DNA from: Chitinophagaceae bacterium
GTDB taxonomy: Bacteria; Bacteroidota; Bacteroidia; Chitinophagales; Chitinophagaceae
DNA: 33,525 bases
Reading direction: 5' to 3'
Assembly: GCA_947379895.1 (NCBI GenBank)
Contig: CANCPA010000030.1
Coordinates: forward strand, 1 to 33,525
The notes under the pieces were generated by a model. It was given only the letters and a program-made list of their open reading frames with translations, did not search any database and had not been told where the DNA came from. Made by a program: the position numbers and the translations under genes. Shown here in pieces: positions 1-33,525 of this stretch; the stretch's first letter is position 1; each line of letters starts with the position of its first letter.

Positions 1-294
1 AGCCAATATCCTCGTGGAGTTAAGAAAGAAGAAATGGAAAAATTGGGCTATACTTCAAAGAAGATTATGGGGTATAGTTTAAGAACTGACAAATACAGAT
101 TAACTCTTTGGGTTAATGACTTTACTAGTAAGTCTCCTTTTGACCCTGCAAAGATTTATGCCAAGGAAATGTATGATTATGTAAAAGATCCATTAGAAAA
201 AGTAAATGTTGCTGATGCTAAAGCTTACACAAATATTTACAAGGATATGTACAAGAAGATGCTTGAATTTTTTACATCTCAGGTAAGCAAGTAG
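1..294 (+). CDS. Sulfatase, C-terminal fragment (S1 family, iduronate-2-sulfatase-like)
   Basis: The reading frame is open to the left edge of the window, so only the last 97 residues are seen; an internal ATG at 34 is not the start. The fragment runs from SQYPRGVKKEE to FFTSQVSK and aligns with the last ~100 residues of the complete sulfatase at 3881-5491, which has the same SQYPR...LGY...MGYS.R...YR.T.W...ELYDY...P.E..NV order. This C-terminal subdomain follows the catalytic alpha/beta domain in S1 sulfatases, so the formylglycine site lies outside the window. It was probably the first of two paralogous sulfatases removing sulfate esters from the glycan attacked by the lyases downstream. 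A terminator-like hairpin follows at 361-395. Family assignment is strong by paralogy; the exact sulfate position is unknown. Confidence 0.85.
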   Translation, partial: SQYPRGVKKEEMEKLGYTSKKIMGYSLRTDKYRLTLWVNDFTSKSPFDPAKIYAKEMYDYVKDPLEKVNVADAKAYTNIYKDMYKKMLEFFTSQVSK

Positions 295-304
295 TAAATA
301 AGAA

Positions 305-318
305 TATATCATGATATA
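305..318. other. 14-bp perfect palindrome
   Basis: TATATCATGATATA is a perfect 14-bp palindrome between the sulfatase stop and the terminator hairpin. It could be an operator, but its AT-richness makes a chance origin quite possible. Confidence 0.25.
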
Positions 319-360
319 GTCATTTTAATTATATCATTAAAGGTTTTGTTAGTGCAATTC

Positions 361-400
361 ATGAATAACTCAGGAACTTTTTCTGGGTTATTCATTTTAT
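361..400 (+). terminator. Intrinsic terminator after the first sulfatase
   Basis: ATGAATAACTCAG (361-373) pairs with CTGGGTTATTCAT (383-395), a 13-bp stem with one G-U pair and a 9-nt loop, followed by a T-rich run. It would end the transcript of the upstream sulfatase and separate it from the gene starting at 439. Confidence 0.65.
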
Positions 401-412
401 TAATTAGGAATG

Positions 413-420
413 TAAATTTG
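413..420 (+). promoter_or_regulatory. Bacteroidota -7 box (TAAATTTG)
   Basis: TAAATTTG matches the Bacteroidota -7 consensus TAnnTTTG and lies 18 nt before the ATG at 439, just after a terminator. No clear -33 TTG is seen at the usual distance, so this is moderate evidence for the promoter of the 439-3541 pair. Confidence 0.5.
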
Positions 421-438
421 ATAATATAATTTTAAGAA

Positions 439-1269
439 ATGAAATCATTCTTTTGTTGTTTACTATCGGTAATTATTTCAATTTGTACTAATGCTCAAGA
501 GTATAAAACCGAAACGAATATTCATTATTACGCTGATTCTATCAACAAGAAGGATGCATATACCGATGCTCAATGCACCCTCGACATTTATTATCCTCAA
601 AATAAAAAGGACTATGCTACAATAGTTTGGTTTCATGGAGGTAGTATGACCGGTGGCGAGAAACAAATTCCTAAAACTTTAATGAACAAGGGATATGCAA
701 TTGTAGGTGTTGAATATCGTTTATCCCCGAAGGTAAATGCCCCTGCCTATATAGAGGATGCTGCTGCTGCAGTTGCTTGGGTATTTAAAAATATAGCTAA
801 GTATGGAGGAAGTACAAAACTCATCTTCCTTTCAGGTCATTCTGCCGGAGGATATCTCAATTTGATGGTAACACTCGATAAGAGTTATTTAGCCAAATAT
901 GACATTGATGCAAATAATATTGCCGAAATTATTCCTTTTAGCGGGCAAGCAATTACTCACTTCACTGTTCGCAAGGAAATGGGTATTTCGAGAACACAGC
1001 CTATCATTGATAAATACGCTCCACTTTATTTTGTAAGAGCAGATGCCCCTCCAATGTTTTTGATTACAGGTGATAGGGAACAGGAATTGTTAGGCCGTTA
1101 TGAGGAAAATGCTTACTTGTGGCGGATGATGAAATTGGTTGGACATACCCGAACTAAAATCGTAGAAATTCCTGGATACACACACGGTGGTATGGCAAAG
1201 CCTGCTTATCCTTTGTTATTAAAAGAAGTGGAAGATATGACCAAAGAAATAATGGATAAAAAGAAATAG
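439..1269 (+). CDS. Secreted alpha/beta hydrolase, carbohydrate esterase-like
   Basis: This 276-residue protein has a signal peptide (about residues 1-19, ending TNAQ). It then has the hallmarks of the esterase/lipase (BD-FAE, Abhydrolase_3-like) fold: an oxyanion HGG at 66-68, the nucleophile elbow GHSAGG with Ser135, an acid in ITGDRE (Asp212) and His249 in PGYTHGG. In polysaccharide loci such enzymes usually remove acetyl or other acyl esters from the glycan so that lyases can act. It is the first gene after the 361-395 terminator, and only 7 bases separate its stop from the next start, so the two genes are probably co-transcribed. The true ester substrate cannot be read from the sequence. 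A second, divergent hydrolase of this fold sits at 8726-9610. Confidence 0.8.
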   Translation: MKSFFCCLLSVIISICTNAQEYKTETNIHYYADSINKKDAYTDAQCTLDIYYPQNKKDYATIVWFHGGSMTGGEKQIPKTLMNKGYAIVGVEYRLSPKVNAPAYIEDAAAAVAWVFKNIAKYGGSTKLIFLSGHSAGGYLNLMVTLDKSYLAKYDIDANNIAEIIPFSGQAITHFTVRKEMGISRTQPIIDKYAPLYFVRADAPPMFLITGDREQELLGRYEENAYLWRMMKLVGHTRTKIVEIPGYTHGGMAKPAYPLLLKEVEDMTKEIMDKKK

Positions 1270-1276
1270 AAACGAA

Positions 1277-3541
1277 ATGAGAATAAAAATTACCTCTCTT
1301 TTATTGTTTTTATGTTTTTGTGCTTTGAGTCAAATCAATTCACAAACTACTTCTTTGATTGCTTATGATACTAGTGGAAAGCTTGCCTATTTAAAAGACT
1401 CAAAGGGAAATCAACTCCCCGACTTTAGTTATGTAGGCTATAAAAACAGTGAAGTCGCCATTCCTACAGTTGCTGTTGTAAAGACTGTTTATCCTGTGGC
1501 AGGAGATAATTTAGCAAATATTCAAAATGCGATTAATCAAGTAGCTGCGATGCCTGTAGGTAGTGATGGTTTTAGGGGTGCTATCTTATTTAAGAAAGGA
1601 CTATATCAAGTGTCTGATACTATTCAAATTAAAACAAGTGGAATAGTACTTAGAGGTGAGGGTACCGATACTATTAATGGTACTCGCTTCTTGGCTACTA
1701 CTCTCGCTCAATATACTTTATTTAATTTTCAAGGAAAAAGTGGAATCGCTGCTACAGGAACTAAACGAGCAACTTTAGACCCATATATTCCTTATGGAAC
1801 CAATAAACTAACCGTAACGAATGCATCTAGCACTTTCAAAGTGGGGGATTCTATTTTAGTAGAACGGTTACCCGATTCTAATTGGATTAATTTATTGACA
1901 ATGGCACAGTGGGGTTGGACCCCTTCAGGTTATAATGTCTATTTTCAACGAAAGATAACGGCAATAAGTGGTACATCTGTAACTGTTGATGCACCCTTTG
2001 TTGACAATATTGATACAAACTATGCAGTAGGTTCTGTGATGAAATATAAATCTCCTTCCTTACAAAATTGTGGTATCGAGAACATGGCTTTACTTTCTGC
2101 CTACACTTCCGATACTGCAGAGAATCATGGTTGGGATGCCATCGAAATTGATAATGCTATTAATTGTTGGGTGCGTAAAGTGGAGGTATATTATTTTGGT
2201 TACTCTGCCGTTACCATGCATGCTAATTCTTGTTGGATAACAGTGGATAGTTGTAAGATGATTGATGCAAAATCAGTGGTTACTGGCGAGAGAAGATATT
2301 CCTTTCATGTTGATGGTCAACATACATTGGTTAAGAATTGTTGGACTCGAAACGGACGACATGATTATGTAACAGGCGGTCGGGTTGCAGGACCAAATGT
2401 ATTTTATAATAGTACAGCTACTAAACAGCAAAATGATATTGGTCCTCACATGCGTTGGTCAACAGGGATTTTGTTCGATAACATTACTAGTAATGGGAAT
2501 CAGAATGTCCAAAACCGTGAAAGTATGGGAACAGGACACGGATGGTCGGGTGGACAAATAATGTATTGGAATTGTAAAGCAGGAAGTATGATAATTCAAG
2601 ACCCACAAGGAGATGAAACAAATTGGGCAATTGGTTGTACCTCTCCTAATATTACCAATGTAGGTGGTTTGGCTACTGAGCCTTATGGAGTTGTTGAATC
2701 TAAAAATAAGCCGATAGCTGCAATACCTAGTCTATTCATGGCACAACTTAATCAGCGTTTGGCAATAGGAAAAAAGAAAGTACAGACCATTAAATTTGAT
2801 TCATTAGCTGCCAAAAATGTAGGCGACTCCGATTTTGTGCCTACTTGTTCTGCAAGTTCCACATTGCCAATTACGCTTACTAGCATGAATAAGTCGGTGG
2901 CAACTATCGTTAATGGCAAAATTCATATTGTGGGTATTGGAACTGTTATCATCAATGCATCCCAAATTGGTGATACTAATTATTTAGCTGCACCTATCTA
3001 TGGTCAATTATTAACAGTGAACGCATCCTTGCCAATTGGTATCAAGAATTTTAGTGCAACTATCAAATCTAAATCTGTTGTATTGAATTGGGATATTTCT
3101 GATGAAACTGGAATTGCTAAATATCAAATTGAGAAAAGTAAAGATGGGAATAGTTTTATTGCAATTGGTTTTATAAGCTCAATTATTCCCCAAAAGAATA
3201 TGTTTAGTGATGTTTCTCCATCATTACCTGCTTACTATAGGATAAAAGCAGTTTATAATAACGGTGTAGTAACTTATAGTAATAGTCTTTTTATTTCCGA
3301 TAAATCGACTGATGGAATTAGTATTTACCCTAATCCTGTTACTAATAATTTGATGATTACAGGGTTGAATGGTCAATCAACTTTGAAGATTGTCAATAGT
3401 ATTGGACAAATAATGAGGCAACAAAATACGAGTGCTAATGCTTTGAATTTGGATGTAAGTACGCTAAAAGAAGGTGTTTATATACTTTCAATAAGTGATG
3501 ATTCGGATAGGATTATTATTAGGAAATTCATTAAGAAGTAA
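1277..3541 (+). CDS. T9SS-sorted pectate-lyase-like right-handed beta-helix protein
   Basis: The 754-residue protein has a signal peptide (residues 1-23, ending INSQ). Residues ~40-500 form a pectate-lyase superfamily beta-helix: an N-terminal LPDFSYVGY segment, the IQNAINQVAA helix, GAILFKKGLYQV and GIVLRGEG, then repeated N..V..C strands. Next comes a bacterial Ig-like segment (~505-590, starting QTIKFDSLAAK and including VATIVNGKIHIVGIGT), a fibronectin-III-like segment (~595-670) and a T9SS type A sorting domain starting ISIYPNPVTNNL. It should therefore be exported and anchored at or released from the outer surface. Its place among sulfatases and uronic-acid lyases suggests a polysaccharide lyase or related glycan-active enzyme. 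I cannot assign a CAZy family or name catalytic residues. It starts 7 bases after the esterase-like gene. Confidence 0.7.
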   Translation: MRIKITSLLLFLCFCALSQINSQTTSLIAYDTSGKLAYLKDSKGNQLPDFSYVGYKNSEVAIPTVAVVKTVYPVAGDNLANIQNAINQVAAMPVGSDGFRGAILFKKGLYQVSDTIQIKTSGIVLRGEGTDTINGTRFLATTLAQYTLFNFQGKSGIAATGTKRATLDPYIPYGTNKLTVTNASSTFKVGDSILVERLPDSNWINLLTMAQWGWTPSGYNVYFQRKITAISGTSVTVDAPFVDNIDTNYAVGSVMKYKSPSLQNCGIENMALLSAYTSDTAENHGWDAIEIDNAINCWVRKVEVYYFGYSAVTMHANSCWITVDSCKMIDAKSVVTGERRYSFHVDGQHTLVKNCWTRNGRHDYVTGGRVAGPNVFYNSTATKQQNDIGPHMRWSTGILFDNITSNGNQNVQNRESMGTGHGWSGGQIMYWNCKAGSMIIQDPQGDETNWAIGCTSPNITNVGGLATEPYGVVESKNKPIAAIPSLFMAQLNQRLAIGKKKVQTIKFDSLAAKNVGDSDFVPTCSASSTLPITLTSMNKSVATIVNGKIHIVGIGTVIINASQIGDTNYLAAPIYGQLLTVNASLPIGIKNFSATIKSKSVVLNWDISDETGIAKYQIEKSKDGNSFIAIGFISSIIPQKNMFSDVSPSLPAYYRIKAVYNNGVVTYSNSLFISDKSTDGISIYPNPVTNNLMITGLNGQSTLKIVNSIGQIMRQQNTSANALNLDVSTLKEGVYILSISDDSDRIIIRKFIKK

Positions 3542-3607
3542 GGTAATTTAGGAGATATGTATGGTGTAAAAGTTTTTGGCTATTCATTTTCAGGATAAAT
3601 TCTATTT

Positions 3608-3796
3608 ACAAAACCGATGAGTTTTGCAATTTAACTGATAAGTTAAGCGACAAAACCGATGGGTTTTGTAATATAACTGATAAGTTAAGCGACAAAACCG
3701 ATGGGTTTTGCAATATAACTGATAAGTTAAGCGACAAAACCGATGAGTCTTGTTATAAAACTGATAGGTTAAATGACGAAACCGATCTTCAAATTT
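3608..3796. repeat. 42-bp tandem array made of two alternating 21-bp palindromic units
   Basis: Units begin every 42 bp at 3608, 3650, 3692, 3734 and 3776 (the last partial). Each 42-mer splits into two 21-bp halves. Half A has the core CAAAACCGATGGGTTTTG, two 7-bp arms around GATG. Half B has the core TAACTGATAAGTTA, two 5-bp arms around GATA. This gives nine 21-bp units, with the last ones degraded. The array fills most of the 339-base gap between the beta-helix gene and the sulfatase. The period is a multiple of three, which produces a spurious repetitive reading frame on the other strand. There are no spacers, so it is not a CRISPR array. Confidence 0.9.
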
Positions 3797-3880
3797 ACTT
3801 GGAAAGAAAGTAGTGAAACTGTCCATAGTTTGAAAAATTGAAAAGCAATAATCAATAAAGTGAGTTAAATTAAGAATAAT

Positions 3881-5491
3881 ATGATACAAATGAAACGATT
3901 ACTGATTGTCACATCGATGATGTTTACAGCTTTGCAAATGTTTGCGCAGCAAGCAAATAAACCGAATGTGTTGTTTATTGCAATCGATGATTTGAAACCA
4001 ATTTTGGGTTGCTATGGCGACAAAATGGTTAAGACACCAAATATTGACCGTTTGGCAAAGATGGGAACCGTATTTCAAAGTAATTATTGTCAACAAGCGG
4101 TTTGTGGACCTACTCGTGCTAGTTTGATGACGGGAAAACGTCCTGACTATACGAAAGTCTGGGATTTAAAAACACCTATGCGCAATGTAAATCCTGATAT
4201 TTTGAGCTTGCCTCAATATCTAATTACACAAGGATATTCTACACAAGGAATTGGTAAGATTTATGACCCTCGCGATGTGGATAATGATTTGGACAAACCA
4301 TCTTGGAGTGTTCCTTATTATAAAAAATCAGAAGACTATTATGATAAAACTAATGGACTACCTGTTAATGTAGAATATCAATCGGCTGAAAGTAAAAAAC
4401 AGGCAGCAAAATTTGCTATCGAAGGTGAATCAAAGGGTTTGAAAGGGAAAGAGTTGAAACAGTATATTAATGAAAGAGTCCGACCAACCACTGAATGTCT
4501 AGATGTTCCTGATAATGCCTACGAAGATGGAGCAATCGCATTGAAAGCAAAAGATATCTTAGGTAAATTAAGTCAATCTAACCAACCATTTTTCTTTGGT
4601 GTGGGTTTTCATAAGCCACATCTTCCCTTTGTATCCCCCAAAAAGTATTGGGATTTATATAAAAGAGAGGATATGCCTGTGGCAAAGTTTCAGGAGAAAT
4701 CAAAGAATGGGGTAGATATGGCTTATCATAGTGCCTCTGAAATGAGACTTTATACAGATATTCCTGAATTACTTTCTTTTACCGACCAAAAGCCTTTTGG
4801 TTTGACGCTCCCTTTAGCAAAACAAAAAGAATTGATTCACGGTTACTATGCCGCTGTTTCTTATACCGATGCACAAGTTGGCATCTTGTTAAATACCCTC
4901 GATTCTTTGGGTTTAACCAAAAATACCATCATCGTGCTTTGGGGTGACCACGGATGGCATTTAGGCGACCATAATTTATGGTGCAAGCATACCAATTTCG
5001 AGCAGGCTACCCATTCTCCATTAATCATTTCTGCTCCAGGTTTTAAATCAGGGAACACGAATTCTATGACCGAACACATAGATATATTTCCTACTGTTTG
5101 TGATTTGGCAGGGGTTAAAGTTCCAGAGGTTTTAGATGGAAAGAGTCTGAAATCAATAATGAAATCGCCTAAAAATACCGTTAAAGAATTTGCAGTTAGT
5201 CAATATCCTCGCACTGCCACTACTTCTGAAACAGAGAGGTTGGGCTATGCTACTGCAAAATATATGGGTTACTCTTTTCGTAATGAGCGGTACCGTTATA
5301 CAGTTTGGATGGGAGAGAATTACCGTTCAAATATGCCCTTCAAAAAGGAGTTGGTCATTGGAACAGAATTGTATGATTACAAAGTTGACCCCGACGAAAC
5401 AATTAATGTAGTAAATGAGAAGAAATATGCCACTATCTCGAAGGAGTTAGAAGGCAAAATGATTCAATTTTTTAAATCACAAGAGAAATAA
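3881..5491 (+). CDS. Secreted sulfatase, iduronate-2-sulfatase-like (S1 family)
   Basis: The protein has 536 residues from the ATG at 3881; an in-frame ATG at 3890 (MKRLLIVTSMMF...) gives a cleaner signal peptide ending FAQ and may be the real start. It has the sulfatase core: metal-binding NVLFIAIDDLK (Asp36, Asp37), the formylglycine motif CGPTRASLMTG with Cys75, TPNIDRLA, GVGFHKPHLPF, and GDHGWHLGDH with the late metal and catalytic residues, then the C-terminal ELYDY...NV subdomain. The order and the KPHLPF and GWHLGDH motifs are those of iduronate-2-sulfatase-like enzymes. Cys75 needs oxidation by a formylglycine-generating enzyme not seen here. It should remove sulfate from uronic-acid or related residues in the periplasm. 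Its stop is immediately followed by the ATG of the DUF1961 gene, so the two are translationally adjacent. It is paralogous to the fragment at 1-294. Confidence 0.92.
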   Translation: MIQMKRLLIVTSMMFTALQMFAQQANKPNVLFIAIDDLKPILGCYGDKMVKTPNIDRLAKMGTVFQSNYCQQAVCGPTRASLMTGKRPDYTKVWDLKTPMRNVNPDILSLPQYLITQGYSTQGIGKIYDPRDVDNDLDKPSWSVPYYKKSEDYYDKTNGLPVNVEYQSAESKKQAAKFAIEGESKGLKGKELKQYINERVRPTTECLDVPDNAYEDGAIALKAKDILGKLSQSNQPFFFGVGFHKPHLPFVSPKKYWDLYKREDMPVAKFQEKSKNGVDMAYHSASEMRLYTDIPELLSFTDQKPFGLTLPLAKQKELIHGYYAAVSYTDAQVGILLNTLDSLGLTKNTIIVLWGDHGWHLGDHNLWCKHTNFEQATHSPLIISAPGFKSGNTNSMTEHIDIFPTVCDLAGVKVPEVLDGKSLKSIMKSPKNTVKEFAVSQYPRTATTSETERLGYATAKYMGYSFRNERYRYTVWMGENYRSNMPFKKELVIGTELYDYKVDPDETINVVNEKKYATISKELEGKMIQFFKSQEK

Positions 5492-6223
5492 ATGAAAAGA
5501 ATGACTATTAAATTATTATTAGCGGCAACCTTGTTTGTATCATCTGTTTTTGCTCAAGATTATACAAAGGGAAATCTCCTTTATTCCAACGATTTTTCTA
5601 GCGCTAAGAAACTGAAAGGGTGGGTAATGGAAGGAAAGGCAAATGTGGAATTTAAGGATAAGATGATGCACATTTATTCTCCAAACGAGGGGAATCACCA
5701 TGTTTATTGGTGTCCTAAAGACTTCCCCAAAAACTTTATTGCAGAATGGGATGCTCAAAACTATAAGACTGATGCAGGTCTTTGTATCATCTTCTTTTGT
5801 GCTAAGGGCTTGAAAGGACAAGATATTTTCGATTCTTCGATGCCCAAAAGAACCACAGGCGATTTTGAGGATTATATCCGTGGTGCTATGAATTGTTACC
5901 ATGTTTCCTACTATGCAAATGGACGTGACCATCCGGGACGTTTGATAGCAAATTTGAGGAAGAATGCAGGTTTTCATTTGATTGAATCTCAAGAACCAGG
6001 CATTCCAATTCTTTCTACCGCAGTACATCATTTGAAATTAATCAAGAGTGAAGGACAGATTTTGATGTATGTAGATGGTAGGAAAATCATTGATTGGGTG
6101 GATGACGGTAAAAAATATGGACCTATTTATGGAGAAGGTAAAATTGGTTTCAGACAAATGCAATGGACTCACTTTGCCTATAAGGACTTTAAAGTATGGG
6201 AGATTGCAGATTCGAAGAAGTAG
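5492..6223 (+). CDS. Secreted DUF1961 family protein (YesU-like, lectin-like fold)
   Basis: The 243-residue protein has a signal peptide (1-21, ending SVFAQ). The body matches DUF1961: LLYSNDFSSAKKLKGWVMEG, HHVYWCPKDFPKNF, CIIFFCAKG, the DYIRGAMNCYHVSYYANG segment, and a C-terminal DGRKIIDWVDDG plus GKIGFRQMQ. The family includes Bacillus YesU, found in a pectin-degradation cluster, and has a concanavalin-like beta-sandwich. Members recur in polysaccharide loci but their chemistry is not settled, so an oligosaccharide-active or binding role is inference. The ATG directly abuts the sulfatase stop (TAA then ATG), indicating co-translation with that sulfatase. A 540-base repeat-filled gap follows. 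Confidence 0.8.
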   Translation: MKRMTIKLLLAATLFVSSVFAQDYTKGNLLYSNDFSSAKKLKGWVMEGKANVEFKDKMMHIYSPNEGNHHVYWCPKDFPKNFIAEWDAQNYKTDAGLCIIFFCAKGLKGQDIFDSSMPKRTTGDFEDYIRGAMNCYHVSYYANGRDHPGRLIANLRKNAGFHLIESQEPGIPILSTAVHHLKLIKSEGQILMYVDGRKIIDWVDDGKKYGPIYGEGKIGFRQMQWTHFAYKDFKVWEIADSKK

Positions 6224-6231
6224 GCTTTTGA

Positions 6232-6305
6232 GTTGTAAGTTATAAGTTATAAGTATTAGTGATGAGTTATGAGTGATTAGTTATGAGTTGTTGGTTATAA
6301 ATTGT
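6232..6305. repeat. Degenerate short direct repeats (AGTTATAAG / GTTATGAG)
   Basis: Directly after the DUF1961 stop there is a run of short, imperfect repeats of the type AGTTATAAGT, GAGTTATGAG and TTAGTTATGAG. It is non-coding and looks like slippage-generated low-complexity sequence. Confidence 0.6.
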
Positions 6306-6360
6306 AATTAGTAGGGTTTAATTGGTTGGAATAATTATTAATGGTTGAAATAAGCTAGAA

Positions 6361-6392
6361 TAAGTGCCGGAGGCACGAAATCTTGGTAGGAA
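6361..6392 (+). repeat. REP-like palindromic element, copy A
   Basis: GTGCCGGAGGCAC (6364-6376) is a perfect 5-bp-stem palindrome followed by the tail GAAATCTTGGTAG. The same head and tail recur at 6461-6493 and 6658-6689. Confidence 0.7.
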
Positions 6393-6420
6393 ACGCTTTT
6401 TATGCAACAAACTTTTAAAT

Positions 6421-6441
6421 ATGTCGTACCTACGGCACTTT
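6421..6441 (-). repeat. REP-like palindromic element, copy B (reverse)
   Basis: Read on the - strand this is AAAGTGCCGTAGGTACGACA, the same head as the other copies, with one arm changed (GTGCC against GGTAC) and without the long tail. Confidence 0.6.
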
Positions 6442-6460
6442 GAACCCTGCTTTTGTTAGA

Positions 6461-6493
6461 TTACTACCAATATTTCGTACCTACGGTACTTTC
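6461..6493 (-). repeat. REP-like palindromic element, copy C (reverse)
   Basis: On the - strand GTACCGTAGGTAC is a perfect palindrome, followed by GAAATATTGGTAGTAA, matching the tails of copies A and D. It is inverted relative to them. Confidence 0.7.
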
Positions 6494-6560
6494 AAACCTT
6501 GATTCTCATTTGTAAGTATTAGATTTTAAGTTGTAGGTTGTAAGTATTAGGTTCTAAATA

Positions 6561-6660
6561 GTAAGTAGTTGGTTAGAATGAGAATCAATGGTTGAAATAA
6601 GCTAGGAATAGTAAGTAGTTGGTTAGAATAATTATAAATGGTTGAAATAAGCTAGGATAA
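6561..6660 (+). repeat. 50-bp tandem duplication, with a third partial copy upstream
   Basis: 6561-6610 and 6611-6660 are consecutive 50-bp copies starting GTAAGTAGTTGGTTAGAAT and sharing ATGGTTGAAATAAGCTAGGA. A third copy of the last ~39 bases lies at 6322-6360, and like the 6611-6660 copy it runs directly into a REP-like palindrome. So the repeated module is this unit plus a palindrome. Confidence 0.8.
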
Positions 6661-6689
6661 GTGCCATAGGCACGAAATATTTGTAGAAA
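6658..6689 (+). repeat. REP-like palindromic element, copy D
   Basis: GTGCCATAGGCAC (6661-6673) is a perfect 5-bp-stem palindrome followed by GAAATATTTGTAG, the same organisation as copy A. Confidence 0.7.
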
Positions 6690-6710
6690 GGCAATAACAA
6701 AAATGGCCAA

Positions 6711-6730
6711 AGTCCCGTTAGGGACGACAT
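6711..6730 (+). repeat. REP-like palindrome of a second sequence type
   Basis: GTCCCGTTAGGGAC (6712-6725) is a perfect 5-bp stem followed by GACAT. It keeps the arrangement of copies A-D with different arm sequences, and ends about 35 bases before the RidA-like start. Confidence 0.6.
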
Positions 6731-6764
6731 AGAAGAAAATAATGTGATGCTTAATCGAAGTGAA

Positions 6765-7208
6765 ATGAAAGGTAGTTTGTTGGTTATAGGTTTGGTTTTG
6801 CTATTTACTAATTGTACTCATAAAATGTGTCCTTCTTTGACAAAGGAATTTATACATCCTAACACAGGTTATAGCAAGGCAGTAGTAGTTAATACTCGAC
6901 ATACAAAGACAATCTATGTTTCGGGACTTACTGGCGACGGCGATGATTTTTCTTCCCAAACTAGAACTGCATTTGCACATATTAAAGAGGAATTAAGTTT
7001 TTCGGGAGCAAGTTTAGGGGACATTGTAAAAATGAATACTTACATAGTGAACATCAATAAAGAAAAGGTGGATACATTTCGTAGTATAAGAAAAGAAATT
7101 TTAGGAGAAAAAGATTTGCCTGCAAGTACTTTATTAGGCGTACAAGGTTTGGCAAATAGTAGTAGATTGATAGAGATTGAGGCAATTGCGATTGTCAACA
7201 AGCATTAA
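6765..7208 (+). CDS. RidA/YjgF-family protein with predicted lipoprotein signal
   Basis: From the ATG at 6765 the protein has 147 residues. I prefer this start because it gives a compact signal sequence MKGSLLVIGLVLLFTNC with a possible lipobox Cys17; a GTG at 6744 and an ATG at 6747 are in-frame alternatives that only add a polar tail. Residues ~36-147 are a full RidA domain (TIYVSGLTGDG, FSSQTRTAFAHIKEEL, IVKMNTYIVN, IEIEAIAIV). RidA enzymes normally hydrolyse reactive 2-imino acids in the cytosol using a conserved Arg in a PARS motif. Here that motif reads PAST (119-122), so Ser121 replaces the Arg and classical imine deaminase activity is unlikely. An exported, Arg-less RidA in a glycan locus suggests a different role, perhaps handling unsaturated or keto sugar products; this is inference. 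Confidence 0.8.
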   Translation: MKGSLLVIGLVLLFTNCTHKMCPSLTKEFIHPNTGYSKAVVVNTRHTKTIYVSGLTGDGDDFSSQTRTAFAHIKEELSFSGASLGDIVKMNTYIVNINKEKVDTFRSIRKEILGEKDLPASTLLGVQGLANSSRLIEIEAIAIVNKH

Positions 7209-7253
7209 ATAAAATTGAATTAGGGTTACTATGTAGAGGATTTTAAAACAATT

Positions 7254-7344
7254 AACACAAAGAATTATATCGTTTTCTATGGCAATTTATTTGTCTGATT
7301 AAAAAACTTAGTGTTCCTTGTTTTTTCCTTGTTTTCCTTGTGGT
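7254..7344. repeat. Degenerate ACACAAAG...CTTGTGGT element, copy 1
   Basis: The left arm is AACACAAAG (7254-7262). The right arm is CTTAGTGTTCCTTG with further CCTTG steps ending CTTGTGGT at 7344. It lies 40 bases before the next start and resembles the elements at 8612-8701 and 9736-9823. Confidence 0.5.
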
Positions 7345-7384
7345 AAAAAAATAAGTAGTAGCGAATTAGGAACAAATAAAAGTT

Positions 7385-8602
7385 ATGAATAGAATGAAAA
7401 AATGGTTGGGGGTTATTGCAATTGTTATATTGGTTTCTAATGGACTGTTTGCACAAAAGATGGAAGGAAACATGTCGAAGGCAGATGTGATGAAGTTGGA
7501 TTTTAAGAGTCTCGCTGATAAAAAGGCTAGACTAAAAGCACACGATGCAAGTCTGATACCTGCTTTCAATAAATTGATAAAAGACGCAAATGAGGCCTTA
7601 AAGGTTGGTCCTGTTAGTGTGATGGACAAAAAAGCATTTCCTCCTAGCGGAAACAAGCACGATTATATGAGTATCGGCCCATATTGGTGGCCTGATAGTT
7701 CAAAACCCGGTGGCGTTCCTTATATGCAAAGAGATGGACAGATAAATCCAGAAGTACACGATTTTCCTGATAAGGAGAATATGCCTTCTTTGTGCGAGAA
7801 TATTTACAAATTATCTCTAGCTTATTATTTTTCTAATGACGAAATCTATGCAAAGCATATTGAAAAGTTGCTGAAAGTATGGTTTTTGGATACTGCCACA
7901 AGGATGAATCCTAATTTGAATTATGCACAAGCCGTAAAAGGCAAGTTCGAAGGAAGACCCGAGGGCTTGATTGATACAAGACACTTTATTTATATGCTTG
8001 ATGGTTTGGAACTCTTGAAATCCTCAAAAAATTGGCCTGCAGCAGAACAAAGAGGATTGAAACAATGGTATGCCCAATTTTTACAGTGGATGTTTACGAG
8101 TAAGAATGGTATGGGAGAAATGAAGGCCAAAAACAATCATGGAGTATGGTTCGATGCACAAAGTTTGGCTGTAGCAGTGTTTGTAGATAGTACAGCTATT
8201 GCGAATAAGATTGTTCAGAAGGCAATTGAGAGATTAGATGTTCAAATGAATGACGATGGTTTATTTCCATTGGAATTAGCCCGTACCACTTCTTTGCATT
8301 ATTCTGCCTTCATTTTGAATGCATTTAATATCATCTCAATTCTTTCAGAAAAAACGAATACCGATTTTAATAAGGCAATCACCCCTTCGGGCAAGTCTTT
8401 CAAGAAAGGATTAGATGCATTGGCACCTTATTTGGCAAAAGAAAAGGAATGGACAGGAAAAGAAATTCGTCCGTTCAATTTTCAGGACGCCTATCCGTTG
8501 TTGTTGAGGAATGCGAGAAAGTATGATTGTAAAGATTGTGTTGAGTCGATAAAGAAAGTGGCAGGTGAAAAGTACACCGACCATCTAATTAATCTATTAT
8601 AA
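7385..8602 (+). CDS. Secreted alginate_lyase-domain polysaccharide lyase (PL38-like)
   Basis: The 405-residue protein has a signal peptide (about 1-23, ending LFAQ). It matches the Alginate_lyase (alpha/alpha-toroid) domain: YMSIGPYWWPDSSKPGG near 96-112, the INPEVHDFPDKENM segment, a helix LCENIYKLSLAYYFS, then NNHGVWFDAQSLA with Asn250, Asn251 and His252, and ARTTSLHYSAFILNAF. The Asn-His pair and a downstream Tyr in SLHYS are the expected type of beta-elimination residues in this fold. Characterised PL38 and related enzymes cut alginate or glucuronan-type polymers, giving an unsaturated uronic acid at the new non-reducing end, which the GH88 enzyme at 13570-14769 could remove. PL38 rather than PL5 is judged from the motif set only. 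It likely acts in the periplasm. Confidence 0.8.
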   Translation: MNRMKKWLGVIAIVILVSNGLFAQKMEGNMSKADVMKLDFKSLADKKARLKAHDASLIPAFNKLIKDANEALKVGPVSVMDKKAFPPSGNKHDYMSIGPYWWPDSSKPGGVPYMQRDGQINPEVHDFPDKENMPSLCENIYKLSLAYYFSNDEIYAKHIEKLLKVWFLDTATRMNPNLNYAQAVKGKFEGRPEGLIDTRHFIYMLDGLELLKSSKNWPAAEQRGLKQWYAQFLQWMFTSKNGMGEMKAKNNHGVWFDAQSLAVAVFVDSTAIANKIVQKAIERLDVQMNDDGLFPLELARTTSLHYSAFILNAFNIISILSEKTNTDFNKAITPSGKSFKKGLDALAPYLAKEKEWTGKEIRPFNFQDAYPLLLRNARKYDCKDCVESIKKVAGEKYTDHLINLL

Positions 8603-8611
8603 TATTATTCT

Positions 8612-8701
8612 CAACACAAAGACACAAAGTCGCAAAGGAGCACAAAGAATCTTTTTCTTTTTTTTCTTAGTGGTTCTTAGAGTCTTAGCGTCTTTGTGTT
8701 G
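8612..8701. repeat. Degenerate ACACAAAG...CTTTGTGTT inverted element, copy 2
   Basis: CAACACAAAGAC (8612-8623) and GTCTTTGTGTTG (8690-8701) are perfect 12-bp inverted arms. Between them are further CACAAAG/CTTAG steps around a T-run, so the transcript could fold into one long imperfect hairpin. It ends 24 bases before the ATG at 8726. Confidence 0.75.
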
Positions 8702-8725
8702 GAGAAATAACTTAAATAAAATAAA

Positions 8726-9610
8726 ATGAAAAAGATAATTCTTGGTTTTGCATTGTTTGCCTGTTCGTTTATACAAGCACAAGAGGATACGATAAAGAAA
8801 TTTAAACCCGTTGCCATCCCTGATAATTACACTAAGCAATTAGATGTTGTATATACGAGTGGAACTGGTTTTCAGGAAAAATTGGATTTGTATCTCCCCA
8901 ACAAAACTTCAAAGTTAGCACCTGCTATCATCAATATTCACGGTGGTGGATGGGTGAATGGTAGTAAGGAACAGCAAGGTGGGTTTAGTGGATATTTCAA
9001 GAATGGATTTGTGGTGGCAAACATCGAGTATCGAATGACGCACGAGGCGAAAGCCCCTGCAGCAGTTGAAGATGCCCGTTGTGCGTTAGCCTACTTAATC
9101 CGTCATGCAGCAGAATTGAATATTGATGTGAATAGGATTGTGGTGATGGGTGGTTCAGCAGGTGGACATCTTGCCTTAATGACAGGACTCTTGGCAAATG
9201 ACCACCGTTTTGATAATAACTGCAATGATGTCAAGGACATGAAAGTGGCTGCAATCATCGACAAATGGGGTATCACCGATGTTTGGGCTTGGGCATATTG
9301 CTGCAAGAGTCATTCAGCCCAAAATTGGTTGGGAGATAGAAAAGCGGATGAGGCATTTGCCAAAACCGTTTCTCCAATGACTTATGTAAAGAAGACTAGT
9401 CCTCCGATTTTTATTTGTCATGGTGATGCCGATTCTACAGTTCCGATGGAAGAATCGATTGCCTTACATGATAAATTGATACAGTTGGGCGTAAAAACAG
9501 AGTTAATGATTGTGCCACATGCCGGTCATAGTTTATCGGGTGCAAAGGACCAATTAAAGGTGATGGACGAAAAGATTTTGGTGTTCTTAAAAGAGTTGGA
9601 AATTTATTAA
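8726..9610 (+). CDS. Secreted alpha/beta hydrolase, esterase/lipase-like
   Basis: The 294-residue protein has a signal peptide (1-19, ending FIQAQ). The BD-FAE/Abhydrolase_3-type fold is shown by HGGGW (72-76, oxyanion hole), VEDARCALAYLIRHA, the nucleophile elbow GGSAGG with Ser144, the acid in CHGDADSTVP (Asp234 or Asp236) and His268 in PHAGHS. It probably de-esterifies the glycan or its oligosaccharides. It shares the fold but little sequence with the hydrolase at 439-1269 (HGGGW against HGGS, GGSAGG against GHSAGG), so the two may act on different esters. It lies between two lyases in the same orientation; 123 bases with an inverted repeat separate it from the upstream lyase. Confidence 0.8.
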   Translation: MKKIILGFALFACSFIQAQEDTIKKFKPVAIPDNYTKQLDVVYTSGTGFQEKLDLYLPNKTSKLAPAIINIHGGGWVNGSKEQQGGFSGYFKNGFVVANIEYRMTHEAKAPAAVEDARCALAYLIRHAAELNIDVNRIVVMGGSAGGHLALMTGLLANDHRFDNNCNDVKDMKVAAIIDKWGITDVWAWAYCCKSHSAQNWLGDRKADEAFAKTVSPMTYVKKTSPPIFICHGDADSTVPMEESIALHDKLIQLGVKTELMIVPHAGHSLSGAKDQLKVMDEKILVFLKELEIY

Positions 9611-9620
9611 TCTTTCAAAT

Positions 9621-9683
9621 TGGCGGGTTACCCCCGATTGTTAGTGGGTATCCCCACAATCTATAGTGGATTTAGTAATAGGG
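9621..9683. repeat. Short 21-bp-period palindromic array
   Basis: Three 21-bp units start at 9621, 9642 and 9663. The first two have the cores GCGGGTTACCCCC and GTGGGTATCCCCAC; the second is a perfect 5-bp palindrome around TATC. The third (GTGGATTTAG) is decayed. The unit length equals that of the arrays at 3608-3796 and 24536-24807. Confidence 0.65.
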
Positions 9684-9735
9684 AATTGAGGGATTATTTT
9701 AATCACTTATTCGTTGATATAATGAGCAGGTTTTT

Positions 9736-9823
9736 AACACAATGAATACGAAGGGTGATGAATTTTACACAATTTAATAGTAAACCTTTGTGTCCCTTGT
9801 TATTTACTTGATTGCTTTGTGGT
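9736..9823. repeat. Degenerate ACACAATG...CTTTGTGGT element, copy 3
   Basis: The left arm is AACACAATG (9736-9744). The right arm has CCTTTGTGTCCCTTG and ends GCTTTGTGGT at 9823. It lies 38 bases before the PL6 start at 9862 and resembles the elements at 7254-7344 and 8612-8701. Confidence 0.5.
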
Positions 9824-9861
9824 AAAGCCTTTTAAATAGTTACAAAAACAAAAATTAAGTT

Positions 9862-11343
9862 ATGAAACAAAGATTATTTTTTATGGTTAACAAAGCGAAA
9901 AGTCTTTGTTTGGGTTTAACAGTTTTGCTATCTCTTCAAATTGGATATGCTGCTGGTAAAGAAATATTGGTATCTAACAATTCCGAGTTGACTAGTGCAA
10001 TAAGTTCTGCTAAGGCGGGAGATGTCATTACGATGAAAGATGGAGAATGGAAAGACGCTGTCATTGATTTTAAAGCAACTGCAACTGCTGATGCACCTGT
10101 TACTATCAAAGCACAAACTGCGGGGAAAGTTATTTTAGATGGCAGTAGTATGTTGACATTTACAAAACCATATCTGAAAGTAGATGGGTTGCTTTTTAAA
10201 GGCGGTGCGATTAGAAAGGGTGCTGTTTTGAATTTTAATTCAGACAATTGTACGATAACTAATACCGCTATCATCGATTATAATCCTGCTGATTTTGGTG
10301 CTAAATATTATTGGATATTTTTTAGTGGGAATAATAATCTCCTGACACATTGTTTCTTTAAAGGCAAAAATAATGTAGAACCTGTTTTAGGAAATGCCAT
10401 TGAAGGTGCAAGACATAATACGGTTAGCTATTGTTATTTCAAAGACATTCCTTATGCCAAACAAAACGGTAGAGAAATCATGCGTATTTGGGGACCAGGA
10501 AAATTAGGCAAGCCAAGTGATGACGGGGCTTTCTTTACGGTAGAACATAATTTGTTTGACCATGCGGATGGAGAAGGAGTAGAGATAGTATCGTTGAAAT
10601 CGAATCATAATGTCGTTCGTTTCAATACAGTTAGGGCTTGTATGGGTGCTATTACCAATAGACAAGGTCATAACAATACGTTTGAAGGAAACTTCATTTT
10701 GGGTGAAAATAGGGCAGGTACTTTAGGAATGCGTTTTGCCGGAGAGAATTTGCATGTGGTCAATAACTATATCAGCAATGTGTCTGAAAAGGGAATGTTA
10801 ATGATGGCAGGAGAGTATATGGATAAGGCTTTGACAACAGATTTTAAGCCTGGACATGGTGATGATCAAACACTAGGTTCTCCAAGATATTATCAAGTGA
10901 GAAATTGTGTAATTGAAAATAACACCATCATTAATTCGGGAGGTAAAGGATTGCATGTGGGTGATTCCTATAAAAAAAGATGGCCTCAAATGCAATTGTG
11001 TTTATTGCCAGAAAACAATACAATCAAAAATAATTTGATTATGAATTGTGTAGAGTCAAACGTTGAGATTACTTATCCAGACACCGACCCAAACACTAGT
11101 TATTTGAGTTTTATTCCTAATAAGTTTGAAGGTAATGTTTATTCAGGTGGCGATGCTGTAGGCATTGAAAAGATTCAAGGTATCAATAAGAAGGATGTGA
11201 AAGGTGCTTTTGATAAGGATGGTTTGTTTGTACCTAAAGAAATAGCAGGGTTCAAGGGTGTCGGTGCTGATGAATATTTGAAAAAGAGTGACATCTGCCA
11301 TCCATTGCAACCAAAGGAAGTGGGTCCAAATTGGATGCTTTAG
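9862..11343 (+). CDS. Secreted PL6 polysaccharide lyase (chondroitinase B / alginate lyase family)
   Basis: The 493-residue protein has a signal peptide (about 1-31, ending GYAA). It is a PL6 parallel beta-helix: an N-terminal segment with LTSAISSAKAGDVITMKDGEW, APVTIKAQTAGKVILDGSS and LKVDGLLFKGG, then the active-site strand with VEIVSLKSNHN and ITNRQGHNNTFEGNF. Lys246 (base) and Arg267 lie 21 residues apart, exactly as K250/R271 of chondroitinase B. Glu241 matches the second calcium-binding Glu, but the first (Lys minus 7) is Gly239, with Glu238 one residue off. PL6 enzymes cut dermatan sulfate or alginate by beta-elimination. No T9SS domain is present, so it likely acts in the periplasm. 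It is followed at once by a second, T9SS-sorted PL6. Confidence 0.88.
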   Translation: MKQRLFFMVNKAKSLCLGLTVLLSLQIGYAAGKEILVSNNSELTSAISSAKAGDVITMKDGEWKDAVIDFKATATADAPVTIKAQTAGKVILDGSSMLTFTKPYLKVDGLLFKGGAIRKGAVLNFNSDNCTITNTAIIDYNPADFGAKYYWIFFSGNNNLLTHCFFKGKNNVEPVLGNAIEGARHNTVSYCYFKDIPYAKQNGREIMRIWGPGKLGKPSDDGAFFTVEHNLFDHADGEGVEIVSLKSNHNVVRFNTVRACMGAITNRQGHNNTFEGNFILGENRAGTLGMRFAGENLHVVNNYISNVSEKGMLMMAGEYMDKALTTDFKPGHGDDQTLGSPRYYQVRNCVIENNTIINSGGKGLHVGDSYKKRWPQMQLCLLPENNTIKNNLIMNCVESNVEITYPDTDPNTSYLSFIPNKFEGNVYSGGDAVGIEKIQGINKKDVKGAFDKDGLFVPKEIAGFKGVGADEYLKKSDICHPLQPKEVGPNWML

Positions 11344-11394
11344 TTCTTGAATATTTTATTCTCGATAATATACTTTATCGCTAGAAAATTTGAA

Positions 11395-13524
11395 ATGAAA
11401 ATGATTTGTTTTAAACAATTATACAAGTTACTAACCATAATAGCCTGCATTTTACTGCTAGTTGGTAGTGCATTTGCTACCACTTATCAGGTCTCCACAA
11501 AGGCTACTCTCATTAGCAAAATGAATGGGGCTAAACCGGGTGATACCGTCATTGTTTTGAATGGGACTTATAATTGGGGGCAAATCGTTTTTAATAATAC
11601 ACAAGGAACGAGTACTTCGGCATGGATTGTATTAAAAGCACAAACTTTTAGTGGTGTAATTTTTACAGGACAAACATATATTCAGTTTTCAGGAAAACAT
11701 ATCTTACTGAATGGTTTTAGGTTTGCAAATGGTAATTCAGGTGCTAATGATGTCATTCAGTTTAGGAGCAATTCGAGTTTGTTTGCCCATTATTGTCGTG
11801 TCACTAACATCACGATTGATAATTATAACAGCGATTCAACAGGATCCTATATGAATAATGGGTCTAAAAATGGAGGCGATACCCTCAATAGATGGGTAAG
11901 TCTTTATGGTACACATAATCGGGTGGACCATTGTAGTTTTCTCAATAAGTTTAATGGGTCACCTGTAATTGTAATATGGTATGATAGTTCAAATTATCCT
12001 GCTCGTGGCACTTCTACCTTTCATTTAATCGACTCAAATTATTTTAGTAAAAGAGGTTATTTAGGCAGTAATGAAGGTGAGGTGATCAGGGTCGGAACGA
12101 GTACAAATTCAAGAACGGATGGATATAATGTGATTGAGTATAACTTATTTGAAGATGGCGTTCAGTTAGATCCTGAAATTATTTCTAATAAATCAAATTT
12201 TAACACCTATCGATATAATACTTTTCGAAATCATGCGGGTGGTATAACTATGAGGCATGGAAGATATTGTAATGTGTATGGAAATTTCTTCATCCGAGAT
12301 AATTCAGCCTCTTCTACTACAGGTTATGGTATCCGAGTGATAGACAAGGGGCATAAAGTATTCAATAATTATATCGAAGGTTTGGTAGGGAATAATAATA
12401 GCCTTACTGCGTTTCGTGCACCAATTATCTTATTTAATGGGATTACCAATTCAAACGATACGGCAAATCCTGCTTTTGCTTCCAAGTATTTTCCGGCAGA
12501 TAGCACTTTAATCGCCTTCAATACGATTGTAAATTGTAATGGCGGTGCCGGAATTGTGCTTGGTTATAATACAGATAGTATTGCCCCTTTTCAACCTAAG
12601 GGAATTATTGTTGCCAATAACCTAATTAAAATGACGAAGGGTCAAGCCGCTATTGTAGATACTTCAATTCACACAGATAGTGTTACTTATATGGCAGAAG
12701 GAAATATCTATAAGACTACGAAAGGATTGGGTTTAGTTTCTTCAAAGGGATTTACCACTAAGACATTGACTTTTGGAACTAGGGCAAATGGGATTTTGCC
12801 CCCTCCTTCATTGGTTAAGGATTCCGCTAGAAATACGAATAATTATGTTATTGCTTTAATGGGATTAGATGGACTTGGTGTAAAAAGAAGTAACATTTAT
12901 GATGTTGGGATGCAAGAAACAAATGGAACAGGAAGTATTGTTTCCTATCTACTCGACACTTCTAAGGTAGGGGCAGGTAAACCAAACATTATTTTGCCGG
13001 TTAGGTTAATTAGTTTTCTTGTCAATAAAAGAACCGATAACTCCTTTGGAATTAATTGGGAAGTTGGCAGTGAAACTGACATGCTTGAATACGGAATTGA
13101 ACTGAGTAATGATGGTATTAATTTCAATTCTATTGGAACTGTTTTAGCATCTCAAAAGTCTGTCTATACCTATATATACACAGGTAGTATTTCTCCAAAA
13201 AATTATTTCCGACTAAAAATGATTCAAAAGGATGGAACAGTATCTTATTCTAGTATTTCTGAAATAAATAGTAGGGAACAAATTGCTGTTACTCTTTATC
13301 CAAATCCTGCAAAAGATAATTTAAATGTTCGTTTGAGTAATTACCCGTCAACTTATAATGTAGAAATTGTGGATGCAGTCGGGAATATTATATGGAGAAG
13401 AGATAATTTAAATAAAAAGGATTTGAGTATTGGAACTAGTCATTTGTCAAATGGTAGTTATTATTTACAAATAAAAGGAAAAAATAATAGCATAAATAGC
13501 TATCCATTTATAGTAACAAAATAG
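11395..13524 (+). CDS. PL6 polysaccharide lyase with T9SS sorting domain
   Basis: I place the start at the ATG at 11395 (709 residues), which gives a clean signal peptide, MKMICFKQLYKLL through VGSAFA, before TTYQVST; the frame extends to a TTG at 11347 without support. The PL6 beta-helix covers ~27-480 and has the canonical site DPEIISNKSNFN with Lys266, Arg287 in TMRHGRYCN (21 residues later) and the calcium ligands Asp259 and Glu261. A fibronectin-like segment (LPVRLISFLV...INWEVGSETDML) and a T9SS type A domain (TLYPNPAKDNLNV to the end) follow. This enzyme should act at the cell surface on long polymer, while the PL6 without a sorting domain upstream handles products in the periplasm. 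Gene spacing (51 bases) suggests one transcript. Confidence 0.88.
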   Translation: MKMICFKQLYKLLTIIACILLLVGSAFATTYQVSTKATLISKMNGAKPGDTVIVLNGTYNWGQIVFNNTQGTSTSAWIVLKAQTFSGVIFTGQTYIQFSGKHILLNGFRFANGNSGANDVIQFRSNSSLFAHYCRVTNITIDNYNSDSTGSYMNNGSKNGGDTLNRWVSLYGTHNRVDHCSFLNKFNGSPVIVIWYDSSNYPARGTSTFHLIDSNYFSKRGYLGSNEGEVIRVGTSTNSRTDGYNVIEYNLFEDGVQLDPEIISNKSNFNTYRYNTFRNHAGGITMRHGRYCNVYGNFFIRDNSASSTTGYGIRVIDKGHKVFNNYIEGLVGNNNSLTAFRAPIILFNGITNSNDTANPAFASKYFPADSTLIAFNTIVNCNGGAGIVLGYNTDSIAPFQPKGIIVANNLIKMTKGQAAIVDTSIHTDSVTYMAEGNIYKTTKGLGLVSSKGFTTKTLTFGTRANGILPPPSLVKDSARNTNNYVIALMGLDGLGVKRSNIYDVGMQETNGTGSIVSYLLDTSKVGAGKPNIILPVRLISFLVNKRTDNSFGINWEVGSETDMLEYGIELSNDGINFNSIGTVLASQKSVYTYIYTGSISPKNYFRLKMIQKDGTVSYSSISEINSREQIAVTLYPNPAKDNLNVRLSNYPSTYNVEIVDAVGNIIWRRDNLNKKDLSIGTSHLSNGSYYLQIKGKNNSINSYPFIVTK

Positions 13525-13569
13525 TATTGGTAATTAATAATAAGAAATCAGAAAAAAGAAGGAACAGAA

Positions 13570-14769
13570 ATGAAAAAAGTAGTTGTTGTAGTAGGTGTTG
13601 TCTTTATAGGATTAATTTCACAGGCTCAGTCTGTTGATTTAAAGAGAGTTTTCAGCGATGCAGAAAAGCAGACGGATTTGATGATTAGTGAAGTTCCTTT
13701 GGCAAAGAAAGGTAATTCCGCTTTGGTATCACCTCGAACCTTAGATGCGAAAGGTGAATTAGAGTTATGTCCTTCCTTTCGGTGGGTTAGTGGTTTTTTT
13801 CCAGGAACTTTATGGTATTTATATGATTATACCCGTAATGAAAAGTGGAAAAAGCAGGCAGAGGAATTTACGGCTAATATTGAAAAGGAAAAATTAAATG
13901 CTGCTTCGCACGATGTAGGCTTCAAAGTTTATTGCAGTTTCGGAAATGGATATCGACTAACGAAGAATAAAAACTACAAAGAAATCATCATTCAAGCTGC
14001 TAAGACACTTTCAACACGATTTAATCCAACAGTAGGCTGTATACGTTCTTGGGATACGATGCCAAAATGGAAGTTTCCTGTCATTATTGATAATATGTTG
14101 AATTTGGAATTGCTTTTTGCTGCAACAAGAATTTCTGGTGACAGTAGTTTTTATAAAATTGCAGTTAGCCATGCTAACACAACGCTGAAGAATCATTTCA
14201 GAAAAGATTATAGTTGTTATCATGTGGTTGATTATGACAGTACAAAAAAGGATGCTGTCATAACAAAAGGAACTCGTCAGGGCTTTTCGGATGAAAGTGC
14301 TTGGGCTAGAGGACAGGCATGGGCAATATATGGCTTTACCATGTGTTATAGAGAAACCAAAGACCCGAAATATTTAAAACAGGCAGAAAATGTAGCCGGT
14401 TATATTTTGAATAATCCAAACTTGCCAAGTGATTTAGTCCCCTATTGGGATTATGATGCTCCGAATATCCCACACGAACAAAGGGATGCTTCTGCTGCTG
14501 CTTGTTTTGCATCAGGATTGTATGAGTTAAGTACATATAGCAAAAATGGTAAGGAGTATAGAAAAGCTGCCGATAAAATTATGGAGAATCTGACTAATAG
14601 TTATCGCTCTCCAATCGGTCAAAACAAAGGTTTTATATTGTTACATAGTACCGGTGCAAGGCCTGCAAAGAGTGAAGTGGATGTACCATTATGTTATGCT
14701 GACTATTACTATATTGAAGCTCTCTTAAGAAGTAAAAAGGTTGAAAACAAAGTTAAAATTGCCTTTTAA
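13570..14769 (+). CDS. Unsaturated glucuronyl hydrolase, GH88 family
   Basis: The 399-residue protein has a signal peptide (1-19, ending SQAQS). The (alpha/alpha)6 GH88 domain shows FRWVSGFFPGTLWYLYD, SHDVGFKVYCSFGNGYRLT with Asp115, VIIDNMLNLELLF with Asp174, QGFSDESAWARGQAW and WDYDAPN...RDASAAA. Asp115 and Asp174 match the two essential Asp residues of Bacillus unsaturated glucuronyl hydrolase (D88, D149), with nearly the same spacing. The enzyme hydrates the C4-C5 double bond made by lyases and so releases the terminal unsaturated uronic acid. This fits the three upstream lyases and closes the degradation sequence. It lies 45 bases after the PL6 gene, with no promoter seen between. Whether it prefers sulfated (GAG-type) or unsulfated ends cannot be read here. 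Confidence 0.92.
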   Translation: MKKVVVVVGVVFIGLISQAQSVDLKRVFSDAEKQTDLMISEVPLAKKGNSALVSPRTLDAKGELELCPSFRWVSGFFPGTLWYLYDYTRNEKWKKQAEEFTANIEKEKLNAASHDVGFKVYCSFGNGYRLTKNKNYKEIIIQAAKTLSTRFNPTVGCIRSWDTMPKWKFPVIIDNMLNLELLFAATRISGDSSFYKIAVSHANTTLKNHFRKDYSCYHVVDYDSTKKDAVITKGTRQGFSDESAWARGQAWAIYGFTMCYRETKDPKYLKQAENVAGYILNNPNLPSDLVPYWDYDAPNIPHEQRDASAAACFASGLYELSTYSKNGKEYRKAADKIMENLTNSYRSPIGQNKGFILLHSTGARPAKSEVDVPLCYADYYYIEALLRSKKVENKVKIAF

Positions 14770-14841
14770 CCCATTTTTAATTCGAGTATTGAAATTATTT
14801 TAATAGTTATACCGATTTTGTCCTTTTTTATTGTATTAAAA

Positions 14842-14873
14842 TTGGTTATTAGTTATTAGTAACAGTATATTTG
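14842..14873 (+). promoter_or_regulatory. Bacteroidota promoter (TTG-N21-TATATTTG)
   Basis: TTG at 14842-14844 and TATATTTG at 14866-14873 (21-nt spacing) match the Bacteroidota -33/-7 consensus. Transcription would start near 14880, leaving a leader of about 155 nt before the ATG at 15037. Confidence 0.65.
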
Positions 14874-14915
14874 CAGAGAATTTTTTTAAACGGTTGTATT
14901 ATGCCGATTGCTGCC

Positions 14916-14951
14916 AACTTGCTTGAAGTAAAATATAAAAAATTGCAAGTT
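14916..14951 (+). promoter_or_regulatory. Leader hairpin in the 5' UTR of the surface protein
   Basis: AACTTGC (14916-14922) pairs with GCAAGTT (14945-14951) across a 22-nt AT-rich loop. The hairpin lies within the inferred leader. No known riboswitch was recognised. Confidence 0.35.
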
Positions 14952-15036
14952 TAATGTCGGAAAGTCTAGCTGTTTAAAACGTTCTGAATTATTTTTTATT
15001 ATTTTATTTTTTTAAATTTAAACCCCCTCAAAGGTT

Positions 15037-17718
15037 ATGAAAAAGAGTTTTCCTCAATGGCTAACAAGCCACAAGTTAAAAAACCTGTCAATGAAGGCAA
15101 TTGTCTCGGCAGGAATGTTTATGATGATTGGTATTGCTGCAAACAGTCAGACTAATTATTATGTAAGATTAGATTCTGTTAAAAGTGCAAAGGCTGTAAA
15201 AGCAACACTTTCTAAACCACAATTCTGGACAACAGATCCATTAGGAACTATAACAGCACCCGGTGCTACACAGCCTGTAGATTTTACTACACCTGGTCAG
15301 ATTTTTAATGTGCAAACCACGGGTTTAACTAATGGTGCTGTTTGGACAATTTCAGGGGCAGGATCTAAATTAGTAGTTGGTACAAAGGATTCTATCGTTT
15401 TACTTACTTCATCAGGCAATTTAACTGCTACAATTGATTTGTTTGCAGGCTCTTCACTTACTTTAACATGTCCTAATACTGATGGTGTGTCTTTTGAAAA
15501 TATCGGTGCAGGAACTACTGTTAGATATAGTGGAAATGCTAACGGAAGTCAAAAAGTTGCTCCAGCTAATTATGTTAATTTAAACTTAGCTGCTGCCGCA
15601 GGTTCTTTACCAATAATACTTCCTTCATCTCCTATTGGTGTTTCTGGAACATTAACCAACAACAACAAGATTGCAAATCTTAATGGAAGTACTTTTGTTA
15701 TTAATGGTAAAGGAGGACAATTAGTTAATGCTACAAATTTTTATAACTTAACTTTTTCTGGTACAAGAACTACGCCTGATACATTAAGAGGAACTGTTGC
15801 AATTGCAGGTACTTTGACAAATAATACAGGAACTCCATTTGTTGTTGGAACTGCAAATGCTACTACAGGTGTTATGGCTTACAGTACAGTAAGTTATAAT
15901 GGTCATATTCCTCAAGTTTCTGATTTGCCAACTTATGGTAATCTTACTTTTTCAAACGGACAAAACTTTTATGTAAGTTCATTTGATAATGCGGCAAAGA
16001 CTATTACATTAGCAGCTTCTGCTCAGGCTGATTTGAAAGTAGGTGCTAAAATTGCAGCTAATGCTTTAACTACTCCAATTAGTTTGGATACATCTACAGT
16101 TATCACTGCTATTACTGATTCAGTTCTTACTTTAAGCAATGCACCATTATTAAGAGCTTATGTAAATCGTTTAGGTCATGCTGCAGGAGCAAAACCTGAT
16201 TCTATTTTTATTGCATCTTTCACTCCACTTCCAGATTCAGTTGTTACTATTGGAGTAGGTTCAGTTGCTGTTGGAGATACTTTAGTAAGTCAGATACTAG
16301 CTGCTAAATCAGCTGCTATTGCTGTAAATAGTACTACTAATGCTGTTACTTTATCTACTTCTTCTACTACAAAAGTTTTGACTAACGTACATAACTTTTT
16401 GGCAGTAAACTTTGGATTACCAAATAGATTACCTTCTGATAAGACAATTCCCTCTGATGTGACTATTTTAGGTAATTTAACTGCTAACAATGCAATTGCT
16501 TCTGCTCTAGGAACTACCACTTACAAAGGTAAAAAACAAACTGTTGGTGGAATTACTTACAATAATTTAGTAATTAATCAAGATAGTGCTTTCACTGCTA
16601 CATTGGGTGGAAAAGCTTTAGTTCAAGGTGCATTTACTTTGGCTAGTGGTAAATTATCAACATCTAATAACAATTTGTTGACATTAGATGTTAATGCTAC
16701 TTTCCCTGCTGTAACTAATGACACTTTCTATGTAAATGGTCCTTTGGCTAAGAAGTTTGCTTCAACATCTCCATTTAAATATCAAATTGGCACAGTTGTA
16801 GCAAATGTTGGTCGTGCTAGATCTGTTGTAATTACTCCTGCAACTGCTGATGCTAAAACTTATGCTGCAAGTTATACTTGGGGAAAAGTTGCTAATGCAA
16901 CAAAATTAGATTCAGTTGGAGTTTTCTCCCTTGATACAACATCTTATTACACAATTGCTGGTACTAACTATACTGGTGATAGCACTGCAAAAATTTCTTT
17001 ACAATACAATTTTGGTGCTCCTATCGATAACTCTTTAGTATTAGCTCATTATGTTGGTACTAAGTTTATTTCAGAAGGTAATGTTCATGTTCCTTCAAGT
17101 GAAACTGCAGGTTCAATTACTACTGATAACTTCATTGGTACATTCGGACGTTTTGCATTCGGATACAATCCTGCTTTATTACCTGTTAAATTAAGTGATG
17201 TAATTGCTTCTACAGTAGGTAGCACTGTAAAGGTAAGTTGGAAATCTCTTTCTGAAACAAATGTAACTAGCTATGTTGTAGAAGGTTCTGCTGATGGTGT
17301 TACATTCACTGCTAAAGGAACTGTACTTGCAAAGGGTGCATCTGATTATTCTTTTGTTGATGTTGCTCCACTTGCAGGTGCTAACTACTACAGAATTAAA
17401 GAAGTTGATAACAATGGAGCTTCTAGCTATAGTGCTGTAGTTTCTGTTAAGTCATCTGCTTTGTCTACTAATTTAGCTATCTACCCTAATCCAGTAGTTA
17501 ATAAGCTTTTGAAATTCTCTTTGAATACAAATGCAGCTAACTACTCATTAAAAGTTACAAATATTCTTGGTCAATCTTTTGTTTCAAGAACAATTTCTCA
17601 TAATGGTGGAACTGCTTCTTACAATGTTTCTCTTCCTAGCAATGTAAAGGCTGGTACTTACTTTGTTAAGTTGAGCGATGGTGTTAAGGAAATCACTAAA
17701 ACAATTGTAGTAGAATAA
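15037..17718 (+). CDS. T9SS-sorted surface protein, beta-solenoid, adhesin-like
   Basis: The 893-residue protein has a long N-region then a hydrophobic signal (AIVSAGMFMMIGIAANSQ, ending near residue 38). The body (~50-700) is Thr/Ser/Ala/Gly/Asn-rich with repeats of the type VSYNG...YGNLTFSN and TYKGKKQTVGGITYNNLVIN, a beta-solenoid pattern common in Bacteroidota surface proteins. A fibronectin-III-like segment (LPVKLSDVIASTVGSTVKVSW) and a T9SS type A sorting domain (LAIYPNPVVNKLLK to the end) close it. Cysteines are nearly absent. Codon use is uniform (GCT, ACT, GTT, AAA), less varied than in the neighbouring lyases, which with a consensus promoter, a long leader and a strong terminator suggests high expression. 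No catalytic motif is seen; a structural, adhesive or matrix role is inferred. Confidence 0.7.
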   Translation: MKKSFPQWLTSHKLKNLSMKAIVSAGMFMMIGIAANSQTNYYVRLDSVKSAKAVKATLSKPQFWTTDPLGTITAPGATQPVDFTTPGQIFNVQTTGLTNGAVWTISGAGSKLVVGTKDSIVLLTSSGNLTATIDLFAGSSLTLTCPNTDGVSFENIGAGTTVRYSGNANGSQKVAPANYVNLNLAAAAGSLPIILPSSPIGVSGTLTNNNKIANLNGSTFVINGKGGQLVNATNFYNLTFSGTRTTPDTLRGTVAIAGTLTNNTGTPFVVGTANATTGVMAYSTVSYNGHIPQVSDLPTYGNLTFSNGQNFYVSSFDNAAKTITLAASAQADLKVGAKIAANALTTPISLDTSTVITAITDSVLTLSNAPLLRAYVNRLGHAAGAKPDSIFIASFTPLPDSVVTIGVGSVAVGDTLVSQILAAKSAAIAVNSTTNAVTLSTSSTTKVLTNVHNFLAVNFGLPNRLPSDKTIPSDVTILGNLTANNAIASALGTTTYKGKKQTVGGITYNNLVINQDSAFTATLGGKALVQGAFTLASGKLSTSNNNLLTLDVNATFPAVTNDTFYVNGPLAKKFASTSPFKYQIGTVVANVGRARSVVITPATADAKTYAASYTWGKVANATKLDSVGVFSLDTTSYYTIAGTNYTGDSTAKISLQYNFGAPIDNSLVLAHYVGTKFISEGNVHVPSSETAGSITTDNFIGTFGRFAFGYNPALLPVKLSDVIASTVGSTVKVSWKSLSETNVTSYVVEGSADGVTFTAKGTVLAKGASDYSFVDVAPLAGANYYRIKEVDNNGASSYSAVVSVKSSALSTNLAIYPNPVVNKLLKFSLNTNAANYSLKVTNILGQSFVSRTISHNGGTASYNVSLPSNVKAGTYFVKLSDGVKEITKTIVVE

Positions 17719-17741
17719 GCTTTTATTCTTCTAATTATAGG

Positions 17742-17773
17742 ACAGCCTCACTTTTAGTGGGGCTGTTTTGTTT
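17742..17773 (+). terminator. Intrinsic terminator of the surface-protein gene
   Basis: ACAGCCTCAC (17742-17751) pairs with GTGGGGCTGT (17757-17766), a 10-bp GC-rich stem with one G-U pair and a 5-nt loop, followed by TTTGTTT. Confidence 0.85.
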
Positions 17774-17841
17774 ATAGGCATAAAAGATAATTATGTTTAA
17801 AGCTTTTTATTTAATTATTCAATATATTTGTTAGCCGATTG

Positions 17842-17874
17842 TTGCAATACTATTATATAACTCCTTTAATTTTG
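17842..17874 (+). promoter_or_regulatory. pyrF promoter, near-leaderless
   Basis: TTG (17842-17844) and TAATTTTG (17867-17874) match the -33/-7 consensus with 22-nt spacing. The -7 box ends only 4 nt before the pyrF ATG, so the mRNA would have little or no leader. Confidence 0.55.
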
Positions 17875-17878
17875 CCGT

Positions 17879-18700
17879 ATGAACAGAAAAGAACTCATCG
17901 CACAAATTCAGGCCAAAAAGACCTTTCTATGTGTTGGACTTGACACCGACTTCATTAAACTTCCTTATCATTTACAGAAACAACCCGATGCCGTATTTGA
18001 ATTTAATAAAGCCATCATAGATGCTACTCTTAATCATTGTGTTAGTTATAAAATTAATACTGCTTTTTATGAGTCAATGGGATTAAAAGGATGGGAAGCA
18101 ATGGAAAGAACTCTCGACTATATCCCTAAATCGCATTTTACTATTGCCGATGCAAAACGTGGTGATATAGGAAATACCTCTTCACATTATGCAAAAACAT
18201 TCTTTGAAATATTCCCCTTTGATGCTATCACGGTAGCACCTTATATGGGGGAAGATAGTATTAGACCATTCCTTGAATACGAAAATAAATGGACAATTGT
18301 TTTAGGTCTTACATCTAATAAAGGTGCTAGTGATTTTCAGCGACTAAGTATCGGAAATAGTCAAGAACGTTTATATACACAGGTAATTGATACTGTTTCT
18401 GCTTGGGGTACTCCAGATAATCTCATGTTTGTTGTAGGAGCCACTCAAGCTAGAGATTTAAGAAGTATTAGGGATATTATTCCCGACAACTTTTTACTCG
18501 TACCTGGTATTGGTACTCAAGGCGGTTGTTTGGAAGAAGTTTGTAAATATGGGGCAAATGAGGATGGTGGAATTTTAGTTAATGTAAGTCGTGCTATCTT
18601 ATATGCAAAAAGTGATGAAAACTTTAAAGCTGCAGCTGCCGAAGTAGCTACGAAATATTCAAATGAGATGGCCTCTTTTTTTAAGGAGGAAATGGCTTAA
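17879..18700 (+). CDS. pyrF: Orotidine 5'-phosphate decarboxylase
   Basis: The 273-residue protein carries the OMP decarboxylase signature: FLCVGLDTDF near the N terminus (substrate Asp), the catalytic D-x-K-x-x-D set in ADAKRGDIGNT (Asp91, Lys93, Asp96), APYMGEDSI, and the phosphate-binding PGIGTQGG. The length and motif spacing fit the ~270-residue subfamily 2 form common in Bacteroidota and Actinobacteria rather than the ~230-residue E. coli type. It converts OMP to UMP, the last step of de novo pyrimidine synthesis, in the cytosol. It stands alone between the surface-protein terminator and the dehydrogenase gene, with its own promoter directly upstream. It is a housekeeping gene unrelated to the glycan locus. 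Confidence 0.96.
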   Translation: MNRKELIAQIQAKKTFLCVGLDTDFIKLPYHLQKQPDAVFEFNKAIIDATLNHCVSYKINTAFYESMGLKGWEAMERTLDYIPKSHFTIADAKRGDIGNTSSHYAKTFFEIFPFDAITVAPYMGEDSIRPFLEYENKWTIVLGLTSNKGASDFQRLSIGNSQERLYTQVIDTVSAWGTPDNLMFVVGATQARDLRSIRDIIPDNFLLVPGIGTQGGCLEEVCKYGANEDGGILVNVSRAILYAKSDENFKAAAAEVATKYSNEMASFFKEEMA

Positions 18701-18906
18701 GGATAATAATAATGGTATTAGCTGTAAAGTTTTTAATTGGTAACTAAGATGTTTATAACTAGCTATTATAAGTTGCTTAATTGTCAGTATTTATTATTGT
18801 ACATCTTTATTCTATCAAAATAAATTTATCTTTTGCTGCAAATCTTTAACCTCACACCATTCACATTACACCGTTTTCTCTTGAGCATTTTACCTTATAC
18901 CCAATT

Positions 18907-19989
18907 ATGAGTGAGCACATTTTTTCTTATCAACAATTATTTGCTTTTACCAATTCGATTTTTATAAAAATGGGTTGTAGTAATGATGATTCTTTCGTTG
19001 CTACAAAAACATTATTGTCAGCAGATATTCGTGGTATAGATAGTCATGGCATAGCTCGTTTGATTGGATATGTACGTCTTTGGGAATCTGAGCGTATAAA
19101 TGCTACTCCTGATATTCGCATCGTTTATGAAACGCCTTCTACCGCTGTTGTAGATGGAGGAAGTGGTTTAGGATTGATAGTTGCCCCTTTTGCAATGCAA
19201 GTGGCTATTGATAAAGCTAAAAATGTAGGAACAGGTTGGGTAAGTGTAAAGAATAGCAATCATTTTGGTATTGCAGGTATTCATGCAATGATGGCACTTG
19301 AGCAAGATATGATTGGAATAGCCATGACAAATGCAAGCGCATTAGTGGCTCCTACCTTTAGTATTGAACGGATGTTGGGTACAAACCCAATTGCAGTTGC
19401 AATTCCCGCCGGAGAACAGCCTCCCTTTGTTGCGGATTTCGCCACCACAACCGCTGCTAATGGAAAACTTGAATTGTTACAACGAAAGAATGAAGATACC
19501 CCAATTGGTTGGGTACAAGATAAGGATGGAATGCCAACTATTGATGCAAATTCCTTAAAAAAGCAGGGGGCTTTGTTACCACTTGGAAGTGATAGAGAGC
19601 ACGGAAGTCATAAAGGTTATGCATTAGGCAGTATTGTTGATATATTTTCTGCTGTATTGAGTGGAGCAAGCTATGGACCGTGGGCGCCCCCCTTTCCTGC
19701 TTATGTACCAATGCCTGAAAATATGCCAGGGGAAGGATTAGGTCATTTCTTTGGTGCGATGCGGATAGATGCTTTTCGTCCTGCCGAAGAATTTAAATCC
19801 AACATGGATAATTGGATAAAAAGATTTAGGAGTGCCAAACCTGCTGAAGGTCACGAAAAAGTATTGATTCCCGGAGATCCTGAAAGAGAAATGGAAATTA
19901 TTCGGATGAAGAATGGAATCCCAATTGTTGATTCTGTTTTAGCTGAATTGAAATCAGTTGGAGAAAAAATGGGTGTCATTCTAGAATAG
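18907..19989 (+). CDS. Malate/L-lactate dehydrogenase, type 2 (Ldh family)
   Basis: The 360-residue protein belongs to the LDH2/MDH2 family, unrelated to Rossmann-fold malate dehydrogenase. It shows ADIRGIDSHGIARLIGYV with His47, VDGGSGLGLIVAPFAM, VKNSNHFGIAGIHAMMAL with His119, AMTNASALVAPT, MLGTNPIAVAIPA, REHGSHKGYALG and IRMKNGIPIVDSVLAEL, essentially the whole family signature at the usual length. Members reduce 2-oxo acids such as oxaloacetate, pyruvate, sulfopyruvate or 2,3-diketogulonate with NAD(P)H, and the substrate cannot be set from motifs. A link to uronic-acid catabolism is possible because some family members act on sugar-derived keto acids, but 4 kb and two unrelated genes separate it from the lyase locus. 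It is probably cytosolic. Confidence 0.92.
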   Translation: MSEHIFSYQQLFAFTNSIFIKMGCSNDDSFVATKTLLSADIRGIDSHGIARLIGYVRLWESERINATPDIRIVYETPSTAVVDGGSGLGLIVAPFAMQVAIDKAKNVGTGWVSVKNSNHFGIAGIHAMMALEQDMIGIAMTNASALVAPTFSIERMLGTNPIAVAIPAGEQPPFVADFATTTAANGKLELLQRKNEDTPIGWVQDKDGMPTIDANSLKKQGALLPLGSDREHGSHKGYALGSIVDIFSAVLSGASYGPWAPPFPAYVPMPENMPGEGLGHFFGAMRIDAFRPAEEFKSNMDNWIKRFRSAKPAEGHEKVLIPGDPEREMEIIRMKNGIPIVDSVLAELKSVGEKMGVILE

Positions 19990-20147
19990 CTAAATTTTTG
20001 TCAGGTCTGAAGAGGTTCTTCGAAAGGTGAAAACAAGAAGAAAATAAGCATATAATGTTGACAAATTGGAATTATTCCCTACTAATTATTGAATCTTTTA
20101 GTAAAAATATTTATATTTCTAGTGGTTGTTATACTTGAATTAAAACG

Positions 20148-20969
20148 TTATTTTAATAATAACTCTTGAAACGCTAATGAGTCGCCCCTAAAAACATTAA
20201 AATCTACAGAAGTAGATATTCCATTAACATGTCCCTCTTCACTATGTTGCCAAAATACCCAATCCCTCCCAATACGTGGCTTATCTTTTTCTTCGTAATG
20301 AGCCACCCACAATGGATAATCGTCAAAGTCTTTACCCAAAAAATGTTCATAAAAATCTACGTAACTATAAATAATGGGCTTCGTTTTGTAAGCAGCTTCT
20401 AAAGTTGTTAAAAACTCCTTCAGTCGTTTTCTCATTGTAAAAGGCGCAACGCCATAGAGTTGTTCAATATCAACAACGGGTGGTAAATCTCCTTTGGTTA
20501 ATGCCGTATTCTTAATATAATTATTAGCTTGTATTACGCCACTCTTAGTGGCTAAAAAGAAATGATAAGCCCCACAAGTTAATCCTGCTTTTTTGGCATT
20601 AGAATAATTTTTTCTAAAATATTCGTCAGTATTTCCAAGTCCCTCTGTTGCTTTAATGAATGCAAAACTCATTTGTACACTTTTAACTTTCATTGCAGCT
20701 ACTTTCCTCCAAGAAATTGTATTTTGGTGACTACTTACATCTATTCCATGTATCGGATACCTTATTGGAATCTCAGTACCAAATGCACTGTAAACTGCCG
20801 CCTCCGCTTGTTCTTCTTCCTTTTGTAATTTCAATGTATGTACAATGTACCATGAGAAGGAAATAATCGAGCAACACAAGATAAACCAAAAGCCGATTCT
20901 CAATGTTCTTGAATTGACCATTTTTGGCTTATTTGTAATCTGTGATTTCTTTATAACTCTTTTCGCCAT
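20148..20969 (-). CDS. Membrane-anchored GH25 lysozyme-like muramidase
   Basis: The 273-residue protein has a basic N terminus (KRVIKKSQ), one membrane helix (about 24-44, IGFWFILCCSIISFSWYIV), a short charged linker and a GH25 domain (~72-273). The domain shows IHGIDVSSHQ with Asp77, FAFIKATEG, GAYHFF, PPVVDIEQ with Asp167 and Glu169 (the catalytic region), PIIYSYVDFY, PLWVAHY, WVFWQHSEEGHVNGI and VDFNVF. GH25 enzymes cut the MurNAc-GlcNAc bond of peptidoglycan, and the anchor places this one facing the periplasm from the inner membrane. A role in cell-wall remodelling is likely. It is divergent from the radical SAM gene, sharing a 123-base gap. All expected catalytic acids are present. Confidence 0.9.
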   Translation of the reverse strand: MAKRVIKKSQITNKPKMVNSRTLRIGFWFILCCSIISFSWYIVHTLKLQKEEEQAEAAVYSAFGTEIPIRYPIHGIDVSSHQNTISWRKVAAMKVKSVQMSFAFIKATEGLGNTDEYFRKNYSNAKKAGLTCGAYHFFLATKSGVIQANNYIKNTALTKGDLPPVVDIEQLYGVAPFTMRKRLKEFLTTLEAAYKTKPIIYSYVDFYEHFLGKDFDDYPLWVAHYEEKDKPRIGRDWVFWQHSEEGHVNGISTSVDFNVFRGDSLAFQELLLK

Positions 20970-21092
20970 TGTTTACTAATATCCTGCAAATGTGGTATAA
21001 TATCGATAAAAACAAGTTACTTTCTTTCGATTAAAGAAAGTATAACATTATATAAGGAATATCCTATTGAAAGGCTTCTTATTTTTACAACT

Positions 21093-22124
21093 ATGGTTTA
21101 TTTCAACTTAAACGATAGTCTCAACCTCATTAAAAAGCTCACTTTTCTTAGATTATTCAATGCGGCTAAGGTGATGTTGAGTTTTCAATTATCAAAGTTG
21201 TTGGGAAAGCCTATTCAATGGGGCTATCCAATTTCTATCTCTTTCGAGCCTACTACAAGTTGTAACCTTCGCTGTCCAGAATGTCCTAGTGGTCTTCGTG
21301 AGTTTACTCGTCCTACAGGTATGCTTGAAAAAAGCTTTTTCAAAACTACGATTGATGAAATTCATCGGGAATTACTCTATTTGATATTCTATTTTCAAGG
21401 AGAGCCTTTTCTAAATCCCGATTTCTTGGAAATGGTCAAATATGCAAATTCAAAAGGAATATATACAGCAACTAGTACTAATGCCCATTATTTAACCGAT
21501 GATAAAGCAAGACAAACGGTTGAAAGTGGTCTAGATAGACTCATTATTTCAGTAGATGGAACAACACAGGATGTTTATCAACAATATAGAGTAGGTGGGA
21601 AGCTTGATAAGGTTTTGGAAGGAGCAAGGAATATTGTGAAATGGAAGAAAGAATTAAATAGTAAAACTCCTTTTGTATTCTTTCAATTTCTTGTTGTAAA
21701 GCCAAATGAACATCAAATTGAAGCCATAAAGAAACTTGGCGAAGAGATAGGCGTTGATCAGGTTCGTTATAAGACTGCACAGGTATATGATTTTGAAAAT
21801 GACCCCAATCAATTAATTCCAACTATTGATAAATATAGCAGGTATCGGAAAGGTAAAGATGGAATATTGAAATCGAAGAGTGGGTTGATGAATCATTGTT
21901 GGAAATTGTGGCATGCAAATGTAATTACATGGGATGGTTTAGTGGTTCCATGTTGTTTTGATAAGGATGCTAGTCATCAATTAGGAAATTTATCAACGCA
22001 AAGTTTTAAGCAGACTTGGAATAATGAAAATTACAAGCAGTTCCGAAGCGAACTGATGAGCAGCAGAAAGAACATAGACATATGTTCAAACTGTAGTGAG
22101 GGGCTTACAGTTTGGGAGGATTAA
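21093..22124 (+). CDS. Radical SAM/SPASM domain protein
   Basis: The 343-residue protein has the radical SAM cluster CNLRCPEC (Cys57, Cys61, Cys64) after SISFEPTTS, the YFQGEPFLNP motif (GGE-like SAM-binding position), TSTNAHYL, and GLDRLIISVDGTTQDVYQQYRVGG. A C-terminal SPASM-type region holds Cys269 (NHCWKLW), Cys287 and Cys288 (VVPCCFDKD), and Cys331/Cys334 (ICSNCSEG), enough for an auxiliary iron-sulfur cluster. Such proteins modify peptides, sugars or other small molecules. No precursor peptide or partner gene is visible next to it, so its substrate is unknown. It starts opposite the GH25 gene and is followed by a MarR regulator in the same direction, 143 bases away. Confidence 0.88.
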   Translation: MVYFNLNDSLNLIKKLTFLRLFNAAKVMLSFQLSKLLGKPIQWGYPISISFEPTTSCNLRCPECPSGLREFTRPTGMLEKSFFKTTIDEIHRELLYLIFYFQGEPFLNPDFLEMVKYANSKGIYTATSTNAHYLTDDKARQTVESGLDRLIISVDGTTQDVYQQYRVGGKLDKVLEGARNIVKWKKELNSKTPFVFFQFLVVKPNEHQIEAIKKLGEEIGVDQVRYKTAQVYDFENDPNQLIPTIDKYSRYRKGKDGILKSKSGLMNHCWKLWHANVITWDGLVVPCCFDKDASHQLGNLSTQSFKQTWNNENYKQFRSELMSSRKNIDICSNCSEGLTVWED

Positions 22125-22206
22125 GTTGTTATAGATGATGGATAAGTTTATTTAGGCTTGAATCAAGTTGAATTGTTATCTGAAGCTTTTTTTATTACTT
22201 AATATT

Positions 22207-22221
22207 ATCATCAAATATGAT
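22207..22221. promoter_or_regulatory. Inverted repeat upstream of the MarR gene, possible operator
   Basis: ATCAT (22207-22211) and ATGAT (22217-22221) form a 5-bp inverted repeat with a 5-nt gap, 46 bases before the MarR start. MarR proteins often autoregulate through such sites, but the repeat is short and AT-rich. Confidence 0.3.
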
Positions 22222-22267
22222 TTAGTCTGAATAGTAATGTAGATGATGCATATTAAAACACTGAGAA

Positions 22268-22720
22268 ATGAATATAGATAAAGCAATTAAACAGAAGGCT
22301 TTCAAAAATGAGCACCAAAAAGCGATGGTAAACATGATTTACACGTCAAATTGGATTCACGAAAAGCAGAAAGAAATCTTTGAACCGCACGATATAACTT
22401 CTCAACAATTTAATATTCTTAGAATTCTTAGAGGTAGCAGATCTCCTTTGAGTACTATGGATATTAGAGATAGGATGCTTGATAAAAATAGTGATACTAG
22501 CAGAATGGTTGTAAGATTGGAAAGGAAAAAACTAGTAAGTAAAAGATTAAATGATAAGGATCAACGATTGGTTGATGTAACAATTTCTGAAAGAGGTCTT
22601 GAATTATTGTCTCGACTTGATCAGCAGGATGAACAACTGATTGGTATAATTTCAAACCTTACAATTGAGGACGCAAAAAAATTAAATGCCCTTTTAGATA
22701 AGATAAGACATCAGAAATAA
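22268..22720 (+). CDS. MarR-family transcriptional regulator
   Basis: The 150-residue protein has the MarR winged-helix layout: an N-terminal dimerisation helix (KNEHQKAMVNMIYTSNWIHEKQKEIF), HDITSQQFNILRILRGS, the recognition region STMDIRDRMLDKNSDTSRMVVRLERKKLVSKRLNDKDQRLVDVTISERG (D-x-R in the wing), and a C-terminal helix. MarR regulators are usually repressors that respond to small ligands or oxidation; there is no cysteine here, so redox sensing by thiol is unlikely. It may regulate itself, the upstream radical SAM gene or the GHL10 gene 168 bases downstream. No target can be named from the sequence. Confidence 0.9.
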   Translation: MNIDKAIKQKAFKNEHQKAMVNMIYTSNWIHEKQKEIFEPHDITSQQFNILRILRGSRSPLSTMDIRDRMLDKNSDTSRMVVRLERKKLVSKRLNDKDQRLVDVTISERGLELLSRLDQQDEQLIGIISNLTIEDAKKLNALLDKIRHQK

Positions 22721-22876
22721 GCCGCTTTGTATTTGAAATGGGAAAGGAAAAGAGGTAATTTATAATCATTTATTTAGATATTTATAAGATATCAACTCAT
22801 ACTTCTTTTTTAACTTATCACATTCCCTCTTTTCATTAACCAATATCTCACATTTCATAGTTAACATTTCAATTCT

Positions 22877-22884
22877 TATCTTCG
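22877..22884 (+). promoter_or_regulatory. Possible -7 box (TATCTTCG) of the GHL10 gene
   Basis: TATCTTCG differs from TAnnTTTG by one base and ends 4 nt before the ATG at 22889, the same geometry as at pyrF. No -33 TTG is evident. Confidence 0.35.
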
Positions 22885-22888
22885 GGGC

Positions 22889-24376
22889 ATGAATAGACCT
22901 TTCTTTCTACTACTTTTTCTTTGTTTCTCTCTCTCTTTTCCGATTACGAATGCACAGGTCAATTTTGAGTTCAGAGGTGTATGGATTGCAACAGTTGAAA
23001 ACATTGATTGGCCAAAAGAAAAGGGACTCTCAAGTGATGAACAAAAGTCTTCTTTCATAAAATTATTAGATACTCATCAGCGAAATGGTATCAACACCAT
23101 CATCATGCAAGTTCGTCCTGCGGCTGATGCCTTTTATCCTTCGCCTTATGAACCTTGGAGTGAATACCTTAGTGGAAAGCAAGGGGTGGCTCCCTTTCCC
23201 GAATATGACCCACTTGCTTTTATGATCAAAGAAACGCATAAAAGAGGCATGGAGTTCCATGCATGGATTAATCCCTATCGAGCTGTTTTCAATCTGAAAC
23301 ACTCTTCAATTACATCAAATCACATTACCCACACTCATCCTGAATGGTTTTTAAATTATGGTAATTTAAAGTACTTCAATCCGGGTCTCCCTGAAGTAAG
23401 AGAATATGTAACTAAAGTGGTGAAAGATTTGATTGAGAAATATGATGTGGATGGCCTTCACATGGATGATTATTTTTATCCTTACCGAATTACAGGAAAA
23501 GAATTTCCTGACGAAAGAACCTATAAGTTGTATGGACATGGTCTGTCCAAAAATGAGTGGAGACGAAGTAATTGTGATAGCATTATCAAAAATATCTATG
23601 ATGTTATTGCGGCAACAAATAGTCATGTAAAGTTTGGTATCAGTCCTTTTGGTGTATGGCGAAACAAGAATCAGGATGCCGACGGTAGTAATACCACAGC
23701 AGGAACTACCTGTTATGACGATTTATATGCCGACATTTTGTTGTGGTTAAAAAATGGTTGGATTGATTATGTAACACCACAGTTATATTGGGAATGTTCA
23801 AATAGGCTTTGTCCTTATAACGAGTTATTGGATTGGTGGAGTAAACATACATTTGGGAAGCATTTATATATAGGTCATAGTCTCTATAAAGCGAATACTG
23901 TTGCAGCTTATAAGGATAAAAATGAGTTACCCCGTCAGATTCAGGCAATTCGTGCCAATGAAAATGTGCTTGGTAGCGCCTTCTTTAGCAGTCAAGATTT
24001 AATGAAAAATACGAATGGTTGGGCTGATAGTTTACGTTTTAATTATTATGTGCTTCCTGCTTTGCTTCCTCCTATGGAATGGATTGATAGTACTTTGCCA
24101 GATAAGCCAATTGTTACAAAAATGGATTCTACGACTTTTAAACTCTTAAATGGCGGAAAGGAAAAGATAAAGGGGTATGCCATATTTGCCTTGTCAAGCT
24201 TAGTAGATGAGAAGTTGGAATATGCAACTTTGATAAAGATTATTACAGCTGATAATGAAACCACTTATAATACTTCAAAAACAATTGCACCCGCAGACAA
24301 TCGGTTATTTGTCTCTGCTATCAGTATCAATAACAATATCAGTGAGTGGGTTGAGCTGAAAACAATATTGAGATAA
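22889..24376 (+). CDS. GHL10 family glycosidase-like protein (DUF187)
   Basis: The 495-residue protein has a signal peptide (1-22, ending TNAQ). Its TIM-barrel domain (about 25-340) matches glycosyl-hydrolase-like 10: FEFRGVWIATVENIDWP, NGINTIIMQVRPAADAFYPSPYEPWSEYLSG, FHAWINPYRA, HPEWFLNYGNLKYFNPGLPEVREYV, YDVDGLHMDDYFYPY with the acidic pair, FGISPFGVWRN, WIDYVTPQLYWE, and a C-terminal beta-rich domain. Family members are secreted or surface proteins linked to cell-wall or exopolysaccharide glycan cleavage, with few defined substrates. It follows the MarR gene, has a possible own promoter and ends at a strong terminator. Retention of the acidic residues in the barrel suggests it is active. 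Confidence 0.9.
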   Translation: MNRPFFLLLFLCFSLSFPITNAQVNFEFRGVWIATVENIDWPKEKGLSSDEQKSSFIKLLDTHQRNGINTIIMQVRPAADAFYPSPYEPWSEYLSGKQGVAPFPEYDPLAFMIKETHKRGMEFHAWINPYRAVFNLKHSSITSNHITHTHPEWFLNYGNLKYFNPGLPEVREYVTKVVKDLIEKYDVDGLHMDDYFYPYRITGKEFPDERTYKLYGHGLSKNEWRRSNCDSIIKNIYDVIAATNSHVKFGISPFGVWRNKNQDADGSNTTAGTTCYDDLYADILLWLKNGWIDYVTPQLYWECSNRLCPYNELLDWWSKHTFGKHLYIGHSLYKANTVAAYKDKNELPRQIQAIRANENVLGSAFFSSQDLMKNTNGWADSLRFNYYVLPALLPPMEWIDSTLPDKPIVTKMDSTTFKLLNGGKEKIKGYAIFALSSLVDEKLEYATLIKIITADNETTYNTSKTIAPADNRLFVSAISINNNISEWVELKTILR

Positions 24377-24432
24377 TTAGAATCGTTCTACTTTAGTATC
24401 AATAATTTTTGCCTCTCAAAAGAATAATTTAT

Positions 24433-24473
24433 CCCAGATTACGCAATAGTGTCCTATTGCGTAATTTGGGTTT
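24433..24473 (+). terminator. Strong intrinsic terminator of the GHL10 gene
   Basis: CCCAGATTACGCAATAG (24433-24449) pairs with CTATTGCGTAATTTGGG (24454-24470), a 17-bp stem with one G-U pair and the tight loop TGTC, followed by TTTAATAAAA. It may also end transcription from the other side. Confidence 0.85.
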
Positions 24474-24535
24474 AATAAAACATAAGAAAAAACGATGTCT
24501 TTTTTATGTGGATGATGTTACAATTTGTTTAGTCT

Positions 24536-24807
24536 TTTTCTTTTCAACCCCATCTATTCATTGCCCACCCTGATTTATTTAATCAAATACCTTTTTAAAT
24601 TGAATGCATTCCACAACACATTTTGCATGTTCCATAGAAAATTTCACTCATACTAATATTTTTTTTGACATACCATTTTGTATTTCATGGATACCACATT
24701 GAATTTCTCGAGTACTAATTTTTATTTCTCGAGTACTCTGAATGATTTTAAGGGTACCAAAAATAATTTTCAACATACCTGATGGTAATATTCAAGTACT
24801 ATTTTTA
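24536..24807. repeat. 21-bp-period degenerate array (about 13 units)
   Basis: A TAC(C/T) or TTCC box recurs at 24588, 24609, 24630, 24651, 24671, 24692, 24713, 24734, 24755, 24776 and 24797. Every interval is 21 bases except one of 20. Two weaker boxes continue the phase at 24546 and 24567. Each unit begins with an A/T run (ATTT) ten bases before the box. Two adjacent units share ATTTCTCGAGTACT exactly (24703-24716, 24724-24737); others carry GGATACC, GGGTACC or the palindrome GAATGCATTC. The array lies in the ~900-base gap between the GHL10 terminator and the heparinase-like gene. It is non-coding and has no spacer structure. Confidence 0.85.
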
Positions 24808-25246
24808 AAAAAAATATGCAGCAAACTATGGAATGTGTTCAAAATGATATGAGTAAGTTATATCACATCTTAATAAGTTATCTGACTTAAAATTTAAAAC
24901 TTAACTCATGTTGAACAGCATTTAAACAATTAATAAGGAATTACCACATAGGAGACACAATAAGTACATAAAATTTTATTCTAGTTTAGATAAGAAAACA
25001 TAGAAAAAAAGTGTCACTTTTTTACACTCGAGTCAATGTGAACTTAAAATGAAACGATTTTTACCTTCTATATTGATTTCTTTGTGCCGAGTGTGGCAAC
25101 CATTTTTTAGTAATCTCATTATTGAATGTTTTATTTGTAAATTATCCTATTAGTATTTGAGTTAAATCCAATCTTTTTGCAACATTTGCAACAGTAAATG
25201 GTCAGTTCTTCAATAAACTTTTTTCAAACAGATTACTCTATGGATT
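24808..25246. other. Non-coding AT-rich gap, few recognisable elements
   Basis: No gene is seen. It contains a degenerate ACCACATAGGAGACACAATAAG stretch (about 24941-24963) distantly like the ACACAAAG elements, and the hairpin-prone AAAAAAGTGTCACTTTTTT near 25005-25023. Neither can be assigned a function. Confidence 0.4.
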
Positions 25247-25254
25247 TACTTTTG
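25247..25254 (+). promoter_or_regulatory. Bacteroidota -7 box (TACTTTTG) of the lyase gene
   Basis: TACTTTTG matches TAnnTTTG and lies 21 nt before the ATG at 25276. No -33 TTG is seen at the usual distance. Confidence 0.45.
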
Positions 25255-25275
25255 TTAATCTAAAAAATAAAGAAG

Positions 25276-27852
25276 ATGAAGAAATCGATTTTGCTTGTTT
25301 ACATCACAATTCTTTCAGTAGTGTATTCTAATGCTCAATTCAAAAACAACCAATCTCCTTTCGCTGATAAGCCTGCAGATTCTTATAGTAATTTTAAAGA
25401 TGAAAATGGTAAACCCGGTGTTATACTTTGGGGGTCGCTTAAGGAAAAAGATTTGGGATCTAGAAATGTAAACTTTAATCAAGAAGGTGTCCGTAAGGTC
25501 AATCAAGTGCCTGCTCCAGGAGTTCATCCTCGAATTTATTTTGGACCCGATGATTTGCCTGAAATAAGAAAGAATTTAAAGGAGACACAATGTGGACAAG
25601 GCTGTTGGAAAAACATTCTTTCATGGACTGAGATGATGAAGGGGAATTACGATGACAAAGCAGATTATGCACAACCCGATGTATGGAATGGAAATTTTGG
25701 TGGCCTCCATGGGCGTGTTCCTTTATTCCGATTAGGGGTGCCTCGTTCAAATGGAATGGCCTACAACCATAATACATTGGCAAAAGACATTTACGATGGA
25801 TTGGCAAATGGAACTGCAAAAACTTTCCCTGAATTCTTTTGGGATGCTTTTTCCATAGAAGCATTTCGTTGTTTGATAGAAAAAGATGAAACAGGTGCAA
25901 AGAAGTTAGGGAGTGCTGCTATGACTGCTTTAAAGATTGATATTACCAAAAGGGATTCTATTCGTTTAGCAAATCATATTACTAAACCCAATGAACAACC
26001 TATTGGACGTTTTCAATTGGCGTTTATCTATGATTTTATTTATAATTGGTTAACCCCTGAACAAAAGAAAGCAATCCACGATGAACTTGCAGAAAATACT
26101 TGGAGTCATGATAACTATGGTACTTTTAATACAGCTGAGGCATCAAGGAGTAATTGGGCAACCTTCTCCTATTGGTTATTCGAAGTATTAGCCATTGAAG
26201 GTGAGCCTGGGTTTAATGACCTAAAAGTAAAAGGGATGTATAGAGGATGGCATAATTTGATGACCTATGGATGGTTTCAGTCTGGTGCAACCTTCGAAGG
26301 AGAGGCAAAGAATCAATTAGGAATGGATGGTGTATTGTCTTTTGCGAAACGTACTGCTCTTTATGGATTTGAGGACATTGCAGGACATCCTTATTTGCAG
26401 GCTTATGCCCGTCAGTTTTTGCCTCATAGTATCATTCCTATGCAGGATGGATTTATTAAATATGATTTGTTAGGAGGATGTCATGGCAAATCAGGAGGTG
26501 CCAATATCAGTGATTTGTTGGGATTAAAATATATGTTTCCCAATGACAAAAAAATTGATTGGGTATATCATGTCGCAATGAAAGATAGTTACAGTAATGT
26601 TCCTGACCGTCCTGACGGATATTTCAATGCTCTTCTGTTCTTCTCCATCTTTGCTACAGATTTTGATAAAAACAATAATGATCCTTCGAAACTAGATCTT
26701 GGCAATACCTTTTTTTGTGGTGAGCGTTCTTTGATGATGACGAGGAGTAGTTGGACTACAAAAGATGCTCTGATGTTGAATTTACATACTCGTCAGGCAA
26801 ATGGAGGTCACCCTTCTTCAGATAGGAATGCAATAATGGTGGCAGGTGCAGGTAGGGTTTGGAGTCCCATTCAAGGAGGCTATGCCTTTGACAATTTCAA
26901 ACAGAGTGTTGTAGTTATTGATAAGCATTCACAGGATGAACATTCACCTGCTTCAATGGTAGATTTTAAAGATGAACCGTTAGCCACTTTTGCAGTCGGG
27001 GATGCAAAATATGCTTGGGATTACAACAATAAGGAACAGGAAAGGAAGAAAGGTTATTATACGGTGGCAGATGTGAGGGCAGGAAAAGTAGAGATGCCCA
27101 AGACGGGTAATTGGGAATTAGAACCCAATAGTGTAAATCACTTTAGTTACTTAAAGTTACCATACCGCTATTTGGAAGTGCCGAGGAGTGAGACTCCTCA
27201 TTGGATTTTGCCTACAGGGGCAGTTCGTCCCTTTTTGCGTCAGGAAAATTTCCGGGTAATAAAGGCATTCCGTACTGCGGGTATTGTAAGAACCGAAAAG
27301 CCATTTGCTTTGATTATAGATGATATTCAAAAAGATGACAAGGTGCATCATTACGATTGGATTCTTACGCTCGAACATGATATTCAGATAGTGAGTAAAT
27401 CTAAAATCAATGAACATGAAATGGATATAATTCTTACAGGTAATGACCCCGAACAAATCAAAGGTTGGGACAAAGACTCTTTGCCTGCAAATTATAGTGG
27501 AAAGGTGCCTAGTAAGCAACCAATGCTATTAGTAAGAGTGCTAGATATGAATAATACAATTTCAGTAAATGAAGTAAATATAGAAGAATGGCGTAGTAAT
27601 AAGCCAAAGAGTAACGAAAGTAATGTTCGGAAATTGATTATTCCTGTAGATGCTGTTTCTCCAAATTTCAAGGTGTTTTTATATCCGTATCATGAGGGCG
27701 ATGAATTACCTAAAACAAGTTGGAGTGGACATCATACCAAGGTAATTGTAAAATGGAGTAAGGGGCAAAAGCAAGAAATAGATTTTAGAAATAATGTAGA
27801 TGGCAGAACACATTTGAACATAAAATATGTGGATAAAAGCTTCATTTTTTAG
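25276..27852 (+). CDS. Heparinase II/III-like polysaccharide lyase
   Basis: The 858-residue protein has a signal peptide (1-20, ending SNAQ). After a ~55-residue lead comes HPRIYFGPDDLPEIRKNLKET, then an alpha/alpha-toroid region (~90-460; EASRSNWATFSYWLFEVLAIEG, ATFEGEAKNQLGMDG). A heparinase II/III-type beta-sandwich follows, from about residue 480, with NLHTRQANGGHPSSDRNAIMVAGAGRVW; His512 sits where the family has its HGHxDxN motif. Such lyases cut heparin/heparan, alginate or related uronic-acid polymers by beta-elimination. At the toroid site where catalytic Tyr residues usually occur (EGPxYY-type), the sequence reads EGEAKNQ (341-347), so activity or mechanism may differ. It is transcribed alone, ~0.9 kb after the preceding terminator, with the 21-bp array upstream. 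The CAZy family is not assigned. Confidence 0.75.
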   Translation: MKKSILLVYITILSVVYSNAQFKNNQSPFADKPADSYSNFKDENGKPGVILWGSLKEKDLGSRNVNFNQEGVRKVNQVPAPGVHPRIYFGPDDLPEIRKNLKETQCGQGCWKNILSWTEMMKGNYDDKADYAQPDVWNGNFGGLHGRVPLFRLGVPRSNGMAYNHNTLAKDIYDGLANGTAKTFPEFFWDAFSIEAFRCLIEKDETGAKKLGSAAMTALKIDITKRDSIRLANHITKPNEQPIGRFQLAFIYDFIYNWLTPEQKKAIHDELAENTWSHDNYGTFNTAEASRSNWATFSYWLFEVLAIEGEPGFNDLKVKGMYRGWHNLMTYGWFQSGATFEGEAKNQLGMDGVLSFAKRTALYGFEDIAGHPYLQAYARQFLPHSIIPMQDGFIKYDLLGGCHGKSGGANISDLLGLKYMFPNDKKIDWVYHVAMKDSYSNVPDRPDGYFNALLFFSIFATDFDKNNNDPSKLDLGNTFFCGERSLMMTRSSWTTKDALMLNLHTRQANGGHPSSDRNAIMVAGAGRVWSPIQGGYAFDNFKQSVVVIDKHSQDEHSPASMVDFKDEPLATFAVGDAKYAWDYNNKEQERKKGYYTVADVRAGKVEMPKTGNWELEPNSVNHFSYLKLPYRYLEVPRSETPHWILPTGAVRPFLRQENFRVIKAFRTAGIVRTEKPFALIIDDIQKDDKVHHYDWILTLEHDIQIVSKSKINEHEMDIILTGNDPEQIKGWDKDSLPANYSGKVPSKQPMLLVRVLDMNNTISVNEVNIEEWRSNKPKSNESNVRKLIIPVDAVSPNFKVFLYPYHEGDELPKTSWSGHHTKVIVKWSKGQKQEIDFRNNVDGRTHLNIKYVDKSFIF

Positions 27853-27866
27853 AAAGTGTAGCAAAA

Positions 27867-27895
27867 AGAAAGAGGTAGTCAAACTATCTCTTTCT
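27867..27895. terminator. Shared convergent terminator
   Basis: AGAAAGAGGTAG (27867-27878) pairs with CTATCTCTTTCT (27884-27895), a 12-bp stem with one G-U pair and a 5-nt loop. On the - strand it is followed by TTTTTGC; the + strand T-run is weak. The stop codon of the - strand gene (27884-27886) lies inside the stem. Confidence 0.7.
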
Positions 27896-28261
27896 ACTAT
27901 CATCATTGTTTAAAACGGCAAATTCAATTAAATAAAATAGGCCAAACGTCAAGGGCGTTAAGCCAATTTGTAGATAGGATTTGTAAATGAATTTCGAATG
28001 ATAATAGCCGAAATAATCTAATGCCCAATAAACCAAAAAATATAATATGACAAAGGAATATATACAAACCCAAAAAACTTTTAGCCAATGATAAGTTCTT
28101 GTTTTCCAATAATTATATCCCAAAATAAAGTTCACTAAAATCAACAAAAAATAAATAGGTTTAAACCAGAATTCATATCTATAATTATCAAAAATTCGGC
28201 TTCCTATAAACTCCACTATACCAATTAATAAGAGGGTAACTAGTAAATGTTTATTTCGCAT
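27884..28261 (-). CDS. Small multi-pass membrane protein next to the exosortase
   Basis: This 125-residue protein is strongly hydrophobic with about four predicted membrane spans (LLVTLLLIGIVEFIG, PIYFLLILVNFILGY, VFWVCIYSFVILYFLVYWAL, TPLTFGLFYLIEFAVL) and a charged C terminus (NNDDSRKR). It starts 25 bases after the exosortase stop on the same strand, so the two are almost certainly co-transcribed. Several Bacteroidota exosortases (XrtF and XrtX types) have a dedicated small membrane partner gene at this place; I propose the same class from position and topology, without a recognisable catalytic motif. A role in assembling or supporting the exosortase in the inner membrane is inferred. Its stop codon lies within the shared terminator stem. 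Confidence 0.7.
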   Translation of the reverse strand: MRNKHLLVTLLLIGIVEFIGSRIFDNYRYEFWFKPIYFLLILVNFILGYNYWKTRTYHWLKVFWVCIYSFVILYFLVYWALDYFGYYHSKFIYKSYLQIGLTPLTFGLFYLIEFAVLNNDDSRKR

Positions 28262-28286
28262 ATTGTTATTTATGAAGATAGTAGCA

Positions 28287-28859
28287 TTATGAAAATTGTA
28301 AAGTATTTATTTTCTTAAGCTTTAAAAACGAAAGCCATAGAAAAAAAATAGCACTATACACTATTATATTAAAAACATAATGATGCGCAATGTATGTCCA
28401 ATGTGGTCTTGTTATAACAAGAATTGAAATTGCAACGCACCTCAATATGTTTAAAAGGTAAATAATGATGACTCCAATGATTGCATATTGAATTTTTCTT
28501 TTAAATATGCCAGGTGCACAAATGATAAAACCTATGTATAGAAAAAATAATTTGAATCCACTACAGGTATCCATGATATATAATATATTTTTATTCCCTA
28601 AGCGGATTATTTCACCCAAAGGGGTATAAGATCCGATAATAAAGTTAGAGGAATAATATTTATTAAGAACCAAAATAGTAGAAACAGAAGTTAAATGTGT
28701 GAATGCTTTTACAAAACGTCCATGAGGTAAAAAAACATAATAATATAATATAGAAAATACAGACCAAAGAATGAAGCCTCTTAATAAAACAGTTTTTACT
28801 ACAGGAGGTAAATCTTGACAAAATGTAATGGCTTTTTTAAAATACAATGTCAATTTCAT
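28287..28859 (-). CDS. Exosortase family protein (Bacteroidota type)
   Basis: From the ATG at 28859 the protein has 190 residues; the frame extends to an ATG at 28904, but that codon lies in the 3' arm of a terminator-like hairpin, so I prefer the inner start. It is an integral membrane protein with ~5-6 helices and the exosortase/archaeosortase triad: Cys in MDTCSGF (residue 99), Arg in LNILRCVAIS (140) and His in YIAHHYVFN (159 or 160). Exosortases cleave C-terminal sorting tripartite signals (motif, membrane helix, basic tail) after export, probably transferring the protein to a surface acceptor. The substrate is very likely the PID-CTERM protein encoded just upstream. The Xrt subtype (XrtX-like is my guess) needs a model search. 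Confidence 0.9.
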   Translation of the reverse strand: MKLTLYFKKAITFCQDLPPVVKTVLLRGFILWSVFSILYYYVFLPHGRFVKAFTHLTSVSTILVLNKYYSSNFIIGSYTPLGEIIRLGNKNILYIMDTCSGFKLFFLYIGFIICAPGIFKRKIQYAIIGVIIIYLLNILRCVAISILVITRPHWTYIAHHYVFNIIVYSAIFFLWLSFLKLKKINTLQFS

Positions 28860-28889
28860 TATCTTTTTTTGTTTAGCAAAAAAATACAA

Positions 28890-28939
28890 AATAAAGAGAC
28901 GCATATTAAAGAGTCTTAAACTAATTAATACACGTCTCT
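28890..28939 (-). terminator. Terminator-like hairpin between PID-CTERM and exosortase genes
   Basis: On the - strand AGAGACGTGTATTAA (28939-28925) pairs with TTAATATGCGTCTCT (28909-28895), 15 pairs including two G-U wobbles, with a 15-nt loop, followed by TTATTTTGTATTTTTTTG. It could stop or attenuate transcription, so the substrate would be made in excess of the enzyme. Confidence 0.7.
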
Positions 28940-28958
28940 AAATGGAACTATTAAACAG

Positions 28959-29249
28959 CTATACCTGTAAATTTTTAATATTCACTTCTTTTTTTATCTG
29001 ATAAAGTTTAACTCCAAGTATAGCAGCACCCGCTGCAAAAAGGATATATATTTCTTTATCTATCGGTACTTCAGTTCCTTGATTTCCTCCTGTTGTTCCC
29101 CCACCGCCAGTAACATCTTCTACATCACCTCCAGAACCCCCACTACCTGTACCTGCACCCAATCCGCCGGGGTCAAGTTGTGCGAAAACTGAAACTCTTA
29201 TAAAAAGAGTCAGTACTACTAATAAAAAAGATTTAAAATACATGTTCAA
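28959..29249 (-). CDS. PID-CTERM sorting-domain protein, small Gly-rich
   Basis: This 96-residue protein has a signal peptide (1-23, ending VFAQ). A mature part follows of ~40 residues, almost wholly Gly/Ser/Thr/Asp (GAGTGSGGSGGDVEDV...), then a tripartite C-terminal signal: VPID, the hydrophobic stretch YILFAAGAAILGVKLY and a basic tail beginning IKKEV. PI(D/G)-plus-helix-plus-Lys tails are the PID-CTERM type found in small Bacteroidota proteins. It begins 14 bases after the stop of the giant TIG protein and precedes the exosortase, making it the obvious substrate. Its function after sorting is unknown; the composition suggests a flexible surface or matrix linker. A second ATG two codons in is equally possible as start. 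Confidence 0.82.
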   Translation of the reverse strand: MNMYFKSFLLVVLTLFIRVSVFAQLDPGGLGAGTGSGGSGGDVEDVTGGGGTTGGNQGTEVPIDKEIYILFAAGAAILGVKLYQIKKEVNIKNLQV

Positions 29250-29263
29250 ATTTTTAATTGTAA

Positions 29264-32200
29264 TTATTTAAAAGAAACATTTTTCTGAAAACTCTCTCCA
29301 TTAGAACTCGTGAGTTTAAGTGTATAAATTCCAGAAGTGATTAACCTATCTGAAGAAATCGTCTTAAGTAGCTTTCCTCCAGCGTGTATTATTTCTTGGC
29401 TAATTATTTTTTGACCTAAGCTATTCAATAACTGAAGTGTGTATTTTCCTTGAGTTGTATTATAAAGTTCAACTTTGAATGAGGAACCTATAATTGGATT
29501 TGGATAAACACTTAAATTATTTTTAATAGAGTTAGATGAAATTGAAACTGCATCACTATAAGTTACTTCGTCATTGTTATTAATGACCCGGATACGGTAA
29601 TAGACTGCTCCAGATAGATTTGTCAAGTCGGTGTATGAAGTGATTGAGCTTCCCACAGTTTCTAGGTTTACAAAATCCTTTCCATTTGCTGATCGTTGAA
29701 TAGTAAAGGAGAAGATATTATTGGCTGAAGGAACATTCCAACTCAAAAATAAATGTTCATTATTTTCTGTTACAGTCAAATTAATGTTTGAGATAGGTAA
29801 TATATAAGGTGCAAAGTAAATATTGAATCTGTTGAAATAAGTTGCAGAATCTGTACTCGTTGTAAAATTAATTACAGTACTATCACTAGATACTTTAGTT
29901 ACATTGTTCAAATATTTATCTTTCACAAAGGCGTTCATCCCACTGCCATTGAAAACAAAACCATTCAATTTTAATTGATAGTTTGTTTTTGCCACCATCT
30001 TAGAAAGTTGAAGTTTGATAGTATCATTAATCGTGGGCATGTCCATCCCATCAATACATAATTGAGATCCACTCTCAGAAAAAGTAATACTTTCACCAGT
30101 ATTCATTAATTTTCTACTGTCTTCTTTTCCTATTCCTTTAGTAAATCCTGCTTTAAATACTGCAACTGCACCATCAATAGATCTGCCACCTTTCCATAAG
30201 TTGATACCTAATTTGTTGACAGGAGTTTTCGTTCCAAAGACAGTCAAAGGCGAATTTCCTGCTGTTTTGTCTGCTTCTTGAAATAGGATTTGTGGAGAGG
30301 TTCCTGATCCATCTTGTTGTATAAAAAACGCCATTCCAGGTTGTATATCATCCGCAATACTAGAACTTCCATTACTATTCGTTCCGGATACGTAATTATA
30401 ATTGATGTAAGTGCTCGCATTGCTACCATCACGAACATTTGGATCTAAATAATAATAGTAAGGCTGAACACCTTGAGTACTTCCGTGACTACAAATTGAA
30501 CTCCAACTTACTGTACTAGCATAAGGATTGCCTATGAAACTGAATGCACTTGTACCTCCATTTAGTCCATAACCTGAGCTAAATCCTCCTGTGCTACTTG
30601 TGCCGCCTGTTGCAAAAGTCACATCACCAATCACTAAATTCCCTGTTGTTCGTAAAGTTAAATCACTATTCATCGCAGCTGGCTGTGGTGTAGTATATAT
30701 ATTGTAAGAGCGATTTCCTCTAGCTAATAATCGGTATCCCATTGCGGGGTCAAGATTCATTGTTTTTGTATTTGTAGGATAAGTCCATACGCCTCCAGGA
30801 AAAGTTTGCATTGAACCACTTCCTGAATAGGAAACATCAAACCCTTTTGTGCTCACCCAATTTTGAGTATGTACAGTATCTTTAACGCCGGTTATCAATA
30901 TTCCGTATCCATTGTTATAAACACCACCTTCCTGCCAATTATTAAATACACTTCCTGCACTCGCTACTATTGGGCAGACATCAATAAATGGTCTGAATAC
31001 ATGTTGAGAAATGTATCTTTCAGTTGTTACTGTACCAGTAATGCTTCCCCCTACCGCTGCTACCATTGCGTTTTGACTAGTACTAGTATTTTTAAGTGTT
31101 AAAAATCCATTTGTGGTTAGTGTACCAGTTATAGAATATAAAACACCATAAAGGTCAAGGGAATTGCCTAATGTTACATTACTACTATTTACAATTAGAT
31201 GCAACAGACTATTATTTCCTGGACTAAAATATAGAGTGTCATTACAATCCATTTGTAAGATAGAGGTAGAAGAACCAATAAATGTACCACTACCTCCCGA
31301 CGAAGTTTCCATGAATAATGTATGTCCGTTTATTGAAAGGGTGCCATTATTTATTAAGTCATAAATATATGTATCTGTAGATAGAGCCGGGCTAGGTGTT
31401 ATCCCTGAAGGAATAAATGCTACTTCTGTTCCTGGAACTGAACCCGCAGTCCAATTTGTTGGGTCACTCCAGTCAGCAGAGGTTGATCCTGTCCACTTAT
31501 TGTTGATCGTTATTGAAAATGTATTTGAAGTGCCTGCAGGACTAATAACAGTTACATCTGTTGCTCCAACAATTCCAGATGGAACAGCAGCAGTCATACT
31601 AGTTCCACTTGCTACTGAAAAACCAACTGCACTGATTCCTCCAAATTGTACGTCAGTGGCTCCACTGAAATTTGAACCTGTAATTGTAATAGTATCACCA
31701 CCAAATGTAGTCGGAGTAGAGAGACTAGAAATTACGGGTACGGATAAATAGGTGAATCCTCCGTGAGAATCGGTACCCCCAGTTGTTGTTACTGAAACAC
31801 TTCCAGTTGAACCTGCTGCTACGAGAGCGTCAATTGTAGTGGCGTTTATAACTGAAAAACTTGCAGCTGCTGTACCGCCAAAAGATACGGCACTTACTAT
31901 AGATACACCTCCAGCCTTAAACCCCGAACCAGTGATCGTTACTGTTGCACCAGTACTTGCTGAAGTTGGGGAAAATGAGGAAACAATAGGAACTGGAATA
32001 AAAGTAAACGCACTAGTTAATGTACCAGTTCCTCCAGTTGAAACAACAGAGACATCACCCGAAGAACCAGAACCAACTGTCGCGGTAATCTGTGTAGAGC
32101 TATTTACTGTAAAACTAGCGGCAGTAGTACCACCAAAAAAAACTGCTGTAACACCATTAAAATTAGTCCCCGTGATAATTACAGAACTTCCTGAATTAGT

Positions 32201-33525
32201 AGAAGTAGGTGAAATTGAACTGATTGTTGGGCTTGGCAAATAGGTAAATCCTGCTAAAGAAGTACTTCCTCCAGAAGTTACAACTCTAACACTTCCACTT
32301 GTCCCTGTATTAACAACAGCAGTTATTTGTGTAGAACTATTTACTGTAAATGATTTAGCTGCTGTACCTCCAAAAGATACACCCGTAACGCCAGAGAAAT
32401 TAGTACCAGTTATAACCACAGAACTATCTGTTCCAGCAGAAGTTGGGGTAAATGAACTTACGGTAGGGCTAGGTAAAAAGGTAAAACCCGACTTTGTACC
32501 TGTACCTCCAGATGTAACAACGCTTACAATACCAGTTGTACCCGTATTTACTACAGCAGTTATTTGGGTCGAACTATTGACTGTAAAAGATTTTGCTGCT
32601 GTGCCACCAAAAAATACGCCAGTTACTCCAGAATAATTTGTTCCTGTTATTACAACAGAACTATCTGTTCCTGCTGATGTTGGTGTGAAAGTACTAACAG
32701 TAGGGCTAGGTAAAAAAGTGAAACCTGAAAACGTGGTTGTTCCGACAGGTGTAACAGTAGTGAGTGAAATATAACCCAATCCTGTAGTTGTGCCTGATGC
32801 GACTTTTGCTTTTATTTGGGTAGGTTTTCCACTACTATCTGTAATAATTGCGGCAGTACCACCTACTCCTGTACTTGACGTGCCAAATTTAATAGATGAG
32901 ATATTGGCAAGATTCGTTCCTGTAATCGTTATGATACTGTCTTGACCTGCCGAAGTTGGAGAAAAACCAGTAATTGCAGTACAAGCAAACGAACTGCTAG
33001 TCGTTAATGTTAACCCCGCAGCTACTACCGTTATTACGCCTGATCCAGATGCACTAGTTCCAACAGTTATAGGAATTGAGGACGCTGTTACAGATCCAAT
33101 AGTCGCACTAACCCCACCGCATGTTACACTTGCCACGAGAGATGTACCTAAATTAGTTAGACCTGTGCCTGTTATTGTTACTGATGAACCAGAAAATCCT
33201 GAAGTAGGTGAGCAGGTTGTAACTGTAGGGGCTGTAACTATAGAGAAACCATTTTTTGTACCAGTTCCTGAATTCGTTACTGCAACAAAACCAGAACCAG
33301 TTGTAGTACCAGTATTTACAACTGCTGTTATTTGTGTACTACTATTGACAGTAAATGAAGCGGCTGCTGTTCCTCCAGTTCCATTGCTTGCAGTTCCAAA
33401 TTTCACTGCTGATGCACCTGTAAAATTGGTTCCAGTAATCACAACTGTTCCCCCAACAGCAACTCTTGTGGGGGAGAAGGCAGTAACTGTTGGAGCCTGT
33501 GAGTAAACTTGATTTCCCCATAAGG
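29264..33525 (-). CDS. Giant T9SS-sorted protein with eight IPT/TIG domains (5' end outside)
   Basis: The frame is open to the right edge. A GTG at 33442 could be taken as start, but the 27 residues before it read LWGNQVYSQAPTVTAFSPT, the end of a signal peptide (cleavage near VYS-QAP) running straight into the first TIG domain, so only ~15-20 residues are missing. Eight IPT/TIG domains of ~78-90 residues follow (each opening P.V..F.PTSA...(S/T)V.ITGTNF and ending (S/T)GGT.T..GF(T/S)(F/Y)L); domains 4 and 5 are almost identical. Next come a WTGSTSADWSDPTNW beta-sandwich/solenoid region, a long domain with GYRLLARGNRSYN, a fibronectin-like segment (LTVTENNEHLFLSWN) and a T9SS type A domain (LSVYPNPIIGSSFKV). 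It is an outer-surface adhesin or matrix protein. It heads the operon containing the PID-CTERM and exosortase genes. Confidence 0.9.
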   Translation of the reverse strand, partial: LWGNQVYSQAPTVTAFSPTRVAVGGTVVITGTNFTGASAVKFGTASNGTGGTAAASFTVNSSTQITAVVNTGTTTGSGFVAVTNSGTGTKNGFSIVTAPTVTTCSPTSGFSGSSVTITGTGLTNLGTSLVASVTCGGVSATIGSVTASSIPITVGTSASGSGVITVVAAGLTLTTSSSFACTAITGFSPTSAGQDSIITITGTNLANISSIKFGTSSTGVGGTAAIITDSSGKPTQIKAKVASGTTTGLGYISLTTVTPVGTTTFSGFTFLPSPTVSTFTPTSAGTDSSVVITGTNYSGVTGVFFGGTAAKSFTVNSSTQITAVVNTGTTGIVSVVTSGGTGTKSGFTFLPSPTVSSFTPTSAGTDSSVVITGTNFSGVTGVSFGGTAAKSFTVNSSTQITAVVNTGTSGSVRVVTSGGSTSLAGFTYLPSPTISSISPTSTNSGSSVIITGTNFNGVTAVFFGGTTAASFTVNSSTQITATVGSGSSGDVSVVSTGGTGTLTSAFTFIPVPIVSSFSPTSASTGATVTITGSGFKAGGVSIVSAVSFGGTAAASFSVINATTIDALVAAGSTGSVSVTTTGGTDSHGGFTYLSVPVISSLSTPTTFGGDTITITGSNFSGATDVQFGGISAVGFSVASGTSMTAAVPSGIVGATDVTVISPAGTSNTFSITINNKWTGSTSADWSDPTNWTAGSVPGTEVAFIPSGITPSPALSTDTYIYDLINNGTLSINGHTLFMETSSGGSGTFIGSSTSILQMDCNDTLYFSPGNNSLLHLIVNSSNVTLGNSLDLYGVLYSITGTLTTNGFLTLKNTSTSQNAMVAAVGGSITGTVTTERYISQHVFRPFIDVCPIVASAGSVFNNWQEGGVYNNGYGILITGVKDTVHTQNWVSTKGFDVSYSGSGSMQTFPGGVWTYPTNTKTMNLDPAMGYRLLARGNRSYNIYTTPQPAAMNSDLTLRTTGNLVIGDVTFATGGTSSTGGFSSGYGLNGGTSAFSFIGNPYASTVSWSSICSHGSTQGVQPYYYYLDPNVRDGSNASTYINYNYVSGTNSNGSSSIADDIQPGMAFFIQQDGSGTSPQILFQEADKTAGNSPLTVFGTKTPVNKLGINLWKGGRSIDGAVAVFKAGFTKGIGKEDSRKLMNTGESITFSESGSQLCIDGMDMPTINDTIKLQLSKMVAKTNYQLKLNGFVFNGSGMNAFVKDKYLNNVTKVSSDSTVINFTTSTDSATYFNRFNIYFAPYILPISNINLTVTENNEHLFLSWNVPSANNIFSFTIQRSANGKDFVNLETVGSSITSYTDLTNLSGAVYYRIRVINNNDEVTYSDAVSISSNSIKNNLSVYPNPIIGSSFKVELYNTTQGKYTLQLLNSLGQKIISQEIIHAGGKLLKTISSDRLITSGIYTLKLTSSNGESFQKNVSFK

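Follow-up and report, generated by a model that had tools for sequence, protein, structure and literature searches.

A non-coding stretch in the genome of a Chitinophagaceae bacterium carries a short degenerate box that recurs with a spacing of 21 bp, and it raises the question of whether the spacing or the letters of the boxes are maintained, and by what. The window, i.e. the whole stretch of DNA analyzed, comprises 33,525 nucleotides (contig CANCPA010000030.1 of assembly GCA_947379895.1). We described the array and its surroundings, identified its copies in the source genome, and compared it with similarly phased arrays in this and other genomes.

The array and its surroundings

The original prediction described eleven TAC(C/T)/TTCC boxes, spaced by 21 bases with a single step of 20, in a 900-base gap between genes, and these positions were verified. 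The boxes start at 24588, 24609, 24630, 24651, 24671, 24692, 24713, 24734, 24755, 24776 and 24797, every step being 21 bp except the 20-bp step from 24651 to 24671, and the flanking ORFs lie 899 bp apart (24377-25275). Weaker boxes were also found upstream. With limits set from the paralogous copies described below, the focal array is 252 bp long and consists of 12 units of 21 bp that are ∼50% alike, so that its letters have drifted far and its spacing is nearly fixed. The coordinates of all features are collected in Table 1.

Table 1. Arrays, neighboring repeats and flanking genes in the window (strand '.', none assigned).
Feature	Position	Strand	Remarks
Second array of the class: two quasi-palindromic units of 21 bp alternate, giving a 42-bp period	3590..3809	.	
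Upstream gene, glycosyl hydrolase-like 10 (PF02638), 495 aa	22889..24376	+	
Inverted repeat ATTACGCAATAG / CTATTGCGTAAT, a dispersed MITE-like element in its short form	24427..24476	.	Dispersed matches in its own genome; outside the array
Phased array, 12 x 21 bp	~24553..24805	+	Lag-21 identity 0.49, z 6.6; ends sharp, common to the paralogous copies
Eleven TAC(C/T)/TTCC boxes	24588..24800	+	Direct reading
Dispersed repeat, ~212 bp	24903..25114	+	~40 genome copies, 73-90% identity; outside the array, duplicated with it in C77
Downstream ORF, 858 aa, without domain match	25276..27852	+	

The lag-21 identity of 0.49 was measured across positions 24536-24807, and compares with 0.305±0.028 at the same lag in dinucleotide shuffles, in which the maximum across lags 5 to 60 is 0.445; lags 42, 63 and 83/84 of the focal array also stand above the rest. 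None of 5000 shuffles attained the observed value, so shuffled sequence does not give comparable phase, which is what the original prediction had said would refute it, and chance or an AT-rich artefact is rejected as the source of the phase. With this identity (z 6.6) the focal array is a series of tandem units with common ancestry. It has no 7-bp sub-period, the lag-7 identity being 0.27 against a background of 0.29.

The original prediction further linked the array to a single secreted lyase gene. The N-terminal start of the downstream ORF resembles that of a secreted protein; the assignment as a lyase is unsupported, since this ORF matches nothing in Pfam, NCBIfam or the PDB sequences. The closest relatives of the upstream GHL10 protein are mostly from Chitinophagaceae MAGs (62-69% identity). 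Elsewhere in the window, the complementary strand at 29264-33442 encodes a secreted repeat protein of 1392 aa; its repeats are of the CoaZ_rpt_PGGG type, it bears a T9SS type A sorting tail, and its gene contains a 237-bp tandem duplication. The MITE-like element, with inverted ends AACCCAGATTACGCAATAG, occurs both at 24427-24476 of the window and at 4205-4385 of L010; a collapsed copy lies to the left of the focal array, and in C287 a fuller copy directly adjoins the array on its right.

Copies, families and the wider class of arrays

By searching the source genome (G000; 5.32 Mb in 401 contigs) we identified three more copies of the focal array, which are 94% (C77), 79% (C287) and 75% (C92) identical to it. 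All four copies hold the same 12 units one to one and at the same length, with one internal 1-bp indel in total; the 20-bp step reflects the loss of one base in the window's copy only, as the other three have the full 21 bp there. Most copies diverge immediately beyond ∼24553-24805, C30 and C77 being the exception with a shared right-hand flank. No homologs of the focal array were found by blastn in 59 relatives, nor in plasmid or phage records.

Three array families were found, namely the focal family with its four members, a second and a third, and the units are unrelated between most arrays. The second family (C2, C53, C4, C31, C24, C10 and C54) has query/subject lengths of 284/284, 275/275, 264/264, 211/210 and 200/201 at 71-87% identity, and in it the form AAGCACGTGCTT alternates with CCGCACGTGCGG. 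Its units in L245 (1549-1780), L246-L250 and L252 follow the pattern NNG(C/T)A(C/A)GTGCNN; exchanges between AA..TT and CC..GG in them are compensatory, and in close copies an odd unit, CAAAGATTCTTTTTGTG, moves the phase by one. The third family includes the second array of the window (units AAAAC-CGATGA-GTTTT / TAACT-GATA-AGTTA) together with arrays in C1 (8819-9168) and C2 (29672-29968).

The original prediction had proposed looking for an excess of 21-bp arrays in the genome and its relatives, and the result is strongly positive. In an 834-kb sample of G000, strong non-coding arrays have period 7 (20 arrays), 21 (16), 42 (5), 63 (5) or 14 (4), all remaining periods together account for 5, and shuffles gave none. 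Averaged over intergenic DNA, the autocorrelation is highest at lags 21 (z 9.8) and 42 (7.7), followed by 14, 7 and 63. Extrapolation from the 834 kb, in which 26 arrays have a period of 21, 42 or 63, suggests ∼165 such arrays per genome. Arrays of period 7 and 14 are about as common in G000 as those of period 21.

We scanned further genomes on both strands for five TACY boxes set 21 bp apart, allowing at most one mismatch. This pattern gave 1406 overlapping matches in 12 of the 13 genus genomes; a backward control pattern at the same period is equally common in these genomes, which indicates that arrays of any sequence are abundant, rather than TACY as such. At period 20 there are 0 TACY matches (160 for the backward control), and at period 22 there are 131, mostly in one genome. 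G004, a genus member, has many arrays of 22-bp period (TACTCTCTTTGCCATCGACGTC family) beside its 21-bp ones; in another member, G005, the 21-bp pattern has no match. Any pattern match was found in 50 of 294 family genomes and 36 of 296 phylum genomes, and outside the family 7-bp arrays predominate among the matches listed. By these counts, the 21-bp class has a patchy distribution, with its greatest density in this genus. Two other genera were sampled on account of their pattern matches, and in these samples all strong non-coding arrays have period 21 or 42. The TACY box of the original prediction is present in the focal array, but it is not a signature of the class, as units are array-specific: the units inspected from class arrays have no common motif, and arrays vary from near-identical to strongly degenerate units.

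Register, letters and symmetry

Across 53 arrays, 5125 mismatches to the consensus stand against 40 phase jumps, most of them near array ends; the jumps were counted by fitting a 21-state cyclic profile to arrays chosen by lag-21 identity, a choice that biases the count to intact phase. The comparison of paralogs is freer of this bias. By hand count over near-independent pairs from the three families, array paralogs differ by ∼347 substitutions and 2 indels, whereas the ratio is 176:21 between nearest neighbors of an ordinary repeat that is dispersed in this genome (Fisher p 3e-8); net-zero +1/-1 gap pairs inside arrays, which are spurious products of a cheap-gap aligner, were not counted as indels. 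The flanks that were duplicated together with arrays are intermediate (∼124:5 substitutions to indels), so their contrast with the arrays is weak (p 0.017), and because of these flanks the case for a constraint on array register is good but not closed.

The original prediction suggested that spacing, not exact sequence, is selected. Spacing is indeed kept far better than letters; however, the boxes are also weakly constrained between copies. Among the divergent focal copies, invariance depends on the unit phase (permutation p 0.002), and the phases at which units are alike, i.e. the TAC box and the T run, are those invariant among copies (Spearman 0.49, p 0.026). Since the most alike unit phases are also the most invariant between paralogs, the boxes are not free to drift, and a weak sequence constraint on them exists besides the preserved spacing.

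Many arrays of the class have dyad symmetry. Their units are quasi-palindromes with arms that change together, and 19 of 49 arrays have compensatory dyads at p<0.05 when compared with column shuffles (Fisher 7e-15), although column shuffles break the linkage of unit types too, and part of this signal may reflect higher-order units. The focal array has no dyad signal (z 0.7) and is not palindromic. At paired positions of the class, G-T and A-C mismatches are equally frequent (60:56), i.e. there is no RNA strand bias; thus the symmetry looks like a property of DNA, either of dimer sites or of a palindrome-correcting mutational process, rather than of RNA pairing.

Several ordinary explanations were rejected. 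Heptamer repeats as the origin of the focal array are out, as it has no lag-7 signal, and so is CRISPR identity, as the units are only ∼50% alike and contain no constant repeat. No array of Bacteroidetes promoters is involved, because TANNTTTG, which we take to be the promoter motif of this phylum, does not occur within the focal array. A gene-orientation or terminator role is discarded since the arrays show no preference in orientation to genes or in position. Ordinary curved phased A-tract DNA fails for want of any 10.5-bp periodicity: there is no 10.5-bp harmonic and no signal of intrinsic curvature in the class (W/S power 0.093 against a flat expectation of ∼0.1).

Candidate explanations and significance

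The array is a non-coding DNA element of fixed length; its phase, its fixed unit number, its dispersed copies, the class across genome and genus, the scarce indels and the weak conservation of boxes between copies are established by the data. We tentatively read such arrays, with rather less than even confidence, as a DNA scaffold constrained in phase: its degenerate sites lie at intervals of two helical turns, and a putative multimeric protein would read it in register. In the focal array, twelve degenerate sites at this distance would all present the same face of the helix, the putative DNA-binding multimer would load side by side on the scaffold they form, and register would outweigh the precise sequence of the individual sites. 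The scarcity of indels would then be caused by selection on register, and the putative protein would act at the level of DNA. The notion of a shared helix face, which was part of the original prediction, fits the periods of 21, 42 and 63 bp, but the units have no 10.5-bp signal of their own, and the coexisting arrays of period 7 and 14 in G000 misfit helical phasing. Also against a scaffold stand the lack of gene preference, the missing dyad in the focal array and the weak contrast with flanks; and since units are array-specific, it is difficult to see how one protein could read the sequence of them all.

The main rival, and a quite plausible one if somewhat less probable, is that the arrays are functionless relics: replication or recombination would make tandem duplications of any sequence on a 21-bp ruler, which would then undergo point decay and segmental duplication. 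It agrees with units that are unrelated between most arrays and anything from near-identical to strongly degenerate, with the absence of orientation or position preference and of codon or curvature signals, and with a genome in which other dispersed repeats and duplications abound, while some duplicated flanks are likewise low in indels. However, decay should leave indels and gains or losses of units, and these are nearly absent in paralogs up to 29% diverged; the phase-specific conservation between copies and the compensatory dyads of many arrays are also unexpected for relics. An origin from mobile or formerly mobile elements, with the arrays as transposase- or recombinase-binding sites or as the whole body of a non-autonomous element, is unlikely despite the dispersed copies, sharp ends and fixed length. 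Tn7- and Mu-like elements have ends with multiple recombinase-binding sites, to which such arrays could correspond. Yet inspection by eye of the ends of the four focal copies revealed neither a conserved terminal inverted repeat nor a target-site duplication, the duplications sometimes take in flanks (C77; the right flank of C2-C53), and no recognized transposase is encoded by the flanking ORFs examined.

Explanations that act through a gene product are less probable still. We consider it improbable that the array is transcribed and acts as RNA, whether as a sponge for proteins or RNAs or as a ladder of hairpins. About 42% of class arrays do have better folds than their shuffles (z < -3), and compensatory changes are present in the units, but the focal array does not fold better than its shuffles (z -0.6 and -1.0), the mismatches lack the strand bias mentioned above, and no Rfam match above threshold was found across 22000-26500. 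A decayed or hidden coding repeat with a period of seven residues is hardly credible. The period of 21 is a multiple of 3 and the focal array is partly open in one frame; over the arrays of the class, however, open frames (17 vs 15.6 expected) and stops (1582 vs 1636) are as in within-phase shuffles, and phase changes by 3 are not dominant.

Several known systems resemble the 21-bp class in part. Minisatellites and VNTRs likewise consist of short intergenic units placed head to tail, with a unit sequence specific to each array. In the 21-bp class, however, one ruler (21, with 42 and 63) serves unrelated units, and phase outlasts letters. Unit number, the instability of which is a VNTR hallmark, is fixed in paralogs up to 29% diverged: the four focal paralogs (75-94%) have the same 12 units, and lengths in the second family are constant. 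Plasmid iterons and par centromere arrays consist of degenerate direct repeats spaced by about one or two helical turns, and a protein loads on one face of them. The 21-bp class has the same kind of repeats at such distances; but it is scattered over the chromosome, its units are unrelated, and no rep or par gene is recognized alongside, with no such Pfam match in the ORFs adjoining the focal array and the neighbors of other copies partly readable owing to contig ends. CRISPR arrays are regularly spaced across hundreds of bases too, but the 21-bp arrays have no identical repeats with unique spacers, and their whole unit of 21 bp is conserved between paralogs. REP/BIME sequences are palindromic elements, and some class arrays also consist of short quasi-palindromes, which, in contrast, stand in a strict 21-bp tandem register.

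A search of the literature, chiefly open-access, found no description of a class of 21-bp intergenic arrays in Bacteroidota; the nearest are the TAACTGA heptamer repeats of Beggiatoaceae, cyanobacteria and some Bacteroidetes (PMC4679880). Like these and the cyanobacterial STRR repeats, the 21-bp arrays are sporadic, intergenic and phylogenetically patchy, and 7-bp arrays occur in G000 as well; unlike them, the focal array and most class arrays have a period of 21 without a 7-bp sub-period and share no single conserved heptamer.

Bacterial tandem repeats are normally defined by sequence, and the number of their units is unstable, whereas here the invariant is the spacing, and unrelated units share the 21-bp register across several genomes of a single genus, with sporadic cases in other genera. 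Something in this genus makes or maintains DNA arrays on a strict 21-base ruler, and either a mutational process with such a ruler built in or a DNA scaffold read by register would be new. It is possible, though doubtful, that the unrelated families on one ruler constitute an undescribed class of chromosomal elements in Chitinophagaceae, which a single protein system, strict in register and tolerant in sequence, builds or needs. If so, the arrays could serve, for instance, as a scaffold that organizes the nucleoid or the chromosome.
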